From Lactiplantibacillus brownii (GTDB lineage Bacteria > Bacillota > Bacilli > Lactobacillales > Lactobacillaceae), in assembly GCF_031085375.1 (NCBI RefSeq), contig NZ_JAVCWF010000001.1:248001-312000 (forward strand): a DNA stretch of 64,000 nt, read 5' to 3'. The notes beneath the pieces are model-generated. The model ran no database searches. It had not been told where the DNA came from and saw nothing but the letters and a program-made list of their open reading frames with translations. Every line of letters starts with the position of its first letter. Positions within the stretch are counted from its first letter, which is position 1. Shown here in pieces: positions 1 to 64,000 of the stretch. Made by a program: the position numbers and the translations under genes.

Positions 1-689
1 GGTGTTAGCACCCGATTGACTTTGGCTAAGTCCAATCGACGGATGACTAGCGGCATGATGATTGCGCCGATGATGGCACCAATCATCAATAGCCAACCGG
101 CTTGCCAAGCAAAGGTGCTGGTAAACAGGTGTCCGACCAGACTAATGGCCGACATGGTAGTGAGGACGTAGGTGGCAGTTCCGGCAGCTTCAACTGCAGT
201 TAAGCCCAAGATAGTGAGTCCGGCAGCGGTCGTGGCCCCACCGCTTAGTCCGCCGATACCGACCATTAAGCCGCTAAGTAGACCGAAGCCGCGCGCAATC
301 CAGATTTGTTGAGCCGATTCACGTGACTTCTTTTGACGGCGGATGGCTTTAAGCAACACCATGCCACCCATGACAATAAAGATCGTGCCGACGATCCAGT
401 TATATAGCTTTTGTGGAATGAATTGTGCACTGATCGTCCCGACCAAGATACCGGGAATCGCCGCTAGAATCATTTGGTTGCCAACGTGAAAATCAACATT
501 TTTGATGCGCATTTGAGTTAAAAAGCCGAAAAATAACGCAGGAAGGGCAACCAATAGTGAAGTTGGCACTGCTACTGCGGTGGCTAAACCCAGCTGGCTG
601 GTGAGAACGCCGAGGTACAAGGCCGCGCCACCGCCACCGATTAAACTGACAAAAATACCAATCATTAAACCATAGCTGAAAACGAGCAT
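1..689 (-). CDS. TauE/SafE family membrane permease (3' end cut by window)
   Basis: This is an integral membrane protein of the TauE/SafE (DUF81) family, whose members are thought to export sulfite, sulfoacetate or related anions. The translation starts MLVFSYGLMIGIFVSLIGGG and contains the glycine-rich GGGGAALYLG stretch and a second GGLSGGATTAAG motif typical of the duplicated TauE fold, separated by hydrophobic segments. The start ATG at 687-689 is preceded by AAGAAGG at a suitable distance. The C-terminal end lies outside the window. A TetR regulator is divergent and a palindrome sits in this gene's promoter, so local repression by that regulator is likely. The transported substrate cannot be read from the sequence. 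Confidence 0.85.
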   Translation of the reverse strand, partial: MLVFSYGLMIGIFVSLIGGGGAALYLGVLTSQLGLATAVAVPTSLLVALPALFFGFLTQMRIKNVDFHVGNQMILAAIPGILVGTISAQFIPQKLYNWIVGTIFIVMGGMVLLKAIRRQKKSRESAQQIWIARGFGLLSGLMVGIGGLSGGATTAAGLTILGLTAVEAAGTATYVLTTMSAISLVGHLFTSTFAWQAGWLLMIGAIIGAIIMPLVIRRLDLAKVNRVLT

Positions 690-724
690 TTAGTTGACCT
701 TCTTTAAAAAGTAAAAGTAAGTCA

Positions 725-754
725 ACTATAAACGGAGCATGCTCCACTTGTCAA
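725..754 (-). promoter_or_regulatory. Promoter of the TauE/SafE gene with TetR-type operator
   Basis: On the minus strand a -35 TTGACA (749-754) and a -10 TATAGT (725-730) are separated by 18 bp. The spacer carries the perfect 12-bp palindrome GGAGCATGCTCC (734-745). Its position between the two promoter elements and next to a divergent TetR gene suggests an operator; the link to that TetR protein is inferred. Confidence 0.6.
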
Positions 755-804
755 GTGAGTTTAGTTAGCGTAAGCTGAAAGAAAACGTGTGAGGTGGTGT
801 CAAA

Positions 805-1377
805 ATGCGTAAAGATGCAGCACAAAATCGTGCCAAAATCTTGGTTACAGCAGCTAAGTTATTTCAACAACGGTCAGTTAGTACGGTGAGTATGAAAGAT
901 ATTGCCAGCGCAGCGCAGATTGGCACTGGAACACTTTATCGTAACTATCCTAATAAGAGCGAATTATGCTTGGCCTTGTCATTCGATTTTATTCAACAGT
1001 TCATCACAACGAGTCAAAATTATCTCGGTCAAACGACAGCCAAACCAGTGGTTCAATTTCAGCAGGTGTTAGCGCAGTATTTGGCTTTTCGTGAGCGACG
1101 GCTACAATTGTTAACAGCGATTGAAAGTGGCCCAACAGTGATGGCCACTTATTACCAGAGTACGTTGTACCAACAATTGGTCGCGTTATTCAAACGAGTA
1201 TTAGCACCAGTCAGTGGCGATATTGAGGATGACGAATTGACTTTTCGAGCGGACATGGTCATTGCGATGCTCAAAAGTAATAGCTATGCCTATCAGCGAC
1301 AACAACAAGGGTTATCACGGGAGCAAATTGCTAACAATATCAGTCACTTAATGATCAGAAATGAAAAGGGACTTTAA
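805..1377 (+). CDS. TetR/AcrR family transcriptional regulator
   Basis: This 190-residue protein has the TetR N-terminal helix-turn-helix at about residues 8-55, including SMKDIASAAQIGTGTLYRNYPNK, followed by an all-helical ligand-binding domain. Such proteins are dimeric repressors released from DNA by small ligands. The ATG is preceded by GAGGTGGTG. It is divergent from the TauE/SafE permease and probably controls it through the palindrome at 734-745. A terminator follows directly. The ligand is unknown. Confidence 0.85.
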   Translation: MRKDAAQNRAKILVTAAKLFQQRSVSTVSMKDIASAAQIGTGTLYRNYPNKSELCLALSFDFIQQFITTSQNYLGQTTAKPVVQFQQVLAQYLAFRERRLQLLTAIESGPTVMATYYQSTLYQQLVALFKRVLAPVSGDIEDDELTFRADMVIAMLKSNSYAYQRQQQGLSREQIANNISHLMIRNEKGL

Positions 1378-1381
1378 AAAT

Positions 1382-1420
1382 AGCGTGTCATTACTCTAGC
1401 TTTTCGAGTAATGGCACGCT
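1382..1420. terminator. Bidirectional terminator
   Basis: A 15-bp stem (1382-1396 with 1406-1420, one mismatch) is followed by six T on the plus strand and five T on the minus strand. It can end the TetR gene and also transcripts coming from the dipeptidase through repeat copy A. Confidence 0.8.
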
Positions 1421-1457
1421 GTTTTTTAAATGTGATCATTTAAATTGTTGAAACTAA

Positions 1458-1938
1458 TGTGGTGTAGCTCTCATATTTATAAGTATCCGCTTAACTTGCC
1501 GTTCCGGTTGGTCTGGCTTGATGCTGGAACGTGGTGGCCGCGTTTGTGAGCCAAAGTGCGGTCTCACAAGCCGGGATTTTCCTAAGCTGGAAAAACCACC
1601 AGCAAAGGAAAATTTCACCACTGAGCATCATCCAGCCCGCCCTGCGCTAAATAGTGGATCTAATATTAATTAGCTTTTTGTCAGGTTCTGACTTTACTAC
1701 TACCCAGATTAAAATCACTGTTTGACGTCGGAGTGGACTAGCTCGTTTGCCGTGTCGAGACACTTAGCTGGGTGATTTTCCCAGGTTAGTGTCTGGCCGA
1801 CTTTTAAGACGTGGGCTTCGGCTTGAAAGCGCCCTGCAGACCGGTCTTTGGCTGCAGGTCTGCCTCACAGCAAACGTGCTGGTCCACGGAGACGGACAAT
1901 TAATGAGCTATTTTAATAAATATAATAGCTTCACCACA
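1458..1938 (-). repeat. MITE-like dispersed repeat, copy A (full length)
   Basis: This non-coding element of about 480 bp is nearly the reverse complement of 60242-60697 and partly matches 28613-28974. The ends form inverted repeats: TGTGGTGTAGCTCTCATATT on the left and, read inward on the other strand, TGTGGTGAAGCTATTATATT on the right. The 4 bases CTAA lie directly outside both ends, a possible target duplication. Inside are two large imperfect palindromes with several branches each. It begins directly at the stop codon of the dipeptidase gene (TAG, 1939-1941), whose last codons overlap the flanking CTAA. The short open frames inside have no coding features. Confidence 0.8.
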
Positions 1939-3360
1939 CTAAAGGTTTTGACCCTTTTCCCAGCTTGTCTTCGATAAAAGCAAACCGTGTTTAACGAGTT
2001 CATCGAATAACGCGTAAGTCCGCTTGGAAATTTCACCAGCAGTCTCAGCGTTAGCGGTCGTCAAATAGTCGGTCACATCACCAGTTACGTTGGCGTCGGT
2101 TGCGGCAACACGGCCGCGGGCATAGGATTGACAGCCGTTGCGATAAGCGTTGACGGCTTCAGCGAATTCATGCCAGTGGGGTTCGATCAACGTTGATAAG
2201 GTCTTGTTGAGCCAGTAAACGTTGTGTACATCAACGGTCGCCGTGGTATTGCGATAATCAAGTGGCGTGTCATTGATATTCGTAAAGAATGGCACAGATG
2301 GCGCATAGGCGAAGAAGCCCATGGCAACCCATTGAATGGCCGCTTGTTCAGCCGGCACATCGTTACGAATTTGCAAGATCGATTGACATTGGTTACGATC
2401 CATCGCGATTGAGCGGTATTTCTTCTGGTCATCGGCAGATCCAGAAGCATAGGTGTCAAATGGATCATATGGCGTGCCATTATAGTGGGATGCTAAGAAA
2501 AATTGGACGTCTTCAATCGCTAATAATTTGCTGGGTTTGCGGCACATTGGCATCTTTTGATCAGTCGGTTGTTGGTCAGCAATTTCTGGATTGAATAATT
2601 TTTGACCATACCAAGTACGAGGGGTGTTGTAATAAGCATCGTCCTCGCCATGTGTGCCGAAAATTTCACGGAAATTGAATTGACCTGGTCGTGGGTTTAA
2701 ATGATTCTTTTCAACGAAATCGACTAAGTCAGTTGCGCCGAGAAAGTTATCGGCATCACTCAAATCCAAGTTTTCGACGACCGTTTGATTGGGCACGATC
2801 GCATAGGTGTTATCTGGCAAACGCATGGCGCCCCAATGATGACCACCGGCCGTTTCTAAAATCCAGATATCGTCATGGTCATTGAAGGCAATACTGTTAC
2901 ATTCGCCGGTCCCATACTTTTCAATTAAAGCCCCCAACCGTTGGACGCCTTCTTTGGCGCTCTTAATATAGGGAAGAACGAGGGTTAACATCGCTTCTTC
3001 GTTAACACCGTCAGTGACTAATGGATCATAGCCTAAGACGCGGGCATTGGTCGCAGTCGTTTCAGTTGCACTCATGCCGACGTTTAACTCATTGATCCCG
3101 GCTTCTTCATACTGACCATCACTTTGGTCCGCTTGCGGTGTGGCCGTATAGCGGTACGCATGGTCGGGCAGTGGCACCGTGACGCCCGTCGTCACTGACG
3201 TATAACTAGCAGCCGTTTGATCCTTGGCTGGATGCACCACGAATTTAATTGGATTAATCGGGCCGTAACCATCCTCGTTACGAGCCACAATCGTCGAGCC
3301 GTCAATGGTAGCGGCCTTACCGACGAGAATTTCGGTACAATCAGAACTTTTTTTCAACAT
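1939..3360 (-). CDS. pepD: C69 family dipeptidase
   Basis: This 473-residue cytosolic dipeptidase belongs to the N-terminal nucleophile family C69, which cleaves a wide range of dipeptides. The motif SDCTEILVGKAATIDGS at residues 6-22 contains the catalytic Cys8, and ARNED follows as in the family. Length is normal. The ATG at 3358-3360 is preceded by AAGGGGG. The gene is monocistronic. Its stop codon touches repeat copy A, so the final residues (KGQNL) and the native 3' UTR may have been changed by the insertion. L. plantarum carries several pepD paralogues, so the exact copy cannot be named. Confidence 0.9.
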   Translation of the reverse strand: MLKKSSDCTEILVGKAATIDGSTIVARNEDGYGPINPIKFVVHPAKDQTAASYTSVTTGVTVPLPDHAYRYTATPQADQSDGQYEEAGINELNVGMSATETTATNARVLGYDPLVTDGVNEEAMLTLVLPYIKSAKEGVQRLGALIEKYGTGECNSIAFNDHDDIWILETAGGHHWGAMRLPDNTYAIVPNQTVVENLDLSDADNFLGATDLVDFVEKNHLNPRPGQFNFREIFGTHGEDDAYYNTPRTWYGQKLFNPEIADQQPTDQKMPMCRKPSKLLAIEDVQFFLASHYNGTPYDPFDTYASGSADDQKKYRSIAMDRNQCQSILQIRNDVPAEQAAIQWVAMGFFAYAPSVPFFTNINDTPLDYRNTTATVDVHNVYWLNKTLSTLIEPHWHEFAEAVNAYRNGCQSYARGRVAATDANVTGDVTDYLTTANAETAGEISKRTYALFDELVKHGLLLSKTSWEKGQNL

Positions 3361-3384
3361 TAGTTCTGCCCCCTTTGTACTTCC

Positions 3385-3412
3385 AGTATAAGAGTCCGCT
3401 GAGGGAATACAA
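3385..3412 (-). promoter_or_regulatory. Promoter of the dipeptidase gene
   Basis: On the minus strand TTGTAT (3407-3412) and TATACT (3385-3390) are separated by 16 bp and lie just upstream of the AAGGGGG ribosome binding site. Confidence 0.5.
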
Positions 3413-3563
3413 CGACCAATCGTGAAAATTGGTCCAAACCACTTGTGAAATAACCGACAGCTATGATATAAAATAATTTGTGAAAAGGTTGTAAATGCTG
3501 ATATAACAATATTTATAATAAGTGTGCCAAACGTTGAACTTGTGAATTGCTGAGTTTAATTCT

Positions 3564-3581
3564 GGCACAACTTCCTGTGCC
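3564..3581 (+). promoter_or_regulatory. Candidate MtlR operator
   Basis: The inverted repeat GGCACA-6 bp-TGTGCC lies about 20 bp upstream of the mtlA -35 box. It resembles the TTGkCACA/TGTGnCAA-type sites bound by MtlR activators in Firmicutes. Assignment rests on that resemblance and on position. Confidence 0.55.
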
Positions 3582-3601
3582 ACGGGTCTGCCTAGAACTT
3601 C

Positions 3602-3630
3602 TTGAAACCGTTTTCGCTAGCCGATATGAT
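3602..3630 (+). promoter_or_regulatory. mtl operon promoter with overlapping cre site
   Basis: A strong promoter is visible: TTGAAA (3602-3607), 17-bp spacer, TATGAT (3625-3630). The stretch 3602-3617 read on the minus strand (GCGAAAACGGTTTCAA) fits the CcpA site WTGNAARCGNWWWCAW except at two outer positions, so carbon catabolite repression by blocking RNA polymerase is likely. Confidence 0.65.
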
Positions 3631-3665
3631 AGAGACGTTAAGAAAACGGAAGGAGCTTTAATCGA

Positions 3666-5504
3666 ATGAGTGAAGCAAATGTAAATAAAACAACCACATC
3701 ACCCGCACCAAAAAAGAAATCGGGACTGAAAGCCCGCGTTCAAAAATTTGGTAGCGCTTTAAGTAATATGGTTATGCCGAACATCGGCGCCTTCATTGCT
3801 TGGGGGTTAATTACCGCGATTTTTATGGCCGGTGGTTGGTTCCCAAACGCTGATTTAGCTAAAATGATTCAGCCAATGGTCCACTACTTACTCCCATTAT
3901 TAATTGCGTTTACCGGTGGGAATATGATCTCCGGTCATCGTGGCGGGGTCGTTGGGGCCATTGCGACGATGGGGGTCATTGTTGGGTCGTCGATTCCAAT
4001 GTTTATCGGGGCCATGATCATGGGTCCTTTAGGCGGTTGGGCCATTAAGAAATGGGACGACGCCATCGCCGACAAAGTCCACAGCGGTTTTGAAATGTTA
4101 GTCAATAACTTCTCCGCTGGGATTATGGGAATGTTATTAGCAATTATTGGTTACTTTGGGATTGGTCCCTTGGTTGCCGGTGCGAGTGCCGCAATGGCGG
4201 TCGGTGTTAACTGGATCATCAAAGTTAACTTATTACCATTAGCCAATGTCTTTATTGAACCAGCTAAGATTCTGTTCTTGAACAATGCGATTAACCAAGG
4301 TATTTTGACACCACTTGGGATTCAAGCGGCGGCCAGTGCCGGTAAGTCAATTCTGTTCTTACTTGAACCAGATCCAGGTCCCGGCCTTGGGCTCTTGTTA
4401 GCCTTTGCCTTATTTGGTAAAGGGACGGCTAAAGCCTCAGCACCAAGTGCGATGATTATTCATTTCTTCGGTGGGATTCATGAAATTTACTTCCCATACG
4501 TTTTAATGAAACCAGCTTTGTTCTTAGCAGTTATCGCCGGTGGTGTTACCGGTACTGCAACTTTCAGCTTGTTAGATGTTGGGTTGAAATCAACCCCATC
4601 ACCTGGGTCAATCATCATGTTATTCGTAATGTCACCACGTAGCGTTTCCAACTATTTGGGCTTGTTACTAGGGGTCACATTAGCCACGGTGGTTTCCTTC
4701 TTGGTTGCCGCAGTCATCTTGAAGCGTGATAAGACGATGGTTGATGATTCCTTAGCTGCTGCTCAAGGTCAAATGAGTGATATGAAGAATGGCAGCGCCG
4801 CAGTTGAAACTAGTGCCGCTGAACCAGCTGACGTGATTGCTTCTTATAAAGATGTTGACCATATCATCTTCGCTTGTGATGCTGGGATGGGGTCATCCGC
4901 AATGGGTGCTTCCTTACTCCGTGACAAAGTGAAAAAGGCCGGCATTGATATGTCTGTTACGAACACGGCGATTAGCAACTTGAAAGATGAACCAGGGTTG
5001 TTAGTCATTACGCAAAATGAACTCGCTGATCGTGCCGCTCAAAAGGCCCCACATGCGTTACGGTTGTCTGTTGATAACTTCTTGAGCAGTCCTAAATATG
5101 ATCAAGTCGTTGTTAACTTGAAAGCTCGTGACCAAGTCAGTGACGAACCAGCGCCAACTTCGGCCGCACCACAAGCCACTAACGCGGAAGATCCAGGCGA
5201 ATTACCTGCTGGATTGAACTTAGCCGTTGTTAACGAAATTGTCTTTGTGCATCACGATGGTCATTTAGGTACGGCCACTATGGCAACGTCCTTAATGAAG
5301 GATCGGATCAAGAAAGCCAACAAACAAGTGACAGTTAAGAATGTTGGGATTGACGAATTACAGGATGAAAATAGCTTGTTAGTTGTTTCTAGTCCTGAAG
5401 CGGCCAAGAACTTACGAACCCGTTATACCCAGGTTCAAGTGCTGGTCACCGATGATCTTCTGAACTCACCTAAATATGATAAGATGGTATTAGCGCTAAA
5501 ATAA
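3666..5504 (+). CDS. mtlA: Mannitol PTS enzyme IICB with a second, degenerate IIB domain
   Basis: This 612-residue permease imports mannitol and phosphorylates it to mannitol 1-phosphate. Residues about 20-355 form the membrane IIC domain (GAFIAWGLITAIF, EPDPGPGLG, HEIYFPYVLMKP). A cytosolic IIB domain follows at about 396-492 with the phosphocysteine motif FACDAGMGSSAMG (Cys404). A second IIB-like domain occupies about 520-612. It keeps the fold signature and the SPKYD ending, but at the cysteine position it reads FVHHDGHLGT, with His529 instead of Cys. EIIA is supplied by the separate mtlF gene. First gene of the mtlA-mtlR-mtlF-mtlD operon, known in L. plantarum as pts9AB. Confidence 0.95.
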   Translation: MSEANVNKTTTSPAPKKKSGLKARVQKFGSALSNMVMPNIGAFIAWGLITAIFMAGGWFPNADLAKMIQPMVHYLLPLLIAFTGGNMISGHRGGVVGAIATMGVIVGSSIPMFIGAMIMGPLGGWAIKKWDDAIADKVHSGFEMLVNNFSAGIMGMLLAIIGYFGIGPLVAGASAAMAVGVNWIIKVNLLPLANVFIEPAKILFLNNAINQGILTPLGIQAAASAGKSILFLLEPDPGPGLGLLLAFALFGKGTAKASAPSAMIIHFFGGIHEIYFPYVLMKPALFLAVIAGGVTGTATFSLLDVGLKSTPSPGSIIMLFVMSPRSVSNYLGLLLGVTLATVVSFLVAAVILKRDKTMVDDSLAAAQGQMSDMKNGSAAVETSAAEPADVIASYKDVDHIIFACDAGMGSSAMGASLLRDKVKKAGIDMSVTNTAISNLKDEPGLLVITQNELADRAAQKAPHALRLSVDNFLSSPKYDQVVVNLKARDQVSDEPAPTSAAPQATNAEDPGELPAGLNLAVVNEIVFVHHDGHLGTATMATSLMKDRIKKANKQVTVKNVGIDELQDENSLLVVSSPEAAKNLRTRYTQVQVLVTDDLLNSPKYDKMVLALK

Positions 5505-5528
5505 ACCGTTATCATACGAGGTGGCCCC

Positions 5529-7604
5529 ATGGTTAAGTTCACAAAACGTCAAGACGAATTATTACAACTATTGCTCACGAATCCAACTGGCTTGAGTATG
5601 AGTCAGATTGAAACCGCCATCAATAGTAGTCGTCGGACGATTTATCGCGAATTTAGTAACTTAGAATTAGTCTTAGCTAATGCGAAGTTACAGATTATCA
5701 ATCAAGAACATCATTTTCAATTGAGTGGCACGACTGCTGATCTAGCAGACTTTCAAGCTCAATTGTCAGACAGTCATGGGATTGCGCCAGCGTTTGATTC
5801 GCAAACGCGGCAAAATGCCTTGGCTTGCCGGATCTTGATGGCTAATCGGTCCATGAAGCTTAAAGAATTGGCCTTGGATTTCGACGTGAGTATTGCGACG
5901 ATTTCCAATGACCTAGGAACCTTGTCAGCACCGTTTGCCGATTATGAATTGTCGATTGAACGACTAAAATCACGTGGAATTCAAGTTGCGGGGACCGAAA
6001 GCAATATTCGTAGCCTTTTCGCAACGATCTTGAATAATGCAATCAACGATTATGAGTTCTTCAAGACGATTGGTAAATTGCAACGGGGGTTAGAAATTGC
6101 CGCAACGGACGAGCAATCATATTTCTTGAAGCAGTTAAGTCCGGCGGTGTTACTACACTGTTATCAAGCCGTGCGAAGCTTGAAGAAGAAGTACTTTTCC
6201 TCAGTTCCGGATGGTCAGCTCCAACAACTGATCATCACGCTGGCAACCGCGGTCATGCGGTTACAACATGGTCAACAAGTGACTTACTTGCGAGGGATTA
6301 ACCGGGATGATTTTCTGAAATATCAACGGTTGGCGTTGGCAATTTTAACGCAACTCCCAAGTGAGATTAAGACCCAGATTACGGGGGCCGAGATTGATTT
6401 TATTGCGCAGCAGATCAAAGGGCTGACGTTCAGAATCGATCAGGAGTCTTCATTATCGAATTATGATTTACAGCTCACGTACCGCGTGAAAAAGTTAATT
6501 GACGCGGTCGCGACGAACTTTGACTGGTCGTTTGGCACGGATGATCAATTATTGAACAATTTGACGGCCCACATGCAAGTCGCGTTACAACGTAATGGCT
6601 TGCCGGGCCCCGTGCCACCGAGTCCAGAGTTGCAAGCGGTTCGGACGCAATATCCGAAACTGTATGCCGCTGTGGTGCGTGGCTTTGCGGCCACGTTTCC
6701 TGATCAGAACTTTCAAATCGATGAGTTAACGTATTTGTTGATTCATTTTGCCAGTACCTATGAGCAACAGTTGAGTCATCAGACTTTGAAAGTGTTAGTT
6801 TTATGTCCAAACGGTATGACGACTGCCCGTATTTTAAAGATGCGGCTGGCGCGGTTGTTGCCGGAGATTACCACGATTGAGGTCGCTCGGATCGGAAATC
6901 TTGGTCAGATTAACTTACAACAATTTGACATGATTCTTTCGACGACTCAGCTACCAGGTTTCAAATTAAACTATCGGGCGGTCAGCCCGTTGTTACTTGA
7001 AAATGAAGTCAGTGCCTTGCGCGAGTATATTCATCAGTACTTCCCTAGTACGCAAGTCAATGAATCGCAGCCGGCCCCCCAGCCGGTGATGACACTGGAC
7101 TTTGACACGGTGTATCAGCGTATGACAATTGCCAAACAGATTTTGGATCGTTTTATGATTTCCCCAATCAACAATGATGCGGAGACGATGGCGGAAACGT
7201 TAGTCAAAATCACGCGTCATATTGATTCAAAGTTGATTCGCGACCCCCTAGAAGTCGCGGGTAAGTTGTTACACCGCATTGGTCTAGCCCCGGTTGGGAT
7301 TCCTAATACCAACTTGGCGCTGGTTCATACCTTGAGTCAACAGGTGACCGCACCGTATTGCGCTATCTTTGAACTGGCAGCGCCAATCGATTTTAAAAGC
7401 ATGGACGCGCAGACGATTCGTTTACAGCGGATCGTGTTGATGCTCGGTCCGGCCGACATTAGCGATTTTGAGAATCGGCTCATGGGTAAGTTGAGTGCGT
7501 TAGTCATCGAAAGTCAGGAAAATACCGAGGCTTTCATGACCGGCAGTCGCCAACAGCTCTATCAGTTAATTAGCAGTGCGTTTTTAAACGAACTAACGAA
7601 ATAG
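5529..7604 (+). CDS. mtlR: Mannitol operon activator, PRD-containing regulator
   Basis: This 691-residue regulator has the MtlR/BglG-type layout. An N-terminal helix-turn-helix (MSQIETAINSSRRTIYREF) is followed by a second HTH near residues 105-140 (LKELALDFDVSIATISNDL), two PTS regulation domains (about 185-400), an EIIB-Gat-like domain (VLVLCPNGMTTARILKMRL, cysteine kept) and a C-terminal EIIA-like domain. Phosphorylation by HPr and EII proteins sets its activity, so the operon responds to mannitol and to preferred sugars. The gene lies between mtlA and mtlF with a 24-bp gap upstream. The ATG at 5529 follows a GAGGTGG sequence. Confidence 0.93.
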   Translation: MVKFTKRQDELLQLLLTNPTGLSMSQIETAINSSRRTIYREFSNLELVLANAKLQIINQEHHFQLSGTTADLADFQAQLSDSHGIAPAFDSQTRQNALACRILMANRSMKLKELALDFDVSIATISNDLGTLSAPFADYELSIERLKSRGIQVAGTESNIRSLFATILNNAINDYEFFKTIGKLQRGLEIAATDEQSYFLKQLSPAVLLHCYQAVRSLKKKYFSSVPDGQLQQLIITLATAVMRLQHGQQVTYLRGINRDDFLKYQRLALAILTQLPSEIKTQITGAEIDFIAQQIKGLTFRIDQESSLSNYDLQLTYRVKKLIDAVATNFDWSFGTDDQLLNNLTAHMQVALQRNGLPGPVPPSPELQAVRTQYPKLYAAVVRGFAATFPDQNFQIDELTYLLIHFASTYEQQLSHQTLKVLVLCPNGMTTARILKMRLARLLPEITTIEVARIGNLGQINLQQFDMILSTTQLPGFKLNYRAVSPLLLENEVSALREYIHQYFPSTQVNESQPAPQPVMTLDFDTVYQRMTIAKQILDRFMISPINNDAETMAETLVKITRHIDSKLIRDPLEVAGKLLHRIGLAPVGIPNTNLALVHTLSQQVTAPYCAIFELAAPIDFKSMDAQTIRLQRIVLMLGPADISDFENRLMGKLSALVIESQENTEAFMTGSRQQLYQLISSAFLNELTK

Positions 7605-7618
7605 CGTAGGTGAATAAA

Positions 7619-8068
7619 ATGGAAGCTTTAGATAAAAAAATGATTGCGCTGAACCAACAAGTCGCAACGCAAGCAGAAGGCATCCGCTTAGCCGGTCAGT
7701 TATTGGTCGATGGCGGTTGTGTCGAACCGGAATACATTGATGCGATGCAAGCACGTAACCAAGATGTTTCCGTTTATATGGGTAATTTTATTGCCATCCC
7801 TCATGGTACTGAAGATGGCATGAAGTATATTAAGAAGACTGGTATCTCAGTCGTCCAAGTACCAATGGGTGTGAGCTGGGGTGATCCAGAAAATGATGAT
7901 GACGATAAGACCGTTACTGTGATTTTCGGGATTGCTGGGTTGAATGGTGAACACTTGAATCTCTTGTCTCAGATTGCGATATACTGCAGCGACGTGGCAA
8001 ACGTTGCCAAACTCGCGGACGCTCAATCTGAAGATGAAATTATTAATCTATTAAAGGAAGTTGATTAG
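7619..8068 (+). CDS. mtlF: Mannitol PTS enzyme IIA
   Basis: This small cytosolic phosphocarrier passes phosphate from HPr to the IIB domain of MtlA. The motif [12 protein letters not shown] holds the phosphorylated histidine of the mannitol/fructose IIA family, and the length (149 residues) is normal. The ATG at 7619 is preferred over the in-frame GTG at 7610, because that GTG is part of the ribosome binding site AGGTG lying 7 bases upstream of the ATG. The 3' end almost touches mtlD. Confidence 0.93.
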
Positions 8069-8069
8069 C

Positions 8070-9224
8070 ATGTTAGACGTACATTTTGGTGCAGGTAATA
8101 TTGGTCGGGGCTTCATTGGCGAAACTTTGGCTGACAATGGCTTTAAAATTACTTTCGTTGACGTTAACGAAACTTTGATCGATGAATTAAACAAACGCAA
8201 TGGTTATACCATTGAATTGGCCGCTGAAGGTCAGAAACATATCGAAGTTCATGATGTCAAAGGAATCAACAATGGCAAGGACCCTAAAGCGGTCGCAGCA
8301 GAGATTGCAAGCGCTGACATGGTGACTACGGCCATTGGTCCTAAGATCTTAAAGTTCATTGCACCCTTAATTGCTGACGGGATTAAGTTACGTCAAACAA
8401 ACAACAATACCAAGCCAATCGACGTGATTGCTTGTGAAAACATGATTGGCGGGAGCCAATCATTGAAGAAGTCAGTTTATGAAGCTTTAAATGATGACGA
8501 AAAAGCCTTTGCAGATCAATACATTGGTTTCCCTAACGCGGCCGTTGACCGGATTGTGCCATTACAAAAGCACGACGATCCATTGTTCGTTTCAGTGGAA
8601 CCATTCAAGGAATGGGTCATTGACAAGTCACAAATGAAAAACCCTAAGATTGAACTCAAGGGTGTCGACTATGCGGAAGACTTGGAACCATATATCGAAC
8701 GGAAGTTGTTCTCTGTTAACACTGGTCATGCAACGGTTGCCTATACTGGTAATATGAAGGGCTACAAGACCATCGGCGAAGCGGTCAAAGATGACAGTGT
8801 CGTTGAACAGGCTAAGCATGTCTTAGCTGAAACGGGTGACTTGCTCATTCAAAAGTGGGGCTTTGATCCTGAAGTTCACCACGCTTATCAAAAGAAGATT
8901 TTGAGCCGGTTTGAAAACCCTTATATCTCAGACGATATTGAACGGGTCGGTCGGACCCCTATCCGGAAGCTCGGCTATGACGAACGTTTCATTCGCCCAA
9001 TCCGTGAATTGAAGGAACGTGGCCGTGATTACAGTGCCTTAGTTGACACTGCTGGTATGATGTTCTTCTTCAACTATCCTAATGATAGTGAAAGCGTTAA
9101 GTTACAACAAATGCTTAAAGATGAACCAATCGACCAAGTCATTCGTGAAACTACTGGCTTGAAGGATGAAGATTTGATCAAAGAAATCAAGGCTTCATAC
9201 GAAAATCATTTAGCTGAAAAATAA
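8070..9224 (+). CDS. mtlD: Mannitol-1-phosphate 5-dehydrogenase
   Basis: This 384-residue enzyme oxidises mannitol 1-phosphate to fructose 6-phosphate with NAD+, and runs in reverse to make mannitol. The N-terminus [17 protein letters not shown] is the Rossmann nucleotide-binding motif, and [13 protein letters not shown] and [11 protein letters not shown] are conserved long-chain mannitol dehydrogenase motifs. The ATG at 8070 has AAGGAAG 9 bases upstream; the longer in-frame start at 8061 would overlap the mtlF stop without a better site. It is the last gene of the operon and is followed by a strong terminator. Confidence 0.95.
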
Positions 9225-9230
9225 GCATTA

Positions 9231-9276
9231 AACAAAGGCACTGAGTCTCTTAATTTGAGCCCTCAGTGCCTTTGTT
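9231..9276 (+). terminator. Terminator of the mtl operon
   Basis: A perfect 15-bp stem (9231-9245 with 9262-9276) ends in TTTGTTGTTG. It lies 7 bases after the mtlD stop codon. Confidence 0.8.
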
Positions 9277-9355
9277 GTTGAATTATGGGATCAATAAAGC
9301 ACTGACGAAATCAGTGCAAGGTGTTCCAGGCCATCCAAATATAAGAGGCTGGGAC

Positions 9356-9868
9356 TCAGTAACGCCAGAATTGCCACCACGGATGTTGCGGTTGTGGGGT
9401 GGCTTGTTGGTCTAACTTAACCAGGACTTGGTTCAAACGTTGATTAAGTGAGTCGAGTCGGCGAATCATGATCTGTTGTTGTTTCAGAAGTTCGGCATTT
9501 GTCGGTTCATTGGGGGTAACCGGTGGCGTGTCGACAACTTTTTTAGCGGCGGTTGGTTGCCGAGTCACGGTTTTTTCAACGACCAAAGTGGTTTTGGGTT
9601 GTGGCTGATTGAAACTTTGTTGTAACGCTTCGGCCAGAGTAGTCCCGTGTTCGGTTAAGGTGATGGCATCCTTGAATGCGGCTAAATCTGCGGCGGTGTA
9701 TAAGCGATGGCTGGTCCCGCTGCTACGAAATAGATCTTCATTATTGAGCTGTTTTTCAATCATGGTGCTGTACTTACGCAAGGTAACAGCCTTGATACCA
9801 AGTTGATCTGCGGCGACCGAAGCGACTAGTTTAGTCGTTTGATCTGATTGGCTCGTTTGAGTTGTCAT
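9356..9868 (-). CDS. Small DNA-binding protein with MerR-like HTH
   Basis: This 170-residue protein has an N-terminal winged-helix/MerR-like segment (VASVAADQLGIKAVTLRKYSTMIE, then RLYTAADLAAFKDA). It continues with a polar linker rich in Thr and Pro and a short helix (NAELLKQQQIMIRRLDSLNQRLNQVL) that could form a coiled coil. It ends in an unusual tryptophan-rich tail, HPWWQFWRY. The layout recalls RacA/plasmid-partition-like HTH proteins of lactobacilli, but the function is not known. The start is supported by AAGGAGG. The promoter region has TATAAT and two ATATCG repeats, which could serve autoregulation. Confidence 0.65.
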   Translation of the reverse strand: MTTQTSQSDQTTKLVASVAADQLGIKAVTLRKYSTMIEKQLNNEDLFRSSGTSHRLYTAADLAAFKDAITLTEHGTTLAEALQQSFNQPQPKTTLVVEKTVTRQPTAAKKVVDTPPVTPNEPTNAELLKQQQIMIRRLDSLNQRLNQVLVKLDQQATPQPQHPWWQFWRY

Positions 9869-10043
9869 GAAAATTCCTCCTTATATCGTTTCTATAACGC
9901 TATTATATCGAATTTTGAACAGTTTGCGTAGGGAATTGCTTATTGTGAGTTGGTTGAGCGAGTGGTCACGAACAGACGACACGAAGTTTTAGGCCAAAAC
10001 GTGCTATGATAAAAAGTAACTTGAGTTGAAATGAGGAATCAAA

Positions 10044-10376
10044 ATGATTGAACCAGTCAATGGGACCGAGTTTGAGACGGTCGCTGATGGGACTGACTTA
10101 ACGGTGGTTGATTTTTGGGCAGATTGGTGTGGCCCGTGCAAGATGCAGACACCAGCACTGGAAGCTTTGGACGAAGACTATGATGGCAAAATTAAGTTTG
10201 CATCATTGGACGTTGATGCTAACAAAGCCATTGCGGAACACTTTGAAATTATGAGTATTCCGGCTTTGGTGATCTTTAAGCATGGTCAGCCCGCTGAAAA
10301 AGTCGTTGGGTTTCATCCCCAAGCAGCATTAAAAAAATATTTGGATCAGAAGTTGGCAGAAGTAACGGCTGACTGA
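10044..10376 (+). CDS. trxA: Thioredoxin
   Basis: This 110-residue cytosolic protein reduces protein disulfides. The active site WCGPC is at residues 28-32 in the usual context VDFWADWCGPCK, and the cis-proline loop reads SIPALV. It is of normal size and complete. GAGGAAT precedes the ATG. It stands alone with its own terminator. Several thioredoxins exist in L. plantarum, so the symbol does not give the paralogue. Confidence 0.95.
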   Translation: MIEPVNGTEFETVADGTDLTVVDFWADWCGPCKMQTPALEALDEDYDGKIKFASLDVDANKAIAEHFEIMSIPALVIFKHGQPAEKVVGFHPQAALKKYLDQKLAEVTAD

Positions 10377-10380
10377 AGGC

Positions 10381-10411
10381 AGGGTAACCGTCAGTTGATG
10401 GTTGCCTTTTT
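10381..10411 (+). terminator. Terminator of thioredoxin gene
   Basis: A short hairpin (AGGGTAACC with GGTTGCCT) followed by a T-rich run lies directly after the stop codon. Confidence 0.6.
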
Positions 10412-10626
10412 ATTTATTTTTTAATAATCGTGATAATCGGCAAGGGGTGTCAAATTAAATTCAGCTGATAATGGCTCATTAATTGTGGGAGTCTCAAGGT
10501 GTGGCCGCGGCCGAGCTATTAATAATTAAAACCAGCTTTTGAAACTTAATATAAGTCAATTTTCGGTGGTATCCTTAATTAACTTGTGTACAAATTTATT
10601 TTGATCTGAGAAAGGTGATTTGATGA

Positions 10627-10872
10627 ATGAAAAAATTGACCTTATTAGTTAGCGTGGGGATCACCATGGCAGGAGCCATTTTAATCCATCAGCAGCAACA
10701 CCAAGTTGCCACTAGGCACGTGCGGCACGGGGAAGCGATGACGACTTCGTATCGACATCATCCAGTTCGCAGTCTAGTGGTTGCTGGCACTTTACCGAGT
10801 GACTGGCAGATACAACCATCACCAACTACGCCGCAATTACCAATCAATAATTTGGCACAATTAGCGGTTTGA
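10627..10872 (+). CDS. Small secreted or membrane-attached protein of unknown function
   Basis: This 81-residue protein starts MKKLTLLVSVGITMAGAILI, a short positively charged start plus hydrophobic core that looks like a signal peptide or membrane anchor. The rest is polar and rich in His, Gln and Thr with no recognisable domain. AAAGGTGAT precedes the ATG. An earlier ATG at 10623 opens only a 9-codon frame that overlaps this start. It is monocistronic and ends at a strong terminator. No function can be assigned. Confidence 0.55.
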   Translation: MKKLTLLVSVGITMAGAILIHQQQHQVATRHVRHGEAMTTSYRHHPVRSLVVAGTLPSDWQIQPSPTTPQLPINNLAQLAV

Positions 10873-10893
10873 CTTAAACGGAAACTTTCAAGA

Positions 10894-10941
10894 AAAATAG
10901 CCTCTGACAGACGAAATTTCACGTTTGTCAGAGGCTATTTT
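10894..10941. terminator. Bidirectional terminator
   Basis: A 16-bp stem (10894-10909 with 10926-10941), extended inward by ACG/CGT, carries A and T runs on both sides. It serves the convergent genes at 10627-10872 and 10946-11332. Confidence 0.85.
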
Positions 10942-10945
10942 GTCG

Positions 10946-11332
10946 TTATAAATTTGAATACAAGGTTTCAATCAAATCGTCACTGTTGGAGATCAGTTGG
11001 CGATTTAATGAAATCAAATATCCCGGTTGAGTCGGGTTCAGAATATTATGAAATGTATCTTGAATGATACAACCAGTCATGGAGAAAGTCGCTTGATGAT
11101 TTTGCACGATAATGGTAAACGTCTGCCGATCGTTGGTCACGACGACGTTTACGCCCAGTAAGTGTGTTAAATTTAACCCTAAAGTTGCGGTTGAATTCGT
11201 TAGACCTAAGATACCAGTCTTAGTGATCAGCCGCAGACATTCATCAACGCGTTCTAGCGCAGCGTACATCGAAAATTTGTGTGTCGATTGTTCGTGTGGT
11301 TTGCGTAGAAACGGTCCGACAACTAAGTTCAT
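10946..11332 (-). CDS. Conserved hypothetical protein
   Basis: This 128-residue soluble protein starts MNLVVGPFLRKPHEQSTHKF and has alternating hydrophobic positions suggesting an alpha/beta fold. No signal peptide or known motif is seen. The ATG is preceded by a GGGGGG run. It shares a terminator with the convergent small gene. Upstream lies a perfect palindrome (11413-11432) that may regulate it. Confidence 0.6.
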   Translation of the reverse strand: MNLVVGPFLRKPHEQSTHKFSMYAALERVDECLRLITKTGILGLTNSTATLGLNLTHLLGVNVVVTNDRQTFTIIVQNHQATFSMTGCIIQDTFHNILNPTQPGYLISLNRQLISNSDDLIETLYSNL

Positions 11333-11412
11333 AAAGATCCCCCCAAATCCTTATTTGATAACTCCAGCATACGGAATTATCGCGCGAGATTCGACTATTG
11401 CGACTTCTCAGC

Positions 11413-11432
11413 AAGGTTAATTGATTAACCTT
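11413..11432. promoter_or_regulatory. Palindrome upstream of the hypothetical gene
   Basis: The sequence AAGGTTAATTGATTAACCTT is a perfect inverted repeat of 9-bp arms around a 2-bp centre, about 80 bp upstream of the start at 11332. It looks like a dimeric regulator site; the protein is unknown. Confidence 0.4.
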
Positions 11433-11514
11433 ACGGGGGGATTGGTAAGCCAGGTTAACAAGTAAATGCTTGGACGGTTAGCCAACGCTAGACCTAGCCT
11501 GTTTTAGACCGTTA

Positions 11515-11985
11515 TTATTTTTTTGCGGTTTTAGCGGTGGCTTCCTTACGAGATTTGACTGCTAACTCTGGGAACCAGATGGCGATTTCATGATGCGCGT
11601 TTTCACGACTATCGGAAGTGTGGATCACATTACGCAGGATGCCGTCGGGATATTCATGGGCGAAATCCCCGCGAATCGTGCCGGGTTGAGCATCATTTGG
11701 CCGTGTCTTACCCGCTAAATTATGGACGGACTTGACGACGCCGGTGCCACTGACAATGATTGCGACTAATGGCCCTTCTGTCATATAGGTCTCAATTTCA
11801 GCGAAATACGGCTTTTCTACTTTTTCACGATAGTGTTGTTGTAATTGTTCAGGAGTGGCACTGATTACTTTTAAAGCGACAATTTGATAACTTTTACGTT
11901 CTAAACGGGAAATGATCTCACCGATGTGTCCTTCAGCGACGCCATCGGGTTTAACGAGTACTAAAGTTTTTTCTGAATTTGCCAT
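11515..11985 (-). CDS. ndk: Nucleoside-diphosphate kinase
   Basis: This enzyme moves the terminal phosphate between nucleoside di- and triphosphates through a phosphohistidine. The start KTLVLVKPDGVAEGHIGEI is the conserved N-terminal strand, and NVIHTSDSRENAHHEIAIWF carries the active-site histidine in the NxxHxSD motif. The ATG at 11983-11985 (MANSEKT) is chosen because GAGGAGG lies 9 bases upstream; the longer open frame reads through this ribosome binding site. The protein has 156 residues, with a Lys/Ala-rich tail (KSRKEATAKTAKK) slightly longer than usual. It is monocistronic. Confidence 0.93.
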   Translation of the reverse strand: MANSEKTLVLVKPDGVAEGHIGEIISRLERKSYQIVALKVISATPEQLQQHYREKVEKPYFAEIETYMTEGPLVAIIVSGTGVVKSVHNLAGKTRPNDAQPGTIRGDFAHEYPDGILRNVIHTSDSRENAHHEIAIWFPELAVKSRKEATAKTAKK

Positions 11986-12166
11986 AATGAAATTCCTCCT
12001 CAATTTTAGAAAACGCTTTCATTCCTTGATAACTTAAATTGTAGCTGAATGCATGGCGGGCGTCAATGGAAGACCAAGTTAATTACTGAAATATCAGCAC
12101 AATCCTTTCGTTTTGCCGGCACAAATCGTTATAATGGAAACAGTTAAAAACAAAGGATTGATGTTC

Positions 12167-13516
12167 ATGCCACCACTTGATTTATCACATATTCGCCAAC
12201 ATCATACTGTGGCCGAACTGATCGCGTTAGGCAAAGCGCGCCGGTTGGTCACATCGTTTGATCAACTAGGGTCATTTACGCCGGTTGAGCGGGATGCAGG
12301 CGCATTTTTGAAACACGTTCGAGAAATGTTAGTTCCCGAATTATTGCCATTACGACGTGACCGGATGGCTGCGTCAACATTTGCCTTTTTCCGGGGTTCG
12401 GTCGAACTCATGGATTATGATTTAGATTATCAAAATTCAACTGAAATTCCTGCCGTTGTTTGTGGCGACGCGCATATTGGAAACTTTGGGTTTTATGCCT
12501 CGCCGGAACGTCGGTTGGTCTTTGACCTGAATGATTTCGATGAAGCGGGCGTTCACCCTTGGGAATGGGATCTGCGACGGCTGCTTGTCAGTATTATCTT
12601 GGCAGCACGCGATTCTGACTTTAAGCCTAAGCGAGTGGACAAGCTCGTTCGTGAAGCGAGTGCCAGCTATCGTGAAGCCATCAAACGGATGTTTAATCAG
12701 ACTACCCTAGAGCGTTTCTATCGGGATAATGAAGTCCAAGCTGTCCTGAACTTTGGCGGTGAACCGGAAGATACTGCGGATTTCATTGCTGACTTGGTCA
12801 AAAAGGCAACTAAGCGTAATTCAGAACAAGTCGTTCGAAAATTCACGTGGACGAACAGCAATGGTGAACGCCAGTTTAAAGATAACGCGCCACGGTCGGT
12901 GCATATTGATAAAAAGACCTATCAGGCGTTGAAACAAGGAATTACGCAGTATCTCCAGACGGTGCGGACGGATGTCGCATTGTTGTTGTCGCAATATGAA
13001 GTAACCGATATTATTCGTCATAGCGTAGGCGTCGGAAGCTTTGGCTCACTTTGCTATTTAGTCTTATTGACGAGTACGGATGGGAGCCACATGGTTTTGC
13101 AGATTAAGGAAGCCTTGCCGACCCGGAAAGTTGGTAGTCAGTCACGACAAGCCTTGACCGCCGCGATGGAACTGACAGAAGGCCAACGAATCGTCAGTTC
13201 ACAGCGAATCTTGCAATCGACTTCGGATGTCTTTTTAGGGTATTTCCAAATGGCTGATAAGAGTTTTTATGTCCGGCAATTCCGTGACATGAAAGAGTCG
13301 ATCGATATTCCAACCTTGTCGTGGGGCCAATTTCAGGCTTACGCGAATACTTGTGCCATGATTTTGGCACAAGCCCATGCCCAAAGCCCAACCGCTGCGA
13401 TGATTCGGGGCTATATTGGCAGTTCAACGAAATTCGATGACGCCATGGCTAATTGGGCCGAAGCGTATGTTACGCAGGTTGAAGATGATTATCAGACGTT
13501 CTTAGACTTAGTCTGA
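12167..13516 (+). CDS. DUF2252 family protein
   Basis: This protein of about 449 residues belongs to the DUF2252 family, which has a kinase-like fold. The motif CGDAHIGNFGFY followed by VFDLNDFDEAGVHPWEWDLRRL matches the catalytic-loop and DFN-like segments of aminoglycoside-phosphotransferase-type proteins. Later segments VGSFGSLCYLVLL and LQIKEA resemble the nucleotide loop region of the same family, in circular order. The substrate is unknown. The ATG at 12167 has AAAGGA 9 bases upstream; an ATG at 12161 is a close alternative. It is monocistronic and ends at a terminator shared with map. Confidence 0.8.
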   Translation: MPPLDLSHIRQHHTVAELIALGKARRLVTSFDQLGSFTPVERDAGAFLKHVREMLVPELLPLRRDRMAASTFAFFRGSVELMDYDLDYQNSTEIPAVVCGDAHIGNFGFYASPERRLVFDLNDFDEAGVHPWEWDLRRLLVSIILAARDSDFKPKRVDKLVREASASYREAIKRMFNQTTLERFYRDNEVQAVLNFGGEPEDTADFIADLVKKATKRNSEQVVRKFTWTNSNGERQFKDNAPRSVHIDKKTYQALKQGITQYLQTVRTDVALLLSQYEVTDIIRHSVGVGSFGSLCYLVLLTSTDGSHMVLQIKEALPTRKVGSQSRQALTAAMELTEGQRIVSSQRILQSTSDVFLGYFQMADKSFYVRQFRDMKESIDIPTLSWGQFQAYANTCAMILAQAHAQSPTAAMIRGYIGSSTKFDDAMANWAEAYVTQVEDDYQTFLDLV

Positions 13517-13541
13517 AATTAGTAAATAATTATTTGGTGTT

Positions 13542-13582
13542 AAAAAAATTCCGCTGGCAAATTAATGTCAGCGGATTTTTTT
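13542..13582. terminator. Bidirectional terminator
   Basis: A stem (ATTCCGCTG with CAGCGGAT) with long A and T runs on both sides lies between the convergent DUF2252 and map genes. Confidence 0.85.
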
Positions 13583-13586
13583 ACGA

Positions 13587-14375
13587 TTATTTCAATAAAT
13601 ACTTAGCGTCAAAATCATGGTCGTATGAAGATAAGATCTTGGGACCATCATCAGTTACTACTAAAGTGTGTTCATATTGGCAGCTAAGGCTACCATCCAT
13701 AGTCCGCACCGTCCAGCCGTCATCAGCGGTTTCGCCAGAGCGCCAGTCGCCAACGTTAACCATTGGTTCGATGGTGATAGTCATCCCAGCCTTTAAGCGG
13801 GTGCCATGACCAGCTTCGCCATAATGAGGGACATCTGGTTTTTCGTGCATCGTCGGTCCAATGCCATGGCCAATGTATTCACGGACGACGCCGTAGCCCA
13901 TTTGGTTTTCAGCGTAGTTTTGGATAGCCCAGCCAATGTCACCAATACGGTTACCAACAACAGCTTGGTCGATGCCAAGGTACAAAGCCTTCCAGGTAAC
14001 GTCCATTAATTTTTGTACTTCTGGTGACGCTGTACCGGCAACAAAGGCGTGGCAAGAGTCACTCAAGTAACCATGATAGTTAATAACGGTATCCACTTTT
14101 AATAAGTCGCCGTCTTTAATTAAGATGTCTTTGCTAGGGCAGCCGTGACAAATCATGTCATTGACGCTGACACAAGTTGAGTATTTGTAGCCTTCAAAGT
14201 TGAGTTCGCCAGGGGTGGCATCATGCGCAATGATATATTCATAAGCGTAGTGGTCAACATCCCAAGTTGTTAGTCCGGGTTTAATATAATCTGCGAGTGC
14301 ATGAAACAGACCGACCATAATATCGCCAGCTGCTTGCATACCCTTAATCTCGCGATCTGATTTAAGAGTTATCAT
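13587..14375 (-). CDS. map: Methionine aminopeptidase type I
   Basis: This enzyme removes the first methionine from new proteins. The metal ligands are in place: aspartates in KVDTVINYHGYLSD, histidine in GHGIGPTMHE, and glutamates in TIEPMV and CQYEHTLVV. The start ATG at 14373-14375 (MITLKSDREIKGM) is supported by GGAGG upstream; the longer open frame to 14462 adds residues unlike the family. The protein has 262 residues. It is convergent to the DUF2252 gene. Confidence 0.93.
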   Translation of the reverse strand: MITLKSDREIKGMQAAGDIMVGLFHALADYIKPGLTTWDVDHYAYEYIIAHDATPGELNFEGYKYSTCVSVNDMICHGCPSKDILIKDGDLLKVDTVINYHGYLSDSCHAFVAGTASPEVQKLMDVTWKALYLGIDQAVVGNRIGDIGWAIQNYAENQMGYGVVREYIGHGIGPTMHEKPDVPHYGEAGHGTRLKAGMTITIEPMVNVGDWRSGETADDGWTVRTMDGSLSCQYEHTLVVTDDGPKILSSYDHDFDAKYLLK

Positions 14376-14557
14376 TTTGCCTTTTTTCCTCCAAAAAAAT
14401 TTAAATATTGTAAGTGAAAAAGTTTCCATATCTAGTATACTCCAGGCAAGTCTTTCCGACAAAAAGCAAAATTGTGAGTAGTGGTAGTCAGGTACTTAAA
14501 AAATGATCTTTCATGAAATACAGGAATGTTGTCGCTGTTAGTGCGGTTTGAGCTTGG

Positions 14558-15415
14558 TTATATATGGGTAAGCTGATTGGTTGATTCTTTGAGATAGGTC
14601 GTAAATATGAGGGCTAGTTTGTTGCTCCCAAGGAATTTTAGCGCCTGAATAACTTCCTCATAATGAGACGTATCCGTGGTCTCACCTTGGATGAAGGCTA
14701 ATAAGTTATTAAAAAAGCGTAAACAGGCATGTTCAAATACTAAGTCGTCTGCGAGGGTGATTTGCCTCATCTTCTGTAAAACACTGGTTGCAGTGGTCCA
14801 TTCGTGCCGGTCAATCGATAATATTAATACATTGACAAGCATTCTAAAGGATTCACTGCCATAACTTCTCAAAGATGAATATGCACTCAAATTGCTTAAA
14901 GTTTTAAATATGACTACGTTGATGAAATCAGTTGAAAAAATAAACATACAATTATTAAAAAGTACGGTTTCATAGTGAGTCCAAGTTTCGATCCTTATCA
15001 AATAGTCATGCAGAATTTGTTCACAAGTCTCATCGCTTTTATGCTGTAATTTCTTTTTGAGAATGACTAATAGGCAATATAGATGAAGCTCTCTAGTGCT
15101 ATTGTTTTTGATGGCCGCATATTCTTTAATCATATTGGTTAGTGCTTGGATATTTTTATTTTCAAACTCGTTTTGGGCTTTAGTGTAATCTAAGAATATT
15201 TTTTCTTGATTGAAATTTTCTTTGATAAAATAAAATTCGTCAAAGGTGACATTGAGTTTTTCAAGGATGAATCGAAACTTGGTGATTGAAGTATTTACTT
15301 GGTCGTGCGATATCCTGTAATAATTTTGTCTACTAATTTCGGTACCACATATAGCCGTTAAAGAAATATTTTTCCGTTGTCTCAAGTATTCGATTGTTTC
15401 CCCAGTTTTCATCAA
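14558..15415 (-). CDS. Rgg-like transcriptional regulator
   Basis: This 285-residue protein has an N-terminal Cro/C1-type helix-turn-helix (GETIEYLRQRKNISLTAICG...SRQNYYRI) and a long all-helical C-terminal region, as in Rgg/RopB-type peptide-responsive regulators. It is AT-rich relative to its surroundings. It is divergent from an ABC exporter pair, and an inverted repeat lies between them. It probably controls that exporter; whether it senses a peptide pheromone is not shown. No clear cognate peptide gene was found beside it. Confidence 0.75.
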   Translation of the reverse strand: MMKTGETIEYLRQRKNISLTAICGTEISRQNYYRISHDQVNTSITKFRFILEKLNVTFDEFYFIKENFNQEKIFLDYTKAQNEFENKNIQALTNMIKEYAAIKNNSTRELHLYCLLVILKKKLQHKSDETCEQILHDYLIRIETWTHYETVLFNNCMFIFSTDFINVVIFKTLSNLSAYSSLRSYGSESFRMLVNVLILSIDRHEWTTATSVLQKMRQITLADDLVFEHACLRFFNNLLAFIQGETTDTSHYEEVIQALKFLGSNKLALIFTTYLKESTNQLTHI

Positions 15416-15436
15416 AATTCACCCCATAGTCAAAAT

Positions 15437-15456
15437 CTGTCTCACATCTGAGACAG
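15437..15456. promoter_or_regulatory. Inverted repeat between Rgg-like regulator and ABC exporter
   Basis: CTGTCTCA-CATC-TGAGACAG is a perfect inverted repeat of 8-bp arms in the divergent intergenic region. It is the best candidate for the regulator's binding site. Confidence 0.5.
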
Positions 15457-15540
15457 TTGGTGAGTTTATGTTACCAAAAACAATCCTGTGTTGAAAAAGA
15501 ATTACCCTTGTCTTGTAAAAGGAGAGGGGGGTATTCCAAA

Positions 15541-16467
15541 ATGCAAGTAAGCGATAGCTTAATAGAATTTAGAAATGTCGATAAAACACTTGGAAAACGG
15601 AAAGTTATTCGAGATCTAAGCTTTAAAATTGAAAAGGGGAAAATTTTTGCATTGCTTGGTCCGAATGGCGCGGGTAAAACAACCACAATTCGTTTATTGA
15701 CAGGGTTGCTAGCACCTACGAGTGGTCAGATAGTGTTCTCAAATAAAAGTAATCAACAAATTGACGATACGTTCAGACAAAATATTGGTGTTCAAGATGA
15801 TGGTAACCTATATGACAATCTGACTGTTATAGAGAATTTGGACTTGTGGGGTGATTTTTATCAGATGCCACAGGAGTTGAAACATCATCAGATTGATGAA
15901 ATTTTACGCTTTTTTGATTTATTCGATCGAAAGAATTCTAAGGTTGGTCAACTTAGTAAGGGAATGCGGCAAAAAGTCAGTATCGCAAGAGCTGTATTCC
16001 ATAAACCCAAACTCTTAATTTTAGATGAGCCAACTTCTGGATTGGATCCACAGGCGATGGATAATTTGACACATTATTTAAAAAAGCTAGTCAAAAGTAG
16101 GAATATGACAGTTATGATGTGTACTCATCAATTACAGGGACTTGAGAAAATAGCCGATTCGATTGGTATCCTTAAAGAGGGTAACTTGATTCAGTACGGT
16201 GAATCACGTGAAATTATTGAAGCGTTTTGGCCCAATGTAGTCTATCAAGTTGTAGCAACGCCAATTGACAAAGCTAATATTCTTTTAAATAAGGATAAGA
16301 ATGTCAAATCAGTTTGCAACGCTGACGTCTTTGAAGTGAGTTTAAATGCGGGTGCAACTATTGCAAATGTGGTGACTGATCTGGTTGAAAATAATGTTTC
16401 TGTAAGCATGGTCGAAAAAGTTGATCATACAATAAAAGAAGTTTATTTTGAGACGATAGGAAGGTAG
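15541..16467 (+). CDS. ABC transporter ATP-binding protein
   Basis: This 308-residue ATPase has Walker A LLGPNGAGKTTTIRLL, signature LSKGMRQKVSIARA, Walker B LLILDEPTSGLDP and a switch histidine in MMCTHQLQG. It is of the CcmA/DrrA-like exporter type, with a C-terminal extension after about residue 220. The ATG at 15541 follows GGAGAGGGGGG; the longer frame from 15457 has no support. It is 5 bp from the permease gene and both are AT-rich, suggesting a transferred module. The substrate is unknown; drug, lantibiotic or peptide export are possible. Confidence 0.88.
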   Translation: MQVSDSLIEFRNVDKTLGKRKVIRDLSFKIEKGKIFALLGPNGAGKTTTIRLLTGLLAPTSGQIVFSNKSNQQIDDTFRQNIGVQDDGNLYDNLTVIENLDLWGDFYQMPQELKHHQIDEILRFFDLFDRKNSKVGQLSKGMRQKVSIARAVFHKPKLLILDEPTSGLDPQAMDNLTHYLKKLVKSRNMTVMMCTHQLQGLEKIADSIGILKEGNLIQYGESREIIEAFWPNVVYQVVATPIDKANILLNKDKNVKSVCNADVFEVSLNAGATIANVVTDLVENNVSVSMVEKVDHTIKEVYFETIGR

Positions 16468-16472
16468 GATTA

Positions 16473-17285
16473 ATGATTAACTTAGGTCGTGTCAAAACGC
16501 TTGTCAAAAAAGACCTGCTTGGAATCAAAAATGATAAAGTAACGCTCTTACCACTATGTTTATTGCCGTTAGTGTTCAGCTTGATTTTACCTACTATTTT
16601 ACTGTTGGGTGGTGAAAAAAGTACGGTGATTAATGATATTGGCGGCGTAAGTTCATTTATGACCAATTTGAATACTACGATTATTCCGCACAATATACCG
16701 TCAGAATATGTCGAGATATATGCGATCTTAATGTATTTTTTCATTCCAATATTCGCATTAATTCCAGTGATGCTTGCTACGGTAATTGCGAGCTCGAGCT
16801 TTGTTGGAGAAAAGGAAAACAAAACAATCGAGGGGTTACTGTATACGCCACTCACCAACAGTGAACTAGTTTTGGGGAAAATACTTGCAGCAGCGATTCC
16901 AGCAATGCTTGCTACTTGGGTATCAATTCTTATTTATGGGATATTGCTTGATACGCTGGGTTTGAATGTCTTTAAGACAATGATTTTCCCAAATGTGACT
17001 TGGATATTGGTGGCATTATTTTTGGATCCTTGCATTGTTTTCCTAGCAATAGCCCTAGTTATCTTCGTTGCCCAGCGCGTGAAAACCAGTAAAGCGGCCC
17101 AATCAGTGGCTATGATACTTATTCTACCAATCATCGTAGGAGTTATTTCTCAAGCAAGTGGTGCAGTTCTACTAGGAATACGCGCAGTTTTGATTGTTAC
17201 GGTATTGTTGTTGTTAATTGATTTATTCATATTTGTGGTTGTTGTGAAACGTTTCAATCGAGAAAAATACATTTTAAAAATATAG
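16473..17285 (+). CDS. ABC transporter permease (ABC-2 type)
   Basis: This 270-residue membrane protein has about six hydrophobic segments and the ABC-2/NatB-like motif FVGEKENKTIEGLLYTPLTNSE, which links to the ATPase. One long extracytoplasmic loop (about residues 45-75) follows the first segment. It forms a full half-transporter with the upstream ATPase, with which it is almost certainly co-transcribed. The order Rgg-like regulator/ABC pair suggests self-contained regulation. Confidence 0.85.
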   Translation: MINLGRVKTLVKKDLLGIKNDKVTLLPLCLLPLVFSLILPTILLLGGEKSTVINDIGGVSSFMTNLNTTIIPHNIPSEYVEIYAILMYFFIPIFALIPVMLATVIASSSFVGEKENKTIEGLLYTPLTNSELVLGKILAAAIPAMLATWVSILIYGILLDTLGLNVFKTMIFPNVTWILVALFLDPCIVFLAIALVIFVAQRVKTSKAAQSVAMILILPIIVGVISQASGAVLLGIRAVLIVTVLLLLIDLFIFVVVVKRFNREKYILKI

Positions 17286-17546
17286 TAATGATTTTCTGAA
17301 GGTATGTAGGACTAAATGATAATAGGTGATAAGGTTCGATTGGGGGCATGAATTTTTCACAGCGTGATATTTCAAGTACATGTACACTGCTGATAAACGA
17401 AGGATCAGTCAGCTCTTCTATAAGCGCTGATGATTGTTTTCGAGGTAAGTGGGAGTCAGATAATAATTGTAAAAAAATTCGCCCGCACAAAAACACCGTG
17501 CTGACGGGAAGAAATCGGATTCGTTGTTTACAACTGAATTAATATT
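17286..17546. other. Intergenic stretch without a convincing gene
   Basis: Between the ABC permease and the Pnu transporter promoter I see no supported gene. A plus-strand frame at 17348-17542 (64 codons, four Cys) has its GGGGG only one base before the ATG, and a minus-strand frame at 17254-17496 starts with GTG and no ribosome binding site. The base composition is AT-rich like the ABC module. Confidence 0.5.
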
Positions 17547-17576
17547 TTGAAATTAGTCCTTTTCATCGTGGAAGAT

Positions 17577-17630
17577 AATGATACAATATATAGTGTTGTT
17601 TCGAACGGAAGCACTACATATGGTAGTGTG
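17577..17630 (+). promoter_or_regulatory. Promoter with two NrdR-like boxes upstream of the Pnu transporter
   Basis: Box 1 at 17583-17596 (ACAATATATAGTGT, reverse complement ACACTATATATTGT) matches the NrdR consensus. It overlaps an extended -10 element, TGATACAAT (17579-17587). Box 2 at 17612-17628 (CACTACATATGGTAGTG) is a looser palindrome. The box centres are about 31 bp apart, close to three helical turns, as is usual for NrdR site pairs. Confidence 0.65.
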
Positions 17631-17699
17631 AGTCGTAATGGTTGGCCAACTATAATGACGCAACGGCATATTATTAGTCACGGAAAGAGGAATTTGATT

Positions 17700-18482
17700 T
17701 TGAGTAATTATTTTAAATTTTTAGCGCACCAATTGAAAGGTTGGCCACAACAAAACTACTATTTATTCTACTTTAGCTTGGGTTGCCAAGTGATGACCTT
17801 GGTGAGTGCCCCAATCACAGCGTTATCTATTCTAACATTTATTGGGACCACTTTGGGCGTTTTATGTGTCTTGGCTATCAATGCGGCTAAATCAGTAAAT
17901 GGCCTATTAGGAGTCATTTCCGCGGCTTGCTTTATCGTCGTTGGGTTCTCTGCAAAGAACTATTTGAGTATTGGTGAACAATTAGCTTATGTCGTTACTT
18001 TGGATATTCCAGTATTACTTAGTGCTAGCTGGAACGTCAACATGGTTTCAAAAATCCGAAAGTTTACGGGTAAAACTTGGATTGTTGCCATCGTATCAAC
18101 GTTAGTCGTCTATGGCATTTCTGGTTACTTAATTGGTGCCTTAACGGATGATCCACGGCCATGGGTCGATGCTATTAGCTTTGCCATCTGCTTAACAGCC
18201 GGTGTCATTTGCTTCTTACGCTACAACAACCAATATTTCTGGTGGATCGCTTCTGGTCTGGCTCAAATGGTTCTTTGGTTTATCTCATTCCGTCAAGGCT
18301 CAGCCACTTTAGCGATGTTCATCAACAGTTCAGTTTACTTGATGAATGACATCTTGGCCTTCACGGTTTCACCTTGGTACAACAAGCATGAACGGGCTCG
18401 GTTGATTGCTGAAGAAAAAGCCAGTGCGCAAGCTGAAAAATCAACTGAACAAAATGTGTTTGGTTTGGATCATCAAGCTTAA
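17700..18482 (+). CDS. pnuC: Pnu-family nucleoside transporter, probably PnuN-like
   Basis: This 260-residue membrane protein of the PnuC family facilitates uptake of nicotinamide riboside or related compounds. It contains the family features WPQQNYYLFYFSLGCQ, a WxxxN-like segment SASWNVNMVSKIRKFTGKTW, and YFWWIASGLAQMVLW. The TTG at 17700 is chosen as start because AGAGG lies 9 bases upstream and the resulting length is typical; the longer frame includes the NrdR boxes. NrdR control points to the PnuN subgroup, predicted to import deoxynucleosides, rather than a vitamin B3 transporter. The intracellular kinase is not encoded here. Confidence 0.8.
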   Translation: MSNYFKFLAHQLKGWPQQNYYLFYFSLGCQVMTLVSAPITALSILTFIGTTLGVLCVLAINAAKSVNGLLGVISAACFIVVGFSAKNYLSIGEQLAYVVTLDIPVLLSASWNVNMVSKIRKFTGKTWIVAIVSTLVVYGISGYLIGALTDDPRPWVDAISFAICLTAGVICFLRYNNQYFWWIASGLAQMVLWFISFRQGSATLAMFINSSVYLMNDILAFTVSPWYNKHERARLIAEEKASAQAEKSTEQNVFGLDHQA

Positions 18483-18519
18483 AAGTTCCTGCATGACCAT
18501 ATTTTTAAAAAAGTAAACT

Positions 18520-18571
18520 AGCGACCGTTAATTCCTTGATGAAGGCTATCAAGTGATTAAGGTCGCTTTTC
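18520..18571 (+). terminator. Terminator of the Pnu transporter gene
   Basis: A long imperfect stem (AGCGACC...TTGAT with ATCAAG...GGTCGCT, 18520-18567) is followed by TTTT. Confidence 0.8.
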
Positions 18572-18699
18572 TGTCGTTGTTTTGAAAATGATCCTCATTG
18601 GTTTCAAAATAGCGTGACGAAATAGGTCGCGTTTGCAGAAAATTTGTTTTATACTAATACCGATGAGTGGGTTAACTAATTTTGAGGGGGATTTAGAGA

Positions 18700-21600
18700 A
18701 TGTTGAATGCGGACGATCAAAAGCACCATTTTAAAATGTACAAACGTGGTAAAGTCTGGGTGACAATTGGTATTGTCGCCTTGACTTGGCAAATTGGGGG
18801 CATGACCAGTCAAGCTGCGACGACTAGGGTCACAGTTCCTACGGTGACACCCAAAACGACTGATGATGCCGTACCGGTCAAAGCAAAGACAACGACCTTG
18901 CGAACCAAGACGGTTAAGCCGAAAACTGATGACCAGAAGACAACCCAAACAGGGCATTCAAAGACAACCGCGGATGCACAAGTAAAATCTGATCATTCTC
19001 AAGTTAAAGTTGAAGCACCCAAGACTGAAAATCAGGCGGTTAAACCTATCTCTAAACCGACGTCGGCGACGAATCAGGCTCAATCGGAACCTTCGACACA
19101 ACCGTTCAAACCAACACACAATACCATACCAACTGACCAGTCCGTGACTCAACCAGTAGTGGTCGTTAAACCCGCTAAGGTTGGCTCGCAGCCACAGTTA
19201 GCCATTAACCAGTCAACTAAGAATTCGGTAGTTCAGCCAGTCGCTGCGCCGTTAGGATCGACTAATGATAACAACACTAATCCTACTAAACCGACACCAG
19301 CAAAAGATTATGCGGCGTATAATCAGACCACTAATCTTGATAAAGGGATTTTAGGAACGAGTGAATGGTGGATTGATGCGGGTGATGTGTTACACATTGG
19401 GGGCGGCCAGCTCGCAGACACACATGTTTGGGACGATTACGATCCGAATAAAGCTGAAACTGACCATAATCCCGCGAATGAGAAGAAGGCTTCGCGACGT
19501 ACAGGAATTAAGCCTCGTACCCAAGGAATCTCAATTTGGGGGAACGAAGCAACTAATATTAATCGAATTATTTTAGAGGACACGATCAAGACTAGCGCCG
19601 ATGCTTCGGGGCTATTCTACAATTTAACGTCATTGTCACAGATTGACCACTTATCTAGGCTGGATACGCGACAAGCCACTAATATGGCATTCATGTTTGC
19701 CATGGATTTCTCGTTAGCCCAACTGGATCTATCCCATTTTCAGACTGCTAATGTGACCAATATGAATGGTACTTTTACCGGCTTATCTAGTCTTGAAAGC
19801 TTGGACTTATCATCGCTAAATACTGGTCAGGTTATCGATATGACTGAAATGTTGGCCGAAAATGCTAGTTTGACCCAACTTGATCTATCCACCCTAGACA
19901 CACACAATGTGGTCAAAATGAGTGGCTTATTGATGGATGATAGCAGTCTTGAACGACTTAATTTAACCCATTTGGATACAAGCAACGTGACTTTGATGGA
20001 TGAAATGTTTCAAGGCTTAGATGCTATTCAGGACTTGGATGTCTCTGGGCTAAATACGGGTAAAGTAGTCGATATGACGGCCATGTTTGGGCGAGATGAT
20101 GATGCTTACCCGATGGACCCGGAAGATCCCGAAGAATCGGCACCAATTGAGAATCCAATGACACTTGACCTCTCTAACTTTGATATGCGTCATTTGGATT
20201 ATGCATTAGGCATGCTGGATTTACCCTTAATTGAGATCACGCTTGGAAAAAATTCAATTTTGACACTGGATGTGCCTTACTATAATGAGCAGCACGAACT
20301 TATTAAGCAACAGACAATGGCACTGAACACATTTGCGCCAAATACTGAGTATGAGGGTCAACAATATACGGGTCGCTGGGTCAATACGAAAACGCATCAA
20401 GTGTACACGACCGCCCAATTAATGGCGCTTTATACGCTCAAAGGTGAGCGCCCGGTAGCGACCTATCAGCAGCAAAAAAATTTAGACGTTAAAGATAGTG
20501 TGATTAAGTTAGGGACGCCGTGGCAAGTTGCGGATAACTTTGTCAGTGCGACCAACGCTGACGGTAGCGCTGTTAGCGTCAACGAGTCGTTGATCAAAAT
20601 TAAAAATCAGCCAAACACACAAGTGCTGGGGAAGACACTCGTGACATACGAGTTTACGAACTCAACCGGTTTCTTGGCCACGAGCCAAGCCCAAGTGATC
20701 GTGACTGGGATTCTTTTGACTGAAACCCACAAACAACTGACTGTTGGGACGACGTGGCAGCCATTGAGCAACGTTAAATTGGCAGTTAATTCTGCTGGAG
20801 ATGTGGTGACGACAACGGGGGTCACGGCCACAATCTTTGATGCTAATGGCCAGCCGGTCACGAATTTTCATGTTCCTGGTCAGTATCACGTGACTTACCA
20901 GTTGAAAGATGATCCGACGAGTTTGGTGACAATACCGGTAACAGTGGTTAATTTAGCAGCCATTGAGGCCAAAAATAGTGCTATCAAATTGGGAACCGTT
21001 TGGCAGCCGAGTGATAACTTTAGTGCCGTTGATGAAAATGGTCACACGCTCGCGCCAACTGCGCCCGGTGTCCATTTAACCGGCAGGCCCAATACGAAGG
21101 TTCCTGGTAATTATCATGTGACTTATACCTATACCGACATGACTAACCATCAAGCGTCAAAAGAGGCAACGGTCACGGTTGCCGGTCTCCTGTTAAAGCA
21201 GGATCAAGCAAACTTGATCACGACAGCAAACTGGCAACCACAAGCCAATTTGAAATTGGCCGTTAACGCTGACGGTAAATCGTTAACAGCGGGTGAAATG
21301 CAAATTACGGCGCAACCAGTGACCGGCCACACGACAACCACGTCATTGGCACAGTTGACTGGCCCTGGAACTTACGTTGTGACATATCAGTTTACAGATC
21401 AATTAGGCACGCATCAGGCCCAGACGCGAGTCACCGTTGTTAGCCACGCTATGATCAAGGCACATGATCAATTGGTGGCGGCTGGTGATTCTTGGCATCC
21501 CAAAGCTGGTTTTGTGACGGCGACGGATGAATATGGCCGACCATTGGCGTGGTCAGCGATAACCGTTACTGGAAGAGTCGATGTTGATCAAGCCGGGCAG

Positions 21601-22002
21601 TATCCGGTCACCTACTCCTATGTGGATGCGGCTGGCAACTTAACGCGTCAGACCACTACTGTGACAGTTTTGGCTGCAAGCGTTCCAACCCAACCGACTG
21701 ACAATCATCATCAAGGTGAGCAGTCAAAGCTACGCCCACAACCAGCAGCTGAAAAACCGACAATCGTGAAGCCTATAACTGTCAAGCCGGTGATTGTTAA
21801 GGCGACAACCGTCGCGGCAGCTAAGCCAGCTAAAATCAGTCACACCGACCAATCGGTGTTGAAACCACTCTATCAGCCGGCTTCACCGGTGACTTTACCC
21901 AAAACTGATGAGGCACCAACAACCGCGATTTCGATCATGGGGCTGGTTGGATTACTGATGAGTAGTTGGTTAGCGGGTGTCGCCTGGCTAAAAAGACACT
22001 AA
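18700..22002 (+). CDS. LPxTG-anchored surface protein with BspA-like LRR and Ig-like repeats
   Basis: This 1100-residue secreted adhesin-like protein starts with a KxYKxGKxW signal (KMYKRGKVWV, residues 13-22) and hydrophobic core ending near SQAATT. A Thr/Lys/Pro-rich stalk fills about 45-200. A WWIDAGDVLHIGGG segment follows, then five or so 23-25-residue DUF285/BspA-type leucine-rich repeats (TANVTNMNGTF, TGQVIDMTEML, TSNVTLMDEMF). About five Ig-like domains with IKLGTxWQ starts lie from about 590 to 1000. The C-terminus has LPKTDE, a hydrophobic span and KRH, so sortase should link it to the wall. LPKTDE differs from the LPQTxE form most common in this species. GAGGGGGA precedes the ATG. 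Confidence 0.9.
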   Translation: MLNADDQKHHFKMYKRGKVWVTIGIVALTWQIGGMTSQAATTRVTVPTVTPKTTDDAVPVKAKTTTLRTKTVKPKTDDQKTTQTGHSKTTADAQVKSDHSQVKVEAPKTENQAVKPISKPTSATNQAQSEPSTQPFKPTHNTIPTDQSVTQPVVVVKPAKVGSQPQLAINQSTKNSVVQPVAAPLGSTNDNNTNPTKPTPAKDYAAYNQTTNLDKGILGTSEWWIDAGDVLHIGGGQLADTHVWDDYDPNKAETDHNPANEKKASRRTGIKPRTQGISIWGNEATNINRIILEDTIKTSADASGLFYNLTSLSQIDHLSRLDTRQATNMAFMFAMDFSLAQLDLSHFQTANVTNMNGTFTGLSSLESLDLSSLNTGQVIDMTEMLAENASLTQLDLSTLDTHNVVKMSGLLMDDSSLERLNLTHLDTSNVTLMDEMFQGLDAIQDLDVSGLNTGKVVDMTAMFGRDDDAYPMDPEDPEESAPIENPMTLDLSNFDMRHLDYALGMLDLPLIEITLGKNSILTLDVPYYNEQHELIKQQTMALNTFAPNTEYEGQQYTGRWVNTKTHQVYTTAQLMALYTLKGERPVATYQQQKNLDVKDSVIKLGTPWQVADNFVSATNADGSAVSVNESLIKIKNQPNTQVLGKTLVTYEFTNSTGFLATSQAQVIVTGILLTETHKQLTVGTTWQPLSNVKLAVNSAGDVVTTTGVTATIFDANGQPVTNFHVPGQYHVTYQLKDDPTSLVTIPVTVVNLAAIEAKNSAIKLGTVWQPSDNFSAVDENGHTLAPTAPGVHLTGRPNTKVPGNYHVTYTYTDMTNHQASKEATVTVAGLLLKQDQANLITTANWQPQANLKLAVNADGKSLTAGEMQITAQPVTGHTTTTSLAQLTGPGTYVVTYQFTDQLGTHQAQTRVTVVSHAMIKAHDQLVAAGDSWHPKAGFVTATDEYGRPLAWSAITVTGRVDVDQAGQYPVTYSYVDAAGNLTRQTTTVTVLAASVPTQPTDNHHQGEQSKLRPQPAAEKPTIVKPITVKPVIVKATTVAAAKPAKISHTDQSVLKPLYQPASPVTLPKTDEAPTTAISIMGLVGLLMSSWLAGVAWLKRH

Positions 22003-22040
22003 ATAGTCGCTTGAAAACGATTAAATGAGAGGTTAATAAC

Positions 22041-22094
22041 ATTAAATCCGCACCAGACTAGCTGAACAGTCGGCTAGCGCTGTGCGGATTTAAT
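22041..22094 (+). terminator. Terminator of the surface protein gene
   Basis: ATTAAATCCGCAC (22041-22053) pairs with GTGCGGATTTAAT (22082-22094), with a smaller stem in the loop. No long T run follows. Confidence 0.65.
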
Positions 22095-22221
22095 GCTTTC
22101 AGGGATCTAATACAGCGTAGTGTTCACATTTTAAAGCAATCCTGTGGACCAGCCCAACCGGAGACCTAAAAATAGGATGACTACGGGACCGCAATCTCAA
22201 TAATTTCATAAGCTTGTCTAG

Positions 22222-22321
22222 ACTTGTTAGACAAGTGAAAACAAAAATGAAAGCTTGGTAAAACACTATTTACGTCATTTCAAATGTAAGCGTTGACAAC
22301 TTGTCTAAACAAGTTTAAGAT
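22222..22321 (+). promoter_or_regulatory. Trehalose operon promoter with TreR operators and cre site
   Basis: The promoter is TTGACA (22293-22298), 17 bp, TAAGAT (22316-22321). The palindrome ACTTGTCTAAACAAGT (22299-22314) fills its spacer, and a related ACTTGTTAGACAAGT lies at 22222-22236; both fit a dimeric TreR repressor. The stretch 22284-22299 (ATGTAAGCGTTGACAA) matches the cre consensus with one mismatch and overlaps the -35 box. Loop repression between the two operators, about 77 bp apart, is possible. Confidence 0.7.
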
Positions 22322-22365
22322 GAACCTTGTAAGCGATTGCTTAAACAGTTAGGAGGAACGTTTAG

Positions 22366-23088
22366 ATGGTGAACAAAGCTGCATTAATCTATGATGATTT
22401 AATGCAAAAAATTGATCGTGATGTCTATAAGCCAGGCACGTATCTACCAAGCGAGCACCAGTTGTGTCAGTTGTATGGCATTTCGCGCGAAACTGGACGC
22501 AAAGCGTTGGCCGAATTAGCCGAGAATGGCTATATTCAAAAAATTCGTGGCAAAGGCTCAATCGTGATTGAACACCGTCAGTACGAATTTCCGGTTTCGG
22601 GCATCGTGAGTTACAAAGAATTGGCCGAAAAGATGAATGTGACAACTGAAAACGTGGTCTATGGTTTTGAAGAACATGTCAGTTTGCCTGTTCAGATGTT
22701 TACCTCGTTGGGGGTGGAAATGACGACAGCGCCAGTAACCGCCGTGAAACGTGTTCGGGTCATTGATGGCGAACCAGACATTATTGATAAAGATTATATT
22801 TTAACGTCAATTGTCCCGAAATTACCAAAAGCGGCGGCGGAAGATTCTTTATATGCCTATTTTGAAGATGTCTTGGGTTTGGAGATTGCTTACGCCACGA
22901 AAGAGATCACGATGGAGCCAGCGAACGATGAAGATCGCGAACAGTTACAACTTGATCCAGGGGCCTACGTTGCAGTGGTTCGGAGTGTGACTAGCTTAGC
23001 GGATGCGACACCGTTTCAGTTCACAGAATCGCGGCATCGAGCAGACAAATTCCGATTTCGGGATTTTGCCCGCCGAACGAAAAAGTAA
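22366..23088 (+). CDS. treR: GntR family trehalose operon repressor
   Basis: This 240-residue regulator has an N-terminal GntR winged helix (KPGTYLPSEHQLCQLYGISRETGRKALAELAENGYIQKIRGKGS) and a UTRA effector domain (about residues 75-235) that binds trehalose 6-phosphate in this subgroup. AGGAGG precedes the ATG. It is the first gene of treR-treA-PTS and so likely represses its own operon through the palindromes upstream. Confidence 0.88.
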   Translation: MVNKAALIYDDLMQKIDRDVYKPGTYLPSEHQLCQLYGISRETGRKALAELAENGYIQKIRGKGSIVIEHRQYEFPVSGIVSYKELAEKMNVTTENVVYGFEEHVSLPVQMFTSLGVEMTTAPVTAVKRVRVIDGEPDIIDKDYILTSIVPKLPKAAAEDSLYAYFEDVLGLEIAYATKEITMEPANDEDREQLQLDPGAYVAVVRSVTSLADATPFQFTESRHRADKFRFRDFARRTKK

Positions 23089-23109
23089 CTAGCAGAGAGG
23101 GAAAGCAGC

Positions 23110-24759
23110 ATGAAATTATCGCAACAAGTGATTTATCAGATTTATCCTAAATCTTTTTACGATAGTGATGGTGATGGCATTGGTGATTTACGCGGGATTA
23201 TTGAGAAGATTCCGTATTTACAAAAGTTAAATGTCGATATGATTTGGTTTAATCCGTTCTTCGTTTCGCCACAGAATGATAACGGTTACGATATTGCCGA
23301 TTATTATCGGATTGATCCAACTTTTGGCACGATGAGTGATTTTGAAGAATTGGTGGCCAAGCTAAAAGCCATTGGTATTGGCGTGATGCTAGATATGGTG
23401 TTTAATCACACTTCGACCGAGCATGTCTGGTTTCAAAAAGCCCTAGCTGGTGATCGTAAATATCAGAAATTCTATTATTTGCGACATGCTAAACCAGACG
23501 GCAGTTTGCCGACCAATTGGGAATCTAAATTTGGCGGCCCAGCGTGGAGCCCATTTGGCGAGTCTGATTTATATTATCTTCATTTATATGATCCGACTCA
23601 AGCTGATCTGGATTGGCATAATCCAGCAGTACGCGCAGCTTGTGCCGAGGTCGTCAACTACTGGCGTCAAAAGGGTGTGAAAGGCTTTCGTTTTGATGTG
23701 ATCAACGTCACTGGGAAAGCGGCTCAGTTGGTCGATGCGCCTAAGGGTGTGGCTAGCAAGACCTTGTATACTGACACGCCAATTGTTCAGGATTATTTAA
23801 AAGAGCTCAATGCGGCTAGCTTTGGTCAAGATCCTGATAGTGTGACGGTTGGTGAAATGTCATCGACCACGATTAAGAATAGTATCGGCTACACTAATCC
23901 GGATAATCATGAATTGTCGATGGTGTTTAACTTTCATCATTTGAAGACGGATTATGTGGATGGTCGTAAATGGTCGCGGATGTCGTTTGATTTTCCACGT
24001 CTCAAGCACTTACTCGATGGTTGGGCAACTGGCATGAATGCTGGCAACGGTTGGCAGGCGTTGTTTTGGAATAATCACGATCAACCACGAGCATTGAATC
24101 GTTTCGGTGATCCTGGTCGGTATCGGGTCAAGTCCGCAGAAATGCTAGCCACCGTCATTCATTTGATGCGAGGCACGCCTTTCATCTACATGGGTGAAGA
24201 GATTGGGATGACTGATCCGGACTATGATTCTATGGCAGATTACGTGGATATTGAAGCATTAAACGCTTATCGTGCGTTAGTACGGAGCGGTTACAGCCAT
24301 GCGGATGCCTTTACAATTGTGAAAACGAAGGCACGTGATAATTCGCGGACACCGATGCAATGGGATGCTAGCCCTAAGGCCGGTTTTACCACTGGCCGAC
24401 CATGGTTACGACCAACGAATCAAGCTAAGATCAATGTGGTCCAGGAGTTGGCTCACGGGGAAATATTCAAGTATTATCAGCAATTAATTAAGTTGCGCAA
24501 AACGCTGCCTATCGTGGCAGATGGTGACTATCGTACTTGGCGTTTAGATGACGATCAGGTCTTTGGTTATTGGCGGCAACTTGGTTCACAGCAATTATTA
24601 GTTTTAAACAATTTTTACGCGACCACCACTACGGTTGATCTACCAGCCGAAATGGTGACTGCCAAAGTCTTATTATCAAATTATGATGCTGTCAAAGTCC
24701 AACCGAAGATGGTGTTACAACCTTATCAATCGGTCGCTTTGTTAGTCAATAAGAATTAG
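23110..24759 (+). CDS. treA: Trehalose-6-phosphate hydrolase (GH13)
   Basis: This 549-residue cytosolic enzyme splits trehalose 6-phosphate into glucose and glucose 6-phosphate. GH13 motifs are complete: DMVFNHTS, the nucleophile Asp in GFRFDVINVT, the acid/base Glu in VGEMSS, and NNHDQPR. The context TreR regulator upstream and a trehalose-type PTS downstream (13 bp gap) separates it from oligo-1,6-glucosidases. AGAGAGGG lies before the ATG. Confidence 0.92.
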   Translation: MKLSQQVIYQIYPKSFYDSDGDGIGDLRGIIEKIPYLQKLNVDMIWFNPFFVSPQNDNGYDIADYYRIDPTFGTMSDFEELVAKLKAIGIGVMLDMVFNHTSTEHVWFQKALAGDRKYQKFYYLRHAKPDGSLPTNWESKFGGPAWSPFGESDLYYLHLYDPTQADLDWHNPAVRAACAEVVNYWRQKGVKGFRFDVINVTGKAAQLVDAPKGVASKTLYTDTPIVQDYLKELNAASFGQDPDSVTVGEMSSTTIKNSIGYTNPDNHELSMVFNFHHLKTDYVDGRKWSRMSFDFPRLKHLLDGWATGMNAGNGWQALFWNNHDQPRALNRFGDPGRYRVKSAEMLATVIHLMRGTPFIYMGEEIGMTDPDYDSMADYVDIEALNAYRALVRSGYSHADAFTIVKTKARDNSRTPMQWDASPKAGFTTGRPWLRPTNQAKINVVQELAHGEIFKYYQQLIKLRKTLPIVADGDYRTWRLDDDQVFGYWRQLGSQQLLVLNNFYATTTTVDLPAEMVTAKVLLSNYDAVKVQPKMVLQPYQSVALLVNKN

Positions 24760-24772
24760 GGGAGGATATATT

Positions 24773-26770
24773 ATGGCAAAAATGCAAGCGGTCACAATCG
24801 CAACACCGGTCAATGGTGAAGTGATTCCACTCAAAGCAGTTAAAGATCCGGTCTTTTCGGCCGGTATGATGGGGCTTGGCTTTGGGGTACAACCAAGCGA
24901 TGGCAAAATCGTTGCGCCAGTTAGTGGTAAAGTGACGATGGTTGCGGAAACGAAGCATGCGCTTGGTTTTGCAACACCAGATAACAATTTGGAAGTTTTG
25001 GTTCATTTAGGCATTGATACGGTTGAATTGAAAGGGAAACCTTTTGACTTAAAAGTCGGTGTGGGTGATGAAGTCCAGACAGGCGATGTGATTGCGACGA
25101 TGGACTTAGCAGCGATTAAAGCGGCTAACAAACAACAAACCGTCATCTTAGCAGTAACTAATTCCAGCGATAAATTGGAATCCTTGGATGTTCATGATGG
25201 CACTGCGACTGCCGGAACTGAAGTGGCGACTGGCCGGTTGAATGCCAACACATTCAATGCAAAACGCAAAGGTAAGTTGCCTAAGGAAGGCAAATACGAT
25301 CAATTAGCGACGGATATTATAAAAAATGTCGGTGGCGTTGAAAATATTAGCAGTTTGATTCATTGTATTACGCGATTACGTTTTTATTTGAAAGATGAAA
25401 GCAAAGCTAATGACGATGTTGTGGCTAACCTAAAAGGGGTCATTGACGTTGCCAAGGCTGGCGGTCAATATCAAGTCATCATTGGGCCGGCTGTAACGGA
25501 TGTTTATGACGCGGTTATTAAGCAAATTGGTCCAGAACTTTCTAACGATGCAGAAACGGCCAAAGCTGTGGCTGAAACAACTGCGGCAGCTAATCGACCA
25601 ACGACGACTTGGGGCAAGATTAAATGGGCCCTCAGTAGCTTGATTGGGGTCATCACCGGATCAATGATTCCAGTGATTGGCTTGTTGGCTGCTTCCGGTA
25701 TCTTAAAAGGGGTCTTAGCGTTATTGACCACTTTCAAGTTGGTCAGCACGACTGATACGACTTATGTCATTATTAATGCGATGGGGGACTCCGTCTTCTA
25801 CTTCCTACCAATCTTTGTTGGGTTTACTGCCGGCAAGAAACTGGGCGCCGATCCCGTGATCATGGGGATCATTGGTGGGGTCTTAACCTATCCGGCATTG
25901 GTTACAATGGCTAGTGGTAAAGCGATTGGGTCAGTTTTAGGCATGAGCATTAACGCGACCTTCTTTGGGTTACCCGTGCACATGGCTTCATACACCTACT
26001 CAATTTTCCCAATGATCGCTGGGGCTTGGTTAGCCAGCAAGTTGGAACCATGGCTCAAACGAGTTATTCCAACCGTCTTGCGGATGATTTTTGTGCCATT
26101 ATTTGAAGTTATTATTGTTTCTGGTGTGATTATCTTATTCCTCGGTCCAATCATTACGATGATCTCGACTGGTTTAGCTAATGCGATCGTTTGGATCTAC
26201 AACTTGAGTCCATCGATTTCTGGTTTGATTATTGGTGGGTTCTATCAAGTGCTAGTAATCTTCGGGTTGCACTGGGCGGTTGTGCCAATTGTCGCCAACG
26301 ATATTGCTTCAACGGGTCACAGTTATTTAAATGCCATTATTTCTGCAACGATGGTCGCTCAAGGTGGTGCCGTTATGGCAATCGCTTTGAAGTCAAAATT
26401 AGCTAATATCAAAGAATTAGCTTGGCCAGCAACAATTTCAGCGTTCTCTGGTGTGACTGAACCTGCCATGTACGGGATTAACTTGAAGTATGGTCGTGCC
26501 TTTGTGACGGCCAGCATCGGGGCTGCCGTGGGTGGTTTCCTAACTGGTTTGATGCGCGTCAACATGTGGGGCTTTACCGGTTCCTTGATTGGATTCACAT
26601 CCTTCGTTAATCCTAAGGGGATGGACTTCAGTTTCTGGGGCTTCTGGATTGCGTCAATCGTCACGGTCATTGTTTCCTTCACCTTAACTTGGATGTTCGG
26701 ATTCAAAGATGAAGATGTCAATGCCGTTAAGACAGCACCTAAGAAACGTCATTTGGGTGAAACGGCTTAG
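24773..26770 (+). CDS. Trehalose-type PTS enzyme IIABC
   Basis: This 665-residue permease takes up and phosphorylates trehalose. Domain order is A-B-C: a Glc-type IIA at residues 1-150 with phosphohistidine His78 (LEVLVHLGIDT), IIB at about 174-255 with phosphocysteine Cys198 (SLIHCITRLRFYLKD), and a membrane IIC at about 280-640 (GSMIPVIGLLAASGILKG, ITEPAMYGIN-like VTEPAMYGINLKYG). IIA at the N-terminus is not the usual B-C-A order of this family, but fits the pts-ABC type of L. plantarum. GGGGAGG precedes the ATG. The substrate is inferred from the operon. Confidence 0.9.
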   Translation: MAKMQAVTIATPVNGEVIPLKAVKDPVFSAGMMGLGFGVQPSDGKIVAPVSGKVTMVAETKHALGFATPDNNLEVLVHLGIDTVELKGKPFDLKVGVGDEVQTGDVIATMDLAAIKAANKQQTVILAVTNSSDKLESLDVHDGTATAGTEVATGRLNANTFNAKRKGKLPKEGKYDQLATDIIKNVGGVENISSLIHCITRLRFYLKDESKANDDVVANLKGVIDVAKAGGQYQVIIGPAVTDVYDAVIKQIGPELSNDAETAKAVAETTAAANRPTTTWGKIKWALSSLIGVITGSMIPVIGLLAASGILKGVLALLTTFKLVSTTDTTYVIINAMGDSVFYFLPIFVGFTAGKKLGADPVIMGIIGGVLTYPALVTMASGKAIGSVLGMSINATFFGLPVHMASYTYSIFPMIAGAWLASKLEPWLKRVIPTVLRMIFVPLFEVIIVSGVIILFLGPIITMISTGLANAIVWIYNLSPSISGLIIGGFYQVLVIFGLHWAVVPIVANDIASTGHSYLNAIISATMVAQGGAVMAIALKSKLANIKELAWPATISAFSGVTEPAMYGINLKYGRAFVTASIGAAVGGFLTGLMRVNMWGFTGSLIGFTSFVNPKGMDFSFWGFWIASIVTVIVSFTLTWMFGFKDEDVNAVKTAPKKRHLGETA

Positions 26771-26784
26771 TGATTTGTTAAATA

Positions 26785-26840
26785 ATTAAAGCGGCAGTAA
26801 CGACTTGATTAAATTTCAAGTCGTTACTGCCGCTTTTAAT
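26785..26840. terminator. Strong bidirectional terminator
   Basis: A stem of about 24 bp (26785-26808 with 26816-26840) carries A and T tracts on both sides, between the trehalose operon and the convergent aspartase gene. Confidence 0.88.
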
Positions 26841-26876
26841 ATTGTTGTTTTTGACTGGTTACTTTAGTTGCAATAG

Positions 26877-28274
26877 CTAAGCTTGACTCTGCATAGCAGT
26901 TGGTTTTGTCGCGCGTGGTTGTGTCAAACTAGCTGGGCTAAAGAGCTGATTGACCAACGTGGCTGGCAATAATTGTTTTTTCAGTAATAAGGCTTTAACT
27001 GAGTCGTGTTGTGCGACGGCTTGCTTGATCAACTTTGTGGTCGCCACGTAGCCCAAATAGGGAGTCAACACGGTCGCGGTAATAGCAGATTGTTCAACCG
27101 ACTTGGCGCAGGCGGTTTTGTTAACGGTTAAGTCGCGCAAACAATTTTTAACGAGCGTATGCATCGCTTGTTGTAAATAACGTTCATTGGCTAAAAGGTC
27201 TCGCAACATGATTGGCTCAAAAGCGTTCAACTCTAATTGGCCAGCTTCGGCGGCCATGGTGACCGTGACATCATTACCAATAACTTCGAAACAAACTTGG
27301 TTGACGACTTCAGGAATCACTGGGTTGACCTTACCAGGCATGATTGATGATCCCGCTTGTTTGGCGGGCAGATGCAATTCATCGAGTCCGGATTGAGGCC
27401 CACTGGCCAATAACCGCAGATCATTGCTGAATTTCGATAAATTAACTGCTAAAGTTTTCATTGCACCTGAAAATTCAACAAAGCCGTCGCAGTTTTGAGT
27501 GGCATCGACCAAATCGGGTGCCGATTGCAAGGCTAACTTAGTATTCTGATTCAAAACTTTCAAAATGTTTTCTTGATAATAGTGGGTCGCGTTGACACCA
27601 GTCCCAATTGCGGTCCCACCTAAGTTAACGACTGTTAAATGATCGCCGGCAGTTTGCAAGCGTGCTAGGTCGCGTTTGAATAAATGATAGTAGGCCATAA
27701 AAGTCCGGCCATACGTGGTTGGAACGGCATCTTGTAACTGGGTCCGACCGACTTTAATCGTGTCTTCATGGGCTTTAGCTTGAACTAGCAAGGTTTGAAC
27801 CAATTGACCGATCGCACCTAATAAACCGGGCAATTGTTGGAGAAGCGCCATTTTTCCAGCGGTTGGAAAAGTGTCGTTAGTAGATTGTGACTGGTTGACG
27901 TCATCGTTTGGTTGCAACTTAACCGCTGGCTTTAGCCGATGAGCTAAGTTTGCAACGACTTCATTAACATTCATATTAGCCGAAGTGCCCGCACCACCTT
28001 GAATTGCTGGAACAATAAAGCTATCAGCGTGACGGCCAATCAACAGGTCGTTGCAAGCAGCGACGATAGCCTGTTGTTTGTCGGTTGCTAAGGTGCCGGC
28101 AGCATGATTGGTTTCAGCGGCAGCTTTCTTAATCTGAACTAAACTTTGAATGATCAATGGATCTAATTTTTCATGACTAATGGGAAAGTTCCGTACTGCT
28201 CGCACAGTGTGAATCCCGTACAATGCCTGCTCATCAATGGGCAATTTACCAATACAATCCTCTTCAATCCGCAT
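26877..28274 (-). CDS. aspA: Aspartate ammonia-lyase
   Basis: This 465-residue enzyme converts aspartate to fumarate and ammonia. It belongs to the fumarase/aspartase family: the catalytic loop GSSIMPGKVNPVIPEVVNQVCFEVIGND is present, and the N-terminus MRIEEDCIGKLPIDEQALYGIHTVRAVRNF is aspartase-like rather than fumarase-like. Further support comes from TSANMNVNEV and NQSQSTNDTFPTA. The ATG follows GAGGG. In a bacterium without a full TCA cycle it feeds fumarate and releases ammonia. The upstream region is rich in TTACA motifs and has a palindrome. Confidence 0.9.
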   Translation of the reverse strand: MRIEEDCIGKLPIDEQALYGIHTVRAVRNFPISHEKLDPLIIQSLVQIKKAAAETNHAAGTLATDKQQAIVAACNDLLIGRHADSFIVPAIQGGAGTSANMNVNEVVANLAHRLKPAVKLQPNDDVNQSQSTNDTFPTAGKMALLQQLPGLLGAIGQLVQTLLVQAKAHEDTIKVGRTQLQDAVPTTYGRTFMAYYHLFKRDLARLQTAGDHLTVVNLGGTAIGTGVNATHYYQENILKVLNQNTKLALQSAPDLVDATQNCDGFVEFSGAMKTLAVNLSKFSNDLRLLASGPQSGLDELHLPAKQAGSSIMPGKVNPVIPEVVNQVCFEVIGNDVTVTMAAEAGQLELNAFEPIMLRDLLANERYLQQAMHTLVKNCLRDLTVNKTACAKSVEQSAITATVLTPYLGYVATTKLIKQAVAQHDSVKALLLKKQLLPATLVNQLFSPASLTQPRATKPTAMQSQA

Positions 28275-28359
28275 GCCATAACCCTCTTAATTAGATTTCA
28301 TGTCATAACTTCTTACATGAATAGTTACAGTGTAGACCATTACAGTTTTAATACAATGA

Positions 28360-28377
28360 TTTACAGCTAGTTGTAAA
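28360..28377. promoter_or_regulatory. Palindrome in the aspartase upstream region
   Basis: TTTACA-6 bp-TGTAAA is a perfect inverted repeat 86 bp upstream of the aspA start. Further TTACA copies lie at 28325-28329 and 28340-28344, so cooperative binding of one regulator is possible. Confidence 0.4.
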
Positions 28378-28502
28378 TTTTCTGAAGCTTAGAAACTCAA
28401 AGACAAAACATTCAACGGCCAAACGGCTCTAAAACTAACTTTTCCACTGTAAAAAGCAAATGAGCTAACTTAGACCAATTTGCGTCGATAATGGTTTTTA
28501 GC

Positions 28503-28553
28503 AAAAAAATGATTGGCAACTGTTCATTACACCTGAACGGTTACCAATCATTT
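28503..28553 (-). terminator. Terminator of the 28984-29760 gene, beyond repeat copy B
   Basis: The stem AATGATTGG...CCAATCATT with inner pairing (TGTTCA/TGAACG) is followed on the minus strand by a run of seven T. No gene lies nearer than 28984-29760 on that strand, so it ends that transcript after repeat copy B. The stretch 28384-28500 holds nothing else I recognise. Confidence 0.75.
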
Positions 28554-28612
28554 GAACCTTTTCTAACACAAGGATGAGCTTAACTTGAATTTTGCTTGGA
28601 CTGAAAATTAGT

Positions 28613-28974
28613 ACACCACAGCCAGCATATTTATTAAAATAATTTTGTCGGTCTCCGTTGACTAGCACGTTTGCTGTAAAGTGTTTTAAGCCGAGAACCA
28701 ATGTCTTGAAAGTCGGTCCACTCCGATGCCAAATAGCGATTTAATCAAAAGAATATTGATGATTCCAGTATCAACGAAAGATTAATTGATATTAGGATTA
28801 CTGATTAGCGCAGGGCGGGCTGGATGATGCTCAGTGGTGAAATTTTCCTTAGCTGGTGGATTTCCAGCTTAGGAAAAGCCCGGCTTGTGAGACCGCATTT
28901 TGGCTCACAAACGAGGCCACCACGTTCCAGCATCAGTCCAGACCAACCGAAGCGGCAAGCTAGGCTACACCATA
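28613..28974 (+). repeat. MITE-like dispersed repeat, copy B (internally deleted)
   Basis: It matches copy C in the same direction but lacks much of the first palindrome (from the GAGGCAGACC region to the TGTCTTGACA region). The second palindrome is complete, with stems TTTTCCTTAGCTGG/CCAGCTTAGGAAAA, TTGTGAG/CTCACAA, GTGGTG/CACCAC and CTGGATGATGCT/AGCATCAGTCCAG. The ends keep ACACCACAGCC...TATTTATTAAAATA on the left and GGCTACACCAT on the right. It starts 9 bp after the stop of the 28984-29760 gene. Confidence 0.75.
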
Positions 28975-28983
28975 TTGGCACAA

Positions 28984-29760
28984 TCAAATTGCCTGTAATT
29001 GGGCTTGTTGCCGAATTGCTTCCACATAGATGCGAACAAAATCAGTGCCATAGGCGGCTGCCAGTTGTTGTTCCAAGCTGGGTGTCGGTGGTAATTGTCG
29101 TAATAATGGCCGAATCCATTGATTTGTTGGCAATAATCGCAATAATTGATGGCTCGTGAATTGTGAAAATAGTAAATTGCGGCCGAAATATTGTCCGAGT
29201 CGTGCTTGAAATGCTGGTTGCTTAACTGGCACCAGCTGTAAGCTGCTATTATTCATATTTCCTAACAATAATTTGGCACTTGGAAAATCATCGTGTAGAT
29301 CCAATCGTTGATTCTTATACGCCTTCGCAATGGTTGGCGATAATTGAACTAACCAAATTAATTGATGCTGTTCCAGATGTAAGACTAACCGCAACGTCAC
29401 GATATCGATTGGTTGTAAGTAGTAGCTATATTGTTGCAGTGTTGTTGGCGTTAAACGTTGCCGCAAGGTTTGTCGTACGCTTGCGAAGTTACCGGCCTCC
29501 CAAGTGACGGCTAACTGGTCATGATTACTCAGCCATAACGTATGATCAGCGATGCGCAGGGTCAGAAATCGTGGCATTGAATGATCCGGTTGGTCAAGCA
29601 TGAGTAACCAGTAGGAACTCGCGCTGGAACGTGCGAAGTTGCGTGCCAAGATGTGGACGTTGGTTGGTAAGGCCATTTGCACCGCCAGTTGTAGCTGACG
29701 CCGATGGGCATCGGTATTTACGAATTGGTTAGGATCGTGATTAATTCGTCGTTTTGCCAT
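28984..29760 (-). CDS. Conserved hypothetical protein
   Basis: This 258-residue soluble protein is rich in Leu and Gln, with no signal peptide, no membrane span and no motif I recognise. It starts MAKRRINHDPNQFVNTDAHR. The ATG at 29758-29760 has an ideal GGAGGTA upstream, and the longer frame to 29856 would read through it. It is divergent from the GH65 gene. Its transcript appears to run through repeat copy B to the terminator at 28503-28553. Confidence 0.65.
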   Translation of the reverse strand: MAKRRINHDPNQFVNTDAHRRQLQLAVQMALPTNVHILARNFARSSASSYWLLMLDQPDHSMPRFLTLRIADHTLWLSNHDQLAVTWEAGNFASVRQTLRQRLTPTTLQQYSYYLQPIDIVTLRLVLHLEQHQLIWLVQLSPTIAKAYKNQRLDLHDDFPSAKLLLGNMNNSSLQLVPVKQPAFQARLGQYFGRNLLFSQFTSHQLLRLLPTNQWIRPLLRQLPPTPSLEQQLAAAYGTDFVRIYVEAIRQQAQLQAI

Positions 29761-29893
29761 TGGCCGTACCTCCTTAGATGATAAACTACCTTGAGTATAG
29801 GCCAAAATTAGTTTAACGACACAAATTTGGCCCAAATAGTTCGTGATTTTGGACATTCGATGGTGAAAGCAGCTATTGCCTGAGTTTTCGGGG

Positions 29894-29945
29894 TATAATT
29901 AAAAGTGACTATTAGCAATTTAACGCTAATTGTAAACGGAAACAG
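29894..29945 (+). promoter_or_regulatory. Leader of the GH65 gene with cre site
   Basis: A TATAAT (29894-29899) is followed by a near-perfect cre site TTGTAAACGGAAACAG (29930-29945, one mismatch at the last base). The site lies downstream of the -10 box and just before the start, fitting CcpA roadblock repression. No good -35 box is seen. Confidence 0.6.
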
Positions 29946-29966
29946 AAATCAATGAGGGGGTTCAGC

Positions 29967-32156
29967 ATGGATTTATGGAAAATTACCGCCACGCAACCAA
30001 CGCGTGAGTTAGCATCCAAGTTGACGGTCAGCAATGGCTTGGTGGGGGTCAAGGATTTAACTGAAATACCACAATTACAGAATGGCCCACAAACAGATAC
30101 AGTGGTCTATGTAAATGGTTTCTATGATTACGAACCAATTCAATATGGCGAAGCACAATTTGGCTTTCCCCAACGCAATCAGATGATGATCCCACTCCCA
30201 GCACCAACCCGGTTTGATCTGTGGCTCGACGATGTCCCCGTAGATTTAGAACAGGGTCAGTTGATTTCACAAAATTATACTTTATCAATGCAAACCGGAC
30301 AGTTCACACACGACTTAGTCTGGGAAGAAACGGCAACTGGTCGCCAATTAGCCATTAAGTTGACTCGGTTGACTAGTTTAAAAACAGCCGCTTTGTTAAC
30401 ACAACAAGTCACGGTCAAAGCACTTAATTTCAAAACGGGACAGTTGCGAGTGATTTCCGGGTTGCATGCACAAGCAACGCAACAATCCGCAGACTTTGAT
30501 CCACGGTTAGCCCACTATGATGTCGCCGAGATCCTTGCTAATCAACAAGTGACACAAGTGACGCCAACGGTGCGTGGCTTAACTTTCAAGGCGTTACAAA
30601 GTGACCAACAATTGAGTCTACTGACAAGCTATGATCAGCCTGGCGACTGGGTCACTGATGGCGATTGGACGGGTGAGTTTGCGTTAAACGCTGAGCCTAT
30701 CTCAGTCACGAAAAAAGTTTGGTTTGAACTCGGAACGGCTGAAGACTCTGAGGAAGCTGAAACAGCTTTAGCAGCCGACTTTGACACAACCGTTGCCGCT
30801 CAAACGGCCGCATTGACAGACTTTTGGGCCACGAGTGATATCGAAATTACCGGTGATGATGATTCCCAGCTGGGTATTCGTTTTTCACAATTTGGCTTAC
30901 TGCAAGCGGTTGGACTGCATCAAGGCGGTCGTGGAATTGCCGCCAAAGGATTAACTGGCAGCGGTTATAACGGTCATTATTTCTGGGATACGGAAATTTA
31001 CGAAGCACCATTCTTCTATTGGAACCATCCGGAATTAGCCAAGCGACTGTTAATGGTTCGTTATCAACAAATGCCACATGCCAAGGCTTACGCGCAGTCG
31101 TTAGGTTTAGCGGGTGCTTTATTCCCATGGCGGACGATCAATGGTGAAGAATCCTCAGCTTATTTTCCAGCTAGCACGGCGGCTATTCATATTGACGCCG
31201 ACATCGCTTATCTGGTCATCCGTTATTACCAAATTACGCATGATGCGACTTTTATGCGTGACTACGGTCAAGAATTATTAGTTGAGACGAGTCGCCTCTA
31301 TCTGAGTTATGGTAATTTCGACGAGGACAAGGGATTCGTGCTCAATACAGTCACAGGACCGGATGAATATACCGCTTTGATCAATAATAATGCTTATACG
31401 AATTATATGGCGCAATTTGAGTTGCGGTATCTAACGGATCATTTCAGTCAAAAAGATATTGGTCGGTTTAAAGTTTCACAACGTGAATGGACCAGTTTCC
31501 AAAAAGCCGCGGATGAGATGTATTTTGAGACACGTGGTGACTTGATTGCACAAGATGACAGTTTTTTGTCGAAGAAACGCATTGACCTTGCCAGAATTCC
31601 TAAGGATCAGTTCCCACTATTGACACATTTCCATCCATTGGTGCTTTATCGGTTACAAGTCTTAAAACAAGCGGATTTATTGTTGGCAATGGTTTTATTG
31701 CCCGAACAATTTACTGATGCGCAAGTTCAGACAAATTATGATTATTATGAACCTATTACGACACATGATTCGTCATTGTCGCCAGCTATCTATGCCATTG
31801 CAGCGGCGCGACTTGGCAAACATGATGGCGCCATCAACTTTTTCAAACGAACAATTAATACCGATCTACAAAACACGCAAGGTAATACCGCGGATGGGCT
31901 ACATTTGGCAGCCATGGGCGGTAGTTGGATTACATTTGCGTGGGGCATGATGGGATTGACGGTTGACGATGATACGGTGACGTTACGGCCGTATTTACCA
32001 ACGGGTTGGACAACCTGTCGCTTCAAGTTACAGTATCGTGGCAACATCTACACGATTAAGGTGACGGCTACTGAGTTAGCGGTTACCGGCACAACTGGCG
32101 ATGAAGTCACAATTGATCAGGATCAGCGGACGATCAGCATTCAAGCTAACGTTTAA
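29967..32156 (+). CDS. Glycoside hydrolase family 65 phosphorylase
   Basis: This 729-residue cytosolic enzyme of family GH65 probably phosphorolyses an alpha-glucoside such as maltose, trehalose (6-phosphate) or kojibiose to beta-glucose 1-phosphate. It has the N-terminal beta-sandwich, then the (alpha/alpha)6 barrel with GRGIAAKGLTGSGYNGHYFWDTEI and the catalytic glutamate in VTGPDEYTALINNNAYTN, and the phosphate-site region NTADGLHLAAMGGSW. The ATG at 29967 follows AGGGGG; the ATG at 29952 overlaps that site. A phosphoglucomutase is not adjacent, so the substrate is open. Confidence 0.88.
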   Translation: MDLWKITATQPTRELASKLTVSNGLVGVKDLTEIPQLQNGPQTDTVVYVNGFYDYEPIQYGEAQFGFPQRNQMMIPLPAPTRFDLWLDDVPVDLEQGQLISQNYTLSMQTGQFTHDLVWEETATGRQLAIKLTRLTSLKTAALLTQQVTVKALNFKTGQLRVISGLHAQATQQSADFDPRLAHYDVAEILANQQVTQVTPTVRGLTFKALQSDQQLSLLTSYDQPGDWVTDGDWTGEFALNAEPISVTKKVWFELGTAEDSEEAETALAADFDTTVAAQTAALTDFWATSDIEITGDDDSQLGIRFSQFGLLQAVGLHQGGRGIAAKGLTGSGYNGHYFWDTEIYEAPFFYWNHPELAKRLLMVRYQQMPHAKAYAQSLGLAGALFPWRTINGEESSAYFPASTAAIHIDADIAYLVIRYYQITHDATFMRDYGQELLVETSRLYLSYGNFDEDKGFVLNTVTGPDEYTALINNNAYTNYMAQFELRYLTDHFSQKDIGRFKVSQREWTSFQKAADEMYFETRGDLIAQDDSFLSKKRIDLARIPKDQFPLLTHFHPLVLYRLQVLKQADLLLAMVLLPEQFTDAQVQTNYDYYEPITTHDSSLSPAIYAIAAARLGKHDGAINFFKRTINTDLQNTQGNTADGLHLAAMGGSWITFAWGMMGLTVDDDTVTLRPYLPTGWTTCRFKLQYRGNIYTIKVTATELAVTGTTGDEVTIDQDQRTISIQANV

Positions 32157-32159
32157 TGG

Positions 32160-32211
32160 AAACCCAGTAAGTGGTCTACTAGTATTGACTGGTAGCGACT
32201 TACTGGGTTTT
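32160..32211 (+). terminator. Terminator of the GH65 gene
   Basis: AAACCCAGTAAGT (32160-32172) pairs with ACTTACTGGGTTT (32198-32210), with an inner stem, and T residues follow. Confidence 0.8.
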
Positions 32212-32319
32212 AAATTGGTCTAATTGTTAAATATAAAACAATTTATGAATTATGTCGCCCATGACTAGCCTAAATCCGGTAAACTAGGGGTAAAGAAGCT
32301 GAAAATGGGGGCATTTGAA

Positions 32320-33135
32320 ATGCGTAAATGGTGGGGCTGGTTAGTTGGAATGGGGATCTTGTTAGGTTGCAGTGGTGGTTATTGGTACTATCGGTTACAT
32401 CAAACCATTATGACCGGCAATTTGCGTGCAACAACCTTCGCGCTGGTGTCCAGTGCTGAAAATTCAACTTTAGCGTATCAGAAACAATATCGCTATATTG
32501 CCGATATTGGCGATGGGCGCGGCTACACTGCGGGTATCATTGGCTTTACATCAGGTACTGGTGATCTTTTACAAGTGGTCAAACGCTATACGACGCTACA
32601 GCCCAATAACCAGTTGAAAAAGTATGTCCCAGCTCTAAAGCGCGTTGATGGTACCGCCAGCCATCGGGGATTAGGACCTAAATTTGTCAAGGCTTGGCAT
32701 CATTCAGCTAAAGATGCCAAGTTGGTCCAAGCTCAAAATGACTTGTTAAACAAACAATATCTGAGACCAGCCATTAAAGCGGCGCAACAGGACGGTTTGT
32801 CACCACTTGGCCAATATATTTACTATGATGCACTAGTGGTCCATGGTCCGGGAAATGATGGCGATAGCTTTGGTGGCATTCGGCGTGCTGCCAAGCAACG
32901 GGCACGGACACCTGCACAAGGTGGCACGACTAAAGCTTATTTACGCACCTTTTTGACGGTTCGGGCGCGCGTGATGCGTGAAGAAAGTGCGCATCATGAT
33001 TTGTCACGGTTGATTGCGCAATGGCAATTTGTTTGTGCCGACAAGGATCGACTACAGTTACCATTAACGTGGAAAATGTATGGTGATACGTACAATTTAA
33101 CCCCGGCAAAGTTGATTAAACTGAAAGCTTCTTAG
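32320..33135 (+). CDS. GH46 chitosanase, membrane-anchored or lipoprotein
   Basis: This 271-residue exported enzyme should cleave chitosan. Residues 36-80 match the GH46 core: SSAENST holds the general acid Glu47, and YIADIGDGRGYTAGIIGFTSGTGD holds the general base Asp65, the same 18-residue spacing as Glu22/Asp40 of the Streptomyces N174 enzyme. The N-terminus MRKWWGWLVGMGILLGC is a hydrophobic anchor with a possible lipobox (LLGC, Cys17). The ATG at 32320 has GGGGG 8-9 bases upstream; the ATG at 32305 is a less likely alternative. It is complete. Confidence 0.85.
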   Translation: MRKWWGWLVGMGILLGCSGGYWYYRLHQTIMTGNLRATTFALVSSAENSTLAYQKQYRYIADIGDGRGYTAGIIGFTSGTGDLLQVVKRYTTLQPNNQLKKYVPALKRVDGTASHRGLGPKFVKAWHHSAKDAKLVQAQNDLLNKQYLRPAIKAAQQDGLSPLGQYIYYDALVVHGPGNDGDSFGGIRRAAKQRARTPAQGGTTKAYLRTFLTVRARVMREESAHHDLSRLIAQWQFVCADKDRLQLPLTWKMYGDTYNLTPAKLIKLKAS

Positions 33136-33152
33136 AAATTAGTCAAATTATT

Positions 33153-33181
33153 GACGCCAGCAGCGGGTTGGCGTCTTTTTT
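33153..33181 (+). terminator. Terminator of the chitosanase gene
   Basis: GACGCCA (33153-33159) pairs with TGGCGTC (33169-33175), followed by six T. Confidence 0.8.
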
Positions 33182-33310
33182 AATATTCTTAAATCGAATA
33201 ATACTCAGTCTAAACATGAGTTGTTCAGCGAATGGATTGTCTTTAGAATGGAAACTGAGAGAGAAACGATGAAGCTTAAAATATGAAGTTGAAAAAGTGA
33301 GGGTCATGAA

Positions 33311-33874
33311 ATGAAGCGAATTATTGTCGGGATTACTGGTGCTTCTGGCACAATTTATGCGGTTGATTTATTAGAAAAACTGCACGCTTTACCAGAAGTA
33401 GAAGTCCATTTGGTGATGAGTACCTGGGCCAAGAAAAATTTGGAATTGGAAACAACTTATACGCTCAAGCAACTGAAGGACTTAGCCGATTATACTTATG
33501 CGATCAATGACCAGGGGGCAACGATTGCGAGTGGTTCATTTTTAAATGATGGCATGGTGATTGTTCCCGCTAGTATGAAGACTGTGGCCGGCATTGCGTA
33601 TGGTTTTGGTGATAATTTGATTTCACGGGCGGCGGATGTCACGATTAAGGAACAACGTAAATTGGTGATTGTGCCACGTGAAACGCCGTTAAGTGTGATC
33701 CATTTGGAGAATCTAACCAAATTAGCGAAATTAGGCGCTCAAATCATTCCCCCAATTCCAGCATTTTATAACCATCCGCAGACGATTCAAGATTTGGTGG
33801 CACATCAAACGATGAAAGTTTTGGATGCGTTCCAGATTCCAAATAAAAATGATCATCGTTGGGAGGGGGACTAG
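33311..33874 (+). CDS. lpdB: UbiX-family flavin prenyltransferase, gallate decarboxylase subunit B
   Basis: This 187-residue enzyme makes prenylated FMN, the cofactor of UbiD-type decarboxylases. The start RIIVGITGASGTIYAVDLLEKL is the FMN-binding UbiX motif, SMKTVAGIAYGFGDNLISRAADVTIKE and LVIVPRETPLSVIHLENL are equally typical. Together with the next gene it corresponds to lpdB-lpdD of L. plantarum, which activates the gallate/protocatechuate decarboxylase LpdC encoded elsewhere. The weak GTGAGGGTC sequence precedes the ATG. The stop lies one base before the lpdD start codon. Confidence 0.9.
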   Translation: MKRIIVGITGASGTIYAVDLLEKLHALPEVEVHLVMSTWAKKNLELETTYTLKQLKDLADYTYAINDQGATIASGSFLNDGMVIVPASMKTVAGIAYGFGDNLISRAADVTIKEQRKLVIVPRETPLSVIHLENLTKLAKLGAQIIPPIPAFYNHPQTIQDLVAHQTMKVLDAFQIPNKNDHRWEGD

Positions 33875-33875
33875 C

Positions 33876-34286
33876 ATGGCGACTTTTACAACGACGCAAG
33901 CGGGTTACCAAATGACGGCCGTGTTACAAGTCATTGGCCGTGATTTACTGATTGTCGTTACGGGTGGGACTAATCCACATATTGGAGATGTGACCATGAT
34001 AACGGCCACCACTGCGGCACAAACAGTCAAGTTTCCGAGTCATGATGGCCGATTTCATAAAGACAATTTTATTTCAGAACGGTTGGCCAAGTCCCTCAAA
34101 CCTTATTTATCCGGCAGTTGCACGGTTACGGCCGGGATTCACGTCAATCAAATCACTAAAGCACAGATCGCGGCAGCGGCACCGATGACGATGGCATTGA
34201 GTCAGCAAATTATTGATTGGCTAAAAGCTAACCCCATTGAAGTGGCACAGCCTGAATATTATGGGCCCGATGACGCACCTAAATAA
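33876..34286 (+). CDS. lpdD: Gallate decarboxylase subunit D
   Basis: This 136-residue protein is the small D subunit found with UbiX/UbiD phenolic acid decarboxylases. It has the glycine-containing VVTGGTNPHIGDVTM segment and HVNQITKAQI. Its molecular role is not settled. The ATG at 33876 (MATFTTTQAG) follows GGGAGGGGG, and the longer frame from 33825 overlaps lpdB without a start signal. It is co-transcribed with lpdB and ends at a strong terminator. The catalytic lpdC gene is not in this window. Confidence 0.85.
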   Translation: MATFTTTQAGYQMTAVLQVIGRDLLIVVTGGTNPHIGDVTMITATTAAQTVKFPSHDGRFHKDNFISERLAKSLKPYLSGSCTVTAGIHVNQITKAQIAAAAPMTMALSQQIIDWLKANPIEVAQPEYYGPDDAPK

Positions 34287-34305
34287 CGCCAGAATTTAAC
34301 CCACA

Positions 34306-34357
34306 AAATAAGCTTAGTCCTTGATTCCCATAACGGAACCAAAGACTAAGCTTATTT
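34306..34357. terminator. Bidirectional terminator
   Basis: AAATAAGCTTAGTC (34306-34319) pairs with GACTAAGCTTATTT (34344-34357). It lies between lpdD and the convergent Rrf2 gene. Confidence 0.85.
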
Positions 34358-34370
34358 GTGACAACTGATT

Positions 34371-34811
34371 TTAGTTAACGGCATCCTTTTTAGCTTGTTC
34401 TACCAAGATATTATCAACGATATCTTGCAAACTAGTCTTAGCCAGCCGGGCTTCCGCGGCAGTTTGTGCATCCTGATAGTATTGCTGTAACACATTTTGA
34501 ATGTTACCGCCGACAATGCAATCTGGATTGGTCTTTGGATCAACAGCAAATAACGCCTTGTCACCTTCGACCGCGTAAAAAACAGTCAACAATGAAATTT
34601 CACTCAGCGGTTTAGCAAGTGCTGGTTGTGCGGTACCGGGAGTCGTGGTGATCAGTCCAGCATGCCGCAACTTACCCATCAATCGGCGAACCACGACGGG
34701 ACTAGTTTCGATACTACTTGCAATCAAATCACTGGTCAGTCGCGCGTTAGCGTAAATCTTAATGAACGCGAGTAAATGAATCGAATCACTAAAACGAGTG
34801 GAGACTCGCAT
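34371..34811 (-). CDS. Rrf2 family transcriptional regulator
   Basis: This 146-residue regulator has the Rrf2 winged helix (TSDLIASSIETSPVVVRRLMGKLRHAGLI). It has a single cysteine, not the three needed for an iron-sulfur cluster, so it belongs to the cluster-free YwnA-like subgroup. The ATG at 34809-34811 follows AGGAAGTG. It is divergent from a TetR gene, and a long-spaced inverted repeat lies between them. The signal sensed is unknown. Confidence 0.85.
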   Translation of the reverse strand: MRVSTRFSDSIHLLAFIKIYANARLTSDLIASSIETSPVVVRRLMGKLRHAGLITTTPGTAQPALAKPLSEISLLTVFYAVEGDKALFAVDPKTNPDCIVGGNIQNVLQQYYQDAQTAAEARLAKTSLQDIVDNILVEQAKKDAVN

Positions 34812-34854
34812 GTCAATCACTTCCTGTAACTAGATTAATTACTGTGATTATAGC

Positions 34855-34893
34855 TGATTCAGATCATTAAAGCAATTATGTCTTACTGAATCA
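34855..34893. promoter_or_regulatory. Spaced inverted repeat between Rrf2 and TetR genes
   Basis: TGATTCAG (34855-34862) and CTGAATCA (34886-34893) are perfect inverted arms 23 bp apart in the divergent promoter region. This is a candidate operator for one of the two flanking regulators. Confidence 0.4.
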
Positions 34894-34995
34894 AATTTCA
34901 TGTAACTTTTCAGCGATAATTATTGCTTATTATGAAAAAATCGGTTATCTTGATGATAATGAATTGAGCAGTTACTTCAAAAAGGAGCTAGTGAC

Positions 34996-35673
34996 ATGAG
35001 TGAAATTGAAACCATCCAGGCGTATTATGCCGCCTCGTTAGGTAAGGATGGTCAGATTACCAAGACCCAGCAAAAGATTTTAGCTGCGGCCTTGGCGTTG
35101 TTTGCCGAGAAGAGCTATGAAGAAGTCGGGACGCGAGAAATCGCGGATCGTGCCGGAGTGGCTGAGGGGACACTTTTCCATAATTTTGTTAATAAGAACG
35201 GGATTTTGGATGCCATTATGCAGCCAATTGTGAAAAATATTTTACCAACGATGCTGAACACTTTGGATCAAGCGGTTTTAGATGGTGATAGTCAAACTTT
35301 AGATGCGTTTATTGTTGCATTAGTCACGGATCGCGTGGCTTTTGCTGAACGAAATCAAGAATCGTTGGCAGTGATTTTGTCCCAATTTTTCAATAATGAG
35401 GCTGATCGAGCCGCGGTCATGGGAATGGTTTCACCAGTAATTTTGACCCAGGCCAACGAAGTGATGGATCGTCTGAAGGCGGCCGGCGAGTTAGTCGAGT
35501 GGCCCAATCGCATGATCTTACAATTGCTGTTTTCAACGTTGGGCGGTTATCTGGTTGAAAAAGTTTTATATCCAGAACTCAATCAGCTCACAACCGCTGC
35601 AACCGTGCGGTATCTCAGCGATTTCTTAGTAAATGGTTTGAGCCCACGTCGAATGCCCTTACATGTGGATTAA
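34996..35673 (+). CDS. TetR/AcrR family transcriptional regulator
   Basis: This 225-residue protein has a TetR helix-turn-helix at about residues 25-70 (AALALFAEKSYEEVGTREIADRAGVAEGTLFHNFVNK) followed by a helical effector domain. The first 20 residues form an extension beyond the usual start. AAGGAG lies upstream of the ATG. It precedes the MntH gene by 190 bp, but MntH has its own promoter, so a link to manganese is not established. Confidence 0.85.
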   Translation: MSEIETIQAYYAASLGKDGQITKTQQKILAAALALFAEKSYEEVGTREIADRAGVAEGTLFHNFVNKNGILDAIMQPIVKNILPTMLNTLDQAVLDGDSQTLDAFIVALVTDRVAFAERNQESLAVILSQFFNNEADRAAVMGMVSPVILTQANEVMDRLKAAGELVEWPNRMILQLLFSTLGGYLVEKVLYPELNQLTTAATVRYLSDFLVNGLSPRRMPLHVD

Positions 35674-35687
35674 ATCAGTTTTGTCTA

Positions 35688-35862
35688 AGGTTTAGGACTA
35701 CCAAACAATAAAATAAAAACAGTTGACTATTATCTCATTGATGATATACTACCAAGTGGAATTGAAGCAAGCGCTCAATCAGCAAAAACGAGTGTTGGCT
35801 GTTGAGGATCACACAGTAGTCCACAACCTGAATTCTAAACCAATAGAAGAGAGGGTTTCATT
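35688..35862 (+). promoter_or_regulatory. mntH promoter and structured leader
   Basis: The promoter is TTGACT (35722-35727), 16 bp, TATACT (35744-35749). Upstream, GTTTAGGACTACCAAAC (35688-35704) is an imperfect palindrome that may bind an MntR/DtxR-type repressor. The leader of about 100 bases contains a stem CTCAATCAGC/GCTGTTGAG (within 35774-35812) and complementary outer segments AGTGGA/TCCACA. It does not match the yybP-ykoY manganese riboswitch. Confidence 0.45.
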
Positions 35863-37263
35863 ATGAAACTAGCAAAAACGAAGGACCGTTCAGCGATGTT
35901 CGCCACTAAAGGGAGTACCGGCAGTGGTATTCATTCGACTGGGACCGATAGTAAAAGCTTGGACGAAGTGAATGGGAGTGTTCGCGTTCCAAAGAATGCC
36001 AGCTTTTGGCGCACATTAGTGGCATACACGGGACCGGGGGCTTTAGTCGCAGTCGGGTACATGGATCCAGGTAACTGGATTACATCGATTGCTGGGGGTT
36101 CACAGTATAAGTACGCGTTGCTATCCGTCATCTTACTTTCAAGTTTGATTGCGATGTTGTTACAAGCTATGGCAGCGCGGTTGGGGATTGTCACTGGGAA
36201 GGATTTAGCCCAATTGACCCGGGAACGGACGTCAAAACGTATGGGGATCTTTCTCTGGGTTATTACTGAATTAGCTATTATGGCGACCGATGTGGCCGAA
36301 ATCATTGGTTCTGGGATCGCGTTGAAACTGTTATTCGGTTTCCCGTTGATTGTCGGCATCTTGATTACCACCGCCGATGTTTTGATCTTGTTATTATTGA
36401 TGAAGTTAGGCTTCCGTAAAATTGAAGCCATTGTGGCAACCTTGGTTGCGGTGATCTTATTCGTCTTCTTGTATGAAGTCATTATTTCACAGCCAAACGT
36501 CCCTGAAATGTTAAAAGGTTACGTGCCAACGACCAAGATCGTTAGCAATCAATCTATGTTGTACTTAGCCTTAGGGATTGTTGGGGCGACTGTTATGCCA
36601 CATAATCTCTATCTGGGATCATCTATTTCACAAACACGGGCTGTTGACCGGAGTGACGAAAAGGAAGTTGCGAAGGCCGTTAAATTTACGACGATCGACT
36701 CGAACATTCAATTGTCAGTCGCATTTGTCGTCAACAGTTTACTTTTGATTTTGGGCGCCGCCTTGTTCTTCGGGACGAAAGGTGATTTAGGTCGCTTCGT
36801 TGACCTGTACAACGCGCTTGGTGATAGCAAGATTGTTGGCTCGATTGCGAGTCCTGTCTTGAGTATGTTATTCGCCGTGGCACTGTTGTCATCTGGTCAA
36901 AGTTCGACCATTACTGGGACGTTATCTGGTCAAATTATCATGGAAGGGTTTATCCGCTTAAAGATGCCACTTTGGGCACAACGGTTATTAACGCGTTTGA
37001 TTTCCGTCGCGCCAGTGTTAGCTTTCGCGATTTACTACCATGGAAATGAAGCAAAGATTGAAAGCCTCCTGACGTTCTCACAAGTCTTCTTGAGTATCGC
37101 GTTACCATTTGCGATGATTCCGTTAGTTAAGTTCACGAGTGATTCTAAACTGATGGGTAATTTTAAGAATCGACGTTGGGTTGAATGGACGGCTTGGGTC
37201 ATTACCGCCATCCTAATCGTTTTAAATATTTATCTGATTCTACAAACCATTGGCTTAGTTTAG
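35863..37263 (+). CDS. mntH: NRAMP family manganese transporter
   Basis: This 466-residue proton-coupled transporter imports Mn2+, which this group accumulates to high levels as an antioxidant. The NRAMP metal-site motifs are present: DPGNW in [16 protein letters not shown] and [10 protein letters not shown]. About eleven membrane spans follow a 50-residue polar N-terminal extension. AGAGAGGG precedes the ATG. L. plantarum has several mntH paralogues. It ends at a strong terminator. Confidence 0.92.
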
Positions 37264-37286
37264 CCGTTGGATATCTCGAAATAAAC

Positions 37287-37327
37287 AAGCAGGTACTGGA
37301 AGTCTTAAATCCGGTGCCTGCTTTTTC
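37287..37327 (+). terminator. Terminator of mntH
   Basis: AAGCAGGTACTGGA (37287-37300) pairs with TCCGGTGCCTGCTT (37310-37323), followed by T. Confidence 0.88.
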
Positions 37328-37348
37328 TGTTGCGTTTAAAAAGGTCAA

Positions 37349-37483
37349 TTGTCAGGACTCAGGAAAGGTGTCGTAGCCGCTGCTAATCAGATTATTGTGT
37401 TGAAGATGATGGCGGACAGTGGCATATTAAAAGAAGACAAATTAAGGATGGCAAAATTCAATGGGATTAAGAAAGGCGTTTAA
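37349..37483 (+). pseudogene. Short open frame or gene remnant coupled to the Nudix gene
   Basis: An in-frame stretch of 44 codons from TTG 37349 to TAA 37483 reads LSGLRKGVVAAANQ, continues with IIVLKMMADSG and ends KFNGIKKGV. It looks protein-like (amphipathic, no odd codons) but has only a TTG with AAAAGG 4 bases upstream. It ends two bases before the Nudix start. It may be the C-terminal remnant of a larger gene cut at the mntH terminator. No family was recognised. Confidence 0.35.
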
Positions 37484-37485
37484 AA

Positions 37486-37986
37486 ATGAGCAAAAAATTT
37501 CATCACGCTTTTGGTGTCTATGGTGTCATGACAGATGGGAAGAATTTAGTTGTTATTAAGAAAAATGGCGGACCTTATCTAAACCGTTTTGATTTGCCGG
37601 GTGGCAGTCTGGACGATGGTGAGCCTTTAGCGCATGCGATAAAGCGTGAGATCCAGGAAGAAACCCAAATTGAAGTAATCCAGGTGAAACAGCTCGGAAC
37701 AACCAGTTTTAGATTTCCGTGGCAATATAAAAATTGGCAGTACAATCAGCATATTTGTGTTTTTTACAATATCGAAAAATTTTCAGGCCCTATTGCTGAT
37801 AAAGTAGCCCAATTTACAGGACAAGACTCGCTCGGTGCTGTCTGGATCGAGTTATCAAAAACTTCCATTGAGAATTCTTCACCACTTGTTTTGAAGGCCA
37901 AAGAATATGTTGAAAGTGGTCTGGTTTTTGATGTTGAAGATCAATATTTCGAAACTTGGGACGTTTTAGAGGAGCCTGCTTTTTAA
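37486..37986 (+). CDS. Nudix hydrolase
   Basis: This 166-residue protein contains a complete Nudix box, GGSLDDGEPLAHAIKREIQEETQI (Gx5Ex7REUxEE), at about residues 40-62. It should hydrolyse a nucleoside diphosphate linked to another group; the substrate is unknown. The composition is AT-richer than its neighbours, so it may be acquired. Its start follows AAAGGCG inside the upstream short frame. Confidence 0.85.
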   Translation: MSKKFHHAFGVYGVMTDGKNLVVIKKNGGPYLNRFDLPGGSLDDGEPLAHAIKREIQEETQIEVIQVKQLGTTSFRFPWQYKNWQYNQHICVFYNIEKFSGPIADKVAQFTGQDSLGAVWIELSKTSIENSSPLVLKAKEYVESGLVFDVEDQYFETWDVLEEPAF

Positions 37987-38012
37987 GTTGAAGGAGTAAT
38001 TGTAATAAAATA

Positions 38013-38116
38013 CGACCTCGTCCTAAAAAGGATAAGGTCGCAATGGTGAAGAATTCACCAAAAGTATGATTGCTCATACTACGGACTCAAGGTCCAATAA
38101 GATATTGCTATCTTAT
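38013..38116 (+). other. Cluster of five consecutive hairpins
   Basis: Five small inverted repeats follow each other almost without gaps: CGACCTCGTCC/GGATAAGGTCG (38013-38040), GGTGAA/TTCACC (38045-38059), AGTATGA/TCATACT (38063-38080), GGAC/GTCC (38083-38095) and ATAAGAT/ATCTTAT (38097-38116). No gene occupies the stretch 37987-38369. The first hairpin with TCCTAAAAAGG could end the Nudix transcript, but the series as a whole suggests a structured RNA or a processed leader. Confidence 0.5.
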
Positions 38117-38190
38117 GCTGCTATTTTAACAGTTTTGCCAGGGCTTTAATAGTCTGGGTCAATAAGTTTCAATAATTATCAGGAATTTTA

Positions 38191-38225
38191 AAACGCGCTG
38201 AGGATTACGCCCCCAGCGCGTTTTT
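38191..38225 (+). terminator. Terminator-like hairpin
   Basis: AAACGCGCTG (38191-38200) pairs with CAGCGCGTTT (38214-38223), followed by T. No gene lies just upstream on the plus strand; it could end a transcript covering the hairpin cluster at 38013-38116. Confidence 0.75.
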
Positions 38226-38251
38226 GTATTCCTAATATTTATAGCCGAAAC

Positions 38252-38359
38252 GTGGAATAAAAGGCTTTGATGCAACCGAGCTACGAAAGTCAAACGATTG
38301 AAAATGCCAATCATTCGACTTTCTAGGCTATGCTCGGTAGCAAATTGCTTTTATCCCAC
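38252..38359. repeat. 108-bp long imperfect inverted repeat
   Basis: The arms GTGGAATAAAAGGC...GATTG and CAATC...GCTTTTATCCCAC pair over about 50 bp each with few mismatches around a 7-base loop (AAAATGC). It lies just after the stop of the minus-strand ligase fragment, so it may act as its terminator, but it is far longer than needed. It may be another palindromic mobile repeat type; no second copy was noticed here. Confidence 0.6.
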
Positions 38360-38369
38360 TTTTTCGTCA

Positions 38370-38996
38370 TTAACCAGCCGCTGCCAATGAGAAGGGGGTT
38401 GGCGCGAGTAGGTTGGCGAGGAGTGGCAGAATGCCAGTGTTCAGATCATATAGATTTGTAATCAGAGTTGATTGTGTCGGTGCTAGCGCCGCTGTTAATA
38501 GTTCAGCTTGCGAGACTGAAGTCTGACTTAACGGTAAGACGAGCGCTGGTGCTTTGGTGACCGTGGGTTGCGGGGCCAGGTCATGGACGAAATAAGCAAA
38601 GTCTGGTGCGGTGTTCAGTAGCAAAGTGAGGAGGCTTATTTTTTGTGGATCAACTTGTTTTGCGAGCCGTAGCGTTTGGCTGGTTGAATAGGCCATCGCG
38701 GCATAGCGTTTCGTCATCAATTCCGGTAAATCGCTGCTGGCTGGGGCTAACGTGACGGTTAAGCCTAGTTGCCAACTGGCGATTAGCAGGACCGGAATGG
38801 TGGCTGGATTGGTTGCGCTGATGAGGATGGCTTGACCGGGCCGGACAGCTTGTTGTTGTAAGCTTGTGCGGCACAGGGTCAAATCTTCGAGGAGATCAGC
38901 GCCGGTGTACCAGATTCCTTGTGTTGGACTTTGTAAGATCGGTTGTTGGTAGCTTTTTCGTAGTTGGGTTTCAAGCTTTTCAGTTAACACAGACAT
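38370..38996 (-). CDS. Truncated, degenerate acyl-adenylate ligase (AMP-binding family)
   Basis: This 208-residue protein resembles the N-terminal part of AMP-binding enzymes of the DltA/acyl-CoA synthetase group: a WYTGADLLEDL segment, RPGQAILISATNPATIPVLLIASWQLGLTVTLAPASS, and a final LYDLNTGILPLLANLLA like the PLxHxxG region. The ATP-binding P-loop expected near residue 155 (TSGTTGxPK) reads LPLSQTSVS, and the C-terminal two thirds are missing. Adenylating activity is therefore unlikely. AAAGGAGGG precedes the ATG. It is either a decayed gene or a protein with a new role. Confidence 0.6.
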   Translation of the reverse strand: MSVLTEKLETQLRKSYQQPILQSPTQGIWYTGADLLEDLTLCRTSLQQQAVRPGQAILISATNPATIPVLLIASWQLGLTVTLAPASSDLPELMTKRYAAMAYSTSQTLRLAKQVDPQKISLLTLLLNTAPDFAYFVHDLAPQPTVTKAPALVLPLSQTSVSQAELLTAALAPTQSTLITNLYDLNTGILPLLANLLAPTPFSLAAAG

Positions 38997-39029
38997 CTGA
39001 GCACCCTCCTTTCCGTGTGTTCAGTTAGA

Positions 39030-39332
39030 TTATTTGGTCGGTTGGTACTTTAGTTTGTCTAAGTTTTGGCTGCTGGCGTCGATCGTCTCTAAGACTTGTG
39101 TTTGAGTCCCTTTGGCGACTAGTTTAGTGGCATGTGGCGTTAAATCGTCGGCTGGTTTCGGTTTGGCAGTCCGCGTGGCTAGGTTCGTGCCATGATTGAC
39201 ACGACGGACTAAAGTGGTTGAGGCCTGAGTGGTCGTTGTGGTCGTGGTATCGGCCATGGCCGTCCCAGTCGTGGCGAATAAAGTTCCGGCAGCCATAATG
39301 GTAATCGTTAATTTCTTTAAAGTGTTTTTCAT
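39030..39332 (-). CDS. Small secreted protein
   Basis: This 100-residue protein has a clear Sec signal peptide, MKNTLKKLTITIMAAGTLFA, with probable cleavage after TAMA (residue 27). A Thr run and a basic, proline-containing region without Cys follow. There is no membrane anchor or sorting motif. It lies 33 bp before the ligase fragment, and the 82-codon gene is upstream on the same strand, so the three may be one operon. No function can be assigned. Confidence 0.7.
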   Translation of the reverse strand: MKNTLKKLTITIMAAGTLFATTGTAMADTTTTTTTQASTTLVRRVNHGTNLATRTAKPKPADDLTPHATKLVAKGTQTQVLETIDASSQNLDKLKYQPTK

Positions 39333-39370
39333 GATAATTGAACCCCTTTTGGTTGGTTGATTTTTTTAGG

Positions 39371-39619
39371 TTAAGCGACTGGGATGAGCCAGTCGTTCGA
39401 AAGCAGTTGATGGAATTTACGGCCAAGTGGCACCCATAATTCGGACTGGCAAATGTTACGGGCCGTTTCCCAAAACAGCGGGTCGTTGAGTTGATCATCG
39501 CTTAATTTAACTTTGATGTACTCGCCTTGTTCCGTTTTCGCAATGACCAGCGGGTAAAAGACTTTCACCAAATGGACTGCGGTAATATTTTTAATTTTAG
39601 GATCGGTATCTAATAACAT
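39371..39619 (-). CDS. Small conserved protein, paralogue of 52270-52536
   Basis: This 82-residue cytosolic protein starts MLLDTDPKIKNITAVHLVKV and shares more than half of its residues with the protein at 52270-52536, including VKVFYP, SxDQL, LFWET and the strongly kept WVPxGRKFHQLL. The pattern suggests a small beta-rich domain, perhaps a regulator or antitoxin-like partner, but no family is recognised. GGAG precedes the ATG. It heads a probable small operon with the secreted protein and the ligase fragment. Confidence 0.7.
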   Translation of the reverse strand: MLLDTDPKIKNITAVHLVKVFYPLVIAKTEQGEYIKVKLSDDQLNDPLFWETARNICQSELWVPLGRKFHQLLSNDWLIPVA

Positions 39620-39876
39620 ATTTCCAGCTCCTTAGTTGCTTGCTTGACTTGAATGACTTTAGTTTACCGGCAAATAGGGGTCGCAACTATCGACTTTTCG
39701 TAAATCTAATCTAAGAATTTCTTATAAATCGACTTAGAATCGGGACAAAGCGCCAGCTAGCGCTGATTATGAACTTAAAAATAAGTTAAATCAGCTTTAA
39801 TTTAAGCGTTAAAATCGTCAAAAATAAGCAAAATTGTTTACAATGGAAGGTAAAGTAAATCGAGGGGGGACCCAGG

Positions 39877-42216
39877 ATGACCGAACGTTATTTACCACCA
39901 TTAAAAACAGGTTTGACCGCAGCCGAGGTCCAAAAACGGATTGCAGCTGGACAGCATAATGAACCACTACCACCATTGACGCGCAGTGTGCAACAGATTT
40001 TTCGCGATAACCTGTTGACGTTATTTAACTTAATCAATGTGTTATTAGGTGGTTTAGTTTTTATGACGGGGAGTTATAAAAACCTGCTATTTTTATGCGT
40101 TGTGATTGTGAATACGGCCATCGGGATCTTTCAAGAAATTCGAGCGAAGCGGCAAGTCGATAAGCTATCGATCCTATCTGCGGCGAAGTTGACGGTTCGA
40201 CGAGATGGGCAAGCATTACTGGTCGATCAAGCTGACTTGGTACAAGATGACTTGATCAGTGTGACTCGTGGGGACCAGTTACCAGTCGATGCGGTTGTCC
40301 GCGAAACGACTGGACTAGAGGTCGATGAATCACAAATTACCGGGGAATCGGAGCCGATTATTAAAGGCCCCGGTGAGGCTTTAATCTCAGGTAGTGTCTT
40401 ATTAGGTGGGCACGGCATCGTGCAAGCCACAGTAGTCGGCCATGGTAGTTATATCAAACAATTGGCTCGCTCGGCGAAAACTAATCGACGGAAACCAAGC
40501 CGTTTATTAACGATTATCAATCGAATTATTAAAATATTGACGGTGACGATTATTCCGCTCGGGACGGCGTTGTTCATCTCGACCTTGATGCGGGGTTCAG
40601 GTCAGAATCGGGCGATTTTAGGCACGGTGGCGGCGATGGTCGGTATGATTCCCGAAGGCTTGGTGCTGCTGACATCCGTCGCTTTAGCGGCCGGTGCCTT
40701 CACACTGGGCCGTCATCAAGTGTTGGTCCGTGAATTACCCGCGATTGAGGCATTAGCGCGCGTTGACATTCTGTGCTTGGATAAAACGGGGACCATCACC
40801 AGTGGTAATTTGAAATTTGAACGCATTGAACCGTGGGCCGATATTTCAGCTGGAACGGTTCAAACCACGCTGGCGAAGCTAGTCAGTGCGATTAATGACG
40901 ATAACGAAACGGCGCAAGCCATTCAGGCGGGGCTAGGTAAACCAAATGTGACCCCGGATGAAGTGATGCCATTTTCATCCGGTCGTAAATGGAGTGGGGC
41001 GAGCTTTGACGGCCAAGCCTATGTTTTAGGTGCGCCAGAGTTTATCTTCCGAGAAGTCTCACCAGCGTTGAAGCAGCGGATTCACCAATTGGCACAGCAA
41101 GGTTTCCGGCTCTTAGTTTTGGCAAAGGTGGCCCAGTTGACGACGCCCAAGCCCACTGAGCCCGAAGCCTTGGGGTTGGTTTTGATTACCGATGAATTAC
41201 GGCCACATGCGCGCGACACGTTTGGTTTCTTTGAAAAACAAGATGTGGCGCTAAAAGTTATCTCTGGCGATAATCCCGTCACGGTCGCCAGTATCGCCCA
41301 GCGCGCTGGTATCGCGGGGGCCGACCGGTTGATTGATATGAGTCAAGTTGGCACGGAACCGGACTATGATCATTTAGTCGCAACTTATAATGTTTTCGGA
41401 CGTGTAACACCGCAACAAAAAGCCGGTCTGATCAAGGCTTACCAGACGGCTGGCCATACGGTTGCCATGACTGGTGATGGTGTGAACGATTTATTAGCGA
41501 TGCGGCAATCGGATTGCAGTGTGGCGATGGCGAGTGGGAGTGAAGCCACGAAGAGTTTGGCTGATTTCGTCTTGTTGGATTCTAATTTTGATGCGATGAT
41601 CCAAGTTTTAAATGAGGGTCGACGGGTCATCAATAATATTGAACGAGTGGCGGCATTGTATCTGATCAAAACGATGTATTCAGTCGCATTGACGGTGATT
41701 TTCATCTTTATGCGCCACAGTTATCCTTTTGAACCGATTCAGTTAACGCCAATTTCATCGTTAATGGTTGGGATTCCGACTTTCTTCTTAGCCTTACAAC
41801 CGGATTACACACGAATCACAAGTCGGTTTATGAAACAGGTTATGGAGATAGCAGTTCCCGCAGCCATTGCGGTAGTCGGTTATATTATGGTAATTGATTT
41901 GTTGGGCGCAGAGTTTAATTTGAACTTTGCCACGACCTCGACGTTGAACGTGTTATTGACCGGTATTATCAGTTTAAATGCGCTACTCATTGCGGCGCGA
42001 CCGCTGAATCGGTTCAAAATTGGACTCGTCGTGTTAATGGCGACCTTGTTCGCGATGGCGTTCCTATTCGCCGGTCGAATTTTCTCGCTGGTCAATTTAC
42101 TTGATTGGCATTTAGCTTTGATTTATCTACCTTTGATGTTGAGTGCCTACCCGGTTTTTATCCTGTTACAAAATGGTCTGGGCCGGCGCGTATTGAGTAA
42201 GATTCGTTGGAAATGA
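39877..42216 (+). CDS. P-type cation-transporting ATPase
   Basis: This 779-residue P-type ATPase drives cation transport across the membrane. The actuator motif VDESQITGESEPI, the M4 motif GMIPEGLVLLTSVALAAG, the phosphorylation site LCLDKTGTITSG and the hinge VAMTGDGVNDLLAMRQSDCSVAMASGSEATK are all present. It lacks N-terminal metal-binding CxxC domains, so it is not a copper/zinc type. Size and PEGL motif match the Ca2+/Mn2+/Mg2+-type pumps of lactic acid bacteria such as pneumococcal MgtA. The ion is not determined by the sequence. CGAGGGGGG lies before the ATG, and a shared terminator separates it from the convergent two-component system. Confidence 0.85.
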   Translation: MTERYLPPLKTGLTAAEVQKRIAAGQHNEPLPPLTRSVQQIFRDNLLTLFNLINVLLGGLVFMTGSYKNLLFLCVVIVNTAIGIFQEIRAKRQVDKLSILSAAKLTVRRDGQALLVDQADLVQDDLISVTRGDQLPVDAVVRETTGLEVDESQITGESEPIIKGPGEALISGSVLLGGHGIVQATVVGHGSYIKQLARSAKTNRRKPSRLLTIINRIIKILTVTIIPLGTALFISTLMRGSGQNRAILGTVAAMVGMIPEGLVLLTSVALAAGAFTLGRHQVLVRELPAIEALARVDILCLDKTGTITSGNLKFERIEPWADISAGTVQTTLAKLVSAINDDNETAQAIQAGLGKPNVTPDEVMPFSSGRKWSGASFDGQAYVLGAPEFIFREVSPALKQRIHQLAQQGFRLLVLAKVAQLTTPKPTEPEALGLVLITDELRPHARDTFGFFEKQDVALKVISGDNPVTVASIAQRAGIAGADRLIDMSQVGTEPDYDHLVATYNVFGRVTPQQKAGLIKAYQTAGHTVAMTGDGVNDLLAMRQSDCSVAMASGSEATKSLADFVLLDSNFDAMIQVLNEGRRVINNIERVAALYLIKTMYSVALTVIFIFMRHSYPFEPIQLTPISSLMVGIPTFFLALQPDYTRITSRFMKQVMEIAVPAAIAVVGYIMVIDLLGAEFNLNFATTSTLNVLLTGIISLNALLIAARPLNRFKIGLVVLMATLFAMAFLFAGRIFSLVNLLDWHLALIYLPLMLSAYPVFILLQNGLGRRVLSKIRWK

Positions 42217-42225
42217 GTCATCATC

Positions 42226-42286
42226 ACAAAAATAACCGGATTCAAGGTTAGCCTAGTGGGCCAAACTCGAATCCGGTTATTTTTGT
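42226..42286. terminator. Bidirectional terminator
   Basis: ACAAAAATAACCGGATTC (42226-42243) pairs perfectly with 42269-42286, with A and T runs inside the stem ends, between the ATPase and the histidine kinase genes. Confidence 0.88.
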
Positions 42287-42292
42287 GGTTCT

Positions 42293-43669
42293 TTATTTTG
42301 ACCAAATCAAAGTAAAAATACTTCCTTGTGGCTGGTTATCAGTGACTTCAATTTTGGCATGATTCAGCGTGACTAATTGTTGCACAATCGCTAAACCGAG
42401 GCCGCTACCTTCGACTTCTTGTGAGCGCGATTGATCCACACGGTAAAACCGTTGGAAAATAGCCGTCTTTTGGTCATCTGGAATCCCTTCACCACAGTCG
42501 GCGACCGCTAAGCGAATGGTGTTATCGGTGGCGTGGAGGCTTAGCGTAATGGGTTGGTCAGCCGGTGAATACTTATGAGCGTTATCCAGCAAGGCAACGA
42601 CGATTTGTTGTAGCATCTCGGGATTACCAGTGACGTGGATATCGGGGTCAATCGCCAATTTTAAGGGTTGTGAGAGGGAAGGCTGATAGTGTTCTCCCAG
42701 TTGTAACAATAAAAAGGATAAATTTTGATCTGTCAGCGTCAATTTAGCGCGATCCGCGCGTGATAAATGCAGCAAGTTTTCAATCAAATGTTGCATGCGT
42801 AGTGATTCTTCATCAATGAAATTTAATGATTCGGGAATCACTTCTGGATGGGCTTCACCACGGCGACGAATGAGACTTAGGTTACCACGGATCGCTGCGA
42901 TGGGGGTTCGAAGTTCATGCGAGGCATCTGAGATAAATTGGCGCTCATGCTGTAAGCGGTCATTTTGGGCGACTAACAGTTCGTTAAACGCTTGTCCAAG
43001 ATCATTAACTTCGCGTGGGCTAGTCGGCACAGTCAACGTGGGCTGGTCGGCGTCAGGATTATTTGACGTGTATTGCGTCTCGTGTAACAGACTAATTGTG
43101 GGGGCACTTAAACGCGCGGCTAACCGATGAGCCCACCAAGTGCCAGCGGCTAAGGTCAGCAAGGTGACCACAATGATTAGCGCAATCAGCACGAATAAAC
43201 TATTCATTAAACGCCGCATACTAACCCATAGCTGATAGGTGTTATGACCATCTTTTTGCGTATACGAAAGAAAGAAGCCGAAGCCGCGAACGTGGACTAA
43301 CGCCCCGAACCAATGTGTTTGGTGACGTGCAAAGAAAGCCTTGGAAGAGGGTGAGGTTAAAATGGTCTGCTTAGTTTTGGTGGCGGTCGTCAAAGTGGCC
43401 TTTTTAGTTGTCACACGAATAAATGCCGGTTGTTTGGTATTGCGCGTGGTGGTATTGTTCCATTGAATAAAGCTGGGCACATCTTTAATATTAGCTTGAT
43501 GCAAGCTACTCATTAATTCGCGGGCTTCGCGTGACGTGTTGACAGTTTGTTGTGTCCCAACCATCACCAAAATAACGGCGCTGATCGTCAAAGTAATCGT
43601 CAAAACGAGTCGTTTGATGGCTTTGTTAATTAACTGTTCATACGTTGGAATCGTGTTATTCTGCCGCAT
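42293..43669 (-). CDS. Two-component sensor histidine kinase
   Basis: This 458-residue kinase has two membrane segments (about 15-38 and 150-175) flanking an extracellular sensor region, a HAMP-like linker, the phosphoacceptor box SDASHELRTPIAAIRGNLSLI and the ATPase boxes LLDNAHKYSPADQ, ADCGEGIPDDQK and GSGLGLAIV. It resembles ArlS/CiaH-type kinases. It overlaps the response regulator gene by 14 bp. It is convergent with the P-type ATPase, which could be a target, though that is only positional. The stimulus is unknown. Confidence 0.9.
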   Translation of the reverse strand: MRQNNTIPTYEQLINKAIKRLVLTITLTISAVILVMVGTQQTVNTSREARELMSSLHQANIKDVPSFIQWNNTTTRNTKQPAFIRVTTKKATLTTATKTKQTILTSPSSKAFFARHQTHWFGALVHVRGFGFFLSYTQKDGHNTYQLWVSMRRLMNSLFVLIALIIVVTLLTLAAGTWWAHRLAARLSAPTISLLHETQYTSNNPDADQPTLTVPTSPREVNDLGQAFNELLVAQNDRLQHERQFISDASHELRTPIAAIRGNLSLIRRRGEAHPEVIPESLNFIDEESLRMQHLIENLLHLSRADRAKLTLTDQNLSFLLLQLGEHYQPSLSQPLKLAIDPDIHVTGNPEMLQQIVVALLDNAHKYSPADQPITLSLHATDNTIRLAVADCGEGIPDDQKTAIFQRFYRVDQSRSQEVEGSGLGLAIVQQLVTLNHAKIEVTDNQPQGSIFTLIWSK

Positions 43670-44360
43670 GCGTAATCGACTCCCTTAATTTATAGCCTAC
43701 GCCGCGAACGGTCTTGATTAGTGGGCCCGCGTTTGCGGTGGCTAACTTATTGCGCAGATAGCCGACATAAACATCGACCACATTTTGTTGACCAAGAAAG
43801 TCAGCGCCCCAGACTTGATCAAGCAAGTCGTCACGTGTGAAGACTTCGTCGGGATGCGCTAAGAAGAACAGCAAGAGATCATATTCGCGATGGGTGAGTT
43901 GCACCTCAGCGCCATTGTTGGTGACGCGATGTGCTTTCGTATCTAAGACAATGGTGTCTAGTTGATAAACTTGATTGGGTTCCAGCTGGTTTTCAGCCCG
44001 CCGCTGGATCACGCGGATGCGGGCGAGCAGTTCTTCTATTTCAAACGGTTTGGTAATGTAATCATCGGCACCGTTATCTAGGCCAGCGACTTTATCACCG
44101 ATATAATCACGTGCCGTCATGATAATAACCGGGACTTGATCATGTTTACGAATCCGTCGCAGGACTTCCATACCGTCTAATTTTGGTAACATCCAGTCGA
44201 GCAAAATTAACAGGAGATCATTCTGATGCGCGGTATATGCTGTCATGGCGGCTAAACCGTCATTGGCGACAACCACGTCGAAATCTTCGAATTGGAGTTC
44301 TTTGGTGAGGTAACCGGAGAGACTCAACTCATCCTCAACAATCAGAATTGTTTTTTTCAT
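43656..44360 (-). CDS. OmpR-family response regulator
   Basis: This 234-residue protein has an N-terminal receiver domain with the phosphorylated aspartate in LLILLDWMLPKLDG, the conserved Thr in IIMTARD and Lys in YITKPF. A C-terminal winged helix (about 130-228, LTHREYDLLLFFLAHPDEVFTRDDLLDQVWG) follows. It resembles ArlR/CsrR-type regulators. It is the first gene of the pair with the overlapping kinase. AGGAAGG lies about 13 bases before the ATG. A palindrome upstream may be its own site. Confidence 0.92.
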   Translation of the reverse strand: MKKTILIVEDELSLSGYLTKELQFEDFDVVVANDGLAAMTAYTAHQNDLLLILLDWMLPKLDGMEVLRRIRKHDQVPVIIMTARDYIGDKVAGLDNGADDYITKPFEIEELLARIRVIQRRAENQLEPNQVYQLDTIVLDTKAHRVTNNGAEVQLTHREYDLLLFFLAHPDEVFTRDDLLDQVWGADFLGQQNVVDVYVGYLRNKLATANAGPLIKTVRGVGYKLRESITHAAE

Positions 44361-44453
44361 AACGGCAAAGGTCCTTCCTATATAACAAGATTTATTCTCA
44401 TTATAGCTAATAGTTGTGAAAGGTTCGCGAAAAATCGACTTATTTTTACAAAT

Positions 44454-44470
44454 TTACATGGTAAATGTAA
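44454..44470. promoter_or_regulatory. Palindrome in the divergent region upstream of the response regulator
   Basis: TTACAT-5 bp-ATGTAA is an inverted repeat between the response regulator (44360) and the gene at 44529. TTTACA and GTAAATGTAA form overlapping direct repeats here, so it may bind the response regulator. Confidence 0.35.
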
Positions 44471-44528
44471 GCGCCTCAGTAAGATATGGTAAACTTGGAA
44501 TAACAAATTCGAGAAAGTAGGGATGAAC

Positions 44529-44816
44529 ATGGGACTCTTTAATGACGCCATGCAGGCGATGTATCACAGTGGTCATTATGGTTATTCGATTGAAGTTAAA
44601 AAAACGGCGGCTAAGGTTGATCCTAAAGATGTACCTGCGATTGTTGCGCTAGGAAATTTGAATCGGACGCCCAATTATCGGACTTGGCACATTGATTCAC
44701 CATTTAAAACGAAAGAATTCACGGAAAAATTCACCTTGGCATTAGCCGATTGTGAGCTTGAAATGACTGATTTAACGATCAAGCCAGAAATCGATGGTCG
44801 CTGGGGCGATCGTTAA
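44529..44816 (+). CDS. Small conserved hypothetical protein
   Basis: This 95-residue soluble protein starts MGLFNDAMQAMYHSGHYGYS, has no signal peptide and carries alternating strands in LEMTDLTIKPEID. The ATG at 44529 is preferred over 44523 because GTAGGG lies 6 bases upstream. It is divergent from the two-component system. No domain was recognised. Confidence 0.6.
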   Translation: MGLFNDAMQAMYHSGHYGYSIEVKKTAAKVDPKDVPAIVALGNLNRTPNYRTWHIDSPFKTKEFTEKFTLALADCELEMTDLTIKPEIDGRWGDR

Positions 44817-44896
44817 CTGGAATTTGTTCCTACAAGTTGGGGTTGTAGTCATCAATTAACAATTAGACCAATTTGAAAGTTTAGAGGTGTGATGCG

Positions 44897-45628
44897 ATGT
44901 TTTCATATGACCAAGTGCAACAACTCAACCGCTTAGAAATTGAGATTTATAAGTATATTATGGGACATCCCGCTGAAGTTAGTACGATGACGATTCGCCA
45001 ATTAGCGAGTCAGAGCCACGTTTCGGCTACGACAATTTTGCGATTCTTGAAACGGATGGGTTATGACGGCTATGCCGAATTTAAATTCACGCTGAAAGAA
45101 CAACTCCGTAAAGACGCGGCTCAGCCGGTGTCACAGACGGTGATCCCGATGCGGACTTTCTTTGATCGGATGGACGTTCCCACGGTCACGGCTAAGATCA
45201 GTGCGGCGACTGCGCTGATCCACCAAGCTAAAACGGTGGTCCTAATTGGGGCCGGAACGAGCAAAGGGTTAGCCGGTTATGGCACCCATTTATTAGCCAA
45301 CTTTGGGGTTTACGCGTTACAAGTGACGGAAACGGCGCAACCCTTACCAGTTACCGCAGTAGATTTATCGGACACCGTGCTTTTGCTACTATCGGTTTCT
45401 GGTGAATCAGAAGATGTCATCCAACAAGGCATCTTTTATCAGCAAAATGGGGCCAAACTCGTCGTGATTACGGCCAGTAGCCATTCGACGGCGGCTGGAA
45501 TCGGTGACGTGGTCCTGACATATGATACGCCAGAAGTACAGGCTATCAGTGGTGGGAGTACACTGTCCCAATTACCAGTGGTTTACTTTTTGGAACAAAT
45601 TACCATGGGTGTGCAAAAAGTGGATTAG
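44897..45628 (+). CDS. RpiR/MurR family transcriptional regulator with SIS domain
   Basis: This 243-residue regulator has an N-terminal HTH_6 domain (STMTIRQLASQSHVSATTILRFLKRMGYDGYAEFK) and a SIS sugar-phosphate-binding domain at about 110-235 (VVLIGAGTSKGLAGYGTHLL, LLLSVSGESEDVIQ). Such proteins sense phosphosugars. AGAGGTGTG lies before the ATG. It precedes an orphan EIIC gene, which it probably controls. The sugar is unknown. Confidence 0.88.
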   Translation: MFSYDQVQQLNRLEIEIYKYIMGHPAEVSTMTIRQLASQSHVSATTILRFLKRMGYDGYAEFKFTLKEQLRKDAAQPVSQTVIPMRTFFDRMDVPTVTAKISAATALIHQAKTVVLIGAGTSKGLAGYGTHLLANFGVYALQVTETAQPLPVTAVDLSDTVLLLLSVSGESEDVIQQGIFYQQNGAKLVVITASSHSTAAGIGDVVLTYDTPEVQAISGGSTLSQLPVVYFLEQITMGVQKVD

Positions 45629-45737
45629 ACCGATTTGAGATATTTTACTGGAACAAAGTCCAAAAATGGAACACGTTCCTTTATAAGAAACACTACACAA
45701 TGTTTTTTGAAAGGGTATACATTACCGCGATGATAGG

Positions 45738-45854
45738 TATAATAGAATTTGTAGAAAGCGTATTCAGCAACTGTGATGCTTGAAACATCCACAGCCACGA
45801 AACATGCTATTATTCATACAATTGCAATTGCCCGTAATAATCGGCCATTATTAC
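45738..45854 (+). promoter_or_regulatory. Promoter, cre site and structured leader of the EIIC gene
   Basis: TATAAT at 45738-45743 is followed by a cre-like site TAGAAAGCGTATTCAG (45752-45767, two mismatches). The long leader holds two hairpins: CTGTGATG/CATCCACAG (45771-45794) and the perfect GTAATAAT-CGGCC-ATTATTAC (45834-45854). About 85 further bases separate these from the start codon. The hairpins could affect translation or mRNA stability. Confidence 0.5.
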
Positions 45855-45940
45855 AACGTGCAAGTGCGGTTGGTCTTGTGATATCCAGGACATTGGGTTT
45901 CAAGCAATGCGTTTTCAAATTATTCTAGGGGGTCAACGAC

Positions 45941-47269
45941 ATGAGCGAAAACAACAAATCAAGTTTCGTTAATGACCGACTCGTCCCATTATTTGGTAAG
46001 ATTGCTGGTTCTCGTCACTTAATCGCATTACGTGATGGGATGACACTAGCCGTACCAATGATCATCATCGGGTCAGTCTTCATGATCATTGCTCAATTCC
46101 CAATCCAAGGTTATCAAAACTTTATGTTAAATACCTTTGGTAAGAACTGGGCAACCATTGTTCAATATCCAACCAACGCATCATTCCATGTCATGGGTTT
46201 AATCGCCGTTATTGGGATTTCTTATAATATGGCTAAGAGTTACAAAGTCGATCCAATTTCAGCATCGATTGTTTCTATGAGTGCTTGGCTGTTAACTATT
46301 CCGCTAAACACTGATAAAGCAGGGGCGCTTTGGGTACCCTTAACACAACTAGATTCGGCTGGTTTGTTTACTGCTCTTCTTATTGGTTTATTCATTACCG
46401 ATCTTTATGTGTTCATGGTTCACCGCAATTGGACGATTAAGATGCCCGATAGTGTGCCACCGGCTGTCAGCAACTCATTTGCGGCCTTAGTTCCTGGTGC
46501 TATTATCTTAGTCTTGATCTGGGTTTTACGTTTACTCGTCGAAGCAACCCCAATGGGCAGTATTCCAAACGTGATTTCATTCGTTTTGGCAAAACCATTA
46601 GGCTTGTTGAGTAACACCTTACCAGGCGCTTTAGTTGCTGAATTCTTGATCTGTTTACTTTGGATCTTCGGGATTCATGGTGCCAACGTTGTTTCTGGCG
46701 TGATGTCACCAATCTGGTTATCTGCAATGTCACAAAACGCACATGCTGTTAGTGCTGGCAAAGCTATTCCTAACATCGTTACGTCACAATTCTTCGATAA
46801 CTTCATCCACATGGGTGGTTCTGGTGCGACCCTTGGGTTAGCCTTCATGATTGCCTTTGTTTCACGGAGTGCTGAATTTAAGACTTTAGGTAAATTAATT
46901 ATCGGACCTGCTATCTTTAACATTAACGAACCAATCGTCTTTGGTTTGCCAATCGTTATGAACTACCGGATGGCGATTCCATTCATCTTGGCCCCATTAA
47001 CCAACGTTGTCACAACTTATGTTGCGATGTCTACTGGTTTGGTTGCTAAGACGATGGGTGTCATGGTTCCTTGGACCACGCCGCCAATTATCTCTGGTTA
47101 TCTGGCAACTGGTCATGTTTCCGGTGCCGTTATGCAAATCGTTAACATCGTTCTTGATGGCGCGATTTACTACTTCTTCTTCAAGGCTTTGGATCGTGAC
47201 AAAGTTAAAGAAGAAAAGACTTTTGCTGCTAAAGAAGCTGCTGCTGCAGCCCAAACTGCTAAAGCCTAA
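45941..47269 (+). CDS. PTS EIIC permease, lactose/cellobiose family
   Basis: This 442-residue membrane protein is a stand-alone EIIC of the Lac/Chb family (CelB-like), with about ten spans. Family motifs include HVMGLIAVIGISYNMAKSYKVDPI, WIFGIHGANVVSGVMSPIW, GGSGATLGLA, and the substrate-site segment FNINEPIVFGLPIVMN. No EIIA or EIIB gene is next to it, so partners must come from another locus. The RpiR regulator upstream probably sets its expression. AGGGGGTC lies before the ATG. The C-terminus is an Ala/Lys-rich tail. Confidence 0.9.
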   Translation: MSENNKSSFVNDRLVPLFGKIAGSRHLIALRDGMTLAVPMIIIGSVFMIIAQFPIQGYQNFMLNTFGKNWATIVQYPTNASFHVMGLIAVIGISYNMAKSYKVDPISASIVSMSAWLLTIPLNTDKAGALWVPLTQLDSAGLFTALLIGLFITDLYVFMVHRNWTIKMPDSVPPAVSNSFAALVPGAIILVLIWVLRLLVEATPMGSIPNVISFVLAKPLGLLSNTLPGALVAEFLICLLWIFGIHGANVVSGVMSPIWLSAMSQNAHAVSAGKAIPNIVTSQFFDNFIHMGGSGATLGLAFMIAFVSRSAEFKTLGKLIIGPAIFNINEPIVFGLPIVMNYRMAIPFILAPLTNVVTTYVAMSTGLVAKTMGVMVPWTTPPIISGYLATGHVSGAVMQIVNIVLDGAIYYFFFKALDRDKVKEEKTFAAKEAAAAAQTAKA

Positions 47270-47280
47270 ATTGAACTTTG

Positions 47281-47310
47281 AAAGGACTCGCTACGGCGGG
47301 TTCTTTTTTT
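47281..47310 (+). terminator. Terminator of the EIIC gene
   Basis: AGGACTCGC pairs with GCGGGTTCTT, including G-T pairs, followed by a T run. Confidence 0.75.
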
Positions 47311-47366
47311 GCGCAAAAATAAAAAGGAACCCAGCGATTGGCTTCCTCAAAAATTTTAAAATCAGT

Positions 47367-47678
47367 TTAGCGCGTGTGAAAACGCGGATGTAACATGGTT
47401 GGATGGCGATGGTCATTACCTTCATATTGAATCAACCAATAGTCGTTTTGTGGTAATGAATAGCGTGCAATGACGTGTGAAACGACATAGCGGATCGTAT
47501 CAGCATTTTCGTCACTCCATAAGCGCCAAGTAGGTAACTTAGCGGAGTAAACGCGCTCCCAGTCGCCAATTTGACGTTCTTCGGCCGAAAGCGAGGCAAG
47601 AAGCTCAGAGTGGTTATTACCAGTCAGTTCAATTAAATAACAATATCTTTGCTCATGTGTTGATTCGGTCATAATCAT
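47367..47678 (-). CDS. Small hypothetical protein
   Basis: This 103-residue soluble protein starts MIMTESTHEQRYCYLIELTG and is rich in aromatic residues (WERVYSAKLPTWRLW, DYWLIQY). AAAGGAG lies 8 bases before the ATG. There is no signal peptide and no known domain. It is convergent with the EIIC gene and divergent from the next small gene. Confidence 0.55.
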   Translation of the reverse strand: MIMTESTHEQRYCYLIELTGNNHSELLASLSAEERQIGDWERVYSAKLPTWRLWSDENADTIRYVVSHVIARYSLPQNDYWLIQYEGNDHRHPTMLHPRFHTR

Positions 47679-47906
47679 GGCGACAACTCCTTTGACTGGG
47701 ATTAGCTTGCGTGATTAGCAAGCCCATAAATTAATGTTCAAATATATAGTACAACCATTTGACTAATAAGCCTAGTGTTTTATAACAGTGTTATTAAAAT
47801 GTAACAATTGACCTTGCAGTTTAACTTGCGAGAAGTTTTACTTGACCTGAAACGGGTTTCAGCACTTATCATAATCCTGTAAATTAAATGGAGCGGGGTG
47901 TGCGTC

Positions 47907-48173
47907 ATGGAAACAGGAATTTTGAAGCAAGTTGACTTGCAAACGGCGATAGCTCAGTATTTTTATGTTGAGGCTGACCATCATGCTAACTGGATTAAGG
48001 TGTCTTCAACTCAACCGTTTAAACCGTTTGAGCTAACGTTACGGATGAGCGACTTACAAATTGAGCATGATTCTGCCGTGGCGGCCACTAAACATAAAAA
48101 GTATGAATTTAACGATAACACGGGTGGCCTGATTACGCTATTCGAAAATTGGCAACGGACGTTGATTGCTTAG
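47907..48173 (+). CDS. Small hypothetical protein
   Basis: This 88-residue soluble protein starts METGILKQVDLQTAIAQYFY. The ATG at 47907 has GGGGTG 6 bases upstream, which fixes the start within the longer frame. No domain is recognised. The 3' UTR holds a small remnant of the dispersed repeat and then a terminator. Confidence 0.55.
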   Translation: METGILKQVDLQTAIAQYFYVEADHHANWIKVSSTQPFKPFELTLRMSDLQIEHDSAVAATKHKKYEFNDNTGGLITLFENWQRTLIA

Positions 48174-48189
48174 AGTTCACTCAGGTGAG

Positions 48190-48262
48190 GCCGTCCGTTT
48201 TCATAGATTAGTACGTTTGTTATGAGGCAAACCTATAGACAAAGACCAACCGAAGCGAAAAT
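48190..48262 (+). repeat. Deletion derivative of the MITE-like repeat (fragment D)
   Basis: It begins like the left half of copy C (CCGTCCG, then TTAGTACGTTTGTTATGAGGC, AAAGACC) and jumps directly to the right-end sequence GACCAACCGAAGCG. The join lies at a shared GACC, as if the core had been lost by recombination at a short direct repeat. It lies 16 bp after a stop codon and before the terminator of the same gene. Confidence 0.55.
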
Positions 48263-48292
48263 TTTAGCAAGAACCTCAATCAACAACATCAA

Positions 48293-48340
48293 AAAACGCG
48301 AGCCAGCCTAGCAATTTGCTAAGTTGGCTCGCGTTTTCTT
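48293..48340. terminator. Bidirectional terminator
   Basis: AAAACGCGAGCCA (48293-48305) pairs with TGGCTCGCGTTTT (48325-48337), with an inner stem, between the convergent small gene and the LCP gene. Confidence 0.88.
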
Positions 48341-49377
48341 TAGTACGTGCCGTCTGTATAGGTAATGGTGTCTAAACCATTCGTATCGTAATTTTGATTA
48401 TTCACGCCATCATAGGATGGATTAAGGGCATTGAGTTGTGTTTCAGTATTAGATAACTTTTCAGTTGATAATCCGAGCTGTGTTCGTAGCGCATCTGATG
48501 CCGCTTGGAGCTTCTGGGTGCTCAGAATTTGATAGGAACTCGTGTTGATCCAAGCACCAGTCCCAACGACTTGCGTGGATTTGATGTTTTTCACATTGGC
48601 GCGATCATGCGTCGCTAGTGAAATAATATCGTCGAAGCTGAGGTCAGTCTTTAAATTACCTTTGAGTGAACTCAGTAAGGCACTGTAATGGGTCGCGGAA
48701 GTTGTTTTGGTGAGCTTAGTGAGGACGGCTTTCATGACTTGTTGTTGTCGTAGCTGTCGCCCGTAGTCACCACGCGGATCTTGATAACGCATCCGCGTAT
48801 AGCTCAGTGCTTGTTTCCCATTGAGATGATGTGTCCCTTTGGTCGTTGTGATGTGGTCAAAGGTCACGTCCATGTCGCTGGTAATTGTGACGCCACCAAC
48901 CGCATTTACCATTTGTTTCAGGCCACCCATATTGATGGTCGCATAATAGTTGATTGGGACGTTGAATAGCTTGCTGACGCTGGCCTTGGCCATTTTAGAA
49001 CCACCAATATTATAAGCGGCGTTTAACTTTTGAACGTTTGGCGTCTTGGTGCCCACCATCAGTGCTAAGGTATCGCGTGGAATACTTGTGATCACGGTTT
49101 TTTTCGTCTTAGGGTTAATGGTCACGATCATGATCGTGTCAGAATTACCCTTATCGATCCGACCGTCTGCCCCGGTGTCGACGCCGAGCAATAGAATACT
49201 GATCGGTTGATTGGCGTTAATGGCCTGATTGCTACTGGTACCAGTGTAAACGGATGATTGGTAACGGGCCTGTGCTTGTCGAATTATGACCCCCACGGTG
49301 ATGATTGCGATGAGCGCGATGATGCCTCCTGCAATCAACCATGGTTTTGCTTTTGAATGATGTCCCATATGTCGCAT
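48340..49377 (-). CDS. LytR-CpsA-Psr (LCP) family protein
   Basis: This 345-residue membrane-anchored enzyme of the LCP family attaches teichoic acids or polysaccharides to peptidoglycan. A single membrane span at about residues 13-35 is followed by the extracellular LCP domain: ISILLLGVDTGADGRIDKGNSDTIMIVTINP, TSIPRDTLALM and YATINMGGLKQMVNAVGGVTI, with the arginine-rich YTRMRYQDPRGDYGRQLRQQQV. A 60-residue C-terminal tail is rich in Asn and Thr. AAAGGAGGG precedes the ATG at 49375-49377. It is monocistronic. Confidence 0.92.
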   Translation of the reverse strand: MRHMGHHSKAKPWLIAGGIIALIAIITVGVIIRQAQARYQSSVYTGTSSNQAINANQPISILLLGVDTGADGRIDKGNSDTIMIVTINPKTKKTVITSIPRDTLALMVGTKTPNVQKLNAAYNIGGSKMAKASVSKLFNVPINYYATINMGGLKQMVNAVGGVTITSDMDVTFDHITTTKGTHHLNGKQALSYTRMRYQDPRGDYGRQLRQQQVMKAVLTKLTKTTSATHYSALLSSLKGNLKTDLSFDDIISLATHDRANVKNIKSTQVVGTGAWINTSSYQILSTQKLQAASDALRTQLGLSTEKLSNTETQLNALNPSYDGVNNQNYDTNGLDTITYTDGTY

Positions 49378-49594
49378 AGTGCCCTCCTTTTGAAACTACA
49401 GTTGTTAGCATACCGTTTTCGCGGCTAACTGAAAAATACCTATTTTGAGTGTACTTAATTCAAAAAATAGATACCATCAAGGACACTTTGATAAGAAAGT
49501 GTGCAAATTTTGTCGGAAACAAATTAACCCCCAATTTTCAAAAGGTAGCTTATACTAATCATGCAATCAATTAAAAAGAAATGGGGTTATTAAT

Positions 49595-50989
49595 GTGACA
49601 ACGTTTAAAGCGTTTTCAGATGCGGATATTTTAACCGACTTAAAAGCCCAAGTACCGGCAACGCAGATTTTTACGGATACGGCAACTTTGACTAAGTACT
49701 CCTTTAGCAAAAATTTAACGGATGAGGATAGTGGCTTAGCACTAGCTTATGTTGAGGCACACTCAACCGCCGATATTCAAGGCACGTTAAAAGTGGCGTG
49801 TAAGTATCATTTACCAGTTGTGCCGCAATCACAGACGACGAGTACCGTGATTGGTTCGGACGGCATCGCTGGCGGATTGATCTTATCGACAGCTAAAATG
49901 AACCATATCCTAGAAATCAGTAAAGCAGATTCCTTAGCGGTCGTGGAACCCGGCGTGATTAATGGTGATCTGGATCAAGCAGCACGCAAACAAGGGATGT
50001 TCTACGCACCTGATCCTGGTTCCAAACCAATTTCTGGCATTGGTGGCAACGTCATGACGAATGCTGGTGGGATGAGTACCGTCAAATACGGTGCCACGAA
50101 AGATAACGTCTTAGGGTTAAAAGTGGTCTTAGCGGATGGTCGCGAGATCAAGCTCGGTGGTCGGACCTTGAAGCAAGCGTTCGGCTATGATCTCACCCAG
50201 TTAATGATCGGTTCTGAGGGGACGTTAGGAATTGTTACCGAAGTTATCGTCAAATTACTGCCGATTCCGTTAGGGACACCAGTGATGGGTGTGGCCTTTT
50301 TCGATAATATGACGGCTTTGGCTAAAGCCGTGGCAGCTATCCGAATTTCCGGCGTTTATCCAACCATGCTAGAAGCCTTGGACGGGCAGACGGTCGCAGC
50401 TTTGGATCGTTATGAAAAGACGCAGTACGCTGCTGACAGTGCCGCCATGTTGATTTTTAAACTGGATAATGGTGGTGACGCCAGCATGCAAGTGGTACAA
50501 AAGTTATTAGCTGAACAACAAGCCAGTAATGTGACGATTACGACCAAGCCAGCAGAACAAGCGCAATTGGAAAAGCTGCGGCGTGATATGTTACCCGCAG
50601 TCTTTGCTGGCCAGAATCATATTATGGAAGATATGGCGGTGCCGTTGTCACAGTTAGCGCCATTGATGGATTATATTCAAGACTTGGCACAACGCCTGAA
50701 CGTTAAGATTTACACGGCTGGGCATGCGGGTGATGGTAATGTCCATCCAACCTTAGTTTGGCCGAAAGAGGCTAAAACAGTGCCAGAAAATATTATTGTG
50801 GCCTTACAAGAAATGTTCCATAAAACCTTGGCATTAGGCGGCACGATTTCTGGTGAACATGCGGTTGGAATGTTGAAGAATCAATGGAACAACGCGGAGT
50901 TAGGTGAAGATGTCGATGAGTTACAACATCAGATCAAAGGGTTATTTGATCCGATGGGGATTTTAAATCCTAAACGGAAAATTAACTAA
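49595..50989 (+). CDS. FAD-linked oxidase, glycolate oxidase/D-lactate dehydrogenase type (GlcD-like)
   Basis: This 464-residue flavoprotein of the GlcD/D-2-hydroxyacid dehydrogenase group has an N-terminal FAD-binding domain (PVVPQSQTTSTVIGSDGIAGGLILS, GIGGNVMTNAGGMSTVKYG, LMIGSEGTLGIVTEVIVKL) and a C-terminal FAD-oxidase domain with the metal-ligand motifs AGHAGDGNVHPTL and SGEHAVGMLK. It should oxidise a D-2-hydroxy acid such as D-lactate or glycolate. The start is GTG, preceded by a weak ATGGGG. It is monocistronic with its own terminator. Confidence 0.88.
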   Translation: MTTFKAFSDADILTDLKAQVPATQIFTDTATLTKYSFSKNLTDEDSGLALAYVEAHSTADIQGTLKVACKYHLPVVPQSQTTSTVIGSDGIAGGLILSTAKMNHILEISKADSLAVVEPGVINGDLDQAARKQGMFYAPDPGSKPISGIGGNVMTNAGGMSTVKYGATKDNVLGLKVVLADGREIKLGGRTLKQAFGYDLTQLMIGSEGTLGIVTEVIVKLLPIPLGTPVMGVAFFDNMTALAKAVAAIRISGVYPTMLEALDGQTVAALDRYEKTQYAADSAAMLIFKLDNGGDASMQVVQKLLAEQQASNVTITTKPAEQAQLEKLRRDMLPAVFAGQNHIMEDMAVPLSQLAPLMDYIQDLAQRLNVKIYTAGHAGDGNVHPTLVWPKEAKTVPENIIVALQEMFHKTLALGGTISGEHAVGMLKNQWNNAELGEDVDELQHQIKGLFDPMGILNPKRKIN

Positions 50990-51015
50990 GTTAGACTTTA
51001 ATTGAAATCGTTGAG

Positions 51016-51045
51016 AAGTTCGCGCTGAGTGGTGCGGACTTTTTA
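51016..51045 (+). terminator. Terminator of the FAD oxidase gene
   Basis: AAGTTCGC (51016-51023) pairs with GCGGACTT (51034-51041), followed by five T. Confidence 0.75.
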
Positions 51046-51144
51046 ATTTCCCTTAAACCAGTTCTAATTCGCAAGTTAATGATTGCGTCGCGACATAATT
51101 ATGATTATGATTGATGTATTAAGAGCAATTGGGGAGGAACGCAG

Positions 51145-51432
51145 GTGACACCAAAAAGTTCAAACGTGCGGCTTGAATTTGCTGCCGAAGTCTTGCGTAA
51201 CGAGGTTTTTGACGTCGTTGATTTTGCAAGCTTTCAACGTTTCTGGCAACGATATGAGCACTTTTTAGAAGATCGGATGGTCAACGGACACTTAAATGTG
51301 TTAGAAGGCCATGGCCTAATTCCGAGTGATTTCAAGGATGTTGGTGGTCGCCTAGGGTACCACGCTGGCGATGAACAGTACCAGATTGATTATAGTCAAA
51401 TTGTTCGTGAATGGATCGTGACGATTCAATAA
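51145..51432 (+). CDS. Small hypothetical protein
   Basis: This 95-residue acidic soluble protein starts at GTG 51145 with GGGGAGGAA upstream. It reads MTPKSSNVRLEFAAEVLRNE and is probably mostly helical. It lies 46 bp before the alarmone synthetase gene on the same strand, so co-transcription is likely. No function can be assigned. Confidence 0.6.
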   Translation: MTPKSSNVRLEFAAEVLRNEVFDVVDFASFQRFWQRYEHFLEDRMVNGHLNVLEGHGLIPSDFKDVGGRLGYHAGDEQYQIDYSQIVREWIVTIQ

Positions 51433-51478
51433 TTGTGACATCAGAGTGTTAAGAGAAAGTTAATGGAGAGCGAAATAA

Positions 51479-52168
51479 TTGCGTAAAACAGATTCTCAAC
51501 CGGATGAACCGGATCAACTATTACCAGCCCAACCAGAGCTATTACAAGCAGTCGACCAATTGAGAGCGTATTCATTACGTTATGAAGTTGCCATGAAGTT
51601 AGTCCTAGATAAGTTGGATTATATCAGTCGCGAATATGAGTTACGTTATGGTTATGCTTTGATTGACAGTAAGCAGTCGCGAATTAAGTCACCAGAAAGT
51701 ATTGTTGGCAAAATGCAGCGTAAACATCTGCCATTAACGCTGGAAGCCGTTTTTGATCATCTACATGATATTGCTGGGATTCGACTAATTGTGCGCTTTT
51801 TAAGTGATGTTAAAACTGTAGAAGATTTACTAGCGACCCAGGCTGATTTAAAAGTGTTGCGGGTGAAGGACTATATCCATCATCCTAAACCCAACGGCTA
51901 TCAAAGTTTGCATTTGATTTTAGGGGTGCCCATCTATACTGTCGACGGTCCCAATATTATCGAGGTTGAACTACAGATTCGAACGATTGCAATGAATTTC
52001 TGGGCCTCACTGGAACATGAACTCAACTACAAGAAGAATGTACCAGACCAAGCGGCGCTGCGGCAGTCGTTAACTGAAAAAGCCCATTTAATTACACAAT
52101 TGGACCAAGAGATGGACGATATTAAGGAACGTATGTACGATCAGAAACCACCGAAAAAACAAATTTAA
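51479..52168 (+). CDS. relQ: Small alarmone synthetase (GTP pyrophosphokinase)
   Basis: This 229-residue enzyme transfers pyrophosphate from ATP to GTP or GDP to make (p)ppGpp. It has only the RelA/SpoT synthetase domain and no hydrolase domain. Motifs include SIVGKMQRKHLP, HDIAGIRLIVRF, the GDP-binding HHPKPNGYQSLHLIL and EVELQIRTIAMNFWASLEHELNYK. The start is TTG 51479 with GGAGAG 9 bases upstream. The overall shape fits RelQ/YjbM better than RelP, though this is not certain. It ends at a strong terminator. Confidence 0.85.
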   Translation: MRKTDSQPDEPDQLLPAQPELLQAVDQLRAYSLRYEVAMKLVLDKLDYISREYELRYGYALIDSKQSRIKSPESIVGKMQRKHLPLTLEAVFDHLHDIAGIRLIVRFLSDVKTVEDLLATQADLKVLRVKDYIHHPKPNGYQSLHLILGVPIYTVDGPNIIEVELQIRTIAMNFWASLEHELNYKKNVPDQAALRQSLTEKAHLITQLDQEMDDIKERMYDQKPPKKQI

Positions 52169-52209
52169 AAATCCCGCTGAACCGTAAACTGGTTTGGCAG
52201 GATTTTTTT
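52167..52209 (+). terminator. Terminator of the alarmone synthetase gene
   Basis: AAATCCCGCTGAACC pairs with GGTTTGGCAGGATTT, followed by a T run. Confidence 0.8.
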
Positions 52210-52269
52210 GTCATCACATGAAACTTGAGTTTAATCAAGTTAATCGCGACCGGATTTTGTTAGAATTTT

Positions 52270-52536
52270 TTAGTTAAGTCTGACGGCATCGTGTTGTGGG
52301 AGCACCCAGTCATCCGCCAGCAATTGATGAAATTTGCGGCCAACGGGCACCCAGAGTTGTGCGCGCCAAATATCTTGGACGGTCTCCCAGAAAAGTGAGT
52401 CACCGAGCTGGTCTGAGCTGACGTTAATCGGCAAGTATTGACCGGCTTCAGTTTTCACAATAATTTGAGGGTAGAATACTTTCACTATTTTAGCCGCCAT
52501 GATATTTTTAATGCGTGGGTTATTATCCAGTAGCAT
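52270..52536 (-). CDS. Small conserved protein, paralogue of 39371-39619
   Basis: This 88-residue protein starts MLLDNNPRIKNIMAAKIVKV and shares about 48 of 82 aligned residues with the protein at 39371-39619, including LFWET and LWVPVGRKFHQLL. The ATG at 52534-52536 is chosen by that alignment and has AAAGTGAAG upstream; the longer frame to 52578 adds unmatched residues. It is monocistronic. The function is unknown. Confidence 0.68.
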   Translation of the reverse strand: MLLDNNPRIKNIMAAKIVKVFYPQIIVKTEAGQYLPINVSSDQLGDSLFWETVQDIWRAQLWVPVGRKFHQLLADDWVLPQHDAVRLN

Positions 52537-52685
52537 AGTTAACACTTCACTTTCAATATGACCTAATCGATAATACAAAGATTAGTATACTGATGAAAAG
52601 TGACCATTTTGGTTGTGGAAGCATGATGATTTTGTTATTAATTCCTTTAGACCGCTTAAGAAAGGTTGTGATTGGGTAACAGTCG

Positions 52686-53270
52686 TTAAGATCCGCTTGG
52701 AATATCTGAGATATCCTTAAACGGTTTACCACGATACCACCAGTCATTAATAAAATTGGCCAATTGTTCTGGCGATTCGTCCAGGCCGGTTTTGAGCCAG
52801 TAACGGACGACGCCCACGATGCCATTGAGGTAATATTCGAACATATATTGGCCTTCGCGGGGATCAATATTAGCTATTTTGACCCGATCATTTTCCAAAA
52901 TTTCACGTTTGGTAATGGCAATAAAACTCATTAGGAAATCTTGATCGGTCGTTGGGATAAATGATGTGACGGCGTGACGTTTTTTAACGACTTCGAAGAT
53001 CCCTGTTAAAATAGCCCGCAACGAGTTGGGATCAGTATGTTCGTTAATTACCGCTAGCAACTCTTTCGTCGCATCCTGTTCCATGGTATGCATGCAATCT
53101 TTGACGTCCTCATAGTGAGCGTAAAAGGTGCCCCGATTAATGTCTGCTAATTTACAGACGGCAGTCACGGTGATGTCATTAATCGACTGATCCTTTAACA
53201 ATTCAATCAAGCTATTTTGAATGAGTCGTTCGGTCATTTGGGCGCGTCGGTTATTTTTTGTTCCTACCAT
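52686..53270 (-). CDS. TetR/AcrR family transcriptional regulator
   Basis: This 194-residue protein has a TetR helix-turn-helix at about residues 10-55 (IQNSLIELLKDQSINDITVTAVCKLADINRGTFYAHYEDV) followed by a TetR_C-like helical domain typical of the regulators next to YhgE/Pip-type genes in lactobacilli. GAGGTG lies before the ATG. It is divergent from the MMPL gene and most likely represses it. Confidence 0.88.
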   Translation of the reverse strand: MVGTKNNRRAQMTERLIQNSLIELLKDQSINDITVTAVCKLADINRGTFYAHYEDVKDCMHTMEQDATKELLAVINEHTDPNSLRAILTGIFEVVKKRHAVTSFIPTTDQDFLMSFIAITKREILENDRVKIANIDPREGQYMFEYYLNGIVGVVRYWLKTGLDESPEQLANFINDWWYRGKPFKDISDIPSGS

Positions 53271-53452
53271 AATTATTTCACCTCATTAACTAAACAATTT
53301 CGCCACTGTTGTTTATTTAATGACGGAATTATGAAAATTGTTGGTTGAAGTTTTCATCTTTTTCAACTAACATGTTGTTATTATTTAAACACATTGTTGA
53401 TTAAATGTCACGATGTCGTTTTAGAATCTGAAACAGGGAAGGGATTATAACG
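53271..53452. promoter_or_regulatory. Divergent promoter region of the TetR and MMPL genes
   Basis: The AT-rich region holds AACATGTTGTT (53370-53380) and AACACATTGTTGA (53389-53401), which form an imperfect inverted pair with TCAACTAACATG (53366-53377) and look like TetR operators. Exact promoter boxes are not clear. Confidence 0.4.
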
Positions 53453-56400
53453 TTGAAAGGGAGCCGTAGACAATTTACCATTCAGGCTGTCATTTGGCTG
53501 ATAGTGATGGTGGCGGCCATCATTTTGCTACCAAATGTCAGCAATCTGGTCCGCGATAAGGGCCAAACACAGTTGCCAAGTAGTGCGAAGAGTCAAGTTG
53601 CGTCCGTTATTCAAAATCATTGGGGACGTAATCAAAACAACACGCGCCAAGTGGTCGTGGTGTTTAGCAACGGGGATAAACCGATAACTTCGACCCAGAA
53701 GCAGGAGATTGCTGGGACAATCAAACGCTTCAAGGTACAGAAGTCTAAATACCATGTGAAATCAATGACCGCAGCTAGCGATAATTCTGCAGCTAAGAAA
53801 CAATTGATTTCAAAAGATAAATCAACCGAATTATTACAATTAATGGTTGGTGAAAATCAGACCGTTACTAATATGACGAAGACCATCACGCAAGGAGCCA
53901 AAACGGCGGGCGTCAAAACGTACGTCACCGGGAGTGATATCTTAACTGATGACTTTACGCAGGAAACGGAAACCGGCCTACAAAAGACTGAAATCATTAC
54001 CGTGATCTTTATCTTCATTGTTTTGACATTAGTCTTCCGGTCACCGATTACACCGTTGGTATCGCTATTATCAGTTGGGTTATCGTTTATTATTTCATTG
54101 AGTATTGTGATGAATTTGGTCGATAAGTTTAATTTTCCATTGTCCAACTTCACTCAGGTCTTTATGGTCGTGGTCCTCTTTGGGATTGGGACCGACTACA
54201 ATATTTTGCTGTTTGATCAATTCAAAGAAGAACTCAGTCATGGCGATAGTCCAGTCGCCGCGACTGGGCGGGCGTTGAAGATAGCTGGCCGGACGATTCT
54301 GTTTAGTGGTTCCTCACTATTAATTGGGTTTAGTGCCCTCGGATTAGCCAACTTCTCGATTTATCGCTCTGCCGTTGGGGTCGCCGTTGCGGTGGCGATT
54401 CTGTTGTTAGTGCTATTAACTTTGAACCCGTTCTTTATGGCTTTACTCGGACCGAAGTTGTTCTGGCCATCTAAGAAGTTCTCAGGTGGGAGTACTAGCA
54501 AGATGTGGCATGGGATTGCCGCTGGCTCTGTGCGTTATCCTTTGATTGCCTTAGTGGTCGTCTTAGGGGTTGCAGCGCCATTTATCTTTACCTATAGTAA
54601 TCAATTAAATTATGATACTTTAGCTGAATTGAATGATTCGATTCCAGCTAAGCAAGGCTTTAAAGTGGTTCAGGCTCATTTTTCAAAAGGGACGGCAGAA
54701 CCTTCGACGCTCTATATTAAATCGAGTCATAAGTTAAATAATGAAAAAGATATCAAAGCAATTGACAACTTAACACGTCAATTGAAGCAAGTTAAGGGTG
54801 TCAAAACCGTTGCTTCTGTTAGTCAACCAGGTGGCTCAGAAATTAGTGACCTGTACGTTAACAAGCAATTGGGTACCGTGACAACCGGGATGAAGTCCGC
54901 AAGTAAGGGCTTGAAGAAGATTAGCAGTGGCTTGGATAGCGCTGATAGTCAACTGAAAAACTCAAACATGTCGTCCGGTGTCAGCAGCGCTAAGGAATTA
55001 GCGGATGGCGCACAGACCCTTTCAGATGGTGTCGTGACCTATGCTAACGGTGTTTATACCGTTAACAATGGTTTGGATCAGTTGAATGGGAAGACGGGCA
55101 CGCTGTCGAGTGGTGTTAATCAGTTGGCAAGTGGGTCAAAACAAGTGACGACTGGGTTAAATACCTTAAATGGTAAGACTGGAACCTTAGCAAGTGCTAC
55201 TAGTCAATTAGCGAGCGGTTCTGGAACTCTTGCCAAGGGTGTTGTGACTTATACTAACGGTGTTTACACTGTCAATAGTGGTTTGAATGAATTGAATGGT
55301 CAAACTGGAACACTGAGTTCTAAAGTTGGAACTTTGTTTAATGGTACTTCAACGCTCTCCTCTAGTTTGGACAAACTTTCTAGTCAAAATGGCACAGTGG
55401 CATCGAGGCAGGCTGAACTAATTAGCAGTATTGGTCAGTTACAACAAGGCTCTTCTGCAATTGCGTCTAAGCTTCAGTTGATGCAAACAGCGGTAAATAA
55501 TGGCAACACTACTCAGAATAAGTGGGATTTAAATGAGTTGACTAAAGGGCTTAACTCACTTAATTCAAGTATGGATGAGTTACTAGAACTTTCTAATTCC
55601 ATGGGATCTGCTACGGATGATGTTAATAACTTTGCCAGTGTTCTTTCAAGCACACAGACACCGATTAAGTCTGATATGGGTACGATCCAAAGTGCTTTAG
55701 AGAGTGCTGCTCGAACAGATGTTGCTAATACAAAGACAGGTTCAACGAGTACGGGTGTCAACGCTAGCGATGTTGCTTCTGCAGCGATTGCAGCAGCTGG
55801 CTCATCGGCGACATCAGAACAAAAAGCGGCAATTACCTCCGCCGTTACATCACAAGTTAATGCGCAAAATAGTGCTAACAGTAGTTCAGCAACATCTACA
55901 ACTAAAGCTACTAGTGCTACGGATGCAAAGGCTGGGTTAAATGCATTATCTGATCTGCAAAAGCAACTAACAAGCATTACTGATGCAGCTGGTAAGTTAC
56001 AGACGTTAAGCACAAATATGACTAAGCTATCAAGTTTAACTAAACTTGCAAACAGTTCAAAAGCGGCCAACACTAAGTCAATTGAAGCTATAACTAAATT
56101 GGAAGCATCCATTACTGAAGTGCAAACTGCACTCAATGGGGCCGGAACTGCCGATAATCCTGGATTTGTACCAAGTATGGATAGCTTATCTTCAAACTTA
56201 CTCCAATTACAAAATGGTGCTGCAACATTAGCTTCAAGTATTAATGGCTATACAGGCTATGTTTCTCAAGCAGCTAATGGCGCTAATGAGATTAATAATG
56301 GTGTTGGGACTTTAAATGCTTCGATTCCAACATTAACGAGCGCTATCGGGGCGTTAACAGCCGGAACGAATAAGTTAGCAGCTAATTCTGCTACTTTGAA

Positions 56401-57610
56401 TAGTGGTGCTTCCCAAGTTGCTGCTGGTAACAGTCAATTGAATGCGCAAGTACCTGCTTTAGCAAGCGGTGTTAGTCAGTTGGCTTCTGGTTCTAATCAA
56501 GTTTCCACTGGATTAACTAGCCTTCAAGGGCAATTACCAACGTTAGTTAGTGCTATCAGCGCCTTGGATGCTGGGACCAATAAGTTAGTTGCAAACTCTG
56601 CAACCTTAACTTCTGGGGCTTCCCAAATTGCGGCGGGTAACCAAACGATGTACACAACGTTGCAAAGTCTTGTTAAACAGATGGCAACGTTGCAAAAAGG
56701 TTTGGCAACGGCTAGCGATGGGACTAAGACCATCAACAAAGGTGTTGGTTCAGCTAATAGTTACTTGACTGGCTTGAAGGATTCAGACGCGGCGAAGACT
56801 TACTACGTACCAAAGAGTACGTTGAAGAGTAAGACTTATCAAACAGCGCTGAATACGTATATGTCCAGCAATTACCATGCGACGAAGTTGACGATTGTCT
56901 TGAAAGATAATCCAAGCTCCAAGGCCGCGATGAATAAGATTTCTGCTATCCAAACACAAGCCCAAAATACGTTGAAGGGGACTTCCTTAGACGGTTCTAC
57001 GATTGCCATCGGTGGTCAAACGTCTGAAACGAATGATACCCAATCAATCGCATCGAGTGACTTTGTCCGGACTGCAGCAATTATGTTAGTCGGAATTTTA
57101 CTTGCGTTGATGTTCATCACGCGTTCCGTCTTACAACCGTTCTACATCTTAGGGACGTTGTTATTGGCTTATATTATGTCCTTGAGTATCACGCGGATGT
57201 TGAGTAGCTGGTTCATGGGTCAAGATATGTTGACTTGGAACACGCCATTCTTCGGTTTCATCATGCTGATTGCGCTTGGGGTCGATTACAGTATCTTCTT
57301 GATGATGAAGTATCGTGAGTTTGATAACACGGCGGCAACGCCAAGTACACGGATCGTGCGGGCTTCTGCGGTTATCGGTGCGGTGGTCTTATCCGCTGCC
57401 CTGATCTTGAGCGGGACCTTCGCCGCCTTGATGCCATCTGGTGTCTTGACCTTGATCCAAGTGGCGATGGTTGTGATTATCGGGTTAATTATCCTGGTAT
57501 TCGCTATTCCAACGGTTATTCCAGCGCTGATTCGTTTGACTTATCCTTTGACGGATAACATGGAAAATGAATCGACCACGGATGAACCAACGAAACGATC
57601 ACACAAATAA
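53453..57610 (+). CDS. MMPL/RND-type membrane protein with long YhgE-like coiled repeat domain
   Basis: This 1385-residue protein has one span near residues 8-26, then five or so spans at about 170-330 and one at 355-375. An extracytoplasmic region of more than 700 residues follows, and a second MMPL block with five to six spans lies at about 1205-1365 (FGFIMLIALGVDYSIFLMMKYREF, matching VVLFGIGTDYNILLFDQFKEEL in the first). The long region carries repeats of the form QLASGSxxVxTGLxxL, typical of YhgE/Pip proteins. Such proteins may export lipids or drugs or act in surface assembly. The start is TTG with GGGAAGGG upstream. It is divergent from a TetR regulator. Confidence 0.85.
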   Translation: MKGSRRQFTIQAVIWLIVMVAAIILLPNVSNLVRDKGQTQLPSSAKSQVASVIQNHWGRNQNNTRQVVVVFSNGDKPITSTQKQEIAGTIKRFKVQKSKYHVKSMTAASDNSAAKKQLISKDKSTELLQLMVGENQTVTNMTKTITQGAKTAGVKTYVTGSDILTDDFTQETETGLQKTEIITVIFIFIVLTLVFRSPITPLVSLLSVGLSFIISLSIVMNLVDKFNFPLSNFTQVFMVVVLFGIGTDYNILLFDQFKEELSHGDSPVAATGRALKIAGRTILFSGSSLLIGFSALGLANFSIYRSAVGVAVAVAILLLVLLTLNPFFMALLGPKLFWPSKKFSGGSTSKMWHGIAAGSVRYPLIALVVVLGVAAPFIFTYSNQLNYDTLAELNDSIPAKQGFKVVQAHFSKGTAEPSTLYIKSSHKLNNEKDIKAIDNLTRQLKQVKGVKTVASVSQPGGSEISDLYVNKQLGTVTTGMKSASKGLKKISSGLDSADSQLKNSNMSSGVSSAKELADGAQTLSDGVVTYANGVYTVNNGLDQLNGKTGTLSSGVNQLASGSKQVTTGLNTLNGKTGTLASATSQLASGSGTLAKGVVTYTNGVYTVNSGLNELNGQTGTLSSKVGTLFNGTSTLSSSLDKLSSQNGTVASRQAELISSIGQLQQGSSAIASKLQLMQTAVNNGNTTQNKWDLNELTKGLNSLNSSMDELLELSNSMGSATDDVNNFASVLSSTQTPIKSDMGTIQSALESAARTDVANTKTGSTSTGVNASDVASAAIAAAGSSATSEQKAAITSAVTSQVNAQNSANSSSATSTTKATSATDAKAGLNALSDLQKQLTSITDAAGKLQTLSTNMTKLSSLTKLANSSKAANTKSIEAITKLEASITEVQTALNGAGTADNPGFVPSMDSLSSNLLQLQNGAATLASSINGYTGYVSQAANGANEINNGVGTLNASIPTLTSAIGALTAGTNKLAANSATLNSGASQVAAGNSQLNAQVPALASGVSQLASGSNQVSTGLTSLQGQLPTLVSAISALDAGTNKLVANSATLTSGASQIAAGNQTMYTTLQSLVKQMATLQKGLATASDGTKTINKGVGSANSYLTGLKDSDAAKTYYVPKSTLKSKTYQTALNTYMSSNYHATKLTIVLKDNPSSKAAMNKISAIQTQAQNTLKGTSLDGSTIAIGGQTSETNDTQSIASSDFVRTAAIMLVGILLALMFITRSVLQPFYILGTLLLAYIMSLSITRMLSSWFMGQDMLTWNTPFFGFIMLIALGVDYSIFLMMKYREFDNTAATPSTRIVRASAVIGAVVLSAALILSGTFAALMPSGVLTLIQVAMVVIIGLIILVFAIPTVIPALIRLTYPLTDNMENESTTDEPTKRSHK

Positions 57611-57634
57611 CGATTTGAACTGAATCGTGCCTTG

Positions 57635-57688
57635 AAACGGTGTGTGTTAGATGAGTCTTTGGACTGATTTAACGCGCACCGTTTTTTT
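57635..57688 (+). terminator. Terminator of the MMPL gene
   Basis: AAACGGTGTGTGTTA (57635-57649) pairs with TAACGCGCACCGTTT (57670-57684), followed by T. Confidence 0.85.
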
Positions 57689-57770
57689 ATAACCAAAAGA
57701 ACGTATGTTCGAATAACAGCTTTTGTGGTATGCTTAGAACAATTAAATTGTCAGAAACGAGGAATGGACG

Positions 57771-58328
57771 ATGAAACGATGCGACTGGGCAGAACATGCC
57801 ACGCCTTTGATGCAACAATATCATGATAACGAGTGGGGTCGGCCGGAACATGACCAACAGAAATTATTCGAATTATTGTGTCTTGAAACCTATCAAGCGG
57901 GTCTCAGTTGGCAAACCGTTTTAAATAAGCGGGCCGCCTTTAATGAAGATTTCTATAATTATGACGTGGCTAAAGTCGCTGCAATGACTGCGACCGATAT
58001 GGACCGGCTGTTGCAGGATGCTCGAATTATTCGGCATCGTCAAAAGCTGGCGGCGACAATTAATAATGCGCAAGTCATTCAAAACTGGCCGGCGGGATCA
58101 ACTTATTCAGCTTGGTTGTGGTCGTTTGTCGATGACAAGCCCATTCGTCAGGCTTGGCAAAGCGCTGCTGAGATACCAACGACTAATGAGTTGGCGAAGC
58201 GTGTATCCAAAGCGATGAAGGCTCGTGGCTTCAAGTTTGTTGGACCAACAACGATCTATTCTTATTTGCAGGCTGCTGGTTTGATCAATGATCACTTGGC
58301 TGATTGTGATTGGGCACCGGAAAATTAA
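57771..58328 (+). CDS. tag: DNA-3-methyladenine glycosylase I
   Basis: This 185-residue base-excision repair enzyme removes 3-methyladenine from alkylated DNA. The zinc ligands are visible as Cys4, His17 and the C-terminal HLADCDW pair. The motifs YHDNEWGRPEHDQQKLFELLCLETYQAGLSW and FKFVGPTTIYSYLQAAGLINDH are diagnostic. AACGAGGAA precedes the ATG. It is monocistronic with its own terminator. Confidence 0.94.
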   Translation: MKRCDWAEHATPLMQQYHDNEWGRPEHDQQKLFELLCLETYQAGLSWQTVLNKRAAFNEDFYNYDVAKVAAMTATDMDRLLQDARIIRHRQKLAATINNAQVIQNWPAGSTYSAWLWSFVDDKPIRQAWQSAAEIPTTNELAKRVSKAMKARGFKFVGPTTIYSYLQAAGLINDHLADCDWAPEN

Positions 58329-58338
58329 AAAGGTTTAC

Positions 58339-58379
58339 AAAAAACATTGTCGTTTAACCCTTGAACGACAATGTTTTTT
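58339..58379 (+). terminator. Terminator of tag
   Basis: A perfect 16-bp stem (58339-58354 with 58364-58379) ends in a T run. Confidence 0.88.
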
Positions 58380-58400
58380 GGCTAACTTGGTTGCTTACAA

Positions 58401-58455
58401 TTGAACTTTGCACTATTTAGATGTATATTGAAGCCGCTAATGAAAACGCTAACAA
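58401..58455 (+). promoter_or_regulatory. Pyruvate oxidase promoter with perfect cre site
   Basis: The promoter is TTGAAC (58401-58406), 17 bp, TATATT (58424-58429). Just downstream, ATGAAAACGCTAACAA (58440-58455) matches the cre consensus at every position. CcpA bound here would block initiation or early elongation, so the gene should be repressed on glucose. Confidence 0.75.
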
Positions 58456-58483
58456 TAATATTTTAAAAGAAGGCCATGCAATT

Positions 58484-60241
58484 ATGGGTAAAACTATTGA
58501 AGCATCCGTTGCAATGTTAAAGGTTCTTGAAGCTTGGGGGATTAAACAAATTTATGGTTACGCCGGTGGATCGTTTAATTCGACGATGCATGCCCTTGAT
58601 GTGGAGCAAAAGCGCCTACACTATATCCAAGTTCGTCATGAGCAGGTTGGCGCCTTGGCCGCAGCAGCCGCTGCCAAGTTAACCGGCAAGATTGGGGTAG
58701 CGTTTGGTTCCGCAGGCCCTGGCGCTGTTAATTTATTGAATGGCTTATATGATGCCAAGGAAGACCACGTCCCAGTTTTAGCTTTGGTCGGGCAAGTGGC
58801 TCACACGAATATGAATTATGATTACTTCCAAGAATTTGCGGAAGAACCCATGTTTAGCGATGTTGCGGTATTCAATCGGACTATCATGACGCCAGAAAGT
58901 TTGCCGTATGTTGTGGATAAAGCAATCCGGACGGCGTATAAAGAAAAAGGAGTGGCAGTCGTCACGATTCCTAATGATTTTGGCTATGCGGCTATTCCGG
59001 ACGTGGACTACGATTCAGCTAGTGTGCCGGCTGGAGAAGTGACCGCTCCAGCGATTCCCGATGATCAGATTAAGCACGTTTTAGCTTTGATCAAAGCCGC
59101 TAAATATCCAGTCTTTCACGTTGGGCAAGGAACCCGTGGTGCGACCGAACAAATGATGCAACTAGCCGATCGCTTACAAGTGCCTATTATCATTACAGGC
59201 TTGGCTAAAGGTGTCATTCCAGATACGTTTGCCGGCAACATGGGGAGCGCTTATCGAGCTGCCTCGAAAGCAGCTGACGAATTAATGGCGATCACTGATT
59301 TGGTTGTTTCAATCGGCGCGGATTACTCCTTTGCCCAGATTATGTATACGACTCATGATTTCAAATATGTTCAAATTGAATTAGATTCGGGCAAGTTTGG
59401 TCGGCATCATCATTTGGATTATGGGATTAATGGTGATGCTAAAGCGTTCGTGACACGAGCTTTAGCCTTGAGCGAAGCCGCAGCGCCGTCACCTTATTAT
59501 CAAGCGGCGGAAGCAGATATGGCTGACTGGAAGCAATATTTGCAACGATTGAGCAATCGGACGACGGACCCACTCGAATATGAACAAGTTTACAAGGAGA
59601 TCAATCGTGTCGCGACAGATGATGCCATATTCTCCATGGATGTTGGCGATAATACGATTAATAGTTTCCGCTTCTTACAAATGACTCCCAAACAAAAGTT
59701 GTTGACCTCGGCGCTATTTGCGACGATGGGGGCCGGCGTTCCCGGCGCAATTGCGGCAAAGCTGAGTTATCCAGATCGGCAAGCCTTTAACATTGCTGGG
59801 GATGGTGCCTTTTCAATGGTCATGCAAGACTTATTGACCGAAGTGAAATACCAGTTGCCAATCTTTAATATTGTGACGTCTAATCAAACTTTGAACTTTA
59901 TTAAGTCTGAACAAGAGGACGTGCCACAGCCTTACTTTGGGATTGATTTGATTGGTGCAGACTTTGCTAAGATTGCAGAGGGCATGGGCGTTAAGGGGAT
60001 TAAAGTAGCGCACTTCGAACAATTGCATGCGGCTTTTGATACTGCCATGGCTGAGATTAAAGCCGGTCGTCCAGTGTTAATTGATGCGAAGATTACGGCT
60101 AAGCGTGGGTTGCCAGTTGAAATCCTGGATGTTGATCCAGCTAAGACTTCGGCTGCTTCGGTCGCTAACTTCAAGCGCCAATACGATGCCGAAGCCTTAC
60201 AACCACTTGCCGCCTATTTCAGTAAGTTTGGGGTCAAATAA
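58484..60241 (+). CDS. pox: Pyruvate oxidase
   Basis: This 585-residue thiamine diphosphate/FAD enzyme converts pyruvate, phosphate and oxygen into acetyl phosphate, CO2 and H2O2. The catalytic Glu lies in YIQVRHEQVGALAAAAAAKL, the ThDP motif in NIAGDGAFSMVMQDLLTEVKYQLPIFNIV, and the family-typical VNLLNGLYDAKEDHVPVLALVGQ is present. The ATG at 58484 (MGKTIEASVAML) is chosen because AGAAGG lies 10 bases upstream; the ATG at 58421 lies inside the promoter and before the cre site. L. plantarum has several pox paralogues. Its transcript probably runs through repeat copy C. Confidence 0.9.
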   Translation: MGKTIEASVAMLKVLEAWGIKQIYGYAGGSFNSTMHALDVEQKRLHYIQVRHEQVGALAAAAAAKLTGKIGVAFGSAGPGAVNLLNGLYDAKEDHVPVLALVGQVAHTNMNYDYFQEFAEEPMFSDVAVFNRTIMTPESLPYVVDKAIRTAYKEKGVAVVTIPNDFGYAAIPDVDYDSASVPAGEVTAPAIPDDQIKHVLALIKAAKYPVFHVGQGTRGATEQMMQLADRLQVPIIITGLAKGVIPDTFAGNMGSAYRAASKAADELMAITDLVVSIGADYSFAQIMYTTHDFKYVQIELDSGKFGRHHHLDYGINGDAKAFVTRALALSEAAAPSPYYQAAEADMADWKQYLQRLSNRTTDPLEYEQVYKEINRVATDDAIFSMDVGDNTINSFRFLQMTPKQKLLTSALFATMGAGVPGAIAAKLSYPDRQAFNIAGDGAFSMVMQDLLTEVKYQLPIFNIVTSNQTLNFIKSEQEDVPQPYFGIDLIGADFAKIAEGMGVKGIKVAHFEQLHAAFDTAMAEIKAGRPVLIDAKITAKRGLPVEILDVDPAKTSAASVANFKRQYDAEALQPLAAYFSKFGVK

Positions 60242-60697
60242 TTTGTTGATATTGTCCGTCTCCGTGGACCAGCACGTTTGCTGTGAGGCAGACCTGCAGC
60301 CAAAGACCGGTCTGCAGGGCGCTTTCAAGCCGAAACTCACGTCTTAAAAGTCGGCCAGACACTAACCTGGGGAAACCACCCAGCTAAGTGTCTTGACACG
60401 GCAAACGAACTGGTCCACTCCGACGTTAAATAGCGATTTAACAAGGGAACATTGATAAACCAAGTATCAATGAAAGGTCAATTAATATTAAGGATTACAG
60501 GTTAGCGCAGGGCGGGCTGGATGATGCTTAGTGGTGAAATTTTCCTTTGCTGGTGACTTTCCAGCTTAGGAAAAGCCCGGCTTGTGAGACCGCACTATGG
60601 CTCACAAACGTGGCCACCACGTTCCAGCATCAGTCCAGACCAACCGGAGCGGTAAGTTAAGCAGATACTTCTAAATATGATAGCTACACTACACCAC
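60242..60697 (+). repeat. MITE-like dispersed repeat, copy C (near full length)
   Basis: It is nearly the reverse complement of copy A across both palindromic halves. The first half folds by CCGTGGACCAGCACGTTTGC with GCAAACGAACTGGTCCAC, enclosing GACCTGCAG/CTGCAGGGC and AGACACT/AGTGTCT hairpins. The second half has the same stems as copy B. The right end reads TAGCTACACTACACCAC. The left terminal inverted repeat is missing and the element follows the pox stop codon at once. Confidence 0.78.
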
Positions 60698-60718
60698 TTT
60701 GTGTTAAAAAATAACAAT

Positions 60719-60766
60719 TAGCCTAGTCCTGGTAAAGGTTAAATATCAGGGCTAGGCTATTTTTTT
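60719..60766 (+). terminator. Terminator downstream of repeat copy C
   Basis: TAGCCTAGTCCTGGTA (60719-60734) pairs with TATCAGGGCTAGGCTA (60744-60759), followed by seven T. It is the first terminator after pox. The remaining 60767-60929 is AT-rich and holds the promoter region of the next ABC genes. Confidence 0.85.
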
Positions 60767-60929
60767 GATTAACCATCTCATTACAGCATTAGTATTTGCT
60801 TATTATAAATATTCGGTAACTAGCCATCGAAAGACCCCGATAACTTCATAGTTTAGTCCTTTTTACCCTGTAGATTGAGGGATGTTCAGAGCAAAGCAGT
60901 ACTAAATACTTATTTTGAGGAGGGCAAGC

Positions 60930-62414
60930 ATGAATTTCTTTAAACGTGCATGGCTTAATTTAACGGCGAAAAAGGGTCGTTCAATCTTATTGATTATGGT
61001 CACATCAGCAATTATGTTGTTTGTGTTGGCCGGCCTGTTGATCCGAAACGCTGCCGATACGGCAACGAGTAATGCGAAGAAGAGTGTCGGCGCTACCGTC
61101 ACTTTATCCGCGAACCGGGACGTAGCGTTCAAGAAGATGCGCAGTAGTAGTACGTCGACGAGTAAGCGTAGTCGACCTAAACTGACGACTTCACCGGTTA
61201 AATTGAGTGATGCTAAAAAGATTGCCAAACTCAATAATGTTGCAAGCTACACGGCCACGGTGACGACTTCGGCTAATGCGACAGGTTTTGAGGCGATTTC
61301 GACATCTGGCAGTAGTAGTGCTGGTGGCATGAAAGGGATGGGTGGTAGCACGACGAGTTCTGGAGATATTGCGATCTCCGGTGTCACGTCGACGAGCGCC
61401 ACTTCAGCCTTTGAAAATAGTTCAAGCAAAATCACCAAAGGTCGCGGGATTACCACGGCTGATGAAGGCACAACTAATGTTGTCATCGAAAGCGAGTTAG
61501 CCAAAGAGGATAGCTTAAAAGTTGGTGATACGATCAAGTTGAAGGCCACGACTGGCACGAAGAAGACTTATACTTTGAAGATTGTTGGGATCTATAAGGC
61601 GGCTTCAAGTACTAGTACGGCACAAGGTCCTGGCGCCACTGATCCATCTAACAGCGTCTACACGTCGTACACTTTTGCCAATACGGTCAAAGGGTCGAAA
61701 TACAAGAATACCGCTGATTCAGTGACTTTCAATGTATCGAATCCTGCTAAGGTCAGTTCAGTTAAAACCGCTGGGAAAGCCTTGATCAATACATCGAAGT
61801 ATTCATTGACGACGAATGACAGTAGCTATCAAACTGTGAAGGCTTCGATGGACAATGTGAAATCGTTCGCTGACAAAATTGTTTGGTTAGTTGCGATTGC
61901 TGGGACGATCATCTTAGCCTTGATTGTCATTTTAATGATTCGTGAACGCCGCTTTGAAATTGGCGTGCTACTATCTTTGGGTGAAGCCCGTTGGAAGATC
62001 GTGGCTCAGTTCTTTGTTGAAATGGTCATGGTATTGGTTGTTTCAATTGCGATTGCGGGTGCCGGCGGGAAGTTTGTGGGGAATCAACTTGGTAAACAGT
62101 TAGTTTCTCAACAAACGACGACGGCGACGACAACGAGTTCGACAAGTACTCAACAAGGCCCCGGCGGTAATGGTGCCCCTGGTGGTAGTACTTCTGGCAG
62201 CAAACCATCTGGTAACATGCAAGGTGGCGGTGGTGCGCCTGGCAGTAGTGCTGCCAGTGTCTCAACTCAAAAACAAGCTGAATTGGCGATTAATGTTACG
62301 CTGATGGACTTAGTTGAACTGGGTGGCTTTGGCCTAGCGATTATGTTCTTATCCATTATGTTAGCGTCTGGCGGAATTCTCCGGTTACAGCCGAAGAAAG
62401 TCCTGATTGAATAG
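60930..62414 (+). CDS. ABC transporter permease (FtsX/MacB type)
   Basis: This 494-residue permease has an N-terminal span (about 20-40), a large extracytoplasmic domain rich in Ser, Thr, Gly and Lys, a span pair around 320-345 and 370-395, a Gly/Pro/Ser-rich loop (QGPGGNGAPGGS) and a final span near 465-485. The region IRERRFEIGVLLSLGEARWKIVAQFFVEM is the FtsX-family cytoplasmic motif. The ATG at 60930 follows GGAGGG; 60915 is a longer but unlikely start. With the downstream ATPase it forms a MacB-like, mechanotransmission type system; cargo unknown. Confidence 0.85.
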   Translation: MNFFKRAWLNLTAKKGRSILLIMVTSAIMLFVLAGLLIRNAADTATSNAKKSVGATVTLSANRDVAFKKMRSSSTSTSKRSRPKLTTSPVKLSDAKKIAKLNNVASYTATVTTSANATGFEAISTSGSSSAGGMKGMGGSTTSSGDIAISGVTSTSATSAFENSSSKITKGRGITTADEGTTNVVIESELAKEDSLKVGDTIKLKATTGTKKTYTLKIVGIYKAASSTSTAQGPGATDPSNSVYTSYTFANTVKGSKYKNTADSVTFNVSNPAKVSSVKTAGKALINTSKYSLTTNDSSYQTVKASMDNVKSFADKIVWLVAIAGTIILALIVILMIRERRFEIGVLLSLGEARWKIVAQFFVEMVMVLVVSIAIAGAGGKFVGNQLGKQLVSQQTTTATTTSSTSTQQGPGGNGAPGGSTSGSKPSGNMQGGGGAPGSSAASVSTQKQAELAINVTLMDLVELGGFGLAIMFLSIMLASGGILRLQPKKVLIE

Positions 62415-62428
62415 AGAGGAGTTTTTCC

Positions 62429-63160
62429 ATGTTAAAAGCAAATGATATTGGTTATTGGTATGATCGCCAGGAAAATAGTCTGTTCGAGCATGTGAACCTC
62501 GAATTTAAATCAGGCAATTCTTACGCGATTGTTGGTCAAAGTGGTTCCGGTAAGACGACGTTTCTATCGTTATTGGCAGGGTTAGATAAGCCTCGCGCAG
62601 GTCAAATTGAGTTGAATGGTGAACCCATCAATCAGTTAGGTTTGACGAAATATCGTCAGTCACATGTGGCGATTGTGTTTCAATCCTACAATCTATTCAC
62701 TTATATGTCGCCATTGAATAATTTATTGACGGCAATGGCAGTGACTGGATCTAGTCATCGAGGAGATAAGCAGTTTGCCATGTCGATGCTAAGTAAGCTG
62801 GGAATTACGGATGACCAGATGACCAAGAATGTGCAGAAGCTTTCTGGTGGTCAACAACAACGGGTCGCCATTGCGCGGACCATGGTTTGTGACGCGAAGA
62901 TCGTGGTTGCGGATGAACCGACTGGGAACTTAGATGAAGAAAACACGAAATATGTGATTGAACAATTTCAGAAAATTGCGCATGACCAACATAAATGTGT
63001 GATCATTGTTACTCATGAGCCGGATGTCGCAGCGGCTTGTGATCATGCTTATCGGTTAGCTAAACACAAATTTACGGCTCTTTGTCAAATGGTGTTGAAG
63101 GATAGTTTCTATCCTTTGGAGATCTCCTCGTGTGGGAGATCTTTTTTGTTTTTTTATTAG
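62429..63160 (+). CDS. ABC transporter ATP-binding protein (LolD/MacB type), aberrant C-terminus
   Basis: This 243-residue ATPase has Walker A VGQSGSGKTTFLSLLAG, the Q-loop VFQSYNLF, signature KLSGGQQQRVAIARTMV, Walker B VVADEPTGNLDEENT and the switch histidine in VTHEPD. The normal fold ends near YRLAKHKFTAL. The last 25 or so residues (SFYPLEISSCGRSFLFFY) are read from two hairpins and a T tract that look like the gene's terminator, so the native stop appears to be lost by mutation or frameshift. GAGGAG precedes the ATG. Confidence 0.82.
   Translation: MLKANDIGYWYDRQENSLFEHVNLEFKSGNSYAIVGQSGSGKTTFLSLLAGLDKPRAGQIELNGEPINQLGLTKYRQSHVAIVFQSYNLFTYMSPLNNLLTAMAVTGSSHRGDKQFAMSMLSKLGITDDQMTKNVQKLSGGQQQRVAIARTMVCDAKIVVADEPTGNLDEENTKYVIEQFQKIAHDQHKCVIIVTHEPDVAAACDHAYRLAKHKFTALCQMVLKDSFYPLEISSCGRSFLFFY
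63098..63147 (+). terminator. Terminator inside the 3' end of the ABC ATPase frame
   Basis: Two hairpins, AAGGATAG/CTATCCTT (63098-63116) and AGATCTCC/GGAGATCT (63120-63142), are followed by six T. They lie before the stop codon at 63158-63160 instead of after it. Confidence 0.7.
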
Positions 63161-63251
63161 TTGCGGCGTTTAATCTGGTGTGTCGTCTGAATATCGTACT
63201 TGAAGGCATAACAAATAAGCCTACCATCGTGACGTTATTGTGGTAGATAAT

Positions 63252-64000
63252 CTAGGCAATCAGCTGGTAGACGCGTGTGAACATATTGGCCTGATTGGAG
63301 AAGCCATAACAAGCACGTTTGAGCTCCTTGATCTTACGGTTGATGCCTTCTATCGGTCCGTTAGAGTAGGACGATTTGGCGGCATTAATTACTCCATTAA
63401 GATTCTTTCGTAGGGTATGCATGGCCGTATCTAGGGGCGTGCCGTTAGGCTGATAGTTAGTGATGATATTCTTGAGTTCATCAGCGTGACGCCCCATCAA
63501 AGCATCGTGGAGATCGATGTAGGTTTCATAAGCTGTTTTGAAGGCCGGAAACGTATCGGTTCCAATATCAATAGCGTTCTGTTCGGTCGAGTACTCATTC
63601 AGGCCGAAGAGGTAGCGGCTCTTTTGTGCGTCAGGGGTGGCCTTGTGGAATAGGCGCCATAGTGATTTCAGTACTTTATATTCCCGCGAATGCTTGTCGA
63701 GTTGCTTTAAACATTGAGTGCGAATGGTATCCATCGTCCGGCCCATTAATTGAATAATGTGGAACCGATCAATAATGAGTTCGGCGTTAGGGAATAGTTC
63801 GTGCACGAATGCCTGATAGGAGGCGTTCATGTCCATGATGACGCGTTGAACCGCGGCCCGTTCTACGGTGCTGTACTGACTAAGAAAGAACTGTTTGATG
63901 GTTCTATTAAGGCGGTCGCTAAGTACTTTAACTGATTTGTGAGTGTCGGCGTCAATGCAAATAAACGACATGGAGCCGTGCGTGGAACGGAATTCATCAA
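63252..64000 (-). mobile_element. ISL3-family transposase (5' part outside the window)
   Basis: About 249 codons of the C-terminal part of an ISL3-family DDE transposase are present. At the window edge, DEFRSTHGSMSFICIDADTH holds the first catalytic aspartate region, FPNAELIIDRFHIIQLMGRTMD carries the second, and SSYSNGPIEGINRKIKELKRACYGFSNQANMFTRV the final glutamate region. The reading frame is open across the part seen, so the element may be intact. Its terminal inverted repeat near 63170-63250 could not be fixed. Confidence 0.88.

Follow-up and report, generated by a model that had tools for sequence, protein, structure and literature searches.

Dispersed two-module repeats with a conserved fold near gene ends in a Lactobacillaceae genome

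Repeat copies and neighbouring genes in the window

The window analysed here is a 64,000-nucleotide stretch, G000:C1:248001-312000, of a 3.35 Mb genome of Lactiplantibacillus type (G000, the genome under study). A family-profile search united three repeats in the window, copies A, B and C, as one family, and a weak remnant was designated fragment D. Copy A lies between a TetR gene and pepD, copy B beside the gene at 28984-29856, and copy C 3' of pox, whose nearest named relative among the records listed, from which near-identical ones may be missing, is that of L. nangangensis (94% amino acid identity). The features are as follows, with modules given on their module-sense strand and R1 denoting the covariance model.

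805-1377 (+) and 1939-3360 (-): TetR gene and pepD, the convergent neighbours of copy A (Pfam)
1380-1421 (no strand given): bidirectional terminator between the TetR gene and copy A (terminator scan)
1434-1946 (-): copy A, 580 bits, with terminal inverted repeats at both ends
1491-1649 (-): copy A module 2, R1 173.2 bits
1712-1900 (+): copy A module 1, R1 match at 1754-1834 on +, E=4.1e-6
1939-1941 (-): pepD stop codon TAG, which is also the terminal TAG of copy A (comparison with G011, G009 and G014)
28503-28553 (-): terminator of the gene at 28984-29856, beyond copy B (terminator scan, -21.7 kcal/mol; sequence)
28597-28983 (+): copy B, a full module 2 with module 1 mostly deleted (profile search, sequence)
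28806-28963 (+): copy B module 2, R1 176.3 bits
48192-48247 (+): fragment D, weak remnant of the start of module 1 (nhmmer, 17 bits only)
60231-60712 (+): copy C, with both modules and the right terminal inverted repeat (nhmmer with the family profile, 559 bits)
60251-60439 (-): copy C module 1, R1 match at 60317-60397 on -, E=2.8e-6
60503-60660 (+): copy C module 2, the folded unit with tail ACCGGAGCGG, R1 174.6 bits
60719-60766 (+): terminator beyond copy C (terminator scan, -24.9 kcal/mol; sequence)

The original prediction that the repeats start at stop codons was borne out. Homology begins 0-9 bp from the pepD stop (ending at 1939) in copy A, about 0-7 bp from the stop at 28984 in copy B and about 10 bp from the pox stop (60241) in copy C, which has no recognisable left terminal inverted repeat; the remnant D starts 18 bp past the stop at 48173 and is followed by a tail-like GACCAACCGAAGCG. 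It had further been proposed that the first terminator lies beyond the repeat in four cases out of four. The scan found a strong hairpin-plus-T terminator in that position for pepD, the 28984 gene and pox, and the one for fragment D comes from reading of the sequence only; as a rule, however, the claim falls to four of six facing gene ends, since A and D both lie between convergent genes. The bidirectional terminator precedes the repeat for the TetR gene and lies beyond it for pepD, although for pepD the scan first met a weaker hairpin within copy A, and this gene was therefore counted as 'inside' in the genome-wide tally below. The LytR-type gene opposite fragment D stops at 48340 and, by eye, has its terminator before the repeat. 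Copies A and C are sense to pepD and pox, respectively, and copy B is antisense to its gene on the minus strand.

No tRNA genes were found in the window. Two 110-bp direct repeats, 72% alike, lie at 54996-55315 within a 1385-aa MMPL-family gene (53453-57610).

Element anatomy and module fold

Near-full elements measure about 480-520 bp and comprise two modules of about 160 nt each (54-55% G+C), set as a divergent inverted pair with the conserved tail of each module near an element edge and a poorly conserved spacer between them. Module 1 corresponds to a reversed, diverged form of module 2: a broad profile built from relatives matches the other strand at 54 places, and R1 also detects module 1 in copies A and C. 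Variants in the genome include module 1 alone, module 2 alone, a shrunken module 1 and an insertion of about 120 bp in module 2. This insertion, in a hairpin of module 2, marks a long subfamily seen at G000 201772, 815699, 1014769, 1033499 and 1328231, with further members at 1914392, 2057735, 2464878 and 2587193. An apparent palindromic element proved to be a false result of a mixed-strand alignment and its profile, and was not upheld with oriented copies.

Copy C (60242-60710) has a fold z-score of -8.4 relative to shuffles. The module fold consists of 47 pairs in four helices, and its loops are conserved. In an alignment of 61 modules from the genome and its relatives, made by sequence alone (A1), 98.6% of cells were paired and 29 of the 47 pairs showed two-sided changes, a value as high as which was reached in 0 of 500 shuffles; shifting partners by one column lowered pairing to 40-44%. 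A second alignment of 44 modules that included other genera and was fitted to the model (A2) gave 98.0% of cells paired, with 41 of 47 pairs covarying. Neither the window nor 20 element loci matched Rfam 15 at the gathering score.

The balance of G.U and A.C states indicates which strand folds. Predicted on the module strand, the fold contained 71 G.U and 11 A.C, a choice of fold that itself allows G.U, and the opposite strand of module 2 in its own predicted fold contained 109 G.U and 55 A.C. As such strand-by-strand folds make a biased wobble test, we turned to the pairs that the predictions for both strands share. On this common footing, module 2 (46 pairs) showed 54 G.U and 11 A.C, with a ratio of 36:0 for states in more than three sequences, and module 1 on the opposite strand (34 pairs) showed 37 and 16, with a ratio of 22:0. 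The G.U excess on opposite strands shows that the two modules fold on different strands, each in the outward 5' to 3' direction.

If every resident copy worked as RNA, new mutations in the copies should favour G.U over A.C. We scored mutations on the fixed structure in 81 module 2 and 65 module 1 copies of the genome. Those present in one to three copies gave G.U:A.C ratios of 24:17 in module 2 and 28:25 in module 1 (52:42 together), which are small counts, and variants in more than three copies gave 55:23 in module 1 and 8:5 in module 2. The pair states of A1, by comparison, were 11:8 when seen once, 8:3 in two to three sequences and 52:0 in more than three; the rare mutations within the genome differ from the A1 cells with p=6e-6, although related modules do not supply independent cells. 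In A2, whose sequences mostly represent separate genomes, the ratios were 12:4, 27:5 and 11:0 for states seen once, two to three times and more often, and we read the excess of G.U among the rare states there as lineage-level changes between genomes. Within the genome under study, paired sites differ from the consensus less than unpaired ones (0.044 versus 0.118 in module 2 and 0.050 versus 0.107 in module 1), a conservation that could reflect either constraint in situ or selection at the level of propagation. With rare changes about equal and widespread ones G.U only, the data are most simply read as selection of the fold during propagation, followed by decay of resident copies; selection thus seems to act in propagation rather than copy by copy.

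Placement among genes and terminators

Copies were pooled from several DNA searches of the genome, and 87 surrounding stretches were analysed by profile, giving an incomplete collection of at least 100 chained elements, of which at least 95 score 60 bits or more. Twenty stretches away from known copies (400 kb) yielded a further five model and six profile matches, mostly fragments, which estimate missed copies and not density. Context counts omit the five of 100 chains below 60 bits (including fragment D), as well as an element lying at the edge of a stretch, leaving 94 placed elements; each of the neighbouring chains in a cluster (for example at 802 kb) entered as a separate element. Gene calling used a codon-usage script that reproduced most long ORFs of the window and missed some, and any ORF covered by an element over more than half of its length was excluded from the gene set.

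None of the 94 elements has its midpoint within a called gene. Tandem gaps hold 54 of them, convergent gaps 23 and divergent gaps, which have no stop on either side, 17, compared with 112, 33 and 51 of 196 element-free gaps. Judged against gap length, convergent gaps are enriched and divergent gaps depleted (p=1.6e-5); the comparison by gap number is weak (p=0.063, with per-class Fisher tests of p=0.15 and 0.14). In tandem gaps the upstream stop is closer than the downstream start for 40 of 54 elements (p=0.0005). For 30 of the 94 elements a stop is overlapped or no more than 20 bp away; a start is equally near for 2 of the 94. Pneumococcal repeats are similarly placed, which has been interpreted as tolerance of insertion downstream of genes (PMC3049150).

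The original prediction had ascribed the position of the window copies to selective insertion into, or survival in, 3' UTRs. Its first half-claim stands in so far as copies are non-random with respect to stops and lie nearer the 3' sides of genes; together with the avoidance of genes and starts, this fits the 'survival' option, as has been argued for the pneumococcal repeats (PMC3049150). What did not carry over to the genome is a location between stop and terminator. We scanned for terminators at the 100 gene ends that face 77 elements, and the first terminator lay before the element at 51 ends, beyond it at only 20 and inside it at 10, with none found at 19; control gene ends had a terminator in 93 of 162 cases, starting at a median of 21 nt past the stop. 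The copies thus avoid genes and gene starts, yet in general are not located between stop and terminator. They probably gather at gene ends because they do least harm there.

These data bear on a functional alternative, in which the repeat is a 3' UTR RNA: with read-through from either side, the transcript would contain one module in the orientation that folds, this would stabilise, process or end the mRNA, and copies would be kept for that purpose. Strand-specific covariation and conserved loops are what such a role would produce, a divergent pair would suit transcripts arriving from the left or the right, tandem copies do sit nearer the upstream stop, and for 45 of the 77 elements that face a gene end, one or more of the facing genes has no terminator ahead of the element. 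Against it, the terminator comes first at about half of the gene ends, 17 of 94 elements lie between divergent genes, and elements are sense to 47 and antisense to 53 of the 100 facing genes, which is no sense bias. The rare mutations of resident copies, moreover, show no preference for G.U over A.C and favour the fold in neither module, and the site of copy A is unshared with close relatives, as are three more sites in G009. General residence in the 3' UTR of the upstream gene was therefore not upheld, and we regard a functional 3' UTR RNA as unlikely, if the strongest of the rival accounts.

No bias towards replication-fork orientation was seen (53 of 95 elements). Separately, a region of about 440 kb that starts near the replication terminus (G000:C1:1471861-1914392; the sign of the GC skew switches near 1.53 Mb) contains only one degenerate element of the collection, and three 20-kb samples within it (L359-L361) gave no match. 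A gap that large appeared in none of 5,000 random placements of 95 elements, and a 289-kb gap in 40 of 5,000.

Relatives, element ends and the nature of the repeat

A DNA search matched 14 of 60 genomes, including the one under study, all but one within the genus. The R1 search (E<=1e-4, strict filters) covered 397 Lactobacillaceae genomes of 40 genera, an even sample of a larger group, and found the module in at least 112 of them, in at least 14 genera and, within the genus, in at least 19 of 21 genomes; 285 of 397 had no match under the strict filters. Among 76 sequences from relatives, 60 of which were chosen for holding a match, 62 contained at least one module: exactly two in 40, three in 1 and one in 21. 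The divergent arrangement is retained, with tails outward at 39 of 40 two-module loci, 1 tandem and 0 inward. One genus (g16) has seven loci with two strong modules, five with close modules and outward tails, and two (L328 and L334) with same-strand modules about 1.2 kb apart and, between them, ORFs for NAD-binding proteins. Neighbouring genes at 25 loci were, by eye, of ordinary cellular type.

Among 79 named loci, R1 matches lie near pox in L. dongliensis, Lacticaseibacillus kribbianus, Lapidilactobacillus wuchangensis and L. dextrinicus, and a partial match lies near pox in Schleiferilactobacillus perolens. Module pairs also occur at other positions within the same pox and pepD 3' regions of relatives (L128:7804-8163; L212 and L214 past pepD). 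Eight of 60 relative loci occupy an intergenic region that also holds an element in the genome under study; their junctions failed to align, so that neither a shared ancestral insertion nor a hotspot was shown. In L. fabifermentans (L177, about 2230-2460) a different palindromic element of about 200 bp, with its own inverted ends and a similar hairpin motif by eye, lies past pox.

The ends of the element vary. Terminal inverted repeats were recognised at both ends of 20 of 95 elements, at one end of 27 and at neither end of 48, compared with 4 of 400 random windows. Past the conserved tail, the flanks of relatives appeared mostly unique by eye, and six loci (L128, L212, L214, L224, L254 and L256) have another terminal repeat in common, given as CGCTTGGTGCTAGTTG for L128, L212 and L214. 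The terminal repeats of the genome under study, unseen by eye in relatives, thus seem to belong to this species' version. Relatives with pepD in the 84-89% identity class (G014, G009 and G011) lack the element at the copy A site, and G009 lacks it at three further sites. The junction at this one clean empty site is consistent with insertion at the TA within the TAG stop codon of pepD itself, which would have been kept because the element end supplies the G; a stop codon coincides with the terminal TAG at 5 of 38 measured gene ends. TA is therefore possibly the target in this species, on the evidence of a single site.

Candidate partners for movement were sought with two transposase domains. 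IS630-type DDE_3 (PF13358) was absent from the genome under study and from 20 of 21 genus genomes, with one match in the remaining genome. Y1 transposase (PF01797) was absent from this genome and from G008 and G014, all of them rich in elements, whereas 13 of 21 genus genomes have one, the element-bearing G018, G009 and G011 among them. Neither domain thus offers an IS630 or RAYT-type partner as mover in the genome under study. Plasmid and phage collections gave no match to the probes used, and one exact 25-base pattern had no match in IMG/VR. Among 31 near-full copies, the best pair was 93% identical and the median 84%; with copies at most 93% identical, recent activity is not apparent.

If the repeat were a conventional MITE that a TA-targeting transposase moves, its modules being passenger sequence, this would account for the excess of terminal inverted repeats over random windows and for the TA at the pepD stop codon. 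About half of the elements (48 of 95), however, have no recognisable terminal repeats, few relatives show any by eye, and those another one; DDE_3, the TA-targeting family searched for, is absent from the genome under study, the putative TA duplication is known from one site, and the conserved fold and its strand asymmetry would be left unexplained. We consider this account improbable. It is very improbable that the modules are remnants of a guide, a non-coding RNA similar to omega-RNA or bridge-RNA, whose insertion sequence has been lost: although a conserved scaffold ends at the edge, pointing outward into a flank that by eye is mostly unique, and has no Rfam match, no nuclease or transposase was recognised by eye in 46 neighbouring ORFs of 25 loci, the ORFs between modules at L328 and L334 encode NAD-binding proteins, and the spacer is poorly conserved.

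We favour, with moderate confidence, the reading that the repeat is a selfish, non-coding, REPIN-like chromosomal element. Its unit is the pair of ~160-nt modules in divergent inverted orientation, with tails near the edges, and the fold would be required when the element propagates. Most likely, the ends would be recognised in folded single-stranded form (as DNA, or as an RNA intermediate) by a host enzyme, by analogy with the proposal for REPINs, where folded doublets are the substrate of a transposase (PMC3116915). Copies would decay after insertion, and their position at gene ends would be mostly a residue of purifying selection, insertions in genes or near starts having been lost. In this species' version, the pair also has terminal inverted repeats, and its target may be TA. 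Only tentatively do we extend this reading to a so far undescribed kind of mobile nucleic acid across the family Lactobacillaceae, with two large folded modules as ends, copied through folded single-stranded DNA or RNA by a host-encoded enzyme that is neither Y1 nor IS630.

Known repeats offer partial parallels. REPs are short single hairpins of about 20-40 nt, and RUP and Correia elements are MITEs with a TA target. The repeat resembles the latter two in the terminal inverted repeats recognised at one or both ends of 47 of 95 elements in this species, and possibly in a TA target; unlike them, it has no IS630-type transposase in the genome, and its terminal repeats are unseen in relatives. It also differs from REPIN/REP in the three element-rich genomes that lack a Y1 transposase. 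With REPIN/REP (PMC3116915) it has in common many intergenic copies, an inverted doublet as the unit with singlets as leftovers, and folding as single-stranded DNA or mRNA with compensatory changes; REPs are short palindromes beside a RAYT transposase, whereas each module here has ~160 nt and several helices. QMITE2-type MITEs also have terminal inverted repeats around a folded core, but MITEs have been described as AT-rich (PMC10969869), and the present modules are 54-55% G+C and conserved across genera. Pneumococcal BOX, RUP and SPRITE (PMC3049150) are likewise structured and dispersed, with an excess in convergent gaps and slow present-day insertion, and BOX is similarly modular; the repeat is set apart from them by its divergent pair of one homologous module and by strand-specific covariation across genera. 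Searches of the open-licence literature by title or abstract start found no description of the repeat.

A fold of about 160 nt with tens of covarying pairs and without a match in Rfam 15 recurs within genomes and occurs in at least 14 of the 40 genera searched, in a family with many food bacteria. The contrast between rare and widespread G.U and A.C states may serve as a general test of selection in propagation versus selection on resident copies. If the element is self-propagating, its mover would be an enzyme that can now be searched for by co-occurrence with the modules.
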